This document shows, one piece after another, positions 1-64,000 of a stretch of DNA of 64,000 bases. A program made the position numbers and the translations under genes. The stretch covers positions 558,001-622,000 of the forward strand of contig JALCQD010000002.1 of assembly GCA_022651005.1 (NCBI GenBank), written 5' to 3'. Position 1 is the first letter of the stretch. Each line of letters opens with the position of its first letter. A model generated the notes under the pieces. That model had not been told where the DNA came from and searched no databases. It was given only the letters and a program-made list of their open reading frames with translations. The stretch is from Bifidobacteriaceae bacterium. Lineage in GTDB: Bacteria > Actinomycetota > Actinomycetes > Actinomycetales > Bifidobacteriaceae.

Positions 1-770
1 TCAAGCGTCCAGAAGCTCAAATCCTCCTCGAACTGCGCACTGCGCTCGAGAAGCGTTCCATCCTCGGCGACCACAAAACTGGCGCCGTCGAAAACCAAGT
101 CATCCTGGCCGCCTACCTGATTGAGATAAATCAGTGGTGCCTTCACTTCCGCCGCGCGCTTGACTCCCAAGTCTCGCCGCGTCGTCGTCTTTCCTTCTTC
201 GTACGGGCTGCCATTAATCGTCAAGAGCACGTCGATATTTTGGGCTGCGAGCTCTGCAACTGGTCCGCCATCCTGCCAGATGTCCTCGCAGATAGCGACG
301 CCAATGCGGGAGCCGTTGACGTCGAGAACCAATGATTTCTCGCCCGGCGAGAAAATGCGGAACTCATCGAAAACACCATAGTTAGGTAGGAAGTGCTTGT
401 CGTAGCCCGCCCACACAACACCGTTGTGTAGCACGACGAGACGATTGCGCGGATTGTCGGAGGCGTGATCCGTTCCTACCGTGCCAACGATTACAAACAA
501 GTCCGCAAATCCTTCGGATTGCAACGTTCGCGCCAAGTTATCGGCCGCAACCCAGGCCGCTTTGCGGAAGGTGCCCCGAAAAGCGAGATCCTCGATGGGA
601 TACCCCGTGAGCGTCATCTCAGGAAAAACAACAACGTTGGTTTTATCGTTTTCCTTCATCGCCGTGCGGACGTAGTCCAAGACCTTTGCCGAATTTCCCT
701 TGAGATCACCCACACAGGTGTCAATCTGAGCAAGTGCGAAAACAACGGGCGTGTGTGCTGTGTCTGTCAT
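1..770 (-). CDS. nadE: Glutamine-dependent NAD+ synthetase, N-terminal part (gene runs off the left edge)
   Basis: The visible 256 codons encode the nitrilase-type glutaminase domain of NAD+ synthetase, which releases ammonia from glutamine for the C-terminal synthetase domain that makes NAD+ from deamido-NAD+. The expected Glu-Lys-Cys triad can be read: Glu in VVFPEMTLTGYP, Lys in YDKHFLPNYGVFDE, and Cys in VAICEDIWQDGG. The start ATG at 770 opens with MTDTAHTPVVFALAQ, normal for the family. The ATP-binding synthetase domain lies outside the window, so glutamine dependence is inferred from the N-terminal domain. It is divergent from the next gene. Nothing in the visible part suggests damage. 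A free-standing nitrilase-family hydrolase is the alternative, but the motif wording fits NadE better. Confidence 0.87.
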   Translation of the reverse strand, partial: MTDTAHTPVVFALAQIDTCVGDLKGNSAKVLDYVRTAMKENDKTNVVVFPEMTLTGYPIEDLAFRGTFRKAAWVAADNLARTLQSEGFADLFVIVGTVGTDHASDNPRNRLVVLHNGVVWAGYDKHFLPNYGVFDEFRIFSPGEKSLVLDVNGSRIGVAICEDIWQDGGPVAELAAQNIDVLLTINGSPYEEGKTTTRRDLGVKRAAEVKAPLIYLNQVGGQDDLVFDGASFVVAEDGTLLERSAQFEEDLSFWTL

Positions 771-853
771 GGCCTCAATCCTAGGCACGACCCACGAAGT
801 GAGAAATTGCTTTCACCCCGGCCTTGACTATGCGACCGAATAAACTCACAGCT

Positions 854-1711
854 ATGCACCAATTTTTTATCGTTCTTATCCTTGCCGCCATTATCACGGC
901 CGCCTGCTGGATTGCCTCGTTGATCACCAAGGACTACTCCTGGGTTGACCGCACCTGGTCCATCTCCCCCGTGATCTATGCATGGGTATTCGCGTGGCCG
1001 GCCATCGGCTATGGCGCTGCGGGACTGCGAAGCACGCTCATGGCTGTCGCCATCACTGCGTGGGGGGCACGTCTCACCTTCAACTTCGCGCGTAAAGGCG
1101 GGTATTCCGGCATGGAGGACTACCGCTGGTCTATTGTGCGCAAATCAATGAAGCCATGGCAATGGCAGATCTTCAATCTGCTCTTCACTCATATCTATCA
1201 GAATGTTCTGCTCGTACTCATCACGATTCCCGTCGGCATCGCAGCAGCGTACGCGAGTCCCTTTGGCGCGTGGGACGTGATCTTCCTCTTGGCATTCGCT
1301 CTCCTCCTCATCGGAGAGACCACGGCCGACCAACAGCAGTGGAACTTCCAACAAGCCAAAAAAGCCGCAGGCGGTCATCTTGAGCCAGGTTTCGTTACAA
1401 CCGGAATGTTCAAGTACAGTCGTCACCCCAACTTCTTCTGCGAACAAGCACAGTGGTGGGTCATCTACCTGTTGGGAGCTTCCGCCATTACCCATGCCAC
1501 CAACGGCGTCACCATGGGGCTTCTGGGAGGCATTCTTAACTGGTCGATTCTGGGAGCAGCACTGCTCACGGGGCTCTTCGTCGGCTCCACGATGATGACC
1601 GAATCTATTTCCGCGAAGCGCTACCCAGCGTATGCACAATACAAGCGCACCACATCGGCCGTGATCCCTTTGCCCCCGAGAAACCGCGCCACGCAATACT
1701 CCCAGAGCTGA
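854..1711 (+). CDS. DUF1295 multi-pass membrane protein (steroid-reductase/ICMT-like fold)
   Basis: This is an integral membrane protein of about 285 residues with six or seven hydrophobic segments. The C-terminal block FKYSRHPNFFCEQAQWW is the hallmark of the DUF1295 family, related to steroid 5-alpha reductases and isoprenylcysteine methyltransferases. The substrate is unknown. The ATG at 854 is chosen because it begins just before the first hydrophobic segment (MHQFFIVLILAAI). An ATG at 830 and a TTG at 824 are in frame but have no Shine-Dalgarno sequence. A TAAACT at 841-846 lies seven bases before the 854 start, which would suit leaderless transcription, but no clear -35 was seen. A cyclophilin gene follows 54 bases downstream on the same strand. 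The family call is secure; the function is not known. Confidence 0.8.
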   Translation: MHQFFIVLILAAIITAACWIASLITKDYSWVDRTWSISPVIYAWVFAWPAIGYGAAGLRSTLMAVAITAWGARLTFNFARKGGYSGMEDYRWSIVRKSMKPWQWQIFNLLFTHIYQNVLLVLITIPVGIAAAYASPFGAWDVIFLLAFALLLIGETTADQQQWNFQQAKKAAGGHLEPGFVTTGMFKYSRHPNFFCEQAQWWVIYLLGASAITHATNGVTMGLLGGILNWSILGAALLTGLFVGSTMMTESISAKRYPAYAQYKRTTSAVIPLPPRNRATQYSQS

Positions 1712-1765
1712 TTTAGTGTTGTCTATAGGAATATTTAAGAGTTCAACTACGAAAGGCACTACCTC

Positions 1766-2311
1766 ATGACCACCGCAATCATGCACACCTCCGAGGGTGA
1801 CATCCGTCTCAACCTCTTCGACGACGCCGCTCCGTTTACAGTGGCCAATTTTGTGGGCCTCGCCAAGGGCACGCAGGAGTGGACCGATCCGATGACCGGA
1901 GAGAAGTCCACTGAGCCGTTCTTCAATGGTCTCACGTTCCACCGCATCATCAAGGACTTCATGATTCAGGGCGGCGACCCGCTCGGAACCGGCGTGGGCG
2001 GCCCCGGTTACGAATTCGACGATGAGATCGATCCCTCGTTGAAATTCGACAAGCCGTATCTGCTCGCCATGGCAAATGCAGGCAAACGTCGCGACCCCCG
2101 CTCCGGCAAGGTGCACGGCACGAACGGCTCGCAGTTCTTCATCACGTCTGTTGCCACACCGTGGCTCACGGGTAAGCACACCATCTTTGGCGAAGTCGCC
2201 GATGACGCCTCACGCAAGGTCGTGGATGCGCTGGATGCAGTGGCAACTGACGCTTCTGACGCACCGCTCGAGCCCGTCATGATCGAGACTGTGGAGATTC
2301 TCTCGGAGTAA
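1766..2311 (+). CDS. Cyclophilin-type peptidyl-prolyl cis-trans isomerase
   Basis: A 181-residue cytoplasmic cyclophilin that should catalyse cis-trans isomerisation of proline peptide bonds. The active-site landmarks are present: FHRI at residues 58-61, QGGDP at 68-72, NGSQFFIT at 120-127, and Trp133 in [14 protein letters not shown]. There is no signal peptide. The length is close to the single-domain bacterial norm. The ATG at 1766 is preceded by a weak AAAGG-like ribosome site. It follows the DUF1295 gene on the same strand and ends in a strong hairpin terminator about 50 bases downstream, so it may be transcribed alone or with its upstream neighbour. Confidence 0.93.
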
Positions 2312-2360
2312 GTTCGGCTAGATTAGCCCAGTTTTTTTCGGGTGCTTCGGCACTCACTTA

Positions 2361-2397
2361 AGCCCGCCCGCGCTGCCCAGCACGCGGCGGGCTTTTT
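2361..2397 (+). terminator. Intrinsic terminator after the cyclophilin gene
   Basis: A GC-rich stem (AGCCCGCC paired with GGCGGGCT around a GCGCTGCCCAGCACGC core) is followed by five T residues. It lies about 50 bases after the cyclophilin stop and before the convergent aminotransferase gene. A smaller GGTGCTTCGGCACT hairpin sits just upstream. Confidence 0.8.
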
Positions 2398-2431
2398 GCA
2401 GCCCTTTTCTGATTCCTCTGACTTCGGCTAC

Positions 2432-3634
2432 TTAATCTTGCTGAAGCGATCGAACAAACTCCCCTAGCCTCCTCAAGGCTTCCGTGAGCTTCTCACGCGA
2501 GGCCGCATACGACAATCGCACGTGCGTATCTGCAGTGCTCTCGCCAAAATCGCGTCCCGGTGTGAGCGCAACGTGTGCCTCCGTCAAGGCACGCTCGCAG
2601 AAGGTCCACGCGTCGAGGCCAGTGGAACTCACGTCGAAGTAGGCGTAGAAGGCACCATCGGGCACGACGGGCAAGTGCAAACCGATGCGTTCGAGCCCCT
2701 CCACCACCACGGTTCGCCGCGCACGGAATTCCTCGCGCCTCGCGTCACAGACTTCGTACGATTCGGGAGTGAAGCACTGCAGCGCAGCGTACTGCACCGG
2801 AGTGGGTGCGCAGAGGAAATAATTAGTGGCGAGGTTATCGATGGCGGGTACCAGCTCCTCGGGCACGACCATCCAGCCGAGGCGCCAGCCGGTCATGCCG
2901 AAATACTTCGAAAAGCTGTTCACCGTGATGGCGCGCGGATCGCAGCTGAGGACGGAGCGCACCCTCGTGCCTTCAGACGTGGTGTCGGCGAGGTCGAGAT
3001 AAGTTTCGTCCACGATGGTCCAGGCGTTGCGCGCAGCAGTGAAGCGGCATATTTCATCGAGTGTCTGGAACGGAATCGAGGTTCCGGTGGGGTTCGAAGG
3101 AGAGGTGATCATGACGGCACGCGTGTGGTCACTCCAGGCTTCGGCTACCATTTTCTCGTCAAGATGATAGCGAGATTGCGCTGTGGTGGGAACGTCGACC
3201 ACGGTGCCTCCGAAGGACTTTACGAGCTCGCGATTGCAGGGATACGAGGGATCGGCAGCGATGACCTCGTCGCCCGGATTGACGGTGGCGGCGATGGCGA
3301 GTTGAAGCGCCGTGGAACCTCCCATAGTGATGATGATGCGGGAGGGGCTGACGTCGACGTGGTGGCGCTCGGCGTAGAACGCAGAAATGGCACGGCGCAG
3401 CTGTGGGAGCCCTTTTGCGGCGGTGTATGGCAGCGGACGGCCGTCCATCAGCTGCTGCATGGCCGCACGCACTGTAGCAGGAGCACCAAAGTCCGGCTCC
3501 CCCAAGCACAGCTTGATAACGTCCTCGCCGCGCGCGTTCATCTCGTCGGCTTTTTCGCCGAACACCATAGCGCGGAAGGGCTGGACTTCTTGAGCGCGAA
3601 TGGAGGGTGCAGGAATCTTCGTCGATGCGGTCAT
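2432..3634 (-). CDS. Class I/II PLP-dependent aminotransferase (aspartate aminotransferase-like)
   Basis: A 400-residue fold-type I aminotransferase. Counted from the ATG at 3634, SNPTGT (180-185) forms the substrate and cofactor loop, DETY (209-212) the PLP-ring contact, and Lys243 in NSFSKYFGMTGWRLGW the Schiff-base lysine. GSTALQLAI (106-114) is the phosphate-binding turn. The amino donor and acceptor cannot be fixed from sequence; aspartate or aromatic amino acids are likely, as in the AspC/AraT group. A TTG ten codons upstream (3664) is also in frame, but the ATG start gives the normal N-terminus. Neither start has a good Shine-Dalgarno sequence. It faces the cyclophilin gene and has no operon partners that reveal a pathway. 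Confidence 0.88.
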   Translation of the reverse strand: MTASTKIPAPSIRAQEVQPFRAMVFGEKADEMNARGEDVIKLCLGEPDFGAPATVRAAMQQLMDGRPLPYTAAKGLPQLRRAISAFYAERHHVDVSPSRIIITMGGSTALQLAIAATVNPGDEVIAADPSYPCNRELVKSFGGTVVDVPTTAQSRYHLDEKMVAEAWSDHTRAVMITSPSNPTGTSIPFQTLDEICRFTAARNAWTIVDETYLDLADTTSEGTRVRSVLSCDPRAITVNSFSKYFGMTGWRLGWMVVPEELVPAIDNLATNYFLCAPTPVQYAALQCFTPESYEVCDARREEFRARRTVVVEGLERIGLHLPVVPDGAFYAYFDVSSTGLDAWTFCERALTEAHVALTPGRDFGESTADTHVRLSYAASREKLTEALRRLGEFVRSLQQD

Positions 3635-3750
3635 GAGTTCGGTTCTATAGGAGAACGGAGACAACTCTATTCACACCGCATCTCGGTATGGGTAAAAACT
3701 CGCGCCTCTTCTACTCGCAAAGTAACAGAGCGCAACTGTTTCGTGTATTA

Positions 3751-4074
3751 CTACTCATCCACTCCTTCTTCAGAGGGAACCAAACCCAGCTCATTGATCT
3801 TGGCGATCAGTTCCGTGGCGCTAGGCTCCACCTGGTAAGAATCATCGTCGAAGTGAATGACCGGAATATGCTTCTGCCCGCTGATGTGCAGGGCCTCACG
3901 CGCCGCGTCCATATCGTGCTCCACATCGTGGTAGGTGTATCCAATATGGAGGCGATCGAGCACGAATTTCGCGCGGCGGCAATCACCGCACCAGCTTGCT
4001 CCGTAAAACTCAATACGCGATAAAGCCGTAGCCACGTTACCGTCCATTTTCTCTTGTTCCGCTGCATCAATCAT
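3751..4074 (-). CDS. Glutaredoxin/mycoredoxin-like protein with a CGDC active site
   Basis: A 107-residue thioredoxin-fold protein. The redox motif is WCGDC with cysteines at residues 29 and 32, followed by basic RRAK, and the cis-proline is in HIPVIHF. This resembles the NrdH and mycoredoxin group of actinobacteria, which act as electron donors or reduce mixed disulfides, but Asp between the cysteines differs from the usual CxYC or CVQC. An internal Met at residue 10 is an alternative start. No ribonucleotide reductase gene is nearby, so an NrdH role is not supported. The UPF0145 gene lies 63 bases upstream on the same strand. Confidence 0.8.
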   Translation of the reverse strand: MIDAAEQEKMDGNVATALSRIEFYGASWCGDCRRAKFVLDRLHIGYTYHDVEHDMDAAREALHISGQKHIPVIHFDDDSYQVEPSATELIAKINELGLVPSEEGVDE

Positions 4075-4137
4075 GGTGCAAGGTGTAGCACCCTTATCTC
4101 ACTTTTGAGCCTCGGGCGAGAATCCACGTCAGGGACG

Positions 4138-4461
4138 TTACTCCTTTTCGAGCGTGACGGCGGTACCCGAGGCCGTCACCATGAGCATGTTGCCCTGGCC
4201 GAGCACCTCGTAATCGACGTCTACGCCGACCACCGCGTGCGCATTCAACTCGCCCGCGCGCTGTTCCAGTTCCGCGATCGCCTGGTTGCGCGCGCTCACC
4301 AGCTCCTCTTCGTAGCCCTGGCTGCGCCCGCCGAACACGTTGCGCAGGCTCGCGCCGATGTCGCGCACAAAGTCAACGCCGGAGACGACCTCGCCGAACA
4401 CGACTCCGTAGTAGCCCGTAATTTTATAGCCCTCTACGGTTGGCGTGGTGGTAACGATCAT
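4138..4461 (-). CDS. YbjQ/UPF0145 family protein
   Basis: A 107-residue protein of the YbjQ (DUF74/UPF0145) family, small pentamer-forming proteins sometimes called putative heavy-metal binding; the function is unknown. Typical blocks are visible: [19 protein letters not shown] near the N-terminus and [20 protein letters not shown] towards the C-terminus. The ATG at 4461 has an AGGAATCATC ribosome site in an A-rich leader. It is followed by the redoxin gene on the same strand, so the two may be co-transcribed. The family assignment is firm and the function is not. Confidence 0.9.
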
Positions 4462-4622
4462 GATGATTCCTTTTTTTATTGAATGGTGACCTCATCGTAT
4501 CAACGGATCACGCAATCGGGGCGCAATCAAACGTTGCGAGATCTCCTGCTCCACAAATTTACGAAAACTCGTGGAGTTCTAGTATGAGTCGATTATTACG
4601 AACGCTATGACTGAAGCCCGAT

Positions 4623-6047
4623 TTATTTCTTGCCGCCGACTTTTCCGTTATCGGTTTTTCCTCCCTCATTATTCTTCCCGTGCAGAATCTTCCTCACCTG
4701 CTCAAGCCGCGGCCCCACTTCACGTTCGTATCCGCGGTCATTCGGTTCGTAATACACGTGGCCGCGCAAAGGCTCCGGCATATACTCCTGCTCCGCCACA
4801 GCCCCGGGGAAATCGTGCGCGTACTTATAGCCATCGTGATTGCCCCACTGCTTCATGAGCTTGGTGGGTGCGTTGCGCAAGTGCAGCGGCACAGATCCGA
4901 TGTTGCCGGCATCGACGTCAGCAAGCGCACGATCGATGCCAAGATAGCTGGCATTCGACTTCGGCGCAGTGGCGACGGCCACAACAGCTTCTGCCAGTAT
5001 GATTCTCGCCTCTGGCATGCCGATCATCGCCACTGCCTGCGCGGCGGCCACGGTGACCTGCAGAATCTGGGGAGCGGCCATGCCGACTTCTTCCGCGGAG
5101 GCAATCATGATGCGCCGCGCAATAAATCGAGGATCCTCTCCCGCCCGAATCATGCGCGCCAGATAGTGCAACGCCGCATCGGGATCAGATCCCCGCATGG
5201 ACTTGATAAATGCGGAAATGACGTCGTAGTGCTCGTCGCCATTCTTGTCGTAACGAACCTGCGCCGCCTCCATCACACGTGACACCACTTCGGCGGTGAC
5301 GATGGGCTTGCGCGCCCCCTTCTTACGCGGTGTTCCCGTGTCGAGCGCGCCAACGGCAGATTCAAGCACTGTGAGTGCCTTGCGGGCATCTCCTCCCGCG
5401 AAACGCACAATTTCATCGATGGCGGGGTCGTCAATGCGGACCTCACCCCCGAAACCTCGCTCATCAGACACAGCACGGCGGATCAACTCCACAATGTCGT
5501 CTTCACCCAGTGACTCAAGTTTCACCACAACGGAACGTGACAGCAATGGTGAGATCACGGAAAAACTCGGGTTTTCGGTGGTGGCCGCCACAAAAGTCAC
5601 GTCGCGATTCTCTACACTCGGCAGCAACGCATCTTGCTGCGACTTCGAAAACCTGTGCACCTCATCGATGAACAACACGGTTTCCTTGCCTTGCGTCACC
5701 AAGCGATCATGCGCACGCTGCAATACTTCACGCACATCCTTGACTCCGGAGGTAACAGCGGACAGTTCCTCGAACACGCGGCCGGATTGCGTGGCCACGA
5801 TGTTGGCGAGCGTAGTCTTACCCACTCCGGGAGGACCGAACAGGATAACGGAGCTCGGTGCCGTCATGGAGGCCCCGGTCACCGGCCGCGCAAGGCGTCG
5901 CAGGGGTGAGCCGTCCACGAGCGCCTTGTGCTGGCCCACCACTTCTTCCAGCGTGCGCGGGCGCATCCGGACCGCCAAGGGGCGCGTCAACGTGTCGTCA
6001 GGTATTTGCGCAGTGCTGAAAAGATCGTCGTCACTCATGGCATCCAT
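4623..6047 (-). CDS. rarA: Replication-associated recombination protein RarA (MgsA-type AAA+ ATPase)
   Basis: A 474-residue clamp-loader-like AAA+ ATPase thought to act at stalled replication forks. Walker A GPPGVGKT is at residues 71-78 and Walker B is LFIDEVHRF. A sensor stretch VAATTENPSFSVISPLLSR follows, and the C-terminal half carries the MgsA oligomerisation region (SAFIKSMRGSDPDAALHYLARM). The last 15 residues are Lys/Gly/Asn-rich. The start may be the ATG at 6047 or the one at 6038; neither has a clear ribosome site. The helicase gene ends 66 bases upstream on the same strand. It is not a RuvB or DnaX homologue, because the RarA-specific C-terminal domain is present. Confidence 0.93.
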   Translation of the reverse strand: MDAMSDDDLFSTAQIPDDTLTRPLAVRMRPRTLEEVVGQHKALVDGSPLRRLARPVTGASMTAPSSVILFGPPGVGKTTLANIVATQSGRVFEELSAVTSGVKDVREVLQRAHDRLVTQGKETVLFIDEVHRFSKSQQDALLPSVENRDVTFVAATTENPSFSVISPLLSRSVVVKLESLGEDDIVELIRRAVSDERGFGGEVRIDDPAIDEIVRFAGGDARKALTVLESAVGALDTGTPRKKGARKPIVTAEVVSRVMEAAQVRYDKNGDEHYDVISAFIKSMRGSDPDAALHYLARMIRAGEDPRFIARRIMIASAEEVGMAAPQILQVTVAAAQAVAMIGMPEARIILAEAVVAVATAPKSNASYLGIDRALADVDAGNIGSVPLHLRNAPTKLMKQWGNHDGYKYAHDFPGAVAEQEYMPEPLRGHVYYEPNDRGYEREVGPRLEQVRKILHGKNNEGGKTDNGKVGGKK

Positions 6048-6113
6048 TCTAAGCGGAACACGCTACTTATTCGAACAAACTTTCGACTACAGGATCGGCA
6101 GGTCGCTCTTTCC

Positions 6114-8717
6114 TCACACGAGCTTGTCGATGGTATCGACGCGGTAGTTGTTCAGCACCACCTCGCCGCCTTCCTGCGTCGCGTCGATGTCAACGTCCAC
6201 ATCGATGGCCCAGTCGTGATCGTTCTCGACGTCGGAGAGAATCTGCCGCACATGCCACGTGTGAGCGGTCCTTTCCTTCGAGGTATCAAGCACGAAGTAC
6301 TTCGACGAGCGCGCATCGGCGTCGGTGAGGAACTCGTCGTGGTCTGCGTAGAGGTCGTCGAGCTTGGCGTCCCATGCTCGTGCCGGCATACCCCAATCAG
6401 CGTCGAGCCGGCCGAGAATATCCGACTTCTCGGTGGCAATGAGTTCCACGCGTCGAAACATGGCGTTGCGCACCAGCATCTGGAGACCTCTGCGATCATC
6501 AACCACCCGACCCGAATGAGGCGGTGCAGCCGTCGCTCCGGCAGAAGAGGCATCCTGCGATTCGGTGCCAGCGGCCTCCCACTCGTCCACAAGGCTCGAG
6601 TCGACTGTGCGCACAATGAGCCGCAGCCAGGAGACGATGTCGTCCAGGCGGTCGTCGAAGTACTCATCGGGAACGGTGTGAGACAGCACACGGTACACAT
6701 CCGAGAGATACCGCAGCACGGTTCCCTCGGATCTGGCGATGGAGTACCGCGAGATGTACTCGGTGAAGTCGGAGGCGGTTTCGATCATGTCGCGCAGCAC
6801 TGATTTCGGATGCAAATAGTAATCATTTGCCCACGGAACATCGTCCCTGTACTGGGCGAAAGCTTCACTCAGGAGCTCCGCCAACGGCTTGGGATAGGTG
6901 ATCTCTGCGAGTTTCTCCATCCGCTCGTCGTAGTCGAGTCCGTCCGCCTTCATCTGACTCATGGCCACATCTCGCGCCTGGCGCTGCTGCGCCTTGAGCA
7001 CCGGCATCGGGTCCTCGAGCGTGGCCTCCACCATCGAGATGAGGTCCATGTCGAAGGACTCGGATTCTGGGTCCAACAGCTCCAGAGCGGCCAGCAGGAA
7101 GGGAGACAGCGGCTGATCGAGCGCGAAATCCTCTGGCACGTCCACGGTGGTGACATAGTCGTCACCGCCATCCTCGGCTTGGCTCGCATGCTTTTCCACA
7201 ACGCCCGAGCTCTCAAGCGTCTCGAAGATCTCTCCCGCTCTGGTATGCAGATTTTCCTTCTGATTCTCAGTTTGTGCAGAATCGTCGATGAGCGCGGTCA
7301 CTCGCGCCCATGCATCTCCGCCCTGTTCAACTTCAGACAGCACCATCGAATGCGTGATGCTCAGATGTGGTGTGAGCGTTTCCGGTTCGGCATTAATAAG
7401 CCGGTCAAAGGTCTTGGAATCCCACCCCACGAAGCCCTCAGGCGGCTTCTTGCGGCGAATCTTCTTCAGTTTCTTGGGGTCATCTCCCGCTTTGGCAACG
7501 GCACGCGCATTCTCGATGTCGTACTCCGTGGCCTCAGACACCACCAAGCCCTCGGAATCGAAGCCGGAACGTCCCGCACGACCCGCAATCTGGTGGAATT
7601 CGCGGGCGCGCAGGCGACGCTGCTTCGTCCCGTCGAACTTCGTCAGCGCAGTCAGCAACACCGTATGAATCGGAACGTTAATGCCAACTCCCAACGTGTC
7701 CGTTCCACAGATCACTGGCAGCAGGCCCTGTTGAGCCAACTGCTCCACAAGTCTGCGATATCTCGGAAGCATGCCCGCGTGATGGACACCCACGCCCGTC
7801 AGCAGCAACCTGTGCAGTGTTTTCCCAAAAGACGTCGTAAACGCGACGCCGGCGAGGGACTCCTTGATCTGGTTCCGTTGTTCCTTCGTAGCCACGCCAA
7901 AGCTCGACAAAGCCTGCGCCGTGGTAAGCGCCGCCTCCTGAGCGAAATGCACGATGTAAATCGGCGTTTTACCACCGCTCAGCAGCTTCTCGATGGTTGA
8001 TTCCAGGGGTGTGTCCACAAACTCGTAGCTGAGGGGCACCGGACGCTCCGCGTCGTCGACGAGACTGACGGTTCCGCCCGTTCGGTCCTCCAATAGCTGC
8101 TGAATCTGCGTCGTGTCTCCCAGGGTGGCCGACATCAACAGGAACTGCGTATTTGGCAGGGTGAGAAGAGGCACCTGCCAGGCCCAGCCGCGCTGCGAGT
8201 CGCCGAAGTAATGGAATTCGTCCATTGCCACGCATCCAACATCGGTGGAGGCACCTTCTCGAAGTGCCTGATTCGCCAGAATCTCCGCGGTGCAGCAGAT
8301 GATCGGCGCCTCAGTGTTGATGTGCGTATCCCCGGTGATCATGCCAACCTGTTCGCGGCCAAAAATCGCCACGAGGTCGAAGAACTTCTCACTCACCAGC
8401 GCTTTGATAGGCGCGGTGTAATACGAACGGCGTCCGGTGCACAGAGCAGCAAAATGCAGGCCCAGCGCCACAAGGGACTTGCCGGAGCCCGTGGGAGTGG
8501 AAAGGATCACGTGCTCCCCCGTCACCAAGGACATCATGGCTTCTTCTTGGTGCGGCCACGGGTTCATGCCGCGCGCGTCCACCCAATCGAAGAAGCGTTC
8601 GTAGATGTCGTCTTCGCTGAGGTTACGCGCCTCACCGTCGCCGGGAACATAGTCCATCAAAGAAGCCGACGGCTTATCACCGTCGGCTTGATTGGAAACT
8701 GCCTGAGTTTCACTCAT
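6114..8717 (-). CDS. DExH-box superfamily 2 helicase (Ski2-like, DUF3516-type)
   Basis: An 867-residue ATP-dependent helicase. Motif I STPTGSGKS is at residues 73-81, the DExH box DEFHYFG at 166-172, and motif III SATLG at 196-200. Motif VI lies in FHQIAGRAGRSGFD. The RNA-processing-like layout with a long C-terminal region matches the actinobacterial DEAD/DEAH proteins that carry DUF3516. RNA is the likely substrate, by family inference. The ATG at 8717 is chosen because it follows the aspS stop by seven bases; an earlier in-frame start at 8759 would overlap the aspS coding end. The tight spacing indicates co-transcription with aspS and hisS. Confidence 0.9.
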   Translation of the reverse strand: MSETQAVSNQADGDKPSASLMDYVPGDGEARNLSEDDIYERFFDWVDARGMNPWPHQEEAMMSLVTGEHVILSTPTGSGKSLVALGLHFAALCTGRRSYYTAPIKALVSEKFFDLVAIFGREQVGMITGDTHINTEAPIICCTAEILANQALREGASTDVGCVAMDEFHYFGDSQRGWAWQVPLLTLPNTQFLLMSATLGDTTQIQQLLEDRTGGTVSLVDDAERPVPLSYEFVDTPLESTIEKLLSGGKTPIYIVHFAQEAALTTAQALSSFGVATKEQRNQIKESLAGVAFTTSFGKTLHRLLLTGVGVHHAGMLPRYRRLVEQLAQQGLLPVICGTDTLGVGINVPIHTVLLTALTKFDGTKQRRLRAREFHQIAGRAGRSGFDSEGLVVSEATEYDIENARAVAKAGDDPKKLKKIRRKKPPEGFVGWDSKTFDRLINAEPETLTPHLSITHSMVLSEVEQGGDAWARVTALIDDSAQTENQKENLHTRAGEIFETLESSGVVEKHASQAEDGGDDYVTTVDVPEDFALDQPLSPFLLAALELLDPESESFDMDLISMVEATLEDPMPVLKAQQRQARDVAMSQMKADGLDYDERMEKLAEITYPKPLAELLSEAFAQYRDDVPWANDYYLHPKSVLRDMIETASDFTEYISRYSIARSEGTVLRYLSDVYRVLSHTVPDEYFDDRLDDIVSWLRLIVRTVDSSLVDEWEAAGTESQDASSAGATAAPPHSGRVVDDRRGLQMLVRNAMFRRVELIATEKSDILGRLDADWGMPARAWDAKLDDLYADHDEFLTDADARSSKYFVLDTSKERTAHTWHVRQILSDVENDHDWAIDVDVDIDATQEGGEVVLNNYRVDTIDKLV

Positions 8718-8724
8718 GCGATTC

Positions 8725-10524
8725 TTACTCGTCTTCTTCTTCGGGGTCGTAGTCGACACCGGTTTCGGCGCGCTGGGCGTCGGAGATGGGGGCCGGAGCG
8801 CCCGTCAGCGGATCCTGGCCGCCGCCGGACTTCGGGAAGGCGATGACGTCGCGGATGGAATCAACGCCTGCGAGCAAAGCCGCCGCGCGATCCCAACCGA
8901 AGGCGATGCCTGCGTGAGGCGGTGCGCCATACTTGAAGGCTTCAAGCAGGAAGCCGAACTTGTCTTCGGCCTCTTCCTTGCCGATTCCCAGAACGTTGAG
9001 CACACGGTCCTGAATGTCGTCGCGGTGAATACGAACCGAGCCGCCACCCATTTCGTTGCCATTGCACACGATGTCGTACGAGTCGCTCATGGCATGCTCG
9101 GGATCCTTGTCGAAAGTGTCGATCCAGTCGGCGCTCGGCATGGTGAAGGGGTGATGCATGGAGGTCCACTTGGAGTGGCCCACTGCCACGTCGTCGTCAT
9201 CGGGATCGTCCGTGCGCTTGAACAGAGGGAAGTCAACGACCCAGGTAAAGGCGAACTCGTCGGGGTGCAGAAGGCCCTGACGGCGCGCAATCTCAACGCG
9301 CACAGCGCCGAGCAGCAGCTGAGAGGATTCCTTGGAACCCGCGGCGAAGAACACGGCGTCTCCGTCTTCAGCGTTCACAGCGGCCTTGAGTCCTGCGCGC
9401 TCCTCGTCAGAGAGGTTCTTGGCCACAGGGCCGCGAAGCTCACCCTCGTCACCGAAGACAACGTATGCCAATCCCTTGGCGCCGCGCTGCTTGGCCCATT
9501 CCTGCCACGCGTCGAACTGACGACGAGGAGTGGCCGCGCCGCCCTTGAAGAGAATGCCACCGACATAGGGGGCCTGGAACACGCGGAACGGTGTGCCCTT
9601 GAAGTAGTCAGTGAGATCCACAAGCTGATTGCCGAAACGCAGATCCGGCTTGTCGGAACCGTACTTGTTCATGGCGTCAGTCCAGGAGATGCGCTGGATC
9701 GGGGTCTTCACCTCGAAGCCTGCGGAAGCCCAGACCTTCTTGATGACCTTCTCGGCCATCGCAATGACGTCTTCCTGACCCACATAGCTCATTTCCATAT
9801 CAAGCTGCGTGAATTCGGGCTGACGATCGGCGCGGAAGTCCTCGTCGCGGTAGCAGCGGGCGAGCTGATAGTAACGCTCGATGCCACCCACCATGAGCAG
9901 CTGCTTGAGCAGCTGAGGAGATTGAGGCAAGGCGTACCAGGAGCCGGGAGCCAGGCGCGCCGGAACCACGAAGTCGCGGGCACCCTCTGGCGTGGACTTG
10001 ATGAGCGTCGGGGTCTCCACCTCGGTGAAGTCCTGCTCATCAAGCGCAGCACGAGCGGCCTTGAGCATGTTGGCACGCAACTTCAGCGTGCGCTGCATGG
10101 CCGGACGACGCAGATCGAGGTAGCGGTACTTGAGGCGCACGTCCTCGCCCGGAAGCTTGGCATTCGATTCGTTCTCGAGAGCGGTGGACACTTGGAAGGG
10201 AAGAGCCTGAGACTTGGCGAGAATTGTCAGCTCTTTGGCTACAACCTCGACGGCACCCGTCGTGAGGTGCTCATTCTCGTTTCCTTCTGGGCGTTCGCGC
10301 ACATCGCCTGTGACCTGAACAACGAATTCAGAGCGCAGCGGGCGGGCGATCTCCTCGTCGTAGATGACAATCTGAACGAGGCCCGTGGAGTCACGCAGAT
10401 CCACGAAGGCCACGCCGCCGTGGTCGCGCCTGCGGTCGACCCAACCGGAAAGTGTGACCGTCTTTCCGACCATCGATTCGCCGATTTCGGCGACCGAATG
10501 TGTTCTATACGCTGTGCTTGTCAT
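8725..10524 (-). CDS. aspS: Aspartyl-tRNA synthetase
   Basis: A 599-residue class IIb aminoacyl-tRNA synthetase that charges tRNA-Asp. The N-terminal OB fold begins with [18 protein letters not shown]. Class II motif 2 appears as [16 protein letters not shown], motif 3 as the [11 protein letters not shown] region, and the bacterial GAD insertion lies between them. The product ends in acidic YDPEEEDE. The start ATG at 10524 has an AGGAATAGAGTACGG leader and lies seven bases after the hisS stop, so hisS-aspS is an operon. Whether it also charges tRNA-Asn depends on the presence of GatCAB, not visible here. Confidence 0.97.
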
Positions 10525-10531
10525 CCGTACT

Positions 10532-11926
10532 CTATTCCTCTATCGAGATTGCTTGCTGGGCATACACCGTATCGGGAATCCATGACATGGAATCCGCGTC
10601 TGACTGCTCGCCCGTGATGATGTTCTTGACCTGATCTCCGGTCGCTTCCTCACCTGCGTCGTTCGCCGGGAACCAGACATAGGGAATGCCGAGCTTGCTC
10701 GCATACTTGATCTGCTTGCCGATCTTGGCGTCGTTGGGAGAGACATCCGTATTGATGCCTCGCGCACGCAGAGCGTCAGCAATTGAGTTGGAAGCATCTC
10801 GTGAGGCCTCGTCCCACACCGCCACCATGACGGCCGCCGGTGACTGTCGCGACGCCGTGGCGCCCACGGTGTGCAGAAGATAGGACAGCAGGCGGGACAG
10901 GCCGATGGACAGGCCGACTCCCGGATACTTCTTCTTGCCTTGGCTCGCAAGATTGTCGTAACGGCCTCCCGAGCAGATGGATCCCAACTGGGGAGCACCA
11001 TCGAGGAAGGTCTCGTAGACGGAACCGGTGTAGTAGTCAAGACCGCGAGCGATCTTGAGATCGGCGAGAACGGCGCCCGGGCGGATGCTCGCCGCGTCTG
11101 CAACGATGTGTGCAAGTGTGCTCAAGCCCTGTTGGGCGAGTGAGTACGCGTCGGAGTCCTTGTCAACCCCGTACTTGTCGCACAACGCGTCAAAGCGGGA
11201 GGCGAGCTCCTGTGCGTCAGAGGTCGTGATCTCTGCAAGCTCGAGACAGGCGGCTGCCTGCGTCTCGTCAGCACCGCATTCCGACACCAGCAGCTTGCTG
11301 ACCTCGTCGGCACCGATCTTGTCGAGCTTGTCCACCTCACGCAAGACGCCTTCGACATCGGTGAGCCCCACGGCCCGATAGAACCCCTCGGAAAGCTTGC
11401 GATTATTTGCGTGCACCGTCGCTTTAGGGAGACCATACTTTCCCAGGCGCTCGAGCGCCTCGACCATCACGAGAGGAAGTTCCACCTCGTAATGTTCGGC
11501 GAGGTCTCCGTTGCCGACAACGTCAATATCGGCCTGGACGAATTCACGGAAGCGACCCTCCTGAGGACGCTCACCACGCCAGACCTTCTGAATCTGCCAG
11601 CGCTTGAAGGGGAACACGAGCGCGCCCGAGTTCTCCACCACGTACCTGCTGAGCGGCACTGTGAGGTCAAAATGCAATCCCAGGCGGTTCTCAAGAGGCG
11701 TGTCGGACTCATGCCCGACCTCCTGAAGCCTGGAAAGAAGATAGATCTCCTTGCTGGTCTCACCCTTTTTCAGCAAGCTCGAACCCTGCTCGATGGCACG
11801 TGTTTCAATGCCAAGGAAGCCATGAAGCTCGAATACCCGCCGAAGGGTATCGATGATTTTTTGCTCTACTGCTCGTTCCTGCGGAAGCCATTCCGGGAAT
11901 CCTGATAATGATGCGCCTTTCGCCAC
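10532..11926 (-). CDS. hisS: Histidyl-tRNA synthetase
   Basis: A 464-residue class II synthetase that charges tRNA-His. Recognisable segments include [17 protein letters not shown], the motif 2 region [20 protein letters not shown], and the His-A signature [13 protein letters not shown]. An anticodon-binding domain occupies the C-terminal 100 residues. The start is GTG at 11926, supported by AGGGAG five bases upstream. It is the first gene of the leftward hisS-aspS-helicase-rarA run and is divergent from the DUF349 gene, sharing a 114-base intergenic region. Confidence 0.96.
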
Positions 11927-12040
11927 GTCTCCCTATAATAGGGAATGTTGCGGAAAAGTGAGCGCGTCGTGTGGCTTTATGCGCAGATTATGCGCGGGCT
12001 CGCCCACTGATCCGACCGAACGCTAACCCAAGGAGAAGGC

Positions 12041-13390
12041 ATGAGCGTGCCAGAAGACACAACTACGAAGTCAGCGCCGATTCCGTCGCCGGCCCTTGTC
12101 GCTAAGAAGAAGGCGACCACCTCGGTGGCGCCCCAAGCCGATTATTCATCCGAAGATTTCGCGGCTGCCGAGAAATTCGGCCGCCTCGGAGAAAATGGAA
12201 CCGTATACGTCTCGGATAACGGAACTGAACGAGAGATTGGCCAGTTCCCAGATGCCGGTAACGAGGATCCGCTGAAGCTCTTCGCACGCCGCTATCTCGA
12301 TCTCAAGGCGAAGGTGGAGCTGTTCGCCGCTCGTCTTTCCTCGTCGAACATCAAGACACGCGAAATTGATGAGTCCCTGAAGAATCTCGACGAAGAGACG
12401 AAGGAGCCGGCCGTCGTCGGTGACATCCAGGCCCTACGCACTCGCCTCGAGGAGCTACGCGGCATTGCTGCCACCAAGAAGGCCCAGCTCGCTGAAGAGC
12501 ACAAGAAGGCTGTGGAGGAGGCTATTGCTAAGCGCACTGAAATCGTGGAGAAGGCAGAGGCGATCGTTGCCGGCCTCGGCGATTCCACCAATTGGCGCAA
12601 CACCGCCGCCGATTTCAAGAAGCTCTTTACCGATTGGCAGGAACACCAGCGCAAGGACGCCCGTATCGACAAGCCTGCGGCCGACGCCTTGTGGAAGCGC
12701 TTCAGTTCAGCACGTTCCGACTTCAACGGGGCACGTCGCACGTGGGCAAAGGCTCGCGATGCACAACGTGACGGGGCTCGCTCCGAAAAGGAAGCGATCA
12801 TCTCCGAGGCTGAAGCCCTGAGCACCTCCACGGAGTGGGCTCAGACCTCCCACGCCTTCAACCAGCTGATGGACCGCTGGAAGGCAGCGGGCCGCGTGGG
12901 CCGTTCCGAAGACGACGCACTGTGGGCTCGCTTCCGTGGTGCCGCAGACGTCTTCTTTAATGCGCGTCAGGCCGATCGTGACCAGATGGGCGTCGAAGAG
13001 AAGGACAATCTCGTCAAGAAGGAAGCTCTTCTGGTCAAGGCCGAGGCTCTTGTACCGGTGTCCACCGAGGAAGAAGCACGCTCTGCACGTGCCGCGCTTG
13101 GCGGCATCCAGGACGAGTGGGATCAGATTGGGCGCGTACCGCGCGAGGATCTGCGCCGCATCGAAGATCGTCTCTCAAATGTCGAGAAGCAGATCAAGTC
13201 GGTGGAAGAGGCCGCATGGACTCAGAAGGATCCCGAGACGGATGCTCGCAAGTCCTCCTTTGAAACTCAGCTCGAAGCTCAGCTCGCAGAGCTCGATGCC
13301 AAGATCGCTGCAGAGGCCGATCCTTCCAAGAAGAAGGCTCTGGAAACAGAGAAGGCCACCAAGCAGCAGTGGCTCAGCGCAGTGAAGTAG
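12041..13390 (+). CDS. DUF349 domain-containing protein
   Basis: A 449-residue, strongly charged, mostly helical protein built of repeated DUF349 units. The repeats show as recurring W-x-x-x-F/L patterns (STNWRNTAADFKKLFTDW, STEWAQTSHAFNQLMDRWK) followed by DALWKRFSSARSDF and DALWARFRGAADVFF. The C-terminal third is predicted coiled coil. The function is unknown. The ATG at 12041 has an excellent AAGGAGAAGGC ribosome site. A TATAAT at 11934-11939 is a possible -10 element on this strand. The gene stands alone and ends in a very strong terminator. Confidence 0.9.
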   Translation: MSVPEDTTTKSAPIPSPALVAKKKATTSVAPQADYSSEDFAAAEKFGRLGENGTVYVSDNGTEREIGQFPDAGNEDPLKLFARRYLDLKAKVELFAARLSSSNIKTREIDESLKNLDEETKEPAVVGDIQALRTRLEELRGIAATKKAQLAEEHKKAVEEAIAKRTEIVEKAEAIVAGLGDSTNWRNTAADFKKLFTDWQEHQRKDARIDKPAADALWKRFSSARSDFNGARRTWAKARDAQRDGARSEKEAIISEAEALSTSTEWAQTSHAFNQLMDRWKAAGRVGRSEDDALWARFRGAADVFFNARQADRDQMGVEEKDNLVKKEALLVKAEALVPVSTEEEARSARAALGGIQDEWDQIGRVPREDLRRIEDRLSNVEKQIKSVEEAAWTQKDPETDARKSSFETQLEAQLAELDAKIAAEADPSKKKALETEKATKQQWLSAVK

Positions 13391-13408
13391 TTCTTCACTC
13401 ACTTATAG

Positions 13409-13458
13409 AGAGGGGGGCTGGGATCCGACACGATATCGGATCCCAGCCCCCCTCTTTA
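13409..13458 (+). terminator. Perfect 20-bp hairpin terminator after the DUF349 gene
   Basis: Positions 13409-13428 and 13436-13455 are perfectly complementary around a seven-base loop. The stem includes a run of six G opposite six C and is followed by TTT. It lies 18 bases after the DUF349 stop. Confidence 0.85.
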
Positions 13459-13480
13459 TGAGTTATGTAACGTATCCCCG

Positions 13481-13603
13481 AGTTGTGCGATTGGGAGCAG
13501 AGTTGTGCGTCGCAGGACCATTGATTTCCCAGTCGCACAACTTTCCGCTACGAGTCAGTACTTGATTCCCAATCGCACAACTCTGCTCCCAATCGCACAA
13601 CTT
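13481..13603. repeat. Phased inverted-repeat array of a 16-bp AGTTGTGCGATTGGGA motif
   Basis: Five copies of the AGTTGTGCG core lie in 123 bases between the DUF349 terminator and the ribH stop. Two point right (13481-13496 full, 13501-13509 core only) and three point left (13527-13542, 13567-13582 and 13587-13602). Unit starts are 20 bases apart, or 40 between the first two left-pointing copies. The outer arms 13481-13509 and 13574-13602 form a perfect 29-base inverted repeat. The 20-base phase is close to two helical turns, which suggests a protein-binding array, although a structured RNA 3' end or a dispersed intergenic repeat is also possible. It contains no credible ORF. Confidence 0.85.
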
Positions 13604-13644
13604 TAGATTTCAGGTTTCAGAGTTCGAACCCGGGGTGATATCCA

Positions 13645-14121
13645 CTACGCCTTCAGAGCTGCGAGCGCGCGGAAAGCACTCACCTGATCCACCACGTCTT
13701 GAGCGCACTCGGTCCCCTTGTTCCCGGACTTAGTACCGGCACGGTCGATGGCCTGATCAACGGTATCGGTGGTAAGCACACCAAAGAGAACCGGCACCGA
13801 CGTGTCGAGTTGCACTCGGCCGATACCACTAGTGGCCTGCTGGCACACATAGTCGTAGTGACTGGTTGATCCACGAATCACGGCACCCAGCGCAATGAGA
13901 CCGTCGTAAGCTCCCGTGGCCGTCATCTTCTGAGCCGCCAACGGGATCTCGAAGGCACCGGGTACCCAGAGAATGTCGATGTCGGATTCCGCCACGCCTA
14001 GGCGCAGCAGCTCGCTCTTTGCTCCGTCAAGCAGTCTGCTCGTGATGAAGTCGTTGAAGCGCGCCACCACAATACCGACCTTCATGCCTGTACCGTCGAG
14101 ATTCCCCTGAATTGTTGCCAT
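13645..14121 (-). CDS. ribH: 6,7-dimethyl-8-ribityllumazine synthase
   Basis: A 158-residue lumazine synthase that condenses 5-amino-6-ribitylamino-uracil with dihydroxybutanone phosphate, the penultimate step to riboflavin. Signature segments are [35 protein letters not shown] and [17 protein letters not shown], the last containing the catalytic His region. The ATG at 14121 has AAAGGAATACCA upstream. It is the last gene of the operon, 82 bases after the ribE-ribBA fusion. Its product partners directly with the RibB and RibE activities on that fused chain. Confidence 0.96.
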
Positions 14122-14203
14122 TGGTATTCCTTTCGTATCTTTCGTACATCAAAATGGTGTTATGTAAGAGACCAGCCCCGCTCAGAAAGAGGCCGAGACG
14201 CCA

Positions 14204-16105
14204 CTACAGCTGCAGCAGGTGTCCCATGCGTTCGCGCTTTGTCTCCAGATAGCGTCGATCCGTGTCATTGGCCGGCACCTCGAGAGAGGTCCGAGCCGCA
14301 ACCGTCACACCAAGCGATTCCAGCTGCGACACCTTGTCGGGATTGTTGGTCAACAGATTCACCGACGTCACGCCCATATCGCGAAGGATTGCGGCGGCAA
14401 GCTCGTAGCTACGCGAATCTACGGGGAGTCCGAGCCGCTCGTTGGCTTCGACGGTGTCCGCTCCCTCATCCTGCAGCGCATAAGCGCGCACCTTGTTGAG
14501 CAACCCGATGCCGCGGCCCTCCTGCTGAAGATAAATCACGACGCCTCGTCCCGCCCCGTCAATTCTGCGTAACGCCTCGTGCAGCTGATCCCCGCAGTCG
14601 CAGCGCAGAGAACCAAACACATCACCTGTGAGGCACTCCGAATGAACCCGCGTCAGGACGGGAGCAGCGTCAGAATCTGCGCCAGTATCAGCATCGGCTA
14701 CGTCGCCTCGCACGAGTGCGACGGCCTCCTCCCCTGTCTCAGGCGAGCGGAATCCCTGGATGGTGAAGTGCCCATAGCGCGTCGGCAATTCTGCAGCCGC
14801 GATTCGCGAGACGCTCAGATGCGCACGACGATACTGCTGGATTTGGGCGATGGTGATGACTGGCCACCCGTGCAGCTTCGCAAATGCCATCAATTCAGGC
14901 CGGCGCATCATGGAGCCGTCCTCCGCCATGATCTCGCAGCACAGCCCCACTTCGCCGCGCTTCGCGAGACGCACGAGGTCAACCGTCGCCTCCGTGTGAC
15001 CGTTACGCTCGAGCACGCCTCCGGGACGTGCCACGAGGGGGAACATATGGCCAGGCCTGCGGAACTCGGCAGGTGACGTTATCGCTGCCGCACCGCCATC
15101 TCCCACTCCGCCGGCCGCTGCCGCACGCGCCGTGGCGGCACGATCAAACGCGCTGATGCCCGTCGTGGTGGACTCATGATCAATCGACACCGTGAACGCA
15201 GTGTGGTGGTTGTCAGTGTTGCGAGCGCTCATGGGATCAAGCTCCAACGCGCTTGCCCTCTCGGCGGTCATCGGCATGCAGATCAGTCCCTTGGCATAGC
15301 TCGCCATCTCGTTGAGAATCTGCGGATCAAGGTCGCGTGCTGCGGCGATGAGATCACCTTCATTCTCACGCGATTCGTCGTCCATGACCACGACGAGACC
15401 ACCCTTCGCAATGGCCTCCACCGCATCCTCAACGGAATCGGTGTGCAAGGCGTCCGCAGCCTGTGCGTCGAACAGCTCCGCAATGCTAGCTGCCGTGAAG
15501 GATCCACTCGCCAACTGTTCGCTGTACCGCGCTGCAACGTCGACTTCGAGATTCATGGAATCTCCCACGCCACGGTCCCCAATGACCGTCGCTTCCTGCG
15601 TGTGAGGAATGATGGCCACGTCGAAGCTATTCGGCTCCACGTGTGCCACAGTGAGACTGATGCCGTCGAGCGCCACGGAACCCTGCGCCGCAATGTAGCG
15701 CATGAGCGAAATGTCGGGTTTCAGCGTATACCGTTCCGCAATTCCCTCATCCACACGTGCGATGACTTTTGCCACGCCATCGACGTGACCAAGCACCGTG
15801 TGCCCGCCGAAGCGCTCGCTCGCCGCCATGGCGGGCTCCAAATTGACACGGTCGCCAGGTGCCAGCTCACCCAAGTTGGTGAAGCTCAGGGTCTGTGGCA
15901 TGACGTCCAGCTCGATGATTCCCGTTGTCACGTCACGATGCGTGACGGTGAGGCACACGCCGTTGACACTGAGGCTGTCTCCGATTCCGAGCTGCGGTGC
16001 GAGATCGGCGCTCTCGATACTCAACGTGAGACCGTCAGAGGAATCACCTCCAGACTTTTTGATCTCTCGAATGGTTCCTCGTGCTTCGATGATTCCTGTG
16101 AACAT
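14204..16105 (-). CDS. ribE-ribBA: Trifunctional fusion: riboflavin synthase (RibE) + DHBP synthase (RibB) + GTP cyclohydrolase II (RibA)
   Basis: One uninterrupted 633-codon frame carries three riboflavin enzymes. Residues 1 to about 200 are riboflavin synthase alpha with two lumazine-binding barrels (MFTGIIEARG at the start, VNGVCLTV in barrel 1, LDGISLTV in barrel 2). Residues about 223-425 are DHBP synthase, with DDESRENEGDLI at 242-253. Residues about 435-633 are GTP cyclohydrolase II, with zinc Cys491, Cys502 and Cys504 in HSECLTGDVFGSLRCDC and the QQEGRGIGLLNK stretch. All three domains keep their key residues. The ATG shares its A with the ribD stop (TAATG), so translation is coupled. 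RibE and RibBA are commonly separate polypeptides; RibBA alone is a common fusion. The linker is roughly residues 200-222. Confidence 0.95.
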   Translation of the reverse strand: MFTGIIEARGTIREIKKSGGDSSDGLTLSIESADLAPQLGIGDSLSVNGVCLTVTHRDVTTGIIELDVMPQTLSFTNLGELAPGDRVNLEPAMAASERFGGHTVLGHVDGVAKVIARVDEGIAERYTLKPDISLMRYIAAQGSVALDGISLTVAHVEPNSFDVAIIPHTQEATVIGDRGVGDSMNLEVDVAARYSEQLASGSFTAASIAELFDAQAADALHTDSVEDAVEAIAKGGLVVVMDDESRENEGDLIAAARDLDPQILNEMASYAKGLICMPMTAERASALELDPMSARNTDNHHTAFTVSIDHESTTTGISAFDRAATARAAAAGGVGDGGAAAITSPAEFRRPGHMFPLVARPGGVLERNGHTEATVDLVRLAKRGEVGLCCEIMAEDGSMMRRPELMAFAKLHGWPVITIAQIQQYRRAHLSVSRIAAAELPTRYGHFTIQGFRSPETGEEAVALVRGDVADADTGADSDAAPVLTRVHSECLTGDVFGSLRCDCGDQLHEALRRIDGAGRGVVIYLQQEGRGIGLLNKVRAYALQDEGADTVEANERLGLPVDSRSYELAAAILRDMGVTSVNLLTNNPDKVSQLESLGVTVAARTSLEVPANDTDRRYLETKRERMGHLLQL

Positions 16106-17343
16106 TAGTCAATCCTTCCCTCAATCAAAACGTCATTGTCATACCGGGTAATTTTCGGGTTTCCGATGCGCGGCAAGTGCGCGGCGTGCTGCGACACTGC
16201 GTGCGCCCCCATTGCCGGAGTCGGGGCGCTTGCTGCTCCCAAGACGACCGGCGACACAAAAGCCTCTATTTTTTGAACGGCGCGCGCCTGGAGGAATGCC
16301 GCCGCAAGCGTTCCACCCGACTCGAGGAGCGCACTGTCGATTCTGCGCCCGCCCAGTTCTGCGATGAGGGCGGGGATACTGACACGTTGTATTCCTTCAC
16401 GCTGCGCTCCTTCGCGGGGAACGTCTCCGGTTTCGAAGGGCGCAGCAGGCAGTGTAACAATGTCGCAGCCCGCGTTCTTGTACGCGTCGATGCGATCGGA
16501 ATCGGCACTGCACGTGGCGATGAGCGTGAGATGATCCCCCGCACTCTCCCGTACCAGGTTGCTGTCCAGCGGGGTGCGCAGTGCGGAGTCCACGATCACG
16601 CGCAACGGCTGATGAACGTGCGCAGTGGTTGTGGGACGCGCCGTCAGTCGCGGATTATCCAACAGGACCGTTCCTATTCCGGTGATGACAGATGCCATGC
16701 GAGCGCGGTCGTTGTGAACCCGCTCGTGGGCTGCCGTGCCGCTGATGCGCCACGGGGAGCCATCCGCGGCAGCAATTTTACCGTCGAGGCTCATCGCATA
16801 TTTCCACGTCACCAAAGGCGCACCCGTTGCGAGGAAATAGAAGAAGGCGTCGTTCAGGTCTTCGGCCTCTTCACGCACAGGTCCTGTGGCGATGTCGACG
16901 TGGACGCCCGCGTCACTCAGGATGCGCACGCCGCGACCGTTGACCTTGGGATTGGAATCGAGCGAGGCGATGACCACGCGGGAAATTCCCGATTCTGCCA
17001 CGAAGGGTGCGCACGGAGGGGTCTTGCCATAGTGGGAACACGGTTCGAGACTCACGTACATCGTCATTCCGGTGACGTCGACGCCGTGGGCACGCGCGTC
17101 CGCCAGAGCATTTCGCTCGGCGTGCGCCTGGCCGTACTGCTCGTGATGACCTCGGGCCACAATCTTGCCCGCTTGATCCACAATCACCGCTCCCACGAGC
17201 GGGTTGGGATCGACGAAACCATACCCCCCACGCGCCTCGTCGATTGCCTCGCGCAAAAATGCGTCATCGACACTGCTCAAAGCACCATTGCCGTCACCAT
17301 CATCTGCGGGCTGACGCCTCAGCGAAGTTTGCGAATCCGCCAT
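16105..17343 (-). CDS. ribD: Bifunctional diaminohydroxyphosphoribosylaminopyrimidine deaminase / reductase
   Basis: A 412-residue RibD. The N-terminal cytidine-deaminase-like domain has the zinc motif HAERNAL and PCSHYGKTPPC; the C-terminal reductase domain starts near TWKYAMSLDGKIA and includes GSPWRISG. It converts the GTP cyclohydrolase II product in two steps of riboflavin synthesis. The ATG at 17343 is chosen for its AAAGGAGCGTGGA ribosome site. A longer frame opening at a TTG near 17439 is excluded because its 5' end lies in the riboswitch terminator. It is the first gene of the rib operon, and its stop overlaps the next start by one base. Confidence 0.95.
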   Translation of the reverse strand: MADSQTSLRRQPADDGDGNGALSSVDDAFLREAIDEARGGYGFVDPNPLVGAVIVDQAGKIVARGHHEQYGQAHAERNALADARAHGVDVTGMTMYVSLEPCSHYGKTPPCAPFVAESGISRVVIASLDSNPKVNGRGVRILSDAGVHVDIATGPVREEAEDLNDAFFYFLATGAPLVTWKYAMSLDGKIAAADGSPWRISGTAAHERVHNDRARMASVITGIGTVLLDNPRLTARPTTTAHVHQPLRVIVDSALRTPLDSNLVRESAGDHLTLIATCSADSDRIDAYKNAGCDIVTLPAAPFETGDVPREGAQREGIQRVSIPALIAELGGRRIDSALLESGGTLAAAFLQARAVQKIEAFVSPVVLGAASAPTPAMGAHAVSQHAAHLPRIGNPKITRYDNDVLIEGRID

Positions 17344-17437
17344 TCCACGCTCCTTTCTGTGTACTTCCTCGTACTCCAGAGCGTGCGAGGCGGCCACCAC
17401 GGAATACTTCCCGCGCAATGGCACTGCCTCAGACAAC

Positions 17438-17470
17438 AAAAAAGCTCCGAAACCATAGGTTCCAGAGCTA
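17438..17470 (-). terminator. Riboswitch-controlled intrinsic terminator in the rib leader
   Basis: On the minus strand AGCTCTGGAACC pairs with GGTTTCGGAGCT and is followed by six T residues. It sits about 30 bases after the FMN aptamer and about 95 bases before ribD. A second hairpin (GAGAAGT with ACTTCTC, 17474-17493) between aptamer and terminator may take part in switching. This layout predicts premature termination when FMN is bound. Confidence 0.82.
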
Positions 17471-17499
17471 CCGAGAAGTTCTTACACTTCTCCCGTGTC

Positions 17500-17606
17500 T
17501 TCTTCCATCCAGACTGTACTGTCGGCCTCGGAATCTCACCGAATCATGCCTTGCGGCTCGTGGGCTATACCACCGGTCGGGAATTTCACCCCGCCCTGAA
17601 GATATT
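17500..17606 (-). promoter_or_regulatory. FMN riboswitch (RFN element)
   Basis: The minus strand reads TTCAGGGCGGGGTGAAATTC, then CCCGACCGGTGGTATAGCCC, then CACGAGCCGCAAGGCATGAT, TCGGTGAGATTCCGAGGCC and GACAGTACAGTCTGGATGG. These are the conserved RFN blocks in the correct order. The P1 ends TCTTC (near 17602) and GAAGA (near 17504) can pair. It precedes ribD and a terminator, so it should shut the operon off when FMN is plentiful. Confidence 0.95.
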
Positions 17607-17637
17607 CAATTATCGAACGCCCTTGCGTTCCAGTTAG

Positions 17638-17666
17638 ATAAAATCACCGATGCTCGCATATGTCAA
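17638..17666 (-). promoter_or_regulatory. Probable promoter of the riboflavin operon
   Basis: On the minus strand a perfect TTGACA (17661-17666) is followed after 17 bases by TTTTAT (17638-17643), a weak -10. Transcription would begin near 17630, just upstream of the aptamer. A GAACGC/GCGTTC hairpin (17615-17630) lies at the expected 5' end of the transcript. The rest of 17607-17714 holds no other recognisable element. Confidence 0.55.
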
Positions 17667-17714
17667 TACGGGCGCGCTGTTCGGCTGAATTCGCGTCCGT
17701 CGGCGCATCCCGCG

Positions 17715-20126
17715 TTACCGTCGTCCCTGCGATCCCAGCTTGCGCAGCCTCGGTTCGGAAGACTCGCGCGAACCCGTAAGACGATACACGTCAAACACGC
17801 CGTCGATCTTGCGAATGGCCGCCAGCAGCATGTTGAGGTGCTGGGAGTCCGCCATCTCGAACTGGAACTGGCTCGTGGCCACGCGGTCCTGCCCGGTGGA
17901 CTGGGATCCGGAGAGGATATTCACGCCGTAATCCGACAACACGCGCGTGATGTCGGAGAGCAGATGCGCGCGATCGAGCGCCTCCACCTGGATCTTGACG
18001 AGGAAGGTGCCCTTGGTGTCGGTCCAGCTGACTTCGACGATGCGGTCGGGTTGATGCTTTTTGAGATCCAACAAGTTCTCGCAGTCGGCGCGGTGCACGG
18101 ACACGCCCTGAGCGCGTGTGATGAAGCCCACGATGGGATCCCCGGGAACCGGAGTGCAGCACTTGGCGAGCTTGACCCAGATGTCATCCACTCCCTTGAC
18201 GGCGATGGAGGGCGCACCGTCCTTGTGAGAGCGCGAATGTGAGGCCACGTCGCGCAGAGGAAGGACTTCCTCCTCCACCTCGTCGTCCACTTCCTGAGGG
18301 CCGAGGTCCTTCACAAGGTGCGAAATGATATTGGCGGTGGATACCTGGCCATCGCCGATGGCGGCAAACACGGCGTCGGAGTCCGGATAGTTGAGCTCCT
18401 CCGCCACCCCCACCATGGACGCTTGGTTGAGCAGCGAGCTCACGGGGAGGTTGCGCTTGCGCATGGCACGCGTCAGTTCGTCGCGACCCTCATCAATGGC
18501 CTCGGAGCGGCGCTCCTTGCTGAACCACTGCTTGATCTTGTTACGCGACTTCGGTGACTTGACGAAGCTGAGCCAGTCACGGGACGGACCGGCGGTCTCG
18601 GACTTCGAAGTGAGAATTTCTACAGTGTCGCCATTGTCGAGTTCGGTGTCGAGAGGCACAAGGCGCCCGTTGACGCGCGCACCCATAGTGCGGTGCCCTA
18701 CTTCCGTGTGCACCGCGTACGCGAAGTCCACAGGCGTGGCACCGGCCGGCAGGGAGATGACCTTGCCCTTGGGAGTGAAGACGTAGACCTCAGACGAGCC
18801 AAGATCCTGCTTGAGCGAGCCAAGGAATTCATCGGAGTCGGGCGTCTCGGACGTCCAATCGGCGAGCTGCTGAATCCACTTGAGGTTGTCGGCCTCCGAC
18901 AAATCTCCCGCTTCGGCCTGCTCGCGAACCTTGTCGGCCTTGTCTGGAGCGGAGAGCTGACGCCCCGCAGCACCATTCTCCTTGTACTTCCAGTGGGCAG
19001 CGATGCCGAATTCCGCGCGCCGATGCATGTCCCACGTGCGGATCTGAATCTCGACGGGCTTGCCTCCCGGTCCCACCACAGTGGTGTGCAGGGATTGGTA
19101 CATGTTGAGCTTTGGCATGGCGATGTAGTCTTTGAAGCGGCCCGGAACCGGGTTCCACTTCGCATGCACCGTGCCGAGCGCCGCGTAGCAATCACGAATC
19201 GAATCCACGATGATGCGTACGCCCACGAGATCGTAGATGTTCTCGAAATCGTGTCCACGCACGATCATCTTCTGGTAGATGCTGAAGTAATCCTTCGGAC
19301 GCCCCGTGACATAGGCGTCAATGTGCTGGTCCTTCATCTCGCCGCGAATGTCCTCGAGAATCTGCTTGAGATACACGTCGCGAGAACCCGCGCGATGAGC
19401 CACCAGCACCACGATCTCGTTGTAGATTTTCGGATAGAGCTGCTTGAAGGAGAGCTCCTCCAGCTCCGTCTTGATGGCGTTCATACCCAAACGGTTGGCA
19501 AGCGGCGCGTACACGTCGAGCGTCTCACGCGCCTTCTTTTCGGAGGACGACTGCTTCACATAGCGCCATGTGCGTGCATTGTGCACTCGATCGGCAAGCT
19601 TGACCACCAGAACGCGCACGTCTCGACTCATGGCAACCACCATCTTACGAATGGTCTCGGCCTGCGCGGAATCACCGTATTCAACGTTGGAGATCTTCGT
19701 CACTCCGTCAACTAATCCGGCAACAGTGTCGCCAAACTCGTCACGGCACTCATCCAGCGTGTAGTCAGTGTCCTCAACAGTGTCGTGCAAGAGGCCCGCC
19801 GCCACAACGCGGGGAGTCATGCCCAAATCTGCGAGAATCTGTGCCACTGCAAGAGGATGGATAATGTAGGGCTCTCCCGAACGACGGCGTTGCGAGCTGT
19901 GCTGCACCACCGCGCGATCATAGGCGCGGCGCAGCATCGACAGATCCACGTCCGGATGGTGCGTGCGCGTCGCCTGAATGATGGGGCGCAATGGGTCGAA
20001 GGGGTCGTCAGTGATTTCGGCACCCAGCAGGCGTGCGGACATATCCGTTTCAGCCGCGTGTTCCCAAGTCTCACTCGCCTCGCTCGCGTCGTGAGCCTCG
20101 TACGCGTCCACGTCTGCATGTGTCAT
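17715..20126 (-). CDS. rel: Bifunctional (p)ppGpp synthetase/hydrolase Rel
   Basis: An 803-residue long-form RelA/SpoT homologue controlling the stringent response. The order is HD hydrolase domain (HDTVED motif intact, so hydrolase is likely active), synthetase domain (GRPKDYFSIYQKM, GVRIIVD, RFKDYIAMPK, NMYQSLHTT, VEIQIRTWDMH), TGS domain (YVFTPKGKVISLPAGATPVD), zinc-finger-like CCTPVPGDPIVGF, and a C-terminal ACT domain. RFKD in the synthetase is the charge type seen in bifunctional Rel enzymes. The ATG at 20126 is chosen for GAGGAG six bases upstream; an ATG at 20165 adds 13 residues but has a weak site. dut lies 53 to 92 bases upstream on the same strand. Confidence 0.95.
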   Translation of the reverse strand: MTHADVDAYEAHDASEASETWEHAAETDMSARLLGAEITDDPFDPLRPIIQATRTHHPDVDLSMLRRAYDRAVVQHSSQRRRSGEPYIIHPLAVAQILADLGMTPRVVAAGLLHDTVEDTDYTLDECRDEFGDTVAGLVDGVTKISNVEYGDSAQAETIRKMVVAMSRDVRVLVVKLADRVHNARTWRYVKQSSSEKKARETLDVYAPLANRLGMNAIKTELEELSFKQLYPKIYNEIVVLVAHRAGSRDVYLKQILEDIRGEMKDQHIDAYVTGRPKDYFSIYQKMIVRGHDFENIYDLVGVRIIVDSIRDCYAALGTVHAKWNPVPGRFKDYIAMPKLNMYQSLHTTVVGPGGKPVEIQIRTWDMHRRAEFGIAAHWKYKENGAAGRQLSAPDKADKVREQAEAGDLSEADNLKWIQQLADWTSETPDSDEFLGSLKQDLGSSEVYVFTPKGKVISLPAGATPVDFAYAVHTEVGHRTMGARVNGRLVPLDTELDNGDTVEILTSKSETAGPSRDWLSFVKSPKSRNKIKQWFSKERRSEAIDEGRDELTRAMRKRNLPVSSLLNQASMVGVAEELNYPDSDAVFAAIGDGQVSTANIISHLVKDLGPQEVDDEVEEEVLPLRDVASHSRSHKDGAPSIAVKGVDDIWVKLAKCCTPVPGDPIVGFITRAQGVSVHRADCENLLDLKKHQPDRIVEVSWTDTKGTFLVKIQVEALDRAHLLSDITRVLSDYGVNILSGSQSTGQDRVATSQFQFEMADSQHLNMLLAAIRKIDGVFDVYRLTGSRESSEPRLRKLGSQGRR

Positions 20127-20218
20127 GGCGTTCTCCTCGTCCTCGCTCACGCTGCCTCTTTCCATTGAGTACCTATCCTAGTGCCCGCCTTATCCGCATG
20201 GCGTACGCAGTGCAGCGA

Positions 20219-20692
20219 TTATTTGCCAGTGGATCCAAAACCGCGCTCGGCCCGGTCGGATCCCGGTAGACGCTTGGCCGGCACGAAGCGCGCCTCCACA
20301 TAGCGCTGGATGACCAATTGTGCGATGCGCTCGCCCGCAGCGAACTCCCACGTATTCTCGGGATCGAGGTTGATCAGGGGTACCTTGATTTCGCCGCGGT
20401 AACCGGCATCGATTGTTCCGGGGGCGTTGACGATGCTGATGCCCTTCTTTACTGCGAGACCGGATCGCGGATGGACGAACGCCACGAAACCCGACGGCAA
20501 CGCGATGCGAATGCCCGTGGGCACGAGAAGACGCTGGAAGGGCTTCAGAACGAAGTCGATGCTGGACCGTAGATCAGCGCCAGCGTCACCCGCATGCTCG
20601 TAGAGCGGAACGAAACTGGGCTCCGCTCCCTCAACGCCCGTGATGAGCACCTCGCAGTTCTCGGGTTCGTTGTATGCCTCGTCGTAGGACAT
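20219..20692 (-). CDS. dut: dUTP diphosphatase (trimeric dUTPase)
   Basis: A 157-residue trimeric dUTPase that hydrolyses dUTP to dUMP, keeping uracil out of DNA and supplying dTMP synthesis. The five motifs can be followed: HAGDAGADL (I), HPRSGLAVKKGI (II), NAPGTIDAGYRGEIKVPLIN (III), AAGERIAQLV (IV) and the C-terminal RAERGFGSTGK (V), which closes over the active site. The start ATG at 20692 has GAGGAGAACGC upstream. It lies between the DUF4193 gene and rel on the same strand. Confidence 0.96.
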   Translation of the reverse strand: MSYDEAYNEPENCEVLITGVEGAEPSFVPLYEHAGDAGADLRSSIDFVLKPFQRLLVPTGIRIALPSGFVAFVHPRSGLAVKKGISIVNAPGTIDAGYRGEIKVPLINLDPENTWEFAAGERIAQLVIQRYVEARFVPAKRLPGSDRAERGFGSTGK

Positions 20693-20734
20693 GCGTTCTC
20701 CTCGTAAGTTGAATGAAAAGTTGTTAAAGACGAC

Positions 20735-20766
20735 GACAGCCCGCCACCGGGTGGTGACAGGCTGTC
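20735..20766 (-). terminator. Possible terminator or hairpin between DUF4193 and dut
   Basis: GACAGCC (20735-20741) pairs with GGCTGTC (20760-20766) around an inner CACC/GGTG pairing. The minus-strand 3' side continues GTCGTCTTTAAC, only weakly T-rich. It lies just after the DUF4193 stop and could separate that gene from dut. Confidence 0.5.
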
Positions 20767-20776
20767 GGTCATGAGG

Positions 20777-21073
20777 TCAGGCGGCGCATTCCTTGCACAC
20801 CGGTTGACCGTCCTTCGTCATGTGATCGAGCTGGCTGCGGTGCTTCACCAAGAAGCACACTGAGCAAATGAACTCGTCTGACTGTGTTGGAATAACGGTA
20901 ACGGAGGAGTCTTCGTTGCTCAGGTCCGCACCCGGCAGCTCATAGTCCTCGGCGATGGCGTTCTCGTCGTCGTCAATTTCAGCGGCGTCGTTCGAGCGCG
21001 ATCCGCCGGAGAGAGCCTCAATGGACTCGGTATCGTCTTCCTTATTCCTCGGGGAATCGTAGTCCTGTGCCAT
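20777..21073 (-). CDS. DUF4193 zinc-ribbon-like protein
   Basis: A 98-residue acidic protein of the actinobacterial DUF4193 family, function unknown. The N-terminal 60 residues are Asp/Glu/Ser-rich and probably disordered. The C-terminus has two CxxC pairs (Cys70/73 in FICSVCFLV and Cys93/96 in PVCKECAA) that should bind zinc. The ATG at 21073 follows ACGAAAGGTGAACA, a good ribosome site. It is upstream of dut on the same strand with a hairpin between. Confidence 0.9.
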   Translation of the reverse strand: MAQDYDSPRNKEDDTESIEALSGGSRSNDAAEIDDDENAIAEDYELPGADLSNEDSSVTVIPTQSDEFICSVCFLVKHRSQLDHMTKDGQPVCKECAA

Positions 21074-21403
21074 TGTTCACCTTTCGTAACATGCATGACC
21101 ACACCAACATCACTGCGCCATAGGATACACGATTTGAAAACGTGCAAATAATACGACACGTGGAACGTCACGTCAACATGAGTGAACACCACGTTATTCC
21201 CTTTGCTCACGGCAAACTCTCCTTCACCGAAATGAGATGCTCTGCCGGAGTGTCGCCGCAGTGTCGCGTCATAAGGCACAATAGACAGTAGTCTTTTGTG
21301 TAAGACGGCACTGGTGAGACGCTGAACGGTTGAGCAGTTGAACGGTGTTGAGACCTCTTGAGACGAATGGCACGCCATGGATATGCACGGAACGAAGGAA
21401 ATA
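21074..21403. other. 330-base divergent intergenic region between DUF4193 and sepH
   Basis: No ORF, RNA gene or strong hairpin was recognised here. It must hold the promoters of the two divergent genes. Near the sepH side CACAAT and TAGACA around 21277-21288 could be -10-like, but I could not assign a convincing -35 to either gene. Confidence 0.4.
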
Positions 21404-22549
21404 ATGAAGACAGCGGTTTTCGATCACGTTGACGAACAGGGTAACCTTATTCTTTCGATCGACGGCGAAAAAGTAGCGCTCGACGTCACCGATGTTCTGG
21501 AACGTGGAATCCTGTCTGCCAAGCAAATCAAGGCGGAGAACAACGCCGCCACCGCACCCGTGGAACCCGCCGCACTGCCCATTTCCAGCATCCAGACCAT
21601 GGTGCGTGAGGGGCATTCCGACGAAGAGATTGCCGCCAAATACTCCATCGATGCTTCTCTGGTACGACGCTTCGCGCAGCCGGTGGAGACGGAGAAACAT
21701 TACGCCATTGCGCAGTTCCTCAGCGTCACCATGCAGACAGGCGCCGCCATGCGCAAGCTTGAGAGCATCATCTCGCACAACCTTCTCGAATCTGGAATCG
21801 ACCCGAAAGATGTTGTGTGGGAAGCCACCAAACAGGGGCGCAATCCATGGAAAATCGAGGCACGCTTCACTCGTCGCGATCAGGAGTACAAGGCCACGTG
21901 GATGTGGAATCTGCGAGACAACTCCGTCGTCTCCATCAATCCCGTCGCCAAACGCCTGTTGGGCGAGAATGCCTCCGCAGGAACGCTGCTCTTCGGCGAG
22001 GATCCCGTTGTCACTACGTCGAGCAGGGCCATTCAGGCCGCGCTCAACGGTCGCGGCCCCATCCCCCCATCATGGATGACAGACCTTCGTGACGATAATG
22101 GCGGAAACAGTACAGACGCCCCACGCGAGGCAACACCCACGCCAGCAAGCGATACATCCGTTCCTCGGGCAGGGACCCCGGCCGCGGAAACGCCCCTCGA
22201 TACGCATGGCACTCCCGCGCCCTCCTCTGAACAGCTCGCGGAAACCATCATCGACTCCACACGCAAGGCTCAGCAGCAGACCGCTGCAGCCGCACAGCCC
22301 ACAACATCACCCGCCGACGAGGAAAAAGAGAAAGCCGAAGCTCAGAAAGCCGCCGCTTCCGCAACCGAAGATGCACGAGAGCCGAAACAGCCGTCAGCGA
22401 CATCCGAAAAGTCCGCAAAATCAAAGACTGCAAAACCAGAAAAGTCACGCACTCCAGGAAACACTGCGGCAAGCACGGATTCCAGCGACCGCACGAAGAA
22501 GCGCCGTGCCGCCGTCCCCTCGTGGGACGACATCCTCTTCGGGGACTGA
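21404..22549 (+). CDS. sepH: Septation protein SepH (DUF3071)
   Basis: A 381-residue protein matching SepH, an actinobacterial cell-division protein that binds FtsZ and promotes its assembly. The conserved N-terminal DUF3071 domain covers about residues 1-170, with an HTH-like stretch (MVREGHSDEEIAAKYSIDAS) and the WKIEARFTRRDQEYKATWMW block. A long Ala/Pro/Lys/Ser-rich, probably disordered region follows, and the C-terminus ends in the conserved VPSWDDILFG. The ATG at 21404 has GAAGGAAATA upstream; an ATG nine codons earlier is less likely. It converges with the phosphatase-like gene, 22 bases away. Confidence 0.92.
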   Translation: MKTAVFDHVDEQGNLILSIDGEKVALDVTDVLERGILSAKQIKAENNAATAPVEPAALPISSIQTMVREGHSDEEIAAKYSIDASLVRRFAQPVETEKHYAIAQFLSVTMQTGAAMRKLESIISHNLLESGIDPKDVVWEATKQGRNPWKIEARFTRRDQEYKATWMWNLRDNSVVSINPVAKRLLGENASAGTLLFGEDPVVTTSSRAIQAALNGRGPIPPSWMTDLRDDNGGNSTDAPREATPTPASDTSVPRAGTPAAETPLDTHGTPAPSSEQLAETIIDSTRKAQQQTAAAAQPTTSPADEEKEKAEAQKAAASATEDAREPKQPSATSEKSAKSKTAKPEKSRTPGNTAASTDSSDRTKKRRAAVPSWDDILFGD

Positions 22550-22571
22550 TATCAGCCGTTTATTTCCTCTC

Positions 22572-23804
22572 TTACGCCACGTCAATCAGCAACGGAATCT
22601 CCTGCTCCGCCATCGTGGCGGATCCATGAACCGCCGGCATGGCGCGTGCGCCCGCATTCTGAATGCGTGAATCCACAATCGTGAGACGCGCGGCGGCAGT
22701 GACAATGACGTCACCAATCATCGGAAGAATCCTGTCGTCCACCGGTCCAAAAAGCCCGGCGGCGACGGCCTCGGAGCGCAGTAAAACCCGAGCCCTCTCA
22801 CCAAAATAATTCGCCCATCGTCCGGCGACCGAAGCGGGATCAACGTCGCCGTCGCAGTACAGCATGAGTGCTCGCGGCTCCCCACCAACCAAGTGCACTC
22901 CTTCCGAGAGAACAGGCACGGAGGCGATGTCGACCTGATCGGTCGGGTCAATGCTCACCATGCCATGGTCCGCAGTGATGACGATGAGAGTCCCGGCAGG
23001 AGCCTCGTCATGCAGCACACGTAAACGGTGATCGATGGCCTCGAGCTTGCTCACCCATTCCTCGGAGTTCCAGCCGTAGTGATGCCCGGCCTTGTCGGCA
23101 TCCCGAGCATAAAGATAGGTGAGTCCCGGCTCGCGCGCCGCCTGTGCCGCCTTTGACACTCGACTCATGGGGTTGACGTCACCAACGTATCGGGGTCCTC
23201 GCAACGCGGCCACGGTGAGCGCAGATTTCTTGAAGTTCGGCAGACCAACAGACGTGGCACGCCCACCATTCGCCGCAATTCCCTCGAAAACTGTGGGCTG
23301 GCGCTGCAGATCCTCCGGACGCGGAGCGTTGGTCCATTGAATCATCTGCGAAATCACATCACGTGCGGGGTTGAGCTGGGTGTATCCCAGCATGCCGGTA
23401 AGCCCCGGAGCCGTCCCCGTACCGAAGGTTCCCATGGCAGCGACGGTGGTGGAGGGATAGCACGTGTCGATCGGCCGCGCATTGGCCGAATCGTTCATCA
23501 GCGCGCGCAGATACGGCGTATGGCCGAGACGTTCCGCCAGATTCCAATATCCCATGCCGTCCACCAGCACCACAATGGCAGAGGTGACGCTCGGAAGTCC
23601 CAGAGCCGCTTGAGCCGCAGCCGGATCCGCATGCACGGCCGTCGGGACCGGCGTGCCCACCGCCGCACTCAGGGCCGGCAAAACGGCAGAGAGATGCCGC
23701 AGATTCTCCGGCAAAACGCCGGTCTCATTCACTAAATCTTCCCGATGCAATGGTTTCAGACGCAAGAGCTGGTCGGTATCGGGAATTTCTATCATGAAAT
23801 CCAT
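22572..23804 (-). CDS. Alkaline phosphatase / nucleotide pyrophosphatase family protein
   Basis: A protein of about 410 residues of the type I phosphodiesterase/nucleotide pyrophosphatase superfamily. Metal-site features are visible: VVLVDGMGYWN with the first Asp, CYPSTTVAAMGTFGTG with the nucleophile Thr, YARDADKAGHHYGWN and VITADHGMVSID with His residues. No signal peptide is seen, so it should be cytoplasmic; the substrate is unknown. The ATG at 23804 is chosen because a longer frame (to 23972) would overlap the divergent parC start; an ATG at 23795 is also possible. It sits between sepH and parC, but orientation gives no operon link. Confidence 0.83.
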   Translation of the reverse strand: MDFMIEIPDTDQLLRLKPLHREDLVNETGVLPENLRHLSAVLPALSAAVGTPVPTAVHADPAAAQAALGLPSVTSAIVVLVDGMGYWNLAERLGHTPYLRALMNDSANARPIDTCYPSTTVAAMGTFGTGTAPGLTGMLGYTQLNPARDVISQMIQWTNAPRPEDLQRQPTVFEGIAANGGRATSVGLPNFKKSALTVAALRGPRYVGDVNPMSRVSKAAQAAREPGLTYLYARDADKAGHHYGWNSEEWVSKLEAIDHRLRVLHDEAPAGTLIVITADHGMVSIDPTDQVDIASVPVLSEGVHLVGGEPRALMLYCDGDVDPASVAGRWANYFGERARVLLRSEAVAAGLFGPVDDRILPMIGDVIVTAAARLTIVDSRIQNAGARAMPAVHGSATMAEQEIPLLIDVA

Positions 23805-23964
23805 TGAAGCACTCACGCCTGAAGAGCGGCACACCCCAGTGTCGAATCTGCATCGATCGTGACCTGCCGCAGCCGCGCCTTCGCCGCTCTCTGCCACGCC
23901 AATACACATGAATTCGAGGGTGTAGGCGATAATGGTGTGCTGGAACAAAAGGAGTTTGCCATTC

Positions 23965-26736
23965 ATGCCCACACATCGCGCATCTAAAGCCTCTCACAAA
24001 GCTGCGTTCGACCCTCGCACTGTCAAGGAAAACATCGTCGACACCCCTCTGAACGAGGAGATGAGCAAGTCCTTCCTTGAATACGCCTACTCGGTGATCT
24101 ATGCGCGTGCCCTCCCCGATGCCCGCGATGGTCTCAAACCGGTACAGAGACGCATCGTGTACCAAATGGGCCAAATGAATCTCACTCCCGACAAGCCCTA
24201 CATGAAGTCCGCCCGCGTGGTGGGCGAAGTCATGGGCAAATTGCACCCGCACGGAGACTCCGCCATCTACGAGGCCATGGTGCGCCTCGCTCAGCCCTTC
24301 GCCATGCGTCTGCCATTGGTGGACGGCCACGGCAACTTCGGCTCGCTTGACGATGGTCCGGCCGCCTCCCGCTACACGGAGGCACGCATGGCCAGCGCCG
24401 CGCTCGGCATGAACGCGGACATCGACGAGGACACCGTCTCCTTCTCCCCCAACTACGACAACAAGCTGAAAGAACCTGACGTTCTTCCCTCGGCCATTCC
24501 CAACCTGCTCGTCAATGGAGCCTCCGGCATCGCTGTGGGCATGGCCACCAACATGATCACGCATAATCTGGGCGAAGTCGTGGCTGCCGCAAAGTATTTC
24601 CTTAAGCACCCCGATGCTACACTCGACGACCTCATGCGCTTCGTCCCTGGCCCCGATTTGCCCGGTGGCGGCATCATCATTGGCCGCGACGGCATCCGTG
24701 AGGCATACGAAACCGGCCGCGGACGCTTCGTGACGCGTGCCAAGATTCACCTCGAGAACATCACGGCACGCAAGAAAGGCATCGTCGTCACTGAGCTGCC
24801 GTTCATGGTGGGCCCCGAGAAGGTGCTCGAACGCATTTCCGACGCTGTGCGGTCCAAGAAACTCGACGGCATCACCGGTGCCATCGATCTCTCCGATCGT
24901 CACAACGGCATGAAAATCATCATCGAGATCAAGTCCGGATTCAATCCCGAGGCCGTTCTCGCTCAGCTCTACAAACACACCCCTCTGCAGGATTCGTACA
25001 CTATCAACAACGTCGCACTGGTGGACGGGCGTCCGCACACTCTGGGGTTGCGCGAGCTACTGCGCGTATGGGTCGATCACCGTCGTGTGGTCATCAAGGC
25101 GCGCTCCGAGTTTCGACGCAAGAAGGCGCTGGAACGGCTGCACCTGGTGGAGGGATTGCTGCTCGCACTCATCGACATCGACGAGGTCATCGAAGTAATT
25201 CGCAGCTCTGACGACGTGGACACCGCGAAGTCGCGCCTCATGGCCGTCTTTGATCTCGACGACATCCAGGCCACTTACATCCTCGATCTGCGTCTGCGTC
25301 GCTTGACCAAGATGAGCCGTGTCGAGCTCGAGTCCGAACGCGATGAATTGCGCAAGAAAATTGCCGCTCTCGAAGAGATTCTGGCATCCCAGGAAAGCCT
25401 CGACAAGGTCGTCGTCGAGGAAATGGACAGTGTCGTTGCCCAGTGGGGCACGCCAAGGCGCACGCTGTTGCTCGATCATGACGGCACCGTGGTGGTGGCA
25501 GAGCCCGATCCCAGCGCCCCGCTCGCGAGCACAACGGATGCCACCGCGTCCGGGACCTCTGCCATAAGCATCGGCGTGGGTGCTGGAGCCACCGCGCCCA
25601 CTCAAGACTCCGTATCAGGATTCGCCATTTCGGGCGCGGCGGGTAACGCTGCAGGCTCCACAAAAGCTGGCACACCCGCTTCCCTCGAACTAGAGGACAC
25701 GCCGTGCACGGTGATGCTCAGTGCAAACGGCCTCATCGCGCGCACCACACCGAGCGCCGTTGACCTCTTCGAGACCCGTGACGCCGCTACTCCACGAGCC
25801 GCTGAGGACGAAATTCGTTCCCTCTTCCCCACCACGACGCGTTCCGAATACGGCATCATCACGTCGGCAGGACGTCTGGTTAAGGCAAATGTCTCGGATT
25901 TGCCACTGCTTGCAGCATCGGAGTCACTCAGCGTCGCGGGCGGCGTGCGCGCCGCGGATTTGCTGCATGGCACCGAAAGCACGGATCCCATCGAGGGTGA
26001 GCGCGTTGTCGCCGCCATCTCGCTTGACGCCACAGCCCTGGAGACAGCGACACCTCTGGCGTTGGGAACACGCTACGGCGTGGTGAAGCGGTGGAACATG
26101 GAAGCACCCACGACGATGGATTCGTGGAGCGTGATATCGCTCAAGCAGGGAGACGACGATTCGTCCTCCTCTGAAACAGGCACAGACGAGGTTCTTGCGG
26201 CCGCACCGGCCGCCGATACCGACCGCCTGGTATTCGTCGCCACGGACGCCTCACTGCTGACCTTCGACGCCTCTTCCGTGCGTCCGCAGGGACGTAGTTC
26301 CGCGGGTATGACGGGCATCAAGCTGAACGAGGGACAGACAGCGCTCGCCTTTGCGGTGATTCCCGCTGGCAAGATCGCGTGGAGTGCCCCCGAGGAGGTG
26401 ACGGATACCGAGGCGGATGAGACCGTTTCGTCCCCACAGCCCACGGGCGCAGTGGTGCTCACCGTTGCTGGAGATTCCAAGGCATTACCGGGAACCGAAG
26501 AGGGGTTTGCGAAGGTGACTCCCTTTGAGCTCTACCCCACAAAGGGACGTTCCACCCGCGGCGTGCGCGCTCAGAGATTCCTCAAGGGACAGGACACGCT
26601 CATCACGGCTGCCGTGGGTACCTATCCGCTTCATGCCTCCACAGAGTCAGGACGCGCCGTGGAGTTGCCAGCAATCGACATGCGTCGTGACGGCTCCGGA
26701 ACCGAACTGGCTGCCCGCATCGCCACCATCGCATAA
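23965..26736 (+). CDS. parC: DNA topoisomerase IV subunit A (GyrA/ParC family)
   Basis: A 923-residue type IIA topoisomerase A subunit. The active-site tyrosine is Tyr137 in [10 protein letters not shown]. The quinolone-determining region reads [19 protein letters not shown] with Ser99 and Glu103; Glu at the second position resembles ParC. The coiled-coil tower ([20 protein letters not shown]) follows, and the C-terminal domain is beta-propeller-like with low-complexity Ala/Ser/Thr inserts around residues 505-570. I did not recognise a GyrA box. The ATG at 23965 follows AAAAGGAGTTTGCCATTC. It faces the B subunit gene instead of sharing an operon with it. Calling it gyrase subunit A would be the alternative. 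Confidence 0.85.
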
Positions 26737-26766
26737 GGCTGGGTACAAGAAACATAGAGGGCATAG

Positions 26767-26812
26767 AAAAAGCACGCTGAGATTGGTTCGAGAACCACTC
26801 AGCGTGCTTTTG
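26767..26812. terminator. Bidirectional terminator between parC and parE
   Basis: AAAAGCACGCTGA pairs with TCAGCGTGCTTTT around an inner GGTTC/GAACC hairpin. A-rich and T-rich flanks on both sides let it serve both convergent genes. Confidence 0.88.
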
Positions 26813-26843
26813 CTTTTGTTGAGCACAACGATCTTTTTACCGC

Positions 26844-29177
26844 TCACGCATCGATATTTGACCGATCGAAGTCCTCGGCGTTTTCGACGATGAACTCCTT
26901 GCGTGGCGGCACCTCGTCGCCCATGAGCAGCTCGAACACATCGGAGGCATTGGCGGCGTCCTCCATACGGATACGGCGCAGCATGCGGGAGCGCGGATCC
27001 ATCGTAGTGTCGGCCAGCTGGTCGGCGTCCATTTCACCGAGGCCCTTGTATCGCTGCACATCCGGTTTAAAGCTGATGCCATCGGTCGTGAGCTGCTTCA
27101 TACGCCGTCCCAATTCGTCTTCGGAATAGGTATAGACGTATTCGCCCTTGTGCGATCCCATGAGCTCGATACGGTGCAGTGGCGGCACAGCAGCGTACAC
27201 GCGCCCATTTTCGATCAACGGTCTCATGTATCGGTAGAAGAGAGTGAGCAGCAGGATGCGAATGTGCGCGCCGTCAACATCGGCATCAGTCATCATGATG
27301 ACCTTGTTGTAGCGTGCCTGTTCGATGTCGAAGTCTCGGCCCGAACCCGCACCCAACACCTGAATGATAGCGCCGCATTCCGCATTGCCCAGCATCTGGG
27401 TGACACTCGCCTTTTGCACATTGAGGATTTTTCCTCGAATCGGCAGTAACGCCTGGAACATGGAGTTGCGCGCGGCCTTTGCGGTACCGAGGGCGGAATC
27501 ACCCTCCACGATGAACAGCTCGGCAATATCGTCGTTGCCCGGTTGGCAGTCGGAAAGCTTCGAGGGCATGGAGGCCGATTCCAGCGCGTTCTTGCGCCGT
27601 GTGACTTCCTTGGTTTTGCGCGCCTGAATTCTGGCGTGCATCTCCCCTACGATCTTCTCGAGCACCTGAGCCGACTGTGCCTTGAACCCGCGTCGCGATC
27701 CCGAAATCATCTCGCCGAGTTCCTCATCGGAGAGTTTTGTCACGATGGGCTTCACTTGCGCTGTTCCGAGTACGTCCTTGGTCTGCCCCTGGAACTGCGG
27801 TTCGGCGATGCGTACGGTGATGACGGCCACGATTCCTGCCGTCACGTCGTCGCGCTCCACCTTGGTCTTGGAATCCTTGAGATTGACCTTGAGCTTGCGC
27901 GCGTTCGCCTCTACTGCCTTGCGCACCTGCTTGGTGAGCGAGTTGAGGAAGCCGTCGACGTGCATGCCTCCGCCGGGCGTCTCTACGACGTTGACGAAAC
28001 TGCGGATAATGGGCTCGTAATCACTCGTCCAGCGCAACGCAATGTCAACACCGCATTGGCGCGTCACCATTTTTGCGTGGAGATCGCCCTTGGCGTCAAC
28101 TTCCTGAGTTTCCTCCTCATAGTCGCGAGTGCCGGTGATATGCCAGATATCGGACACTGGCGCACCATGCGACAGAAAGTCCACGAAGTCCACCACACCA
28201 CCCTTGTGCAGGAACTCCTGCACGCGCGGGTGGGTGCCAGATTCACTAGAGTCATCCGGTTCGAGCTGCTCGAGGGAGGAATCACCATCACCGTCTTCAG
28301 AGATCTCGTCAGTCTCGTCGCCATCAGAAGCTTCGTGACTTTCAGAGCTCACGACTGATTCCATGGCGGTGACGCCTGCGTTCTCTACGATGTCACCCGT
28401 GTCTTGAGCCTGAGCCGCAGTTTCTTCAGAATCGGTTTCAAACACATCTGCGGCAGCATTCTCAGCGACTGCTTCATCGATGACTTCAATGGTGAGTCCC
28501 GGTACCAGAAACGATGTCTGGCGCACGCGGTCAATCAGCTGCTGATAGCTGAACCGTGCTGTGGAGTTGAAAATTTCAGGATCGGTCCAATACCGAATAC
28601 GGGTACCCGTGTGCTTCTTCGGAGCCGCGCCCACCACACGCAGTTCCGTCGGCTTGCGTTTCCGCGTCTGTGTGAAGGGGGCTGTGGGCGAAGGATTCTC
28701 GGGATCCGGATCGTCATACACTCCCGGGTGCCCCTGATGAAACTCCATGCGGTAGGTCTTGCCACCGCGATCCACTTCCACGTCGAGACGTGCGCTGAGA
28801 GCGTTGACAACAGAAGATCCCACTCCGTGCAAACCACCCACGGCATTATACGAGGACTCGCCGAATTTGGCACCGGCGTGCAGCTTCGTGAGAACAACTT
28901 CCACGCCCGAAAGCTTGGTCTTGGGTTCGATATCCACGGGGATACCGCGACCGTTGTCTTCTACGGTAATGGAACCATCCGTGTGCAACCGCACCACAAT
29001 GTGATCACACGCGCCAGCAAGAGCCTCATCCACGGAATTGTCGATGATCTCCCACAGGCAGTGCATCAACCCCTGGCTATCGGTGGTCCCGATGTACATA
29101 CCGGGACGCTTGCGCACAGCGTCCAAGCCCTCGAGAACAGCCAGACTCTTTGCGCTGTATTCAGTTTTCGCCGCCAT
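26844..29177 (-). CDS. parE: DNA topoisomerase IV subunit B (GyrB/ParE family) with an acidic insert
   Basis: A 777-residue ATPase subunit. The GHKL domain shows EIIDNSVDEALAG, VEDNGRGIPVDI and GGLHGVGSSVVNALS; the Toprim domain shows FIVEGDSALG and MTDADVDGAHIR. The C-terminus carries MKQLTTDGISFKPDVQRYKGLGEMDADQLADT. Residues about 236-316 are an Asp/Glu/Ser-rich stretch inserted before the GGVVDFVDFLSHG strand of the transducer. This insert is not part of the usual ParE or GyrB fold and accounts for most of the extra length. It converges with parC. The upstream neighbour on this strand is not visible as an operon partner. Confidence 0.88.
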   Translation of the reverse strand: MAAKTEYSAKSLAVLEGLDAVRKRPGMYIGTTDSQGLMHCLWEIIDNSVDEALAGACDHIVVRLHTDGSITVEDNGRGIPVDIEPKTKLSGVEVVLTKLHAGAKFGESSYNAVGGLHGVGSSVVNALSARLDVEVDRGGKTYRMEFHQGHPGVYDDPDPENPSPTAPFTQTRKRKPTELRVVGAAPKKHTGTRIRYWTDPEIFNSTARFSYQQLIDRVRQTSFLVPGLTIEVIDEAVAENAAADVFETDSEETAAQAQDTGDIVENAGVTAMESVVSSESHEASDGDETDEISEDGDGDSSLEQLEPDDSSESGTHPRVQEFLHKGGVVDFVDFLSHGAPVSDIWHITGTRDYEEETQEVDAKGDLHAKMVTRQCGVDIALRWTSDYEPIIRSFVNVVETPGGGMHVDGFLNSLTKQVRKAVEANARKLKVNLKDSKTKVERDDVTAGIVAVITVRIAEPQFQGQTKDVLGTAQVKPIVTKLSDEELGEMISGSRRGFKAQSAQVLEKIVGEMHARIQARKTKEVTRRKNALESASMPSKLSDCQPGNDDIAELFIVEGDSALGTAKAARNSMFQALLPIRGKILNVQKASVTQMLGNAECGAIIQVLGAGSGRDFDIEQARYNKVIMMTDADVDGAHIRILLLTLFYRYMRPLIENGRVYAAVPPLHRIELMGSHKGEYVYTYSEDELGRRMKQLTTDGISFKPDVQRYKGLGEMDADQLADTTMDPRSRMLRRIRMEDAANASDVFELLMGDEVPPRKEFIVENAEDFDRSNIDA

Positions 29178-29261
29178 AACACCTCTCGCTCACTTCATTC
29201 TTCCCAACTCTGCTATCGCGCAAGGCTGCACAATCGCATCGGCAATTGCACAGCCCCTCAC

Positions 29262-30701
29262 TCACTGATCAAGGAAGTCGCGCAACGTCTGCGAACGGGA
29301 GGGATGACGCAGCTTCGACATGGTCTTTGATTCGATCTGACGAATACGCTCACGCGTCACTCCGTACACACGGCCGATGTCATCGAGCGTCTTGGGCTGA
29401 CCATCCTCAAGGCCATACCTCATCTTGATGACGCCCGCCTCGCGAGGGCTCAAGGTCTCCAGCACCTGACGGAACTGTTCCTGCAACAACGAGAACGCGA
29501 CCGCATCCGAAGGCGCAATAGCGTCGGTGTCCTCGATGAGATCGCCGAACTCAGAGTCGCCGTCCTCGCCCAAGGGCGTGTGGAGCGAAATCGGCTCGCG
29601 ACCGTACTTCTGCACCTCTTCGACCTTTTCAACTGGCATATCGAGCTCACGTGCCAGCTCGTCTGGTGTAGGTTCACGCCCAAGATCCTGCAACATCTGG
29701 CGCTGAACGCGGGACAACTTGTTGATGACCTCGACCATGTGAACAGGCACGCGAATGGTACGCGCCTGATCTGCCATGGCGCGAGTGATGGCCTGACGAA
29801 TCCACCACGTCGCATAGGTCGAGAACTTGAAACCCTTCTTCCAGTCGAACTTTTCGACTGCTCGAATAAGGCCGAGATTGCCTTCCTGAATGAGGTCGAG
29901 GAAGAGCATGCCACGTCCCGTGTAGCGCTTTGCCAGTGACACCACCAAGCGAAGGTTCGCCTCAAGAAGATGATCCTTTGCCTTCTTGCCATCGGCAGCA
30001 GCCCATTTCAGGGCGCGCTTGCGCTTGAACTCCATCCCCTCTTCACCCTCGGTATCCAACAAGTGCTGGGCATAGAGACCTGCCTCGATGCGCTCCGAGA
30101 GGTCGACCTCTTGTTCCGCGTTCAGCAGGCTCACGCGACCGATTTGCTTGAGATAATCCTTCACGGGATCCGCAGTGGCACCAGTTGCCACAACCCGCCT
30201 CTTCGGGTTTCCCGACGGCGTTACATTTTCGTCATCATCGGAGTCGTTGACGATGAAGGCGCCCTTTTCCTTGGGAACCTCAGGCTTCTTTTTCTTCTTT
30301 GGCTTCTCGTCGTCCGAATCCTCATCAGAGTCTTCGTCATCTTCGTCGTCATCCGACTCATCTGAATCGTCGGAATCTTCCGTGTCATCGTCATCATCGT
30401 TGTCGGAGTCGTCCGCATCATCGAGATCCTCGACGTCGAGATCCTCATCATTGATCTCACCGTCTTCGGGTTTCGTTGCCTTCTTGGTGGAAGCCTTCTT
30501 TTTCGTCGCGGCACTCTTTGACGCACTACTCTTCGACGCCTTGCCAGAAGAAGCTTTCTTCGTCGTCTTCTGAGTGGCCTTCTTTTTCGTCGACGTACCA
30601 GTCTCGGACGTTGTAGTGTCCTTTGTTGCTTCTTCCGCTGTCACATCCTTGGAAGCCGAGTTCTTTTTCGTACCAGTTGACTTCTTCTTAGCAGTTGCCA
30701 C
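29262..30701 (-). CDS. sigA: Primary RNA polymerase sigma factor (RpoD/HrdB/SigA type)
   Basis: A 479-residue primary sigma factor. Residues 1-75 are Lys/Ala/Ser-rich, histone-H1-like; 80-132 are almost all acidic; 133-142 form a Lys cluster. Region 1.2 begins near 177 ([16 protein letters not shown]). Regions 2.1-2.4 follow ([37 protein letters not shown]), then region 3 ([18 protein letters not shown]) and region 4.2 ([20 protein letters not shown]). The start is GTG at 30701 because AGGAGGATAC precedes it; a longer frame to 30761 lacks a site. A wobble-rich hairpin at 29224-29255 may end the transcript. The bipartite charged N-terminus is typical of actinobacterial HrdB-like factors. Confidence 0.96.
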
Positions 30702-30819
30702 GTATCCTCCTGAAAGAGCGCGCCCGATTAAGGCATACTTCGGGTAAGCGCAAGTTTTCACCTACTAGAGTGAACCATTCAGTCAGGACGATTATTCCCA
30801 GATGCCACAACTTTTTAGC

Positions 30820-31662
30820 TTATTTTTTACCGCGTCCTTTCCATGCCGGCGAAATTCCATATTCGGTGGCCGTAAGAACGATGGAGGCCAATGTGCACTC
30901 ACCATCAATGCTGAGAGCTCGCAAAGCCGCGCCGCCCGCCTCCTCGTCTCGTCCTGACCACCAGAGCAAATACGCCATCACGGCGAGTGGTTGCACGCAA
31001 TAGGTTCGTGGCACGCGGGAGTGAATCTCGACAAGCGTGTCAAGACACCGTCCACACACCTCCTGATCTGGACGTTGCGTGGAATCTCTGAAAACGGCCG
31101 ACAAGGTGGAACTCACCAACTGGGCGGTATCCGGTTGCGTAGGATTCACTGCCGCTTCGATGAGTTCGGACGGTGTCAGCTGAGAAATCACCGAGAGAAT
31201 CAACGAGTCTCTGAGCCCCATTGACTCATGCATACCGACTGCCACGCGCATCAAGAACTCACAACGCGGCAATGCCTTGTAACCGGTATCTTGCTGATCT
31301 TTACCCGGATGCAATATCTCGTTCCATTGACGAATCAAAGGCTCGAAGAACGCACGATCGGCACCGTTCATACCGTCGCGAGCTCGAGAGAGACGGTAGT
31401 CTTCGGTGCACGTACGCACACGAGCTTCGGAAATGTCCCCGGCCGAATTTTCGCAAGAATCGTCATCGTTCACGGAACTGACCTTCGGGGAACTCTTTCC
31501 TCCGGGAGACTTATCTGCAGGATGAGCAGCAGGGGAAGAAATCACTTTTCCCGATGGTGCGCGGGCGGCACGGCCTCCGGGCGGAGGCATGCTCGAAACA
31601 GTACGAGAGATGGGCAGCGTGCGCGCGGCATATGACGTCGCGCTGTACTTTATTTTCGTCAT
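30820..31662 (-). CDS. DUF4192-like protein of unknown function
   Basis: A 280-residue protein whose C-terminal part (PLAVMAYLLWWSGRDEEAGG, then ALRALSIDGECTLASIVLTA) resembles the DUF4192 family of actinobacteria. The first 90 residues are Ser/Pro/Lys-rich and probably disordered. The middle segment (LRDSLILSVISQLTPSELIE) may be helical. The protein is shorter than most DUF4192 members I know of. The ATG at 31662 has only a weak ribosome site. It lies 118 bases upstream of sigA on the same strand and is divergent from the prenyl synthase gene. The function is unknown and the family call is moderate. Confidence 0.65.
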   Translation of the reverse strand: MTKIKYSATSYAARTLPISRTVSSMPPPGGRAARAPSGKVISSPAAHPADKSPGGKSSPKVSSVNDDDSCENSAGDISEARVRTCTEDYRLSRARDGMNGADRAFFEPLIRQWNEILHPGKDQQDTGYKALPRCEFLMRVAVGMHESMGLRDSLILSVISQLTPSELIEAAVNPTQPDTAQLVSSTLSAVFRDSTQRPDQEVCGRCLDTLVEIHSRVPRTYCVQPLAVMAYLLWWSGRDEEAGGAALRALSIDGECTLASIVLTATEYGISPAWKGRGKK

Positions 31663-31753
31663 GAGTCAACTCTGCTCTGCAACCACCAGATTGGCAGAAA
31701 ATTCAGAGGTCTGTGGACGAATGGGATCAATATAGGAATATCATCGGTAAGTG

Positions 31754-32968
31754 ATGACTACTTACGCCGCCTCACCTACCTTCTCCTCGCACTGGTCCGC
31801 CCTCCGGGAACGCATCGAGCATCGCATTCCTGAGCTCATCGATATTGCCAGTTCCGCCGATCTGGAAAAGGTGCCAAGTTCTCAGCTGATGCGTGGAGTC
31901 ACGCAGCAAGCCCTCGTTTCCAGCCGTGGAGGGAAACGCCTCCGCGCCTTGCTGACGCTCATCACGGCAGAGGTGTCAGTCAATCAGCACGTCGCTTCAT
32001 CACAGCTCTCTCCCGAGGCGCTCCTCGACGTGGCATGCGCCATCGAAATATTTCAAACCGGAGCGCTTGTGCATGACGACATCATTGACGATTCCGACCT
32101 GCGTCGTGGTATCCCTGCCGCACACCGCGGTCTTGCCGCCATCTTCTCCGACTTTTCCGCCAACCTCACAACCAGCGGCCCTGCAGCAACGGAACAGACA
32201 GCGAGCTCCTCAACTCTCGATGACAACTCCGCCCAGTCTGTGGGCAATGGCCTGGGCATCATGCTCGGCGACTTGCTGGCCACCGAAAGTCTGCTCATTG
32301 CCTCAACCGCCACTGCCGGCAGCCCACTCCACGAGCCCATCACCACAGCTTTCCTGCGCATGCAGAAAGAAGTGGAAATCGGTCAGGTGATGGATCTCGC
32401 AGATACGGTGGTGCGTCTTGACGACCCCGAAGCGATGATCAACAACTGCCTGGCCGTTTTCCGCTGGAAGACCGCCAGCTACACCACCATCGCGCCCCTG
32501 GAGCTGGGGTTCTTGGGAGCGGGGCTCTCGCCGCAGAATTCCAAAAGCTGGGCGCAGCGAATTGGAACCCCTCTGGGGACCGCCTTCCAGCTGGCCGACG
32601 ATCTCATTGACGTGGATGCTGAGCCTACGGCCGCCGGCGCATCCTCCAGTGGCAAGCCTCTGGGCGGGGACATCAAGGAGGGGAAGCACACGGTTCTGTT
32701 GGCAGATGCCTTGCTTGCGGCGAGCCCCACCGACCGCACCGCACTGCAAGACGCGTATGAGGCACCGACGCGTGACGACGCAACCGCCTTCTCCGTCATC
32801 GACATTTTCAAGCGTTCCGGAGCCGTCGAGTCATCACGCCGCCGCATCGCTTCCCTGTGGAAGGACACAGAGTTTCAGCTGGCGCAGTGGAAGGCAACGA
32901 CTGGCGCCAGCGATAAAGCCACCGCCACCCTCACCGACGCGTGCAGACGTTTCTTGCCACAGCTTTAG
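31754..32968 (+). CDS. Polyprenyl (trans-isoprenyl) diphosphate synthase
   Basis: A 404-residue all-helical isoprenyl diphosphate synthase that elongates allylic diphosphates with isopentenyl diphosphate. The first Asp-rich motif is DDIIDDSDLRRG, with DDxxD at residues 108-112; the second is LADDLIDVD. GGKRLR at 59-64 binds the diphosphate. A poorly conserved Ser/Thr-rich stretch (about 135-165) is an insert. Chain length of the product cannot be fixed; GGPP or longer is likely. A GTG lies directly before the chosen ATG. The kinase gene follows 110 bases downstream, an order that recalls the idsA2-pknL neighbourhood of mycobacteria. Confidence 0.9.
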   Translation: MTTYAASPTFSSHWSALRERIEHRIPELIDIASSADLEKVPSSQLMRGVTQQALVSSRGGKRLRALLTLITAEVSVNQHVASSQLSPEALLDVACAIEIFQTGALVHDDIIDDSDLRRGIPAAHRGLAAIFSDFSANLTTSGPAATEQTASSSTLDDNSAQSVGNGLGIMLGDLLATESLLIASTATAGSPLHEPITTAFLRMQKEVEIGQVMDLADTVVRLDDPEAMINNCLAVFRWKTASYTTIAPLELGFLGAGLSPQNSKSWAQRIGTPLGTAFQLADDLIDVDAEPTAAGASSSGKPLGGDIKEGKHTVLLADALLAASPTDRTALQDAYEAPTRDDATAFSVIDIFKRSGAVESSRRRIASLWKDTEFQLAQWKATTGASDKATATLTDACRRFLPQL

Positions 32969-33078
32969 TGACGCATGTGACGCTTGTACCGCATAAGAGC
33001 GTCACAATCAGTGGAGATTTCATCTGGAAAGGCGCATTCATGCGGTTTTCGGGAGATGCCCACCGTTAATATGTAGCC

Positions 33079-35190
33079 ATGAGTGAAGTGGCTGATCCGC
33101 GCGTCGGAGCAATCCTGGAGAACAGGTACACCATCATCCGCCGGATCGCCGATGGCGGTATGGCCAGCGTGTACCTCGCCAACGATGCCCGCCTCGAACG
33201 CACTGTGGCCATCAAGATCATTCATCAGCAGCTGGCGCAGGGGCCACATCGCGACCAATTTCTCCACCGTTTTCATGCTGAGGCAAAGGCTGCTGCCGCT
33301 CTCAGCAATGCACATATTGTGCAGGTGTACGACACCGGCGAGTTCGATGGTCTCCCCTACATTGTGATGGAATACGTCCATGGCGTGAATCTGCGCCAGG
33401 CATTGGCTCAAACCCCCACGTTCTCTGTACGCGACACTCTGCGCGTGCTTTCCGAAACCTTGGACGGACTTGCCGCTGCACATCAGGCGGGACTCATGCA
33501 CCGCGACATCAAGCCTGAGAATATCCTCATCAACTCGCGCGGCCACGTTCAAATCGCAGACTTTGGTCTCGCCAAAACCGTGTCAGACGCCACGATGAGC
33601 ACCACCGGCCTGCTGTTGGGAACTGCCTCATACTTGGCACCTGAAATGATCGAACAGAATCGTTCCACACCCCAAGGCGACCTGTATTCCGTGGGAATCA
33701 TGGGCTACGAGATGCTCAGCGGATCAGTTCCCTTCACCTCCGAAAATCCCATCACCACCGTGTTCAAACACGTCCACGACGACGTGCCGGCACTCTCGAG
33801 TGTGCCGGGAGCGACATTCCCCGCCACTCTTGTCGGCTTCATCACAAAGCTCACCGAGCGTGATCCCTCCGATCGCCCAGCCGATGCCTCCGCCGCATTG
33901 TTGGAATTGAGAACCGCCGCCGGCGCAATTCCGCGCGAGCAGTTGTTCTACAAATATGTTCCCGGTGAGGCAACACAGGATCAGACGTCGATCATCGCTC
34001 CCCCGCCAGCGACGCAGGAGGAACCCACTCAGAATTTTCTGCATGCCAGCGGCGCTCCTGTTGTGGACTCGGCAGAGACTGAGCAGAAGATTGCAGAAGA
34101 CGCTAATCGCGACAACAATCAGCCTCCCACTCCGCCGTCGTCCCACGCCTATCTTCCCGTGAAAGAACCGACGATGACCACCGACCCGGCGGCATCGCAA
34201 CAGTCGCCAAAGGCCGTACAAAAAAAGAGTCATCGCACGGCGATCATCATTTCAATCGTGAGCGTCCTTGTGGCCATCGCCGCTGCCATCATCGTGTGGT
34301 GGTGGTTCTGGGGACCAGGCAGTTATTGGGTGGTTCCTGAAGCTTCCGATAAACCGTGCGCACAGCAGTCCGCCGCGTGCTCGCTCAAAGGTGCCTCCTA
34401 CGCCGAGTACAAGAAGACGCTTGCGGCACTGGGCATCGATTATTCGAGCACGCAACAGTATTCGGATACCGTAGAGGCCGGGCAGATTGTCTCCGCTCAT
34501 CCGGATGTTGACGGCCACGTGACCAAGCGTGGCGGCAAGCTCGGACTCACAGTGTCCAAGGGCATCAAGAAAGTGACGGTTCCCTCGGACTTGCTCGATT
34601 GCTCCGTCACCACGGACGCCGAAGCGGCGCTCAAAAAGCTCGGATTCAGCGCGGTGAAAGTCACCGAGGTTTACAGCGCAGAGAGCGCTTCCGGGTGCGC
34701 CCTCGCTTCGTCCGTAGACCCAGGAACCACGGTGGCTCACAATGCACCTTTGACACTCACCGTGTCGAAGGGCCCCAAGCCGGTGGAGATACCCAAGAGC
34801 CTTGCGGGCGAATCACAAGACACGGCAACTGCGGCGCTCAACAAACTCAAGCTCACTGTTGCAACGAAGACCGAGTTTTCTGATTCCATCGCCAAGGGTG
34901 CCGTAATTTCCGTCGATCCCACCGAAGGACAGACTGTCCACTGGGGCGACAAGGTGACGCTCACGGTGTCGAAGGGACCTGAAACCGTTCAGATGCCCAA
35001 TGTTGTGGGGTCTGGAACTGATGCCGCCATCAAGAAGTTGGAAGGCCTTGGGCTCACCGTGAAAACCAAGGCATCGGCGATCGGCGAGAATCTGCATGTG
35101 GTGTTCTCGCAGAGTGCAGATGCCGGTAAGGCGGTTAGATTGCGCGATACAGCGGGCAAACCGACGGTGATCACACTCACGATTGTGTGA
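33079..35190 (+). CDS. Membrane Ser/Thr protein kinase with PASTA repeats (PknB/PknL-like)
   Basis: A 703-residue receptor-type Hanks kinase. The kinase domain occupies about residues 15-275: glycine loop IADGGMASVYLA, ATP lysine Lys46 in VAIKII, catalytic HRDIKPENIL, DFGLAK and APEM. A disordered juxtamembrane stretch follows, then one membrane helix (TAIIISIVSVLVAIAAAIIV) near 385-407. Four PASTA-like repeats fill the extracellular C-terminus and should sense muropeptides or lipid II. A TAATAT at 33067-33072 is six bases before the ATG, so a leaderless transcript is likely. The prenyl synthase neighbour suggests the PknL-type locus; the main pknA/pknB cell-wall operon is not in this window. 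Confidence 0.93.
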   Translation: MSEVADPRVGAILENRYTIIRRIADGGMASVYLANDARLERTVAIKIIHQQLAQGPHRDQFLHRFHAEAKAAAALSNAHIVQVYDTGEFDGLPYIVMEYVHGVNLRQALAQTPTFSVRDTLRVLSETLDGLAAAHQAGLMHRDIKPENILINSRGHVQIADFGLAKTVSDATMSTTGLLLGTASYLAPEMIEQNRSTPQGDLYSVGIMGYEMLSGSVPFTSENPITTVFKHVHDDVPALSSVPGATFPATLVGFITKLTERDPSDRPADASAALLELRTAAGAIPREQLFYKYVPGEATQDQTSIIAPPPATQEEPTQNFLHASGAPVVDSAETEQKIAEDANRDNNQPPTPPSSHAYLPVKEPTMTTDPAASQQSPKAVQKKSHRTAIIISIVSVLVAIAAAIIVWWWFWGPGSYWVVPEASDKPCAQQSAACSLKGASYAEYKKTLAALGIDYSSTQQYSDTVEAGQIVSAHPDVDGHVTKRGGKLGLTVSKGIKKVTVPSDLLDCSVTTDAEAALKKLGFSAVKVTEVYSAESASGCALASSVDPGTTVAHNAPLTLTVSKGPKPVEIPKSLAGESQDTATAALNKLKLTVATKTEFSDSIAKGAVISVDPTEGQTVHWGDKVTLTVSKGPETVQMPNVVGSGTDAAIKKLEGLGLTVKTKASAIGENLHVVFSQSADAGKAVRLRDTAGKPTVITLTIV

Positions 35191-35247
35191 CGACCGATAG
35201 CCACTACGGCTGAGGTTCTAGGGCCGATTCTGAGATCGCGTCAACCG

Positions 35248-35955
35248 TTATTCCGCGTCGCGCGCGGCCTTCGCCGCCTTGAGTTGCTTCTTCCTGTCCT
35301 GAGCATACATATCCACGTACTCTTGACCGCTCATTTCGGCAATCCGCGCCATCATGCGATCCGTGAGATCACGAATCTCCTTATGGGTGAGATCCTCGGC
35401 GGCGATTTTATCAACATAGATAGGTTTGCCGTACGTCACGGTGCAGTGATGACGATGAGGAAAAACGGTTCCCGTGGGCTGGGCCTTATCGGTACCAGTG
35501 AGGGCTACTGGAATAATGGGCGCACCTGTTTCAAAAGCCAGACGTGCCACGCCCGTATGCCCGCGATAGAGCTTTCCGTCAGGGGAACGCGTCCCTTCGG
35601 GATGGATGCCGAAGAGCTTGCCCTCTTCAAGAATCTTGCGTGCAGACTCAAGCGCACCAAGCGCCTTGGAGCCGCCTGAGCGATCCACTGGAAAAACGCC
35701 GGCCGTGGTAAAGAAGAACTTCTTGAAGCGGCCCTTGATGCCCTTACCCGTGAAGTACTCTGCCTTGCCCATGAAGTGCACCATGCGCGGAGCCGTCAGA
35801 GGAATAATAGCGTCGTCGATGGCAGCCAGATGATTAGAGGCAATGATGCCCATCTCGCCCTTCGGAGGAATGTTTTCCAGTCCTTTGACCGTAGGTGTGA
35901 AGAATCGACCAGCCAGCGGACCCAACGTATGAACATAGAACCAGTACCAATTCAC
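35248..35955 (-). CDS. plsC: 1-acyl-sn-glycerol-3-phosphate acyltransferase (PlsC-like)
   Basis: A 235-residue membrane-associated acyltransferase that should convert lysophosphatidic acid to phosphatidic acid. The NHx4D motif appears as SNHLAAIDDAI and the substrate-binding motif as EGTRSPDGKL, in the right order and spacing. IIPVALTGTDKAQP is motif IV. The C-terminus is Lys-rich. It converges with the kinase gene (57 bases between stops) and is divergent from the two-helix membrane protein. The exact acyl acceptor could differ within the family. Confidence 0.92.
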   Translation of the reverse strand: MNWYWFYVHTLGPLAGRFFTPTVKGLENIPPKGEMGIIASNHLAAIDDAIIPLTAPRMVHFMGKAEYFTGKGIKGRFKKFFFTTAGVFPVDRSGGSKALGALESARKILEEGKLFGIHPEGTRSPDGKLYRGHTGVARLAFETGAPIIPVALTGTDKAQPTGTVFPHRHHCTVTYGKPIYVDKIAAEDLTHKEIRDLTDRMMARIAEMSGQEYVDMYAQDRKKQLKAAKAARDAE

Positions 35956-36119
35956 GGTTTCGACTCCTCAAGCTCCAACACAAGACGGATAACTGGAAAC
36001 ATTGTGGCACAGTGCCTCTACGAAAGCAGCAATGAGGCTTCCTTAGCGTGAGATGATCCATCGCACACGTGCAACGCGCCTATCAGCGTAGTGACAACCC
36101 AAACGTTTAAAGTGGAACC

Positions 36120-36779
36120 ATGACCTCGAACAAGGATTCGGAAACGCCACGCGATAGCGCCAACACCCCGTCGGGCTCCGACAGTTCAGCGGACGCCTCC
36201 GACAACTGGCAGAGCTTTCTCGATTCTCACGACGCTGACCTCTCCGATGTCGAAAACTCCCGCACTGCGCGCAAATTCGAGCGCCACGCCCGCAAGGAAG
36301 AGGAACGCGCCGAAAAACAACGCGTTGTGGATGCCCGCGATCTCACTGCCGATTCTTTCGCCGCGTCCTCACGCAAAAAACCGCGGTGGAGCTGGGGGAA
36401 AAAGCGCAGCAACGACGACTTTGCCAATGCCTTTGGTACAAGCTCTGATTCGGATAATCCCGGTCACAACACCGGTTCCGGTCCTCGAGATTTTCAGTCG
36501 AGCTGGCTCGATGTGGACGATGACCTTGGCTCAGATTTCACTCCCGGCCCCGAAAATTCCAACGTGGGCTCCATGAAAAAGTCCACGGTCACCTTTGCCA
36601 TCATCACTGTTCTGGGCGTTCTCGGCCTCGTGCTGGTGCTTTTCGTCCCTCAGATTGCGGGCCTGCTCGGCACCATTGCCGGGGTGCTCACGTTGATCGG
36701 TGCGGCAGGTCTGTTCATGCAACTGCGTGGCCACAGCGAAACCCGCAGCAACCCGTTCGATGACGGTGCGCGGGTGTAG
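36120..36779 (+). CDS. Hypothetical membrane protein with two C-terminal helices
   Basis: A 219-residue protein I do not recognise. Residues 1-150 are Asp/Ser/Lys-rich and probably disordered, with a charged helical segment (RKFERHARKEEERAEKQ). Residues about 157-205 form two hydrophobic segments separated by a short turn (TFAIITVLGVLGLVLVLFV and GTIAGVLTLIGAAGLFMQL). The N-terminus is likely cytoplasmic. The ATG at 36120 has AAAGTGGAACC upstream. It ends in a perfect 24-bp hairpin shared with the convergent glucokinase gene. Codon use looks normal, so it is probably a real gene. Confidence 0.75.
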   Translation: MTSNKDSETPRDSANTPSGSDSSADASDNWQSFLDSHDADLSDVENSRTARKFERHARKEEERAEKQRVVDARDLTADSFAASSRKKPRWSWGKKRSNDDFANAFGTSSDSDNPGHNTGSGPRDFQSSWLDVDDDLGSDFTPGPENSNVGSMKKSTVTFAIITVLGVLGLVLVLFVPQIAGLLGTIAGVLTLIGAAGLFMQLRGHSETRSNPFDDGARV

Positions 36780-36795
36780 CGCCCACCCCCGATCC

Positions 36796-36850
36796 ATTCA
36801 AAACGGGCTCGTGCACACAGATTCATTGTGTGCACGAGCCCGTTTTGAAT
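36796..36850. terminator. Perfect 24-bp bidirectional hairpin terminator
   Basis: Positions 36796-36819 pair without mismatch with 36827-36850 around the loop GATTCAT. AAAA and TTTT tracts are inside the stem on either side, so it can serve both convergent genes. Confidence 0.85.
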
Positions 36851-36860
36851 GCGGAATCAA

Positions 36861-37829
36861 TCAGGCCTGGTGTGCCTTTGCCTCGCGCAGCGCGAGATCA
36901 GCAGCACCCACCATGCCCGCATCGTTGCCAGCGCCTGCTGCGAGAATCTGTGCGTGAGGGCGGTAGGCAGCCGCCTCAAGGAAGCGCACGTAGTTGTAGC
37001 GCGCGGGCTCAAGGAGAATGTCTCCAATAGAGACCACACCGCCACCGACGACGAAGCAGTCAGGATCGAGCACAGCGGCCAGAGCCGACATCGTGCGACC
37101 AAGCCACTCGCCGATTTTCCCGAAGGCATAGAGCGCGAGGTCGTCGCCCTCCTTGGCAGCCTGGGTGACCATCTGTCCGCGCAAATCGTGGACCACACCA
37201 CCGGCGAGCTCCATGAGACGGTCGGACTTCTCAGGCCAGCGACGAATCGCTGAACGCGCGAAACGTTCCAACGCAGAGCCCGAAGTATAGCGTTCAGCGC
37301 AACCGCGTAGGCCGCAGTTGCAGGTGTCTCCATCGGGAACCATGGGAAGGTGCCCCGCCTCGGCAGCCATGCCGAAGGAACCGCGGTACAGTTCGCCATT
37401 GATGACGATGGCACCGCCCAATCCCGTTCCCACAGTCAACATCACCATGTTGGTGCTGCCTTTGCCGGCACCGGCGATGTACTCGCCCCAACCAGCGCAA
37501 TTCGCATCGTTCTCGACGACGACTGGGCACTCGTGGTCAATGGCAGCCTCGAGCTTGTCAGCGAGCGGATAATCAATCCACGTGGGAATATTAGCGGAGA
37601 AGCTCATGGTGCGGCGATCGGCCTTCACGTTGCCTGCAGCCGAAATGCCAATACCCGCGATGTCAGAAAACTCTTCCTTCGCCTCGCGGTACATGTTGGC
37701 GAGCTGTGCGTCGATGACCTGACCATTCGAGGGCGTGGGAATCTGCCAACGACGCAGGATCTTGTCCTCTTCGTCGTAGACTCCGGCGGCGATCTTCGTT
37801 CCACCAATATCGATTGCAAGCGTATGCAT
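36861..37829 (-). CDS. glk: ROK-family glucokinase
   Basis: A 322-residue sugar kinase of the ROK family, phosphorylating glucose at the start of its catabolism. LAIDIGGTKIAAGV is the ATP-phosphate loop, ENDANCAGWGE contains the catalytic Asp, and EAGHLP plus CNCGLRGCAE form the ROK zinc site. There is no N-terminal HTH, so it is an enzyme and not a repressor. The ATG at 37829 follows TTGGGAGTAGCC; an upstream in-frame start at 37841 is less likely. Two short palindromes upstream may be operators. ManNAc or other hexose specificity cannot be excluded. Confidence 0.9.
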   Translation of the reverse strand: MHTLAIDIGGTKIAAGVYDEEDKILRRWQIPTPSNGQVIDAQLANMYREAKEEFSDIAGIGISAAGNVKADRRTMSFSANIPTWIDYPLADKLEAAIDHECPVVVENDANCAGWGEYIAGAGKGSTNMVMLTVGTGLGGAIVINGELYRGSFGMAAEAGHLPMVPDGDTCNCGLRGCAERYTSGSALERFARSAIRRWPEKSDRLMELAGGVVHDLRGQMVTQAAKEGDDLALYAFGKIGEWLGRTMSALAAVLDPDCFVVGGGVVSIGDILLEPARYNYVRFLEAAAYRPHAQILAAGAGNDAGMVGAADLALREAKAHQA

Positions 37830-37881
37830 GGCTACTCCCAACCCGTTCCGCTCGGCGGCTACCCTGCCGGACGCAGAACTC

Positions 37882-37944
37882 TTGAACGTTCAAATGACAT
37901 AACAAGATTACATGAGAACAACGACGTGTTCAAGGAAACGTTTC
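37882..37944. promoter_or_regulatory. Two CpG-centred palindromes upstream of the glucokinase gene
   Basis: TTGAACGTTCAA (37882-37893) is a perfect 12-base palindrome and GAAACGTTTC (37935-37944) a perfect 10-base one. Both centre on AACGTT, the core style of LacI-family operators. They lie 53 and 106 bases before the glk start. No bound regulator is encoded nearby, so the role is inferred. Confidence 0.45.
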
Positions 37945-37973
37945 GCCTTGTTTTTGGCGCTCACTTTCATGAA

Positions 37974-38037
37974 ACGACTCTCCTGATTGTGTGACGAAGG
38001 AACATACAACACTGCGTCACACAACCAGGAGAGTCGT
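37974..38037 (-). terminator. Long hairpin after trpD
   Basis: Positions 37974-37996 pair with 38015-38037 over 23 bases with one G-U pair and an 18-base loop. It begins 26 bases after the trpD stop. The 3' side continues TTTCATG, a short T-run, so it is probably the trpD terminator. Confidence 0.7.
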
Positions 38038-38062
38038 CACTCACCTTATCGAAAACTTGGAA

Positions 38063-39130
38063 TCAGGCTTCCTTGGCCTTCAGTTCCTTGGCGTACGAGA
38101 TCCATTGATCGAGCAACGCCGCGCCCTTGCCCGAATCGACTGCATCCTTCGCGAGCCCATAAGCCTCCTGGAACCGATCCTTCAAGGAAGCAGTGGGATT
38201 CGTGAGCAGCGAGTGATCCGCCACAATTGCTGCGGCGGCATTGAGCAGCGCGGTCTCACGAGAGGCAACCGGCTTACCCGCCAGGAAATCACGCGCAACC
38301 TGTGCGTTGAAATCAGGCATGCCTCCTCGCAAATCAGCCACTGCGATCTTCTTCAGACCGAGTTCCGTAACGGGATCGAAGTCCGAAAGGCTCACCTTGC
38401 CATCGCGAATCTCCCATACCGACACAGGGCCAGTAGGCGCCATCTCGTCAAGACCCTCGTGCGAGGTAAACACAAGGCCGTCCTGGTGGCGGCTTGCAAA
38501 CACTTCCGCCACCATGGGCGACAGTGTGCGATCAGCAACACCGACGGCGATGTGTGCCGGACGTGCCGGATTCGTCAACGGTCCCAGCAGATTGAAAACT
38601 GTGGGAATGCCGAGTTCGGAACGAATGGGGCCGGCGAAACGCATGGCAGGATGGAAGGTCTTGGCGAACGCGAAAGTAATGCCAATCTTCTCCCCCACAG
38701 CTGCGACATCACTGGGCTGCAGGTCAAGAGGAAGGCCCAAGGCTTCCAGGCAGTCCGCGGCACCAGATTTGGAGGAGGCAGCGCGATTGCCATGCTTCAC
38801 AATCTTGACGCCGGCCGCAGCAGCTGCGATGGAGCCCATCGTGGAAAGGTTGACCGTAGAAGCGTGGTCGCCGCCGGTCCCCACAATGTCTGTGGTATTG
38901 CCCGAGACATTCAAGGCAACCGCGTGCTCCACCATCGCCTTGGCAGCACCGGCAACCTCCGGCGGTGTCAGTCCAAGGGCCTGTTGCGCGGCAAGAGTCG
39001 CAGCCACTGGAACGGACGAGGCGTTGCCGTTCATGAGGTCGTCCATGAACCACTCGGACTGCTCGAAACTCAAATGCTCGCCCGCAGCGAGCGACGACAG
39101 AATCGATTTCCATGTGAATGGTTCGGACAT
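38063..39130 (-). CDS. trpD: Anthranilate phosphoribosyltransferase
   Basis: A 355-residue TrpD that transfers phosphoribosyl from PRPP to anthranilate, the second step of tryptophan synthesis. The glycine-rich PRPP loop is VGTGGDHASTVNLST, and KHGNRAASSKSGAADCLEALG and FNLLGPLTNPARP are further family signatures. The ATG at 39130 has AAGGAGCAACA upstream. No other trp gene is in the window, so it is uncoupled from the rest of the pathway here. It is bounded by hairpins on both sides, suggesting a single-gene transcript. Confidence 0.95.
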   Translation of the reverse strand: MSEPFTWKSILSSLAAGEHLSFEQSEWFMDDLMNGNASSVPVAATLAAQQALGLTPPEVAGAAKAMVEHAVALNVSGNTTDIVGTGGDHASTVNLSTMGSIAAAAAGVKIVKHGNRAASSKSGAADCLEALGLPLDLQPSDVAAVGEKIGITFAFAKTFHPAMRFAGPIRSELGIPTVFNLLGPLTNPARPAHIAVGVADRTLSPMVAEVFASRHQDGLVFTSHEGLDEMAPTGPVSVWEIRDGKVSLSDFDPVTELGLKKIAVADLRGGMPDFNAQVARDFLAGKPVASRETALLNAAAAIVADHSLLTNPTASLKDRFQEAYGLAKDAVDSGKGAALLDQWISYAKELKAKEA

Positions 39131-39174
39131 TGTTGCTCCTTGTTGTGTTTAATTCCATTGACATAATAACGCAA

Positions 39175-39203
39175 ACGACCCGCCACCAGAGGAGACGGGT
39201 CGT
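39175..39203 (-). terminator. Intrinsic terminator between secA and trpD
   Basis: On the minus strand ACGACCCG pairs with CGGGTCGT and is followed by TTGCGTTATT. It lies about 85 bases after the secA stop. Confidence 0.65.
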
Positions 39204-39287
39204 CATGCGAAAAATCACAGTTCACTTCGCGACACACGAAGCCGGTGCACGGTAAAGCCGCACACTACGCTTCGCTACTTCGCTTCG

Positions 39288-42209
39288 TTACTTCTCGTTG
39301 CGACCGTGGCACAGCTTGTACTTGCGTCCCGAACCACAGGGGCACGGCGCGTTCTTCGGAGTACCCGGGAAGGTACGGCCGTCGGACCACGGAGAGCGAA
39401 GCTCTTCACTCTTGGGGCGGCGCGATGCCGGAACCTTTGCGTTTTCATGGCTGATGGGTGCAGGACCCACGATGCCAGATTTCGTTGCGGTGTCATCGGC
39501 TGCGTCCTCCTGTGCGGAGTCCTCAGTCTCAGAATCTCGTACTTCGTCTGCCTCGACCTTGCTCTCGGATTCGCCGGCCTCAGCCTCTGCGACTTCTTCG
39601 GCTGTCGACGCCTCGTCGGCAGTGTCGTTCGTGTCGTCGGGATCAGCCGGGCCGCTTGCGGACGTGGCTGCCTCATCAGCAGCCTCCGTCTCCGCTTGAG
39701 ACGCCTGCACTTGCTGCACATCGAGATGGAAGAGCAACTGAATGGACTCTTCCTTGATAGCCTCGACCATGGAGTTGTACATCTGATAGCCCTCGCGCTG
39801 GTATTCAACCAGGGGATCGCGCTGGCCCATGCCGCGCAGACCAATGCCGTCCTTGAGGTAGTCCATCTCGTAGAGGTGCTCGCGCCACTTGCGATCAAGA
39901 ACAGCGAGAACCACTCGGCGTTCAAGATCTCGTGTGACCTCGGAGCCGAACTTCTCCTCGCGAGCGGCATACTGTTCTTTCGCGTCGTCCACGATGAGCT
40001 CGGTGAGCTTCTTTTCGGCCGCCTCGTGCTTGAGATCGGCAATGGCGCTCTTCGCTTCCTCCGCATCCACCGCAATCGGGTAGACGCTCGAGACGGCCTT
40101 CCACAGTTCGTCGAGATCCCACTCGGTGGGCTTGTCGGAACTGCGAGTGGCGCCGGCCACGTATGAACTCAGCGTGTCTTCCAGGAAGCGGGTGACGTCC
40201 TTGGAGATGTCCTCGCCCTTGAGAACAGCCTGGCGCTCGGCGTAGATGACCTCGCGCTGCTTGTTCATGACGTCGTCGTACTTCAGGACGTTCTTACGAA
40301 TCTCGTAGTTGCGGGATTCGACGGCCTTCTGAGCGTTGCGCACGCCCTTGGACACAGCCTTGGACTCGATGGGTTCGCCCTCCGGCATGCCGCGGCCCAT
40401 GACGCGTGCCACGAGCTGCGTGTTGAACAGGCGCATGAGGTCGTCTTCAAGAGAAAGGTAGAAACGTGATTCACCCGGGTCGCCCTGACGTCCGCTTCGA
40501 CCGCGAAGCTGATTGTCAATTCGGCGAGACTCGTGGCGTTCCGTTCCCAGCACATAGAGGCCGCCGAGCTCACTAACTTCTTCGTGCTCGTCCTTGACCT
40601 GCTGCTTGACTTCTTCCAGGGTGGAAGCCCACAGCTTCTCGTACTGCTCCGGAGTGTCTTCTGCAGAATATCCCTGCTTCTTCAACTCCTGATCGGCGAG
40701 GAACTCGACGTTGCCACCGAGCATGATATCCGTACCACGGCCTGCCATGTTGGTCGCCACAGTGATGGCACCCTTGCGTCCGGCCACTGCAACGACGTTT
40801 GCTTCCTTCTCATGCTGCTTTGCGTTGAGCACCTTGTGAGGAATCTTTGCCACATCGAGCAGCGAGGACACCACCTCGGAGGATTCGACAGAGGCAGTAC
40901 CAAGCAATACCGGCTGGCCAGTCTTATAGCGCTTAGCCACGTCCTTGACGATGGCGCTGAGCTTTTCCTTCTTGGTACGGTAGATGAGATCGTCGTTGTC
41001 CTTGCGGACCATCGGCCTATTGGTAGGAATCGGCAGCACGCCCAGCTTGTAGGTCTGCATGAACTCGGCTGCCTCAGTCTCGGCCGTACCTGTCATGCCT
41101 GCGAGCTTGTCGTACATGCGGAAGTAGTTCTGCAAAGTCACCGTGGCGAAGGTCTGGTTCTCAGCCTTGACGTCCACGTTCTCTTTGGCCTCGATGGCCT
41201 GGTGCAGACCTTCGTTGTAGCGACGGCCCGGAAGCATACGACCCGTGTGTTCGTCGACGATCATGACCTCGCCGTTAGCGACCACATAGTCCTTGTCACG
41301 AATGAAGAGTTCCTTCGCCTTGATGGCGTTGTTGAGGTAGCCGATGAGGGCGGTGTTGCTGGGCTCATAGAGATTGTCGATGCCCAAGTAGTCCTCGACC
41401 TTGGTGATACCGGGTTCAAGAATGCCGACGACCTTCTTCTTTTCGTCCACATCGTAATCTTCGTCGCGGGTGAGGCTCGGAACGAGCTTGGCGAACTGGC
41501 GGTACCAGCGCGTCACGTCACCCTCTGCGGGGCCCGAGATGATGAGAGGCGTACGTGCCTCATCAATGAGGATGGAGTCAACCTCATCGACGATGGCGAA
41601 GCGGTGTTCACGCTGAACAAGGTCTTCCTTTTCCCACGCCATGTTGTCGCGCAGGTAATCGAAACCGAATTCGTTGTTGGTACCGTAGGTGATGTCCGCT
41701 TGGTACTGCTTACGGCGTTCCTCCGGCTTCTGGTCCGTGATAATGCAGCCAACGGTAAGCCCCAGGAAACGGTAGACGCGACCCATGAGCTCTGCCTGAT
41801 AGCTTGCCAAGTAGTCGTTGACGGTAACAACGTGGACGCCCTTGCCCTCGAGAGCATTAAGGTAGCTAGGAAGCGTGGCCACAAGGGTCTTGCCTTCGCC
41901 AGTCTTCATCTCAGCGATGTTGCCCCAGTGAAGTGCGGCGCCGCCCATGATCTGGACGTCGAAGTGGCGCTGGCCAAGCACGCGCTTGGAAGCCTCCCGC
42001 ACGGTGGCAAAGGCTTCAGGCATGAGGTCGTCGAGGCTCTCCCCCTTGGCGAGGCGTTCCTTGAACTTCCCCGTCTGCCCTTTCAGTTCGGAGTCAGAAA
42101 GTGCCGAAATCTCACCCTCGAGATCATTGACACGCCTCATCACTTCTTCGAGCCTTTTGATTTGGCGGCCCTCACCCATACGAAGAATACTGTCAAGTAC
42201 TGCTACCAC
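39288..42209 (-). CDS. secA: Preprotein translocase ATPase SecA
   Basis: A 973-residue motor of the Sec translocon. Walker A lies in [16 protein letters not shown] and the DEAD-like motif in [18 protein letters not shown]. The helicase-type motif [14 protein letters not shown] and the [17 protein letters not shown] block follow. A long acidic Ala/Glu/Asp tail precedes the C-terminal zinc site [14 protein letters not shown], which binds lipids and SecB-like partners. The start is GTG at 42209 with AGGAGTTCCAA upstream. The full length and zinc tail mark it as SecA1 and not the shorter SecA2. Confidence 0.97.
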
Positions 42210-42340
42210 TTGGAACTCCTGTCAATGCCTCTGTCTTGTCTCACGACTCGACTGGTCTTAGCCCGGTCAAACTTTCTCCATAGTACGCGAGAAGTCGGAT
42301 TTTGACGCGCAAAGACGCAGCTTCCCGGGAAATTTATAAC

Positions 42341-42397
42341 AAAAAGACCCCGTCACCTCGTTTCGCGCGTTTCCTCGGCGAGACGGGGACGGGGTCT
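42341..42397 (-). terminator. Intrinsic terminator after hpf
   Basis: On the minus strand AGACCCCGTC pairs with GACGGGGTCT across a GC-rich inner region and is followed by TTTTTG. It begins about 30 bases after the hpf stop. Confidence 0.85.
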
Positions 42398-42428
42398 CAC
42401 GGTTATCTATCCGTAGATACCGTGGCTG

Positions 42429-43091
42429 TTACTTTGCTGCCTTCTTGACGTTCTCTGCGGTGTCAATTTCGAAGACGCCGTAGCTCCAGCCGTGGCGGCG
42501 GTACACCACAGAGGGGCGGCCCGTGGCCTTGTTGACGAAGAGGAAGAAGTCATGGCCAATGAGTTCCATCTCGTACAGGGCCTCATCAATGCTCATCGGT
42601 TCGGCGATGTGCAGCTTCCTGCGAATCACAATGGGTGTGTCGCCTACTTGGACCTCGACGGACTCTCCCGGCCCCAGATCGGTGGCCAAGGCCTCTGCGG
42701 AATCCGCAGGAGCTTCCTGTGCTGGTTCTTCAGCCACAGGTGCGACGGCTCCCAAATCCACCGGAACCGCATTGTTGTAGCCACGGCGGTGATCCTTGCG
42801 ACGATCCCTGCTTCTGCGCAGACGCAGGGTCAACTTATCGAGTGCGATGTCGAGTGCGGAGAATTCATCGGCGCTTGACGCTTCTGCGCGGGCCACTGTG
42901 CGACCGGCGCGAACGGTGATCTCCACTTTCTTGGCTGTATCGGCCTGACGCGGGTTTCCTTCGTGCGTCACAACAATCTGTACGCGCTGCGCGTCGGGGG
43001 CGATGGTGGTCACACGATTCATCTTCGTTTCGACGACATCCCGGAACCTTTGTCCAATCTGAGTATGACGCCCGGTGACAATGATTTCCAT
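42429..43091 (-). CDS. hpf: Ribosome hibernation promoting factor, long form
   Basis: A 220-residue long HPF. The N-terminal S30AE domain (residues 1 to about 110) starts MEIIVTGRHTQIGQRF and binds the decoding centre of idle ribosomes. The C-terminal domain (about 160-215; HDFFLFVNKATGRPSVVYRR) mediates dimerisation of 70S into 100S ribosomes. An Ala/Glu/Pro-rich linker joins them. The ATG at 43091 has a strong AAAGGAGGTCACC site. It is divergent from the RNase P RNA gene and ends in its own terminator. Confidence 0.95.
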   Translation of the reverse strand: MEIIVTGRHTQIGQRFRDVVETKMNRVTTIAPDAQRVQIVVTHEGNPRQADTAKKVEITVRAGRTVARAEASSADEFSALDIALDKLTLRLRRSRDRRKDHRRGYNNAVPVDLGAVAPVAEEPAQEAPADSAEALATDLGPGESVEVQVGDTPIVIRRKLHIAEPMSIDEALYEMELIGHDFFLFVNKATGRPSVVYRRHGWSYGVFEIDTAENVKKAAK

Positions 43092-43263
43092 GGTGACCTC
43101 CTTTGGTCAGACGGTGAACCGCCTGTAGTGGTGGACGCTGAAGACTGAAGCCTTCAACTAATTTCAGTGTACCTGTAGACCTTGGGGTTTCATGGAAAAA
43201 GCTGTGAACTCGCCGACAATTATTTTCCCTGCGAAAGCTCGGAATTTCGGGTACTGTTGACTG

Positions 43264-43638
43264 TTTGAGACCTCTTGATGACCGCGGCGCATGTGCTTCA
43301 TATGCGACGAGGAACTTCCGGGCTCCGAAGAGCACGATGGCGGGTAACACCCGCCCAGGGCAACCTGAGAGATAGCGCAACAGAGAATAAACCGCCTCCT
43401 TGTTTCGGCAAGTGAGGTAAGGGTGAAACGGCGGTGTAAGAGACCACCGGGCTGCTGGTGACAGTAGCCGCATGGCAAGCCTCATCGGGAGCAAGGCCAA
43501 GCAGAAGGCAATGGAACTGCTCGTTCCGTCTTCGGGTAGGCCGCTTGAGCCAGCCGGCAACGACTGGCCTAGATGGATGGTCATCCGTAGTGCTCTATGG
43601 GCGCTACGACAGAACCCGGGGTAAAAGAGGTCTCACAT
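43264..43638 (+). ncRNA. rnpB: RNase P RNA (bacterial class A)
   Basis: The sequence contains the universally conserved RNase P RNA blocks: GAGGAACTTCCGGGCTCC near the 5' end, then AGGGCAACCTGAGAGATAGC, CAGAGAATAAACCGCC, GGTAAGGGTGAAACGG, GGTGTAAGAGACCACCGG and, near the 3' end, CTACGACAGAACCCGGGGTA. GAGACCTCTT (43267-43276) pairs with AAGAGGTCTC (43625-43634) as helix P1, which fixes both ends. TACTGT (43250-43255) is a possible -10. An 81-codon frame at 43458-43703 lies over the RNA and is spurious. The RNA processes tRNA 5' ends. It converges with recX. Confidence 0.96.
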
Positions 43639-43655
43639 ACTCTTTCTTCTGCAAT

Positions 43656-44276
43656 TCACCGCGCGAAGTGATCTCTCGCCAGTTCCCTGATCTGTGTCAT
43701 TGAATGTCCCTTGCGTTGTGCAGCTCCAGCAAGGCGACGCATGCGTTTTTGATATTCCATCCCGATCGTCTTGCGACTCACAGATTCCACGAGTTGTTCG
43801 GCCGATTCCTCGAAGCGACCGTCATCCACCGCCTGCTGGATAAGCCGTGATGCCACATCGGCACCGATGCCTCTGTGCATCATCTCGCGACGAACCCCCA
43901 TGGGACCCATCATCTTCCCGAGGCAACGGTTGAGAAAGGATTCCGCGAAAGCATCGTCATCGAGGAGTTTCATGCGAACGAGAGTCGTCAGAACGCGCTC
44001 CACTGTGTTCGCGTCAAAATCCTTACTGATAAGCCGCTTCCGTAGCCCTTCCACCGTGGCACCTGCTGCGTCGAGAGATTTCAACGCCGATGCCATGCAC
44101 CGCTCATACAATCTGCCTGATTCTTGCTGCGCCGACGCATCGAGGATTTCCGCCATTGTGGGGTCATTTGACGTCGGTGAATCTTTTGCCGCCGACGGTG
44201 ACAGCGGAACGCTCTCATCGGGCGCCGCCTCCATCTTTACGGGATGGAGGCGAAGGAATTCCTCCGGATTAATCAT
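43656..44276 (-). CDS. recX: RecA regulator RecX
   Basis: A 206-residue RecX that should bind RecA filaments and limit their activity. Three-helix repeats are seen from about residue 55: YERCMASALKSLDAAGATVEGLRKRLISK, then DDAFAESFLNRCLGKMMGPMGVRREMMHRGI and a weaker third. The first 50 residues are Ser/Pro-rich. Position directly downstream of recA, 67 bases away on the same strand, supports the call. The ATG at 44276 has no strong ribosome site, which suggests coupled or readthrough translation from recA mRNA. Confidence 0.87.
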   Translation of the reverse strand: MINPEEFLRLHPVKMEAAPDESVPLSPSAAKDSPTSNDPTMAEILDASAQQESGRLYERCMASALKSLDAAGATVEGLRKRLISKDFDANTVERVLTTLVRMKLLDDDAFAESFLNRCLGKMMGPMGVRREMMHRGIGADVASRLIQQAVDDGRFEESAEQLVESVSRKTIGMEYQKRMRRLAGAAQRKGHSMTQIRELARDHFAR

Positions 44277-44343
44277 GCGGCAGAAATTCCATGACGTGCT
44301 GCATAGCAGTCGTTGTTACTGTGTGTCGCTTTGCCACCATGCG

Positions 44344-45495
44344 TCACTTTGCAGACGCGGTCTCTGACGCTGAAGCATCTGCGGAGTCTCCCTGACCGCT
44401 TGACTGCTCGGCAGCGGCCTTGTCCGCAGCTTCTTGTGCCGCGGCCGCGGCCTCTGCTTCCGGATCGGGGATGAGGCCGTACTTCTGCTTGACCTTCGTC
44501 TCGATCTCATCCGTGAGTCCGCTGTTGTCCTTGAGGAATTGACGAACGTTCTCGCGGCCCTGTCCCAATTGGTCATCGTCATACGTGAACCAGGAGCCCG
44601 ACTTCTTCACGATGCCGGTTTCAATAGCCATGTCGAGAACGGATCCCTCACGCGAGATGCCCTCTCCGTAGAGAATATCGAACTCTGCCATCTTGAAGGG
44701 CGGCGCCATTTTGTTCTTGACCACCTTGACGCGGGTGCGATTGCCCACGGCTTCGTCGCCATTCTTCAGAGTCTGAATGCGACGAATGTCGAGGCGCACA
44801 GAGGCATAGAACTTCAGCGCCTTGCCACCCGTGGTGGTCTCGGGGCTGCCAAAGAACACACCGATCTTCTCGCGCAACTGGTTGATGAAGATTGCCGTGG
44901 TATTCGCCTGATTGAGGGCACCCGTCATCTTGCGAAGTGCCTGGCTCATAAGACGAGCCTGAAGACCGACGTGGCTGTCACCCATCTCGCCCTCGATTTC
45001 CGCCTTGGGAACAAGGGCAGCCACAGAATCGATGACGATGACATCAAGCGCGCCGGAGCGAATCAGCATGTCGGCAATCTCAAGCGCCTGCTCACCGGAA
45101 TCGGGCTGGGACACAATCAGGGAATCGATATCAACACCAAGCTTCTGGGCATACACGGGATCCAGAGCGTGCTCTGCGTCAATGAATGCCGCAACTCCCC
45201 CGTTCTTCTGCGCGTTTGCAACGGCATGCAGCGCCAGGGTGGTCTTGCCGGAGGACTCGGGTCCGTATACCTCCACGATGCGTCCGCGCGGCAATCCACC
45301 TATTCCCAGCGCCATGTCGAGAGCGAGAGACCCCGTGGGAATGACTTCGACGTCCTGATGAGGCTTGTCTCCCAAGCGCATCGCAGAGCCCTTGCCGAAA
45401 TTCTTCTCGACCTGGGCCAGTGCCGTATCCAAGGCGGCCTTCCGCTGCTTGTTGAGACGGTCCTCCTTGGACTCGTCCGACTTCTTCTGTGCCAT
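44344..45495 (-). CDS. recA: Recombinase RecA
   Basis: A 383-residue RecA, the strand-exchange protein and SOS co-protease. Walker A is GPESSGKTT, Walker B lies in [10 protein letters not shown], and the DNA-binding loops are in [20 protein letters not shown] and [20 protein letters not shown]. The C-terminal tail is Ala/Ser/Asp-rich and acidic. The ATG at 45495 has GGAAGGTGCTC upstream; a GTG two codons earlier is less likely. It is followed by recX. A LexA-type operator lies inside its promoter. Confidence 0.97.
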
Positions 45496-45632
45496 GAGCA
45501 CCTTCCTTCTTCGGTGGAACGACTAACTCCTCAGAATACGGAGTTCGGGGCGCTCACACACAACGATTTGCCGCCTGTGGTCGAACGGAATTCTTTATCC
45601 ACAGCTCAGACGTCTCGGCGGTACTTCACCAA

Positions 45633-45661
45633 AGTATATACGAACACATGTTCGAAAGTCA
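45633..45661 (-). promoter_or_regulatory. recA promoter with an embedded actinobacterial SOS box
   Basis: On the minus strand TGACTT (45656-45661) and TATACT (45633-45638) are spaced by exactly 17 bases. That spacer is almost wholly the SOS box TCGAACATGTGTTCG (palindrome core CGAAC-ATGT-GTTCG), matching the actinobacterial LexA consensus TCGAAC-N4-GTTCGA. LexA bound here would block polymerase directly. The start codon is about 130 bases downstream. Confidence 0.88.
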
Positions 45662-45691
45662 TCTACACGCCCGAAAATAATCAAATTCTTT

Positions 45692-45925
45692 TTACCTCGG
45701 GGGCAACGGAGGCGCGTTATGGTCCTTCCCCCACCGCTTCGAATCCGGTATTTCCATCTGGTCGCACAAAACATTCCAGACCACGCGGGGCTCGACATCA
45801 GCGTCTAGTGCCTCCACGACGCTCATGCCATTCAATGCCGTCAATCCCTGATCGCGAGAAAGCGCACGGCCATAGCTCCGGCCGAACACTTCTTCCAACA
45901 ACTGCCAAAATTCCCTTTCGCGCAT
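45692..45925 (-). CDS. DUF3046 protein
   Basis: A 77-residue protein of the actinobacterial DUF3046 family, commonly encoded next to recA. The typical start REREFWQLLEEVFG and the PRVVWNVLCDQMEIP block are present. The function is unknown. It lies just upstream of the recA promoter on the same strand, so it is probably on a separate transcript or reads into recA. It is small, but codon structure and family match make it a real gene. Confidence 0.9.
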   Translation of the reverse strand: MREREFWQLLEEVFGRSYGRALSRDQGLTALNGMSVVEALDADVEPRVVWNVLCDQMEIPDSKRWGKDHNAPPLPPR

Positions 45926-45960
45926 GTCGTCAGCTCAGCACGAGTTGACGACAAACGACA

Positions 45961-46020
45961 AAGCGAGAGGTCACGCCCATCACCCAGCCATCCGGCTGAA
46001 GTAGGCGTGACCTCTCGCTT
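45961..46020 (-). terminator. Hairpin terminator after the ClgR-like gene
   Basis: AAGCGAGAGGTCACGCC (45961-45977) pairs perfectly with GGCGTGACCTCTCGCTT (46004-46020) around a 26-base loop. On the minus strand it follows the regulator stop by 25 bases and is followed by TGTCGTTTG. Confidence 0.75.
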
Positions 46021-46044
46021 CTTATAGTGCTGTTAGTGCTGTGT

Positions 46045-46611
46045 TCAGGCTGCAGGCTGCAGGCGAGACTGAGCGTCTTCCAACTTCTCGATCTCATCTG
46101 CCACAAGACGCAACGTGTCACTCAAGCGCATTCCCAATGCCGAAGCGATGGAGCCTAGCAGCTCGGAACTTGCTTCCTTCTGGCCGCGCTCAACCTCGGA
46201 AAGATAACCAAGGGACACTCCTGCGCGCTCAGAAACCTCGCGCAACGTCTTCTTGTCCTTGGTGCGCAGGGAACGAAGAACCTCTCCCAGCACGCGCCTG
46301 AAGGAAATGGTAGACGCCTGTTCGGGGTGCGCGCCACGGCGATTGGCAGCGCCAGCCGTCAACGTGGCCTCAAAATCTTTATCTTCATCCTGCTGAAGAC
46401 GAAGGAGCTCCGCTTTGCGGACTGCCTGTGCCTTCTGCGCCTCACGAGCGCGCATGATCTGCTGCTGAGCGAATGCCACAGCCCTTTGCTGGGCGGGCGT
46501 GAGCTCACGTGCGATTGCCTTCTGCTCTGCGCTCGGTGCGAGCGGGGAAACCTGTGAGTTCGTGCCAGCCTGCTGGCGGTTCATTGCGATACGCGATTGT
46601 GCGAATTCCAT
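46045..46611 (-). CDS. XRE-family transcriptional regulator, ClgR-like
   Basis: A 188-residue DNA-binding protein. The HTH is TLREVSERAGVSLGYLSEVE in the C-terminal half. An N-terminal Gln/Ala-rich helical extension (ELTPAQQRAVAFAQQQIM) precedes it. The neighbourhood ftsK-pgsA-cinA-HTH is where ClgR is found in other actinobacteria; ClgR activates clp protease and stress genes there. The ATG at 46611 is chosen for GAGGTGAGTGGAAC upstream and because a longer frame (46650) adds an unlikely N-terminus. The ClgR identity is inferred from HTH type and location. Confidence 0.83.
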   Translation of the reverse strand: MEFAQSRIAMNRQQAGTNSQVSPLAPSAEQKAIARELTPAQQRAVAFAQQQIMRAREAQKAQAVRKAELLRLQQDEDKDFEATLTAGAANRRGAHPEQASTISFRRVLGEVLRSLRTKDKKTLREVSERAGVSLGYLSEVERGQKEASSELLGSIASALGMRLSDTLRLVADEIEKLEDAQSRLQPAA

Positions 46612-46776
46612 GTTCCACTCACCTCTTTGCCTTTGTTCATCCATACACACCGTTCAACCGAGGGCGAACTGTTTTATTCCCGGGCGTGGCGTATGAGGAG
46701 GCGTGAGCTTCGTCACAATGTCCCGAAGTGGGCAGAGCACACGTGCGAATCACGCAGTGTGAGAAGAGCTGGAAAG

Positions 46777-47337
46777 TTACAAGAGAGACAGTGCGAACTG
46801 CATGGCAGCGACGACTGTGGCTTGACGAATACCAGCACGGTCTCCGCTCACGTGCAGCTCCTTCACCCGTGCCTCAGCAGCACCGGGAAGGCGCACGCCC
46901 ACGTACACCAAACCGACGGGCTTATACCCATCCGAATCGGGACCCGCAACGCCTGTCGTCGAAATGCCCATCACGGGGTTGGACGTCAACTCCATTTCCA
47001 GTCCATCCGAGCTCACCGCTGCGCTGTAGACGCGAGACGTTCCCTCGGCCATCTGCGCCGCCACGCGGGGATCCACGGCACCCTCAGTGTTGAGAATCGA
47101 GTTGTCCACTCCAAGGATGTGCCGCTTTGCCCCTAGGTGATACGTCACGGCCGAGCCAAGAAAAACAGCGGACGCACCTGGGACGCTCACAAAGGCGTCG
47201 GCAAGAAGCCCTCCCGTCAGCGATTCCGCTCCCGCTATGAAGAAACCCCTCTCACCGCAGAACGCCAGAAGGCGTGCGGCAAGGGAGGTTTCATCAGATG
47301 AGGGGGCCGGTGTCCCGTCAACCGTCGTGTCAGTCAT
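46777..47337 (-). CDS. pncC: CinA C-terminal-type nicotinamide-nucleotide amidohydrolase (PncC)
   Basis: A 186-residue single-domain CinA-C protein, expected to deamidate nicotinamide mononucleotide in pyridine nucleotide recycling. Family markers are GAESLTGGLLADAFVSVPGAS and STTGVAGPDSDGYKPVGLVYVG. The N-terminal molybdopterin-like domain of full CinA is absent. The ATG at 47337 overlaps the pgsA end by eight bases, so the two are translationally coupled; longer frames overlap pgsA more deeply and are rejected. Confidence 0.9.
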   Translation of the reverse strand: MTDTTVDGTPAPSSDETSLAARLLAFCGERGFFIAGAESLTGGLLADAFVSVPGASAVFLGSAVTYHLGAKRHILGVDNSILNTEGAVDPRVAAQMAEGTSRVYSAAVSSDGLEMELTSNPVMGISTTGVAGPDSDGYKPVGLVYVGVRLPGAAEARVKELHVSGDRAGIRQATVVAAMQFALSLL

Positions 47338-48274
47338 CTCGCCTACCGGATTCGATGGGACCCTGAGAAGGTTCATCATCGCCGGAATGAGGCGCGGAGC
47401 CAGACGATGTGCCGGAATCAGCACCGAACGGCGAGCCCGTCACCATCTGATCAGCGGCATGAGCCTCGTCCGACTTCTTGACCTCGTTCGTCAGCGTAGA
47501 GAGCATGTCATCCACGCCGGAAGAAGACTCGGAATCGGAAGAAACAACGTGTGCGGAATCAGCCGAGGTCGCCTCTGGCTCCGAAGCCTGCGACACCTCT
47601 TCTGTGGCTGTGGCTGTGGCAGATTCTGCCTTCGCACTCTTGAACTGCTGGTACACGTTGTAGAGGTATTCGCCGCCGGACCACAGGCACATTTCGAGCG
47701 CAAGGATCATCACGACGAACGCGGCGATGTAATAGTAATTGGTCCATACGGTTCCCTGCGGATCAAATACCCACATCGGCACCATAAACATGGAAATGGC
47801 GACGGTCTCAAGAACGGTCTTGAGCTTGCCCGACTGGGAGGCAGCGATGACGAGGTTGAGCTTGTCGATCACGAAGAAGCGCAACAGCGTGATGCCGATC
47901 TCGCGAATGAGGAACAAAATGGTGACCCACCAGAACAGTTCGTTGAACACCGAGAGAATCACAAGCGCTGAGCAGATGAGCAGCTTGTCGGCAATGGGAT
48001 CAAGCAATTTGCCCAGATCGGTCACTTCGCCGCGGGAACGCGCCAAATAGCCGTCGATCTTATCGGTTGACGCAGCGATGATGAACAGCACGGCGCTAGC
48101 CCACCGCAGGGGCACGTTGTAATAACCTGAGGGGCCTGCCATCACGGTCATCACAATGAACACCACGACGAGCACAATGCGCACCATCGTCACGATATTC
48201 GCCGGAGTCTTCCACTGGCTTAGCATCGACTTCTCAGCAGATTTCTCAGCAGTCCTTGACCTGGACCCAACCAT
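47330..48274 (-). CDS. pgsA: CDP-diacylglycerol-glycerol-3-phosphate 3-phosphatidyltransferase with a long C-terminal tail
   Basis: A 314-residue membrane enzyme making phosphatidylglycerol phosphate. The CDP-alcohol phosphotransferase motif is complete (DKIDGYLARS then DLGKLLDPIAD, residues 71-96, with Asp71, Asp74, Asp92 and Asp96). Hydrophobic helices fill residues 28-200. Residues about 213-314 form a Ser/Ala/Glu/Asp-rich tail with no membrane segment, which most PgsA proteins lack. It overlaps the pncC start and lies upstream of the ClgR-like gene. Confidence 0.92.
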   Translation of the reverse strand: MVGSRSRTAEKSAEKSMLSQWKTPANIVTMVRIVLVVVFIVMTVMAGPSGYYNVPLRWASAVLFIIAASTDKIDGYLARSRGEVTDLGKLLDPIADKLLICSALVILSVFNELFWWVTILFLIREIGITLLRFFVIDKLNLVIAASQSGKLKTVLETVAISMFMVPMWVFDPQGTVWTNYYYIAAFVVMILALEMCLWSGGEYLYNVYQQFKSAKAESATATATEEVSQASEPEATSADSAHVVSSDSESSSGVDDMLSTLTNEVKKSDEAHAADQMVTGSPFGADSGTSSGSAPHSGDDEPSQGPIESGRRDD

Positions 48275-48433
48275 TCTTTTCCCACCTTCTGTTTTCCGAC
48301 GATCTCACGCTCATGCGTCATAACCTTCGGGCATGCAAATCCCTAGCAACGTTACGCCATCGATCTCTCAGTGCGCAGCAACATCATTCAATTCCAACCA
48401 ATTTATCAGGTAACTCACTGCCAGGTACTTCAG

Positions 48434-51409
48434 CTACATTCCTGGCGTTGGCTGCGAGGCTCCCGTGAATGACGAGGTTTCCCCGCGCAAATATGCCAGC
48501 AAATCCGCCAGCTGATCAGGCTTTACCAACACCTCGCGCGCTTTGGAACCCTCCGAAGGCCCCACCACTCGCCGTGACTCGAGCAGGTCCATCATGCGGC
48601 CCGCCCTGGCAAAGCCAATGCGCAACTTGCGCTGCAGCATGGACGTCGAGCCAAACTGTGTGGTGACCACAAGCTCGGCGGCCTGAAGCAGTTCGTCGAG
48701 ATCGTCGCCAATGTCATCGTCCGCTACCGCATTCTCCTTCTTTTCAGTCATTTGCTCAATGTCCTGACGGTACGACGGCTTGCGCTGAGTGCGCGCGAAA
48801 TCTGTGGCAGTGCGAATTTCGGACTCGGTGACCCACGCCCCTTGTACGCGCAACGGCTTGCTCATGCCCATAGGCAGGAACAAGGCATCGCCCTGCCCAA
48901 TGAGAGACTCCGCACCCGTCGCATCCAGAATGACGCGCGAATCTGTTGCCGAGGAGGTTGCGAAGGCCAGCCGCGAGGGAATATTCGCCTTGATGAGACC
49001 CGTGACGACGTCCACGGAGGGGCGCTGAGTGGCAAGCACCAAGTGGATGCCCGCCGCACGCGCCAGCTGGGTGATGCGCTGGATGGAATTCTCGACGTCG
49101 TTCTTTGCCACCATCATGAGATCCGCCATCTCGTCCACCACGATGAGCAGATACGGATACGGAGCCACCTTGCGGTTGGATCCCTCGGGCGCGTGCACCT
49201 TGCCGGCCTTGACGGCGGCATTGAAGTCCTTGACGTGACGGAAGCCGAAGAACTCGAGATCGTCGTAGCGGGCGTCCATCTCCTTGACCACCCATTCAAG
49301 CGCCTGCGACGCCTTCTTCGGATCCGTAATAATGGGTGTCAGCAAGTGCGGAATTCCCGCGTAAGCACTCAGCTCCACGCGTTTGGGATCCACCAGGATG
49401 AGGCGTACCTCCTCGGGTGTGGCGCGCATGATGATGCTCATGAGCATGGAGTTGACGAAGCTGGACTTTCCCGAACCCGTGGCGCCCGCAACGAGTAAGT
49501 GCGGCATCTTCGTGAGATCGGCCACCACGAACTGGCCCTCCACGTCCTTGCCGACAGCGGTGAGCATGGGATTATCCGACTCTGTCGCGTTCTTGGAGCG
49601 CAGCACGTCTCCCAGGTGCACAATCTCGCGATCCGTGTTCGGAATCTCGATGCCGATGGCCGACTTTCCGGGAATAGGCGAAAGAATGCGCACGTCCGTG
49701 CTGGCCACCGCATAGGCAATGTTCTTCTGAAGGTTGGTGACTTTTTCGACCTTGGTTCCAGGCCCCAGCTCCACCTCGTATTGCGTGACGGAAGGACCAC
49801 GCAGGAAGCCAACGACTTTGGCATCAATGTCGAATTGTTCGAATGTGGAGCGCAGCGCCTTGATGACACGCTCATTGGCCGGAGTGCGCATGGCGTGCGG
49901 CGTTCCATGGGACAGAAGTTCCGGATCGGGTAGCGCGTAGGGTTCGGGCGTGCTCGGCTCGTCGGGCTCCGCAGCGCCGGAAGTTCCTGCCAGATTCGTT
50001 TCATCAGTGGTGGGATCATTGGGATTCCCGATTGCCTGCGCCGCTTGAGCGGCAGCAGCTGCGGCGGGAATCGCCTCCATGACGCCAGATTCGGCGTCGC
50101 CAAGAGTGCCCGTCGTCATGGGAACAGTTCCACCTGGCACGCCTGTGCCACTGCTCGGGCTTGCGTCACCGTTGCGATTGTCGGGGTTGTTATAAGCGGT
50201 AGATCCACCCGCATTAACGTCGGGATTCGTGTATCCCTCCGACTGCTGCGTGGAAGCCGGCAAAAGCTGTGTCATCTGATCGTCGTGAACCGCTTCCGGC
50301 AGCCCCGATTCCGGATGATTCACAGCTTCCTGGCGCGCAGCCGAATCGAAGGCTTCGTCGCCCTCATATCGGTCAAGACTCGCGTCATTATCGTCATGAC
50401 GCTCAAAACGCTTGAAGAATCTAGCGAAGAAGTTGCCCTTCTTCTTGGGCACTGCAGTAACAGTACCGTCGTCACCATTTTCATGTGTCGGCACACCCGG
50501 AGCGAGGTCAAGACCGGCGCTCGTCGTACGAGAGCCAAGAATCTCACCCGTCTGTGGATCAACACGGATTGCGCCCGAGCCATCGTCGGCATATCCATAT
50601 TCGGCGTCGTCCGCCGCATCGTCGTCCGTTTTCTCGGTCGACGGAAGGGGCTTACCCGTGATCTTGGCAATGAGCCATTGTGCCTTGTCGGGAATCTCAC
50701 CGACGTGCGTCCCCGTGATGCGCAATAGCGAGAACAGTCCCACGATCACAAAGATGACGATGGCGAAAACGGGACTCAGCCCCCACGCAAGCGGGGATCC
50801 GAGGAAGAAGCCGAAGAGACCTCCTGCCGATTGGATGGCCGCAAAATCAAAGCTGCGCATTGACGAGATCTTAGCGACGTCAATGATGGAGCACACAGAC
50901 CATGCCAGCAGCAACCATCCGGAGATGACGCGCGGATTGTTCGATTTCTTGCCGGAATGGCGCATGAGGCGAATGGCAACGTACATCAACAGAACGGGCA
51001 GAATCACAGACATGACGCCCAGAAGCCCGGCACCGATCATGTGGAGGAATTTTCCAAAGACCCCTTGGACTCGGAACCACTCGCTCGCGCAGAAGAGCGC
51101 AGCGAAAATGATGAAGAGGAAGCACAGGCCATCGCGGCGATATGCCATGTCATACGTGTCGCCCACCCCGGTGACCGCGCGCACGAATTTGCCGACGCCG
51201 CGCGGGAGTGCAAGAAGGGCTTTCTTCCAGAAGGGTTCCGCTGCCTCGGCTTCGGCCTGCCCTAGCCGTGATGCGGATTTTGTACTGGAAGACGACCCAC
51301 GATTGGACGTCTTCGATCGAGAATTCGAGCGTGCTGCGGGACCGCGACTGCCCACCAGCGTGGAATCGTCGTCGGAATCTTTGGAACGAGGTGATGTAGT
51401 CCTAGGCAT
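48434..51409 (-). CDS. ftsK: DNA translocase FtsK/SpoIIIE
   Basis: A 991-residue DNA pump that clears chromosome DNA from the septum. A basic Ser-rich N-terminus is followed by four or five membrane helices (about 90-245). A disordered Asp/Thr/Pro-rich linker runs to about 480. The motor follows, with Walker [17 protein letters not shown] and Walker [15 protein letters not shown]. The C-terminal gamma winged-helix domain ([20 protein letters not shown]) reads KOPS-like sequences. Gene order ftsK-pgsA-cinA is conserved in actinobacteria. Confidence 0.95.
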
Positions 51410-51509
51410 AACGGATTAAAGAATACGCGAACGCCTCTCCTTCCCCCGTTATTTCCTAGCGTTTGTCGCCAAATCTCCAAGGGTGGAGCGGCAATCTACT
51501 GGCTACCGC

Positions 51510-52508
51510 CTATTTCTTGACTTCGCCAAGGTGATGCACGATTGGCTGCACGACACCGTTGTCTTGTGTTTCGAAAACTCCTGAATCCGCGCGATCAACC
51601 AAATCCAGTGCCGTGCTCACAACATCTGGGTCCATGGCATCGATCCAGTGAATCCGCGGGTCCCTTCCGAACCAGCCCATCTGCTTGCGGGCGAGCCGCT
51701 TGGTTTTCTGCGCGATGAGGGCAAAAGCCTCGTTCTCTCGCTCCGGCGTCAAGGGCCCCGAAAGATAATCCAGAATCTGTTCGTACCCCAAGGCGCGGGC
51801 AGCGGTCACGGACAACTGCCCGCGCAGTCCCTCAACCTCGTTCACGAGCCCTTCCTTACGCATGAGCTCTGTCCGCTGTTCCACGCGCTCGTCGAGAACG
51901 TCACGGGAAAGATCCAAACCGATCTGCAGCGTGGGAATCACGTAACGGTAGCGCGGCAGACTGGCGGAATACGGGCGACCCGTAATTTCGATGACCTCAA
52001 GGGCTCGAATGGTGCGGCGCACATTGTGAACATCCATCGTGGTCGCTGCCGCCGGATCCACCCGCTTCAGCTCGGCAAAAAGAGCGCCTGGCCCTTCGGA
52101 CTCCGCCCGCTCCTCGAGCCGGGCACGCACGGCGGCATCAGTTCCTTGGAACGAGATGTCATCCGTGGCGGCACGCGCATAGAGACCGGAGCCGCCGACC
52201 AGAATCGGTCGCACGGAGCGGGCTTGCAGCTGGGCGATGCACTCGCGGGCGAGCTTCTGAAAACGGGCGGCAGACATGGTGTCGCCAGGCTCGATGATGT
52301 CGATGAGGTGGTGCGGCACGGCGGCTCGCTCGGCAGCACTCGCCTTTGCCGTTCCGATGTCCATGCGCCGATACATCTGGTAGGCGTCGGCATTGATGAT
52401 CTCCGCAGCCTCGCCGCGAGCGCTCAATGCCTGTGCGAGCGCGATTCCCAGCCCGGTTTTACCCGAGGCCGTGGGCCCGACAATGGAAATGACTTTCGGT
52501 GTAGTCAT
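51510..52508 (-). CDS. miaA: tRNA dimethylallyltransferase
   Basis: A 332-residue MiaA that adds a dimethylallyl group to N6 of A37 in tRNAs reading UNN codons. The P-loop is [10 protein letters not shown], then [17 protein letters not shown] and [19 protein letters not shown] and [17 protein letters not shown] are further signatures. The start ATG overlaps the miaB stop by four bases (ATGA), so the two are translationally coupled. MiaB acts on the MiaA product, so the pair is functionally linked. Confidence 0.96.
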
Positions 52509-53986
52509 GACAGTGTCGAACGGTCCGAAACCCGGTAGGCGCCATGTTCCTCACCGGGGTCGGAAATCAGGTAATGCTTTCCCGCATGCGTCACGGTGCA
52601 GGTTACGAACTGTCCCCGAGCAGGCAAGGGCGAACCCTCCGGAACGCCCACATGCACCAGCACGCCGCCGCGTTCACGTCCGGTAATGCGATGTGTGGCG
52701 GAGTCCTTGCGTCCCTCCCCCGTCACCATCACTTCAACGTTGCGGCCTACGAATTTCTCAAGTTCTTCGGCCGTGATCTGTTCCTGCAGTGCGTGCAGTC
52801 GATTAAATCGATCTGACACCACGGCGGGGTCCACCTGTTCCATTGCGGCGGCGGGAGTGCCGGGGCGAGGCGAGTATTCAAAGATGAACGCACTCGAGAA
52901 ACGCGCTGTGCGCACCACGTCCATGGTCTGCTGGAAATCCTCTTCGGTCTCTCCGGGGAATCCCACAATGATGTCTGTGGTGACCTGCGCCTCCGGCATG
53001 GCAGCACGCACGTGATCCAGTATCTCCATAAAGCGGCGTGTGCGGTAGGAGCGGCGCATGGCGCGCAGCACACGATCCGACCCCGATTGGAGCGGCATGT
53101 GCAGCTGATGCATCACGTTGGGCGTGGTGGCCATGGCCGCGATCACATCGTCAGTAAAGGCGGCAGGGTGAGGCGAAGTAAAGCGTACGCGTTCCAGCCC
53201 CTCGATGCTGCCGCAGGCGCGCAGCAAACGGGAAAAGGCCATGCGGTCTCCTGTGGAATAGCCAAAGGAGTTCACGTTCTGACCCAGCAGCGTGATCTCT
53301 TTGGCACCGGCGGCCACAACGGACTGAATTTCGGCGAGGATGTCGCCCGAGCGACGATCGCGCTCGCGACCCCTGACACTGGGAACGATGCAGAAGGTGC
53401 ACGTGTTGTTGCAGCCCATGGAGATGGACACCCACGCTGAGGTGCGCGAGGCTCGCGTGACGGGCAGCTGGCTTGGGAAGTACGTCAAGTCTTCGGTGAT
53501 CTCGACCTGTGCCGTACGAGCGTCACGTGCCGCCGTCAGGAGTCCCGGCAGCGAGGCGATGTTTTTGGTGCCGAAAACGGCATCCACCCACGGGGCGCGC
53601 TTGGCAATGCGATCGCGATCCTTTTGAGCCATGCAGCCGCCCACGGCGATCTGAAGACGAGGATTCTCCCGTTTGAGGCTGGCCCACTGGCCGATAGTGC
53701 CGTACATACGTTCGGTGGCATTCTCACGCACCGCGCACGTGTTGAGCACGATGAGGTCGAGATCCTTTTTCTCCACCTGTGACTCATTGGCGAGGACGTA
53801 GCCCTCGTCGGCCAACACGCCGGAAATGCGTTCAGAATCATGCGCATTCATCTGACAGCCGAGCGTGTGGACGTAGTACACGCCCTTGCCACGAGAGGAA
53901 TCAGAGGCTGCAGTGCCTTCTTCATTGGGAGCATCTGCGGGAGCGAGCGAACGCTCCTCAAGAGTCATCATGTCTTCATTCATCAT
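52505..53986 (-). CDS. miaB: tRNA-2-methylthio-N6-dimethylallyladenosine synthase
   Basis: A 493-residue radical-SAM methylthiotransferase. The UPF0004 domain opens with [15 protein letters not shown], with further cysteines in NTCAVRENA and GGCMAQKD for the auxiliary cluster. The SAM cluster is CNNTCTFC (CxxxCxxC). A TRAM domain closes the protein. The ATG at 53986 is used; TAAGAT six bases earlier hints at a near-leaderless transcript. An in-frame start at 54022 seems too far upstream. It overlaps miaA and is divergent from the alarmone synthetase gene. Confidence 0.95.
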
Positions 53987-54083
53987 CCAATATCTTATTC
54001 TTAAGTCTGCCCTCCTCGACACGGGGTATCATGCGCGTGAGGGAATCAAACGGGCACACACCGCCCCAAGGAGGCAGTACGGA

Positions 54084-55037
54084 ATGATTCTGGAACGGAA
54101 GAAAGCGCCGAACATCGCACAGCTCGGCAGGCAGTATGACCGCCAGTACGAGACCATGCTCCAGCAGTTCGACGCACAGAAGAGCTTTGAAACACTCTCC
54201 CAGTTCTCCGCACTCATGCAGGTGTATGCAGGTGCCATGCGCGAGATCAGCACGAAGCTGGAGAATCTCGACGATGAATTCCAGTATCGCGACCTTGCCA
54301 ATCCCATTCATCACATGGAATCACGTCTGAAGAGCCTCGAATCAATTCTCGGCAAGCTGCAGCGCAAGGGCCTGCCCCTGGAATTGGAGAGTGTGAAAGA
54401 CAACATCCGCGACATTGCCGGCATCCGCGTCATCTGCAACTACATTGACGACGTGTATGAAGTGGCCGAGCTGTTGAGCAAGCAGGACGACGTGGAAGTG
54501 CTCCGCGTGAAGGACTACATCAAAAACCCCAAGCCCAACGGCTACAGAAGCCTGCACATCATCTATACCGTTCCCGTTTTTCTCTCCGACGGACCGCACG
54601 TGACACCGGTGGAAGTGCAGTTCCGCACTATTGCCATGGACTACTGGGCGAGTTTGGAACACCAGCTGCGCTATAAGAACACGCTGCCAGACACCGACAT
54701 CGCCGAGCACTCCAAAACCCTGCTCGCCGTGGCCACGCAACTGAGCTCCGTGGAAAACGCCATGCAGGAGATTCATCGCGACATCACACGGCATCACGAA
54801 ACAGTGGATGCCATCGAGGCCGTGGCCTCCGCGAGTCGCGCTCAACGCACCAAGGAGAACGCAGCCGCCATCGACGCACTCGACACGGCGACGCCGACAC
54901 ACGACGCGGCGGCAAACGAAGCGCCGTCCGAGTCGTCCAGCGCAAAAGCTGCCGCTTCATCTGCGCCCTCTCCTGCGACGCTCGCCACCACAAAATCGGT
55001 GAAGCCCGCACAACCTGTGAAACCTGTGCGCAAGTAA
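54084..55037 (+). CDS. Small alarmone (GTP/GDP pyrophosphokinase) synthetase
   Basis: A 317-residue protein with a single RelA/SpoT synthetase domain and no HD hydrolase, TGS or ACT domain, so it should make (p)ppGpp but not degrade it. Synthetase motifs are DIAGIRVICNYIDDVYEVAE, NPKPNGYRSLHIIY and VEVQFRTIAMDYWASLEHQL. The last 85 residues are an Ala/Ser/Pro/Thr-rich, probably disordered tail absent from typical 200-260-residue members. The ATG at 54084 has AAGGAGGCAGTACGG upstream; a longer frame from 53886 overlaps miaB and is rejected. With Rel it gives the cell two alarmone sources. Confidence 0.9.
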   Translation: MILERKKAPNIAQLGRQYDRQYETMLQQFDAQKSFETLSQFSALMQVYAGAMREISTKLENLDDEFQYRDLANPIHHMESRLKSLESILGKLQRKGLPLELESVKDNIRDIAGIRVICNYIDDVYEVAELLSKQDDVEVLRVKDYIKNPKPNGYRSLHIIYTVPVFLSDGPHVTPVEVQFRTIAMDYWASLEHQLRYKNTLPDTDIAEHSKTLLAVATQLSSVENAMQEIHRDITRHHETVDAIEAVASASRAQRTKENAAAIDALDTATPTHDAAANEAPSESSSAKAAASSAPSPATLATTKSVKPAQPVKPVRK

Positions 55038-55116
55038 GCCTCTTCTAAGGTTCGCTTCAGAGGAAACCCATACATGGTGTCTAGTATGGAGGCAACTTGA
55101 CTAAAGGAAGCTTCTC

Positions 55117-55899
55117 ATGACGTATAACGATCCGTTCAACAGCAACGCACCGCGCCAGAATGCTTACGGGGCACAGCAGCCGGCACAATCCATGGGCAAT
55201 CCCGTGCTCGAGGCACAACCGGTGCGGGTGAGCGAGACCACCATCCGCCGCTCCGTCTCCGCCGCCTATGGAGAAATGGCAATTGGCCTCGTGGTCACCG
55301 CCGTGGTGGCCGCGCTCTCCGCCTCCACCGGCGCTGTTATCTCCTTCTTGCAAACAGTTGGCCAGTTCGGTTGGTACGCGTTGCTCATCGCACAGGTGGT
55401 ATTGGCCGTAGTGCTGGGTGCCCGCGCATTGAAAATGAATCCTGCCACAGCCCGGGTCCTCTTCTACGTATACGCGGCCACGATGGGCTTCAGCCTCTCC
55501 ACCATTTTCTTCGTTTTTGATCTTGGATCCATTGGTGTTGCGCTCGGTCTCACCGCTGCGTTCTTCCTCTGCCTCACCATGATCGGGCTCACCACCAAGG
55601 TCAACATCCTCAAGGCGGGACCGATCTTCATGGTTGGCCTCATCGTGCTGATCATTGCCGAAGTCGTGCTCATGTTCCTCAACGTGAGTGGCATGACGAT
55701 GATCGTGGCAGGAATCAGCCTCATTCTTTTCGCAGGCCTCACCATGTACGACGCGCAGTCCACTCGTGCCATGTATCAACAGCTCGGAACCAGCGACGTG
55801 ATGGTCAAGCGCATCTCGATTCTCGCGGCCCTGAATTTGTATTTGGACTTCATCAACATGTTCATGAGCTTGCTGCAACTGTTCGGCTCGAGAAACTGA
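55117..55899 (+). CDS. Bax inhibitor-1 (YccA/TMBIM) family membrane protein
   Basis: A 260-residue integral membrane protein with about seven helices filling residues 45-260. The family marker block LTMYDAQSTRAM near the C-terminal part and the final LNLYLDFINMFMSLLQLF are visible. Bacterial members are linked to calcium leak or membrane protein quality control; the role here is unknown. The cytoplasmic N-terminus is Asn/Gln/Pro-rich. The ATG at 55117 has AAAGGAAGCTTCTC upstream. It is 79 bases after the alarmone synthetase gene and ends in a strong hairpin. Confidence 0.92.
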   Translation: MTYNDPFNSNAPRQNAYGAQQPAQSMGNPVLEAQPVRVSETTIRRSVSAAYGEMAIGLVVTAVVAALSASTGAVISFLQTVGQFGWYALLIAQVVLAVVLGARALKMNPATARVLFYVYAATMGFSLSTIFFVFDLGSIGVALGLTAAFFLCLTMIGLTTKVNILKAGPIFMVGLIVLIIAEVVLMFLNVSGMTMIVAGISLILFAGLTMYDAQSTRAMYQQLGTSDVMVKRISILAALNLYLDFINMFMSLLQLFGSRN

Positions 55900-55927
55900 G
55901 AGCTTAAGCCTCTTTTCTCTGCTTTCA

Positions 55928-55970
55928 CTCGGCCCTCCCGCCTTTCACAGGTCAGGAGGGCCGAGTAGTT
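55928..55970 (+). terminator. Intrinsic terminator after the Bax-inhibitor gene
   Basis: CTCGGCCCTCC (55928-55938) pairs perfectly with GGAGGGCCGAG (55955-55965), followed by TAGTTTT. It ends just before the EamA start. Confidence 0.82.
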
Positions 55971-55979
55971 TTGCCACAC

Positions 55980-57011
55980 GTGCAGAACAAACTCAACAGC
56001 AAGCTGATTGGCGCCGGAGCGCTGTTGCTGACGGCCTTCATCTGGGGAACATCTTTCGTCTCGCAGGTGGCGGGCATGGATGCCCTCTCCCCCTTCGCTT
56101 TCAACGCTGTTCGATTCACATTCGGCGCGGTGTCGTTGCTACCCGTTGTGCTATTGCGCCGCGGATCGGCACGCACCTTCGACCTCAAAAAGACGCTGAA
56201 ATACGGTTTGCTCTGCGGATGCCTTCTTTTCTGTGCTTCGTCGCTGCAGCAGTATGGCGTGCTATATGGAATGAATGCCGGACGTGCTGGATTCATTACT
56301 GGTCTTTACATCATTCTGGTGCCGCTTTTGGGAATTCTGATTGGCAAGCGTGCGCGCGCGATGAGTTTCGTCGCGGCGGTGGTGAGCCTTTCCGGGTTGT
56401 ATCTGCTGTGTTTCGCAGGGTCTGAATCAGCCGGCTTTGGTATCGGTGACGTACTGCTACTGGGTGGTGCCGTGTTCTTTGCCATCCATATTCTCGTAGT
56501 GGAGCGCATCGGCACTCAGATCGATCCCATGCATTTGTCCATTCTGCAGATTTCCACCGTTGCCGCTCTGAGTTGGGTATGCACGCCATTCACTGGAGGT
56601 CTGAGCTTCGGAGCCATTGGGGCAGTCATTTGGCCGATTCTGTACTCCGGCGTTGCCTCCACCGGCATTGCCTATACGCTTCAGATCTTTGGCCAGAACC
56701 GCATGGAAGCGGCACCAGCATCGATCATCATGTCCCTGGAATCCTTCTTCTCCGTGGTAGGCGGCGCCGTTGCGTTGCATGAGACCATGAGCGTGCAAGC
56801 GTACATTGGCTGCGGGCTCATGCTCGCAGGAACCATTCTGGCGCAGATCCCGGGAAGAAAGCGCCCAGGTGAAGATTTCCCAAGCACAGATTTACAGAGC
56901 GCCTCCTCAAATGATTCTCGCAGTAATGATTCTCACAGTAATGATTCTCGCGGCGAGGCGCACGACGACCAAGATTCATCGTCATCATTGTCGTCAAGAG
57001 CTGCATCATAG
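55980..57011 (+). CDS. EamA/DMT-superfamily transporter
   Basis: A 343-residue transporter of the drug/metabolite superfamily with ten hydrophobic segments in two repeats of five. Markers are AFIWGTSFVSQVAGM in the first repeat and VASTGIAYTLQIFGQNRM in the second. The substrate is unknown. The last 45 residues are a hydrophilic Ser/Asp-rich tail containing a short tandem repeat. The GTG at 55980 (MQNKLNSK) is preferred; a TTG at 55971 is an alternative. It starts right after the previous gene's terminator, so its promoter or readthrough is unclear. Confidence 0.85.
   Translation: MQNKLNSKLIGAGALLLTAFIWGTSFVSQVAGMDALSPFAFNAVRFTFGAVSLLPVVLLRRGSARTFDLKKTLKYGLLCGCLLFCASSLQQYGVLYGMNAGRAGFITGLYIILVPLLGILIGKRARAMSFVAAVVSLSGLYLLCFAGSESAGFGIGDVLLLGGAVFFAIHILVVERIGTQIDPMHLSILQISTVAALSWVCTPFTGGLSFGAIGAVIWPILYSGVASTGIAYTLQIFGQNRMEAAPASIIMSLESFFSVVGGAVALHETMSVQAYIGCGLMLAGTILAQIPGRKRPGEDFPSTDLQSASSNDSRSNDSHSNDSRGEAHDDQDSSSSLSSRAAS
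56910..56954 (+). repeat. Three tandem 15-bp units in the EamA tail
   Basis: AATGATTCTCGCAGT (56910-56924) is repeated at 56925-56939 (one change) and 56940-56954 (two changes). Each unit encodes a five-residue NDSxS-like step in the hydrophilic C-terminal tail. The unit length keeps the frame, so copy number can vary without breaking the gene. Confidence 0.85.
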
Positions 57012-57057
57012 CTCAGCGTTGGCCAGCTGATCAGCCGGCCAACGTACATTCTTTAAA

Positions 57058-57105
57058 TTTTTTAGGGGTGGTCACGCGGAAAATCGCGTGACCACCCCTA
57101 AAAAA
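57058..57105. terminator. Bidirectional terminator between the EamA gene and acnA
   Basis: TTTTTTAGGGGTGGTCACGCG pairs perfectly with its complement at 57085-57105 around the loop GAAAAT. T-rich and A-rich ends make it work in both directions between convergent genes. Confidence 0.92.
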
Positions 57106-57120
57106 TACTTCTCTACTGGT

Positions 57121-59838
57121 CTACTTCATCAGTCCGCGCAGCACATACTGCAGGATGCCGCCGTTGCGGAAGTAATCCGCCTCACCCGGCGTATCGATGC
57201 GCACCACGGCGTCGAAACGCACCACGCGATCACTGCCATCCGTCGCAGTCGCCGTGACGGGTAGCGTCGCGGGAATCGCAGCATTTTCATCGCTGAGCAC
57301 GCTCATACCGGAAATCGAGAACGCTTCCGAGCCGGTAAGACCCAGGCTCGCCGCAGACTCACCTTCGGGGAACTGCAGGGGCAGCACTCCCATCCCAATC
57401 AAGTTGGAGCGGTGAATACGCTCGAAACTCCGCGCGATCACTGCGCGCACTCCAAGCATTGCTGTGCCCTTGGCCGCCCAGTCACGTGACGATCCGGTGC
57501 CGTATTCCTTGCCCGCAAGAACCACCAGCGGCACATTGTGCTCTCGATAGTTCTGTGAGGCCTCAAAGATGGACGTGGTTCGGGACGCGAGGAAGTCATA
57601 CGTGAATCCCCCAGCTAGCTGCTCCTGTCCCATGGCAGGCAGCAGTAGATTGCGCAGTCGAATGTTGCCGAATGTTCCGCGCACCATCACCTCGTGATTG
57701 CCGCGACGTGAGCCGTACGAGTTGAAGTCTCTGGCACCGATACCGTGTTCCTGCAAGTACAGGCCCGCCGGACTCGATGCTTTGATGGCGCCCGCGGGAG
57801 AAATGTGATCAGTCGTCACGGAGTCTCCCAGCAGCGCAAGCACGCGCGCACCCGTTATATCCATCACGGGCGCAGGATCATGACTCATGCCGTCGAAGAA
57901 CGTCTGACGCCGCACATAGGTCGAATCATCAGACCATGCGAAAGAGTCTCCGGCGGGAACGTCGAGACTCTTCCAACGGGAGTCGCCCTCAAATACAGAG
58001 GAGTAATCCTTCACGAACATGTCGCGTGAGACGGCGGATTCAACGACAGACGCCACTGAGGCATTGGAGGGCCAAATATCGCGCAGGAATACGTCCTGTC
58101 CGTCCTTGCCCTTCCCCAGAGGCTCCGTGTCGAAGTCGAAGTCCATGCGGCCGGCAAGCGCGTACGCGATGACGAGTGGCGGTGAGGCAAGGTAATTCAT
58201 CTTGACATCCGGACTAATGCGGCCTTCGAAGTTGCGATTGCCGGAAAGCACGGACACCACGGTGAGATCATTGTCATTCACCGCTGCCGAGATGGCGGGG
58301 TCAAGCGGCCCGGAGTTGCCGATGCATGTGGTGCAGCCATACCCCACGAGTTGGTAGCCCAAAGCGTCCAGGTCGGGCGTGAGCCCGGCCTTGTCCAGAT
58401 AATCAGTCACTACTTGGGAGCCAGGTGCCAAAGACGTTTTCACCCACGGCTTCGGGCTCAGCCCCAGCGCATGCGCCTTGCGCGCAAGCAGGCCGGCAGC
58501 AATCATCACTGAGGGGTTGCTTGTGTTGGTGCAGCTGGTGATGGAGGCGATGGCCACCTGTCCGTTGCCCAGTTCAAACGACCCGTGAGAAGCCGTCGTC
58601 ACGTCTACGGGAGTGAGTGCCGCATCAGCTCCGAGGTAGTCGGGCAGGGTGTGCTCGAAGGATGTCTTCGACTCACGCAAAGCAATGCGATCCTGGGGAC
58701 GCTTGGGACCGGCGATGGACGGCTCCACAGTACCCAGATCGAGCTCCATGTATTCGGAATATGTGGGTTCTACGTAGTCGGCCGCAGAGGTGTCGTGCCA
58801 CAGGCCGTTCGCCTTGGCGTAATCTTCCACGAGCTCAACGTGAGCGTCCGAGCGTCCCGTGAGACGCAGATAGTCGATGGTGACCTGATCCACGGGGAAA
58901 ATGGCGCAGGTGGAACCAAATTCAGGACTCATGTTGCCGATGGTGGCTCTGTTGGCGAGCGGCAGTTGAGCCACACCCTCGCCATAGAACTCCACGAACT
59001 TGCCTACCACGCCGTGTTGGCGCAGCATGTCGGTGAGTGTGAGCACCACGTCGGTGGCAGTGACGCCCTCACGAATGGAGCCCTTGAGCTTGAATCCCAC
59101 AACGCGCGGAATGAGCATGGAGATGGGCTGGCCAAGCATTGCCGCCTCGGCCTCGATACCGCCAACACCCCAGCCGAGCACACCCAAACCATTGACCATG
59201 GTGGTGTGTGAGTCAGTTCCCACGCAGGAATCCAAATAGGCAAGCTCAGGAGCACCAGCGGCTCCGGCTGCCTTTGTCATCACCGACTGCGCGAGATACT
59301 CGAGGTTGACCTGATGAATGATGCCGGTCCCCGGGGGAACCACCTTGAAGTTGTCGAAGGCCTGCTGCCCCCAGCGCAAGAACTGATACCGCTCACGATT
59401 GCGCTTGTACTCGATGTCCATGTTTTTCTCAATGGCACCAGGCACGCCCGCAACATCAATCTGAACGGAATGATCGATCACCATTTGCGCCGGCACCTGC
59501 GGATTGATGACCTTCGGATCTCCTCCGAGTGCCTTCACCGCGTCACGCATTGTGGCAAGATCCACAATGCAGGGAACTCCGGTGAAGTCCTGCATCACCA
59601 CACGCGATGGCGTGAACTGAATCTCGTCGTGCGGCTGTGCACTGGCGTCCCAATTCAGCAGTGCGTTCAGTTGAGCCTCCGTCACATGGCGGCCGTCAAT
59701 GTTCCTCAGAATGTTTTCGGCAAGCACCTTGAGACTGTATGGAAGCTTTGCGATACCTGGAAGGCTGGCAATGTCGTAGTAAGAGTATTGTGTCCCGTTG
59801 CTCGTCAGGCGCGCGAGCTGCTCATCTTTGACTGTCAT
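57121..59838 (-). CDS. acnA: Aconitate hydratase A
   Basis: A 905-residue aconitase of the AcnA/IRP type, interconverting citrate and isocitrate through a 4Fe-4S cluster. Cluster cysteines lie in [11 protein letters not shown] and [13 protein letters not shown]. The swivel domain has [19 protein letters not shown] and the SR catalytic residues. In bifidobacteria the partial citrate pathway serves glutamate synthesis; that use is inferred. It lies nine bases after the P-type ATPase stop with no visible ribosome site, so readthrough translation is possible. Confidence 0.97.
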
Positions 59839-59847
59839 ACATCTGTT

Positions 59848-62367
59848 TTAGCGCCGTTGTATTTCGTGTGGCGCATTTACGAAGCGTCGTCTTATGATTC
59901 GGACAACCGCTTGGACCGCCCATTGCAGCAGGTAGAACACTCCCACCGACACCGCGAGGGCTGCCAGCAACGGCCATCCCGCGACGTCATCGGGAAGAAC
60001 GATGGCGAAAAACTTCGCCACAAAGGGAATGAGAGCACCGGCGACACCGGCGATGGCGATGAATGCCACGAGCCCGCCACGCCAGCTCAGAAGCGGAGTG
60101 GACACCTTTGCGAGCACGAGAATTCCCAACACGAAGATGACGATGGCAGCGCAGGTGCGCAATGTGGTGAGCTGCTGATGGTCGTGGAATACGTCCCAGC
60201 CCACGGCATGAGGCATCACAATGGAGACGATGAGCACGCAGGCGCCTATGGCAATCCCGCTAGGCAGGGAGAAGAGCACCACTCGTGAGAGGAAGCCCTT
60301 CTTGTACCGTCGATTATTGGGTGCAAGGCTCAGGATGAATGCTGGGATGCCAATGGTGAGCGCACTGATGTACGTCATATGACGCGGCAGATAGGGGAAC
60401 GGGATGCCCGCGAGCACTACGCCCAGAGAAATGAGCGCAGAATAACAGGTCTTCACGAGGAAGAGGCTCGCCACACGCTCCATGTTCGCCATCACACGTC
60501 GCCCCTGCCCCACCACGTCAGGCAGATGCGAAAACTTGGAGTCCACCAAGATTACCTGCGCTACCGATTTGGTAGCAGATGCCGCATTCCCCATGGCGAT
60601 GCCAAGATCAGCTTCCTTGATGGCCAGAGAGTCGTTGACTCCATCGCCTGTCATTGCCACCACATGAGATTGGAGATGGAGCGCATCAACAATGGCTTTC
60701 TTCTGCTCGGGTAGCACACGGCCAAGCACGTCGATGGTCTCAAGGGCCTCCGCCAGCGCCACCGGGTCGTTCGGCAGCGTGCGCGCGTCCACGGCGCGCG
60801 GAGCGCGTCCCTCTCCCAGTAGATCCACCTTTGCGGCGATGGCCCCCACGGTCTCTGGGTTGTCCCCGGAAATGATGCGGCAGCGCACGCCCTGATCACG
60901 GAAATACGCCAGAGTTTTCGCAGCATCGGGTCGAATGGATTCGCTGCACAAGACGATGGCTGCGGGTTGCAGATCCGTCGGTAGCTCGTTGGTGGCAAAG
61001 TCGGCGGCATCAGTGCGCTCGGCTGCGCGCGATGGACGGCCCTTCGCCAGCAGAAGGACGCGATTGCCATTGGCAGCGGCATGCGACACCTGTTCGCGAA
61101 CGTCGGGATACGGAGCGGTAAGCGCGGAAAGGATGATTTCCGGTGCACCGAAATACCACGTAGTGCGCTCGGTGGTTGTCGGCGTACTGGTTCCCGAATA
61201 CGCTATGGCGCTCCACTTGCGTGCGGAAGAGAATGGCACGCGGTCAATAACCGTTCCCGCGCTCACTCCCCTGGAGGTCAAAGCCGTAAGAATGGCGGTG
61301 CCGGTGGCATTGGGAGTTCCTTCGTTCACGACATCAAAAAGCGCCTGATCAATCTCACTGCGATTCCCGACGAGGGAAATCACGCGATCGAAGGCGATGC
61401 CACCGTCCGTGATGGTTCCCGTCTTGTCCAGATTGAGAGAGTCCACGCGAGCGAGGGTCTCCACGGACTCCAGTTGCTGCACAAGCGTGTTCTTGCGCGC
61501 CAGACGAATGACGGCAAGTGCAAAGTTGAGGCTTGTAAGCAGAACCAGCCCCTCAGGAATCATGCCGACAACGCCGGCCACCGCGGAGATCACTGCAACG
61601 CGCCACTGGCCCGTAGCAAATGAGGAGGCCCATCCACCCACGGTATGCATTTGGGAAAACACCAGCAAAAGGCACAACGGCACCACCAAATACGTCATGT
61701 ATTTCAGAATGGTGTTGATGCCGTCTTGAAGATCCGAATGAATCTTTTTATACACTTTCGCGCGGGCCGTGAGGCTTGCTGCATAACTCGATGCCCCAAC
61801 GGCACTCACACGCACGAGCGCCAGTCCGGACACGGCCGTCGAGCCGGAGAACACCTTTTCTCCGGGAACCTTTTTCACGGTTCGTGATTCACCAGTCAGC
61901 ATGGACTCGTCGAGTTCCACTCCCCACGATTCGACGACCTCACCGTCGGCGGGAATCTGCTCGCCTGACTTCACCCATAAAAGATCGCCCAGCACAATGT
62001 CCTTGTGCTCGATCTCTACGTTGTGGCCGTCTCGTCGCACCGTGGAACGCGACGCGATGAGAATGCTGAGGCTGTCGAGAGCTTTTTTCGCCCGCATTTC
62101 GGTGAAGACGCCAATACCGGAATTCACGATGATGACGAAGCCAAATACCGCATCTTTCCATTGCCCCGCGATGAGTACCAGAACCATTGCAGTGAAGATG
62201 ATGCCGTTGAAAAGTGTGAACACATTGGATCGCAAAATATCCTTGTAGCTGCGCGACGTGGAGCTGTCCATCACGTTGACATCTCCGCTGGCGCGCAACT
62301 GCGCCACTTGCGCCTCGGTCAATCCGACGTCGTCGACAGCGGGCAGGGCAGTGGAATTCTGGGTCAT
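59848..62367 (-). CDS. CtpE-like cation-transporting P-type ATPase
   Basis: An 839-residue E1-E2 ATPase. The TGES loop is in MLTGESRTVKK, the phosphorylation site in NLDKTGTITDGGI, and the hinge in AMTGDGVNDSLAIKEADLGI. The block GMIPEGLVLLTSLNFALAVI before the phosphorylation domain matches mycobacterial CtpE, reported to import calcium. There is no N-terminal metal-binding CxxC domain, so it is not a copper or zinc exporter type. About ten membrane helices are expected. The ATG at 62367 has GAGAGGCGATTC upstream. Calcium specificity is by homology. Confidence 0.87.
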   Translation of the reverse strand: MTQNSTALPAVDDVGLTEAQVAQLRASGDVNVMDSSTSRSYKDILRSNVFTLFNGIIFTAMVLVLIAGQWKDAVFGFVIIVNSGIGVFTEMRAKKALDSLSILIASRSTVRRDGHNVEIEHKDIVLGDLLWVKSGEQIPADGEVVESWGVELDESMLTGESRTVKKVPGEKVFSGSTAVSGLALVRVSAVGASSYAASLTARAKVYKKIHSDLQDGINTILKYMTYLVVPLCLLLVFSQMHTVGGWASSFATGQWRVAVISAVAGVVGMIPEGLVLLTSLNFALAVIRLARKNTLVQQLESVETLARVDSLNLDKTGTITDGGIAFDRVISLVGNRSEIDQALFDVVNEGTPNATGTAILTALTSRGVSAGTVIDRVPFSSARKWSAIAYSGTSTPTTTERTTWYFGAPEIILSALTAPYPDVREQVSHAAANGNRVLLLAKGRPSRAAERTDAADFATNELPTDLQPAAIVLCSESIRPDAAKTLAYFRDQGVRCRIISGDNPETVGAIAAKVDLLGEGRAPRAVDARTLPNDPVALAEALETIDVLGRVLPEQKKAIVDALHLQSHVVAMTGDGVNDSLAIKEADLGIAMGNAASATKSVAQVILVDSKFSHLPDVVGQGRRVMANMERVASLFLVKTCYSALISLGVVLAGIPFPYLPRHMTYISALTIGIPAFILSLAPNNRRYKKGFLSRVVLFSLPSGIAIGACVLIVSIVMPHAVGWDVFHDHQQLTTLRTCAAIVIFVLGILVLAKVSTPLLSWRGGLVAFIAIAGVAGALIPFVAKFFAIVLPDDVAGWPLLAALAVSVGVFYLLQWAVQAVVRIIRRRFVNAPHEIQRR

Positions 62368-62377
62368 GAATCGCCTC

Positions 62378-63346
62378 TCATTTCACCTGCAACGCTACAA
62401 GATTGTCTTTGACGATTGCCTGACCGTTCCCAAGCTTTTGCACAATTCTTGCCAGCTGCTTGGAATAGTCAGCATCCCACATCACAGAAAGTGCCATATC
62501 GCCACTGCCACCGTGCACACCCAGTACGCAGACGGCGCCTTTCGTAACGGTGGAGGAAGTTGGAATACCACGTTTCGCAAGCTCCGTAAGAATGGCGTCC
62601 GTTGCGGCAGCGGAATATCCGATCATAACCTGCGGGAGTTTCGTCGCTGACGTTCCCGAAGCATCGAGCCTACGTGCCACAGACGCCCGCGTCGCATCGC
62701 TATTCCAGCTGCCCACAATCGTCGTATCCGCTATGTGCGATGCGTCGGGGGCCATCGCCTGATCCCGCCCAAAATCAATATCAGAACTGGTGACAGAATC
62801 CAGAGGCGTTGTGACGGTGAGCACTCGGAGCTTCTGCTGCGCTGTGGCTGCCGCATGCCTCACCCAAGTGCCCAGCTGTGTGCCGATGTCATGTGCAGAG
62901 GGTCCCAGATACGCGTCGTACATCGTCGCCTTGAGACCTATCGGCTTTGATCCCAGAAGCACTACGGGAATTCCCGCCGCCTTGAACTTCAGCAAAGTAT
63001 CGGTCCACAGATTGATGTACCTCATATTCACGACGAGAACGGAAGGATCCTGCTCTAACAAGGCATCCGCCGCGTTGATTTGACGCATGGGGTCGGCGGT
63101 CGCGGACGGCCTGTACGTCACCGTCATGCCAGCGGCGCGCAACCCAGCAACCGCCTTCTTCTCCATGACAGCGGTGCTGTTACCCTCGGTGGAGCCCACT
63201 CCGACGAAGCCGACGCGGAGTCCCGATTCAGCGGCGACGCTCGCACCACACCCTGCGAGGAGCCCTGTGCAGACACAAAGTGCAAGAATCACGGCGAGAA
63301 ATCGACGTGGGGCTCCGACGCAGAGCAATGAATGCGTGGCAGTCAT
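62378..63346 (-). CDS. Substrate-binding lipoprotein (periplasmic-binding-protein type I fold)
   Basis: A 322-residue lipoprotein. The signal peptide ends in the lipobox LLAGC with Cys33 as the lipidated residue. The rest resembles sugar-type solute-binding proteins (Peripla_BP_4): LRVGFVGVGSTEG, a GLRAAGMTVTYRPSATADPM block, DALLEQDPSVLVVNM, and IPVVLLGSKPIG. No permease or ABC ATPase gene lies nearby, so its partner is unknown. The ATG at 63346 lies seven bases after the methyltransferase stop; an in-frame start at 63376 overlaps that gene. It is ten bases upstream of the P-type ATPase, so the two are likely co-transcribed. Confidence 0.78.
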   Translation of the reverse strand: MTATHSLLCVGAPRRFLAVILALCVCTGLLAGCGASVAAESGLRVGFVGVGSTEGNSTAVMEKKAVAGLRAAGMTVTYRPSATADPMRQINAADALLEQDPSVLVVNMRYINLWTDTLLKFKAAGIPVVLLGSKPIGLKATMYDAYLGPSAHDIGTQLGTWVRHAAATAQQKLRVLTVTTPLDSVTSSDIDFGRDQAMAPDASHIADTTIVGSWNSDATRASVARRLDASGTSATKLPQVMIGYSAAATDAILTELAKRGIPTSSTVTKGAVCVLGVHGGSGDMALSVMWDADYSKQLARIVQKLGNGQAIVKDNLVALQVK

Positions 63347-63353
63347 CGACACA

Positions 63354-64000
63354 TCATGCGCGGCGGAAGACCGCAACGGTTTCCACGTGATGCGTCATCG
63401 GATAGATGTCATAGGCCTGAATGTGCACGATCTCGTAGCCTTCGCCCAGCAACGTCTTGGTATCACGGGCGAGACTCGTGGGATCGCAAGCCACATAGAT
63501 CACCAAGGGGGTCTTCGCTCGCGACACCTGGAGGCACACATTCTTCTTGGCACCAGCACGCGGAGGGTCGAGCACCACAATGTCTGGCCTCGAGTATCGC
63601 GGCGGTACAGACCTCAGGGTGCGCGACACGTCTCCATGCTTGGTGACGGCGCGTTCCAAACCATCGGCCGTCAGGTTCATACGGGCAGAATGCACCGCGT
63701 GGGGCGCACCCTCAACACTGAACAGTCCCCTTCCCTCACGGTCGAAGTGATTGCCCAACGCAACGGTGAAAAGGCCTGAACCGGAGTACAAGTCCCATAC
63801 CACCTTGGGAGCACCATCACCGTAGCGATCAACGGCCCGTAGCACCTCGGCTACCAGCGTCTGCGGAGCGGCGCGATGCACCTGCCAAAAGCCGGATTCC
63901 TCAATGTCGTAATCCTGCGAATGACCATTGCGACCTGCTCCCGCGACGGTCTCAATAAGACGCTCGGACCCCGCGCGAAGTGTGCCATCGACGCTGAGTG
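63354..64000 (-). CDS. TrmA/RumA-family RNA uracil-C5 methyltransferase, C-terminal part (runs off the right edge)
   Basis: The visible 215 codons encode the catalytic domain of an RNA m5U methyltransferase. The SAM site is DLYSGSGLFTVALG, the DPPRAGA motif follows, and the catalytic Cys lies in YVACDPTSLARD. The product acts on tRNA or 23S rRNA; the N-terminal part with any 4Fe-4S cluster and TRAM domain lies outside the window, so the exact target cannot be told. It is the first visible gene of a leftward run with the lipoprotein, ATPase and acnA. Confidence 0.9.
   Translation of the reverse strand, partial: LSVDGTLRAGSERLIETVAGAGRNGHSQDYDIEESGFWQVHRAAPQTLVAEVLRAVDRYGDGAPKVVWDLYSGSGLFTVALGNHFDREGRGLFSVEGAPHAVHSARMNLTADGLERAVTKHGDVSRTLRSVPPRYSRPDIVVLDPPRAGAKKNVCLQVSRAKTPLVIYVACDPTSLARDTKTLLGEGYEIVHIQAYDIYPMTHHVETVAVFRRA

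Follow-up and report, generated by a model that had tools for sequence, protein, structure and literature searches.

Helically phased palindromic arrays dispersed in a Bifidobacteriaceae genome and their proposed Vsr-like nuclease partner

The window, a 64,000-nucleotide stretch of a Bifidobacteriaceae genome, contains a phased inverted array between a DUF349-type gene and ribH. We consider it reasonably probable (about 0.6) that this array belongs, as a dispersed and non-coding copy, to a family of palindromic repeats, and that a DUF559/MTES_1575-type nuclease (Vsr-like, PD-(D/E)XK-type) is the cognate of that family. The family, its architecture, the framing of a gene by two of its arrays, the recurrence of such framing in other lineages, and the presence or absence of elements at matching sites were observed directly. 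The strongest association of the arrays is with the nuclease-like gene framed by two of them, whose product we infer to be the partner of the palindromes.

In the window array, plus-strand AGTTGTGCG cores start at 13481 and 13501, and minus-strand cores read from 13542, 13582 and 13602. The core-to-core steps are therefore 20, 41 (spanning the centre), 40 and 20. The window contains five exact AGTTGTGCG 9-mers; 100 shuffles contained 0.62 on average and never as many as five. These data bear out the first-pass annotation, which had described five cores phased at 20 bp, two rightward and three leftward. The perfect 29-base outer inverted repeat described there was likewise recovered, its arms being 100% complementary. 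The 40-base gap of that description is occupied by a degenerate CG-type unit, and a further degenerate unit lies in phase directly to the left of the array, its first bases overlapping the end of the DUF349 terminator hairpin. As had been claimed, that terminator is separate from the array and forms an inverted repeat of its own; a hairpin followed by a T-run also occurs 3′ of the DUF349 gene in G002, another genome of the genus. The innermost unit sets the orientation of the array (centre ...GGGAAATCAA), which is common to most arrays of the family. The features are summarized in Table 1.

Table 1. Positions in the window of the array, its parts and its neighbours. Gene names are those of the first-pass annotation.
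Feature	Position	Strand	Evidence
Entire dispersed element (array A7 of 12; phased and inverted) with its one degenerate outer unit	13461..13603	.	unit map, inverted repeat, core count
Outer inverted repeat (perfect, 29 nt), left arm, with + cores at 13481 and 13501	13481..13509	+	inverted-repeat search
Outer inverted repeat, right arm, with - cores reading from 13582 and 13602	13574..13602	-	inverted-repeat search
Degenerate 20-nt sixth unit AGTTATGTAACGTATCCCCG, starting AGTTATGTAACG, in phase directly left of the array	13461..13480	+	sequence, unit alignment
Innermost unit AGTTGTGCGACTGGGAAATC	13523..13542	-	unit alignment of arrays
Degenerate CG-type unit AGTACTGACTCGTAGCGGAA	13543..13562	-	sequence, unit alignment
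Terminator-like hairpin 3′ of the DUF349 gene, separate from the element	13401..13463	+	inverted repeat
DUF349-type gene, convergent neighbour	12041..13390	+	
ribH-like gene, whose 3′ end is 42 bp away from the last core	13645..14121	-	

The window array is one of a family in its own genome (G000; 2.16 Mb in 6 contigs). A 16-mer motif, allowing up to 2 mismatches, matched 37 times in G000, as compared to 0 times for a reversed-pattern control. Thirty-five of the 37 matches lie in phased arrays, and the other two (L041, L042) are lone. Using the 16-mer together with a looser pattern, we defined at least 12 arrays (A1 to A12), the window array being A7. All share an architecture of inverted runs of 20-bp units about an asymmetric centre. 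In 11 arrays, the plus-strand units stand at a single phase of 20, to which the minus-strand units are offset by +6; A11, the twelfth array, has the same strand-to-strand offset. When oriented by their centres, most arrays read ...AGTTGTGCGATTGGGAAATCAA...; the innermost unit is of the ATT type and is usually followed by one of the CG type. The 12 arrays align over 126 columns without internal gaps, differ in the number of units, and have little in common past register and motif.

A covariance model, R1, was built from the 12 arrays and scored on the best 18 candidates per genome. A second model, R2, described below, was scored on the best 22 per genome, both strands included. Element counts are accordingly lower bounds, and "none" for a genome refers to the candidates scored. 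R1 recovered the same 12 places in G000, by construction, including the window array at G000:C2:571459-571584, itself part of the model. No further G000 arrays were found among the best 18 of 612 candidates, so more degenerate arrays may also be present.

All 12 arrays are intergenic, mostly at the 3′ ends of genes. When read by hand, seven lie between convergent genes and five between tandem genes. An ORF script agreed for 11 of them and called A3 divergent; we took A3 as tandem, that side being covered by a NusB-like frame on the minus strand. The arms of the 12 arrays are moderately complementary outside the motif that they have in common (covariation 0.173 versus 0.123 upon shuffling; 0 of 500 shuffles reached the observed value). 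In an arm-exchange test of same-array against exchanged arms, register 41 yielded a p of about 0.01 and register 61 one of 0.04-0.07; registers 1 and 21 were not significant. The RNAalifold covariation term was slightly unfavourable for the G000 arrays (+0.24) and not favourable for the five sequences of the R2 model (+0.84), in which 6 of 35 pairs had changed on both sides with pairing retained. As judged from the alignments, these both-sided, pairing-preserving changes constitute moderate evidence that a hairpin is maintained.

The window array had a folding energy of −39.8 kcal/mol (z −9.2) as single-stranded DNA and of −68.4 (z −10.4) as minus-strand RNA. The strong RNA fold, the both-sided changes and the location of the G000 arrays between convergent (7/12) or tandem (5/12) genes would all suit an RNA element, namely a hairpin at the 3′ end of the ribH or DUF349 mRNA that functions as a terminator, stabiliser or RNase III site. 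The first-pass annotation had proposed such a hairpin end for the ribH mRNA. One may form there, but the features of the arrays disfavour a role in RNA. First, no T-run follows the window array on either strand, and the array thus lacks the combination of GC-rich hairpin and T-run that defines an intrinsic terminator. A consensus scan of the array yielded no terminator-like match, a weak test in that it also missed the DUF349 hairpin, and no match to a promoter inside the array. Second, the orientation of the centre at tandem genes is mixed, being sense in three of five cases. Third, 6 of 38 related elements from other species, whose context was assigned by script, lie between divergent genes (10 convergent, 22 tandem). 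Finally, a 20-nt period would suit B-DNA better than A-form RNA. In the Rfam search of window positions 12900-14300, the 18 matches listed were all under the gathering score, and eight related loci yielded no match. Overall, we consider an RNA element to be quite improbable.

The array is absent from the DUF349-ribH intergenic region of G001 and G002, two other genomes of the genus. This spacer is 254 bp in G000 and approximately 110 bp, with a hairpin and T-run, in G002; at the site of the window array, the flanks in both relatives are too diverged to define the ends of the element. R1 matched G002 in three places and had no match among the 18 scored candidates in G001, in which a homologue of the nuclease described below was also not found. 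One of the G002 arrays lies 3′ of the counterpart of the gene that A5 follows (66% identity over 311 residues). The three dispersed G002 arrays differ from the repeats, unmatched by R1, around the nuclease genes of that genome (76% complete). The first-pass annotation had placed the window array beside the riboflavin operon. We rejected riboflavin-specific control because sister arrays adjoin unrelated genes; moreover, both sister species are without the window array.

R1 also reached G142, G144 and G153, whose elements form almost perfect hairpins and have a period of 20 nt. R2, constructed from five such hairpins, matched in 14 of 189 genomes of the family. The R2-type hairpins are scattered, with many in G142, and their stems vary by species. 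Several related elements lie between the same two flanking genes in two or three species. The median similarity of elements was 0.74 within species versus 0.59 between species. This is only a hint of concerted evolution because the elements were gathered with R2 and the 16 pairs at orthologous sites give a mixed picture. An exact 15-mer had no match in 58 relatives. The phased pattern GTTGTGC-N13-GTTGTGC matched in nine other genomes of the family: the match in G144 is at an R2-type element, those in G148 and G205 are short tandem repeats, and the remainder look like strays. A contig search matched 16 stretches, as compared to about 7 expected by our own estimate, and none of 23 pattern matches was confirmed as a viral relative. 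We discounted two R1 matches, L111 and L112, that resemble simple hairpins; L111 (G177 C1:866789-866893) is an isolated inverted repeat of 27 nt (96%). According to the first-pass annotation, identification of the motif as a known family of mobile repeats whose copies are degraded would count against a phased array of sites. The arrays do form a dispersed family with diverged copies, but these have kept their phasing and no published description of them was found.

The only gene seen between two arrays encodes a nuclease-like protein of 294 aa (G000 C1:188800-189684; locus L232) and is framed by A1 and A2, the other 10 arrays found by R1 in G000 lying elsewhere. In G142, two hairpins of the scattered type frame a gene encoding a 317-aa protein. 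Among eight relatives of the 294-aa type, four (L292, L280, L271, L235) matched DUF559 above the Pfam cut-off, and relatives of the framed proteins matched MTES_1575 under its cut-off. The 294-aa protein alone matched MTES_1575 at only E = 0.003, and its E-value in the profile search is inflated by the presence of the sequence itself in the profile. The residues S..E, D and E.DG..H are conserved in this type, the 294-aa protein included, and one relative had a weak match to vsr (E 0.008). According to these comparisons, the 294-aa type is assigned to the DUF559/MTES_1575 (Vsr-like) group; we take DUF559 to have the PD-(D/E)XK fold. The 317-aa type had no significant match in Pfam, with weak AbiEi matches in some members, and joins this group by profile comparison only: a 240-column alignment of its profile to that of the 294-aa type had a probability of 97.5 and an E of 8.5e-12, with no sequence of either type in the profile of the other. 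In a scan of 15 proteins of the framed-gene family, Y1_Tnp was not found; the matches were to DUF559, MTES_1575, AbiEi or nothing relevant. The best sequence match in the PDB was not significant (E 0.21).

These proteins are common. Homologues of the 294-aa protein (E ≤ 1e-6) occur in 200 of 347 genomes sampled from the order; for the 317-aa protein, the number is 114 of the 189 family genomes (E ≤ 1e-10). The 294-aa protein matched 0 of 50,697 phage records and 3 of 72,556 plasmid records, and the family is chromosomal by these counts.

We then compared the flanks of nuclease homologues. For the 317-aa type, the best 30 of the 114 genomes were sampled, with one locus each, chosen regardless of flanks. 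Twenty-two of the 30 loci had at least one hairpin of score ≥14; the hairpins are often identical on either side of the gene and differ between groups of homologues. Flanks were scored as matching if the best ungapped left/right match was ≥20, the thresholds having been chosen after the hairpins of the 30 loci were listed, and loci that were too short were excluded (L213 and L218 from the 317-aa set; L236, L274, L273 and L291 from the 294-aa set). Left and right flanks matched at 17 of 28 loci of the 317-aa type but at 0 of 30 aspS control loci. Similarly, two-sided hairpins of ≥14 were present at 14 of 28 nuclease loci versus 1 of 30 aspS loci. Single-sided hairpins are common in the controls too: a hairpin of ≥16 on either side occurred at 19 of 28 nuclease loci versus 10 of 30 aspS loci. 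When the four discovery loci (L201, L202, L203, L205) were left out, 14 of 24 loci had matching flanks and 12 of 24 had two-sided hairpins.

The 294-aa type yielded a different picture inside and outside the family of G000. Outside (18 loci fetched, 16 tested), flanks matched at 16 of 16 loci and two-sided hairpins were present at 10 of 16. Inside (11 fetched, 10 tested), the corresponding numbers were 4 of 10 and 2 of 10, and among distant members in G000 and G002 (5 fetched, 4 tested), flanks matched at 1 of 4; these low own-family and distant counts argue against partnership. The closer homologues in G000 and G002 had flank scores of 65 (L231), 57 (L232), 27 (L233) and 46 (L234). When flanks of the 16 other-family loci were mispaired, 12 of 80 pairs scored at least 20 and 5 of 80 at least 24, as compared to 16 of 16 and 15 of 16 true pairs. 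In the 317-aa set, 18 of 140 mispairs matched versus 17 of 28 true pairs, some mispairs being from orthologous loci. The long flank matches in L219, L230, L289 and L296 are not hairpins.

Individual loci illustrate the range of arrangements. The cleanest framed cassette seen is that of a G002 homologue (L231:1351-2537), whose near-identical hairpins have perfect arms of 27 nt on the left and, on the right, arms of 25 nt that include one mismatch. A second homologue in G000 itself (L234:1300-2640; C1:273 kb) has a weaker palindrome, CGGGGCA...TGCCCCG, on both sides. In G135, a hairpin with arms of approximately 100 nt adjoins a nuclease homologue (L220:1128-1365).

The genus g14 includes 11 R2-positive genomes, in nine of which we inspected one homologue locus each; outside these nine are G146, for which no homologue match was listed, and G148. 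An R2-type hairpin adjoins the nuclease homologue at four of the nine loci (G142, G154, G143, G074), in G143 and G074 on one side only, and the other five carry other palindromes. As only four of nine loci have an R2-type hairpin, many elements are without a detected partner.

The first-pass annotation had also suggested that the cores are sites on one face of the DNA, or a platform for a nucleoid protein or regulator. The phasing of about two helical turns is real and common to the 12 arrays, and a natural reading of it would be that a multimeric protein recognizes a single face of the DNA; by contrast, nothing points to a host nucleoid protein. In the nuclease flanks of the own family (L204-L230 plus four loci), repeat lags cluster at 62-63 and 51-52 bp, although this clustering is not independent because the loci are related. 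Helical phasing in these related loci was R = 0.40 at 10.5 bp (95% null, 0.18). It was absent from the nuclease flanks of other families (R = 0.09) and slightly over its null in the aspS control (R = 0.26 versus 0.24).

A host nucleoid or regulatory protein might bind the phased sites, with the nuclease gene merely lying between two of them. The single 20-bp register of the 12 arrays, the own-family lags near whole helical turns and the retention of some element positions between species, a retention that also counts against the nuclease partnership, would be consistent with such a platform. However, the window array is absent from two sister species, with no array among the scored G001 candidates, and the sequence of the element varies from species to species. 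Moreover, the framing of this nuclease family recurs in other families with other palindromes, where the helical signal is missing. A host platform is thus unlikely.

The ilvD-gmk junction provides a comparison of a framed site across species. In G000 (L031), it is occupied by the 294-aa gene, with A1 on one side and A2 on the other. In G002 (L236:1117-2474; too short for the flank count and read by eye), it contains a gene in the opposite orientation for a 279-aa relative, with repeats of its own that are partly 20 nt apart and have no R1 match. The relative is 35% identical to the 294-aa protein, whereas Gmk is 88% identical. In G076, G162 and G070, the junction has no such gene and comprises only about 300 bp with an ordinary hairpin. 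The sequences indicate gain or loss and fast turnover at this site; the comparison does not reveal the mechanism.

In another rival explanation, the arrays would be a conventional MITE or a foldback-like repeat mobilized by some unrelated transposase, with the framed nuclease gene as a passenger. Dispersed inverted-repeat elements that are missing at the window site in relatives would be expected of such a repeat. Against this, the copies vary in unit number and share little past register and motif, and the gene between paired palindromes is repeatedly from one nuclease family, with different palindromes. We give this explanation little credence. Foldback (FB) elements of Drosophila are eukaryotic, kilobase-sized, long inverted repeats of short direct repeats. 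The arrays resemble them in this design but are built of other units, and no homology is claimed.

In the reading that we favour, in which the nuclease is the cognate of the palindromes, several copies of the nuclease would occupy, in both arms, half-sites that are 20 bp apart and lie on the same face of the helix. The long palindrome would be held or extruded as a hairpin, and nicking or cutting at the hairpin may allow the element to be copied to, or lost from, intergenic sites, sometimes along with the framed gene. RAYT proteins have been proposed to act on REP palindromes in a similar way. A broader proposal, to which we give slightly less than even odds, is that these elements represent a new class of selfish system in the Actinomycetales. 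In this class, a stand-alone Vsr-like nuclease gene would be framed by its own palindrome, with many gene-palindrome pairs per lineage and solo palindromes chromosome-wide; in the present family of genomes, the palindrome would have become a helically phased array read by a multimer.

The closest known organization is that of the REP/RAYT systems. In one description, the partner gene is flanked by two of its own palindromes, further copies are scattered between genes, complementary mutations occur and palindromes are partner-specific (PMC2817692). The present system looks similar in the A1-[294 aa]-A2 framing and the matching flanks of relatives (17/28, 16/16 and 4/10), in its scattered extra copies, with 10 further arrays in G000 and many in G142, and in its complementary mutations and partner-specific palindromes. 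It differs in that the proposed partner is of the DUF559/MTES_1575 type and not a Y1 HUH transposase; in that the GTAG/CGTC head was not seen in the 12-array alignment or its invariant columns; in that the elements are long hairpins or phased 20-bp arrays; and in copy number, a dozen or so having been found in G000, as compared to the 37 to 427 REP copies per genome given for Stenotrophomonas in the same description (PMC2817692). By this analogy, the system looks like one organized as REP/RAYT pairs are, with an unrelated enzyme.

Two further comparisons are informative. BIMEs (bacterial interspersed mosaic elements) are also composite, regularly spaced palindromic units between genes; in the present arrays, direct 20-bp units instead run inward in each arm about one asymmetric centre, and there is no REP core. 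The MTES_1575 domain, to which relatives of the framed proteins match below its cut-off, DUF559 being above its own in four of eight, has been named a novel Vsr REase (PMC3710099). In the available portion of that source, it is one domain of giant multi-domain proteins and palindromes beside it are unmentioned, whereas the present proteins are stand-alone and of approximately 300 aa. In the non-subscription literature, searched by titles and abstract openings, no link between DUF559/MTES_1575 and palindromes was found.

If the proposed partnership is true, a common and functionally blank family of actinobacterial proteins would gain a predicted substrate, the palindromes flanking its own gene, and would be directly testable in vitro. 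It would also suggest that systems of a palindrome and its partner have arisen around at least two unrelated nucleases, and it would explain a class of dispersed intergenic hairpins.
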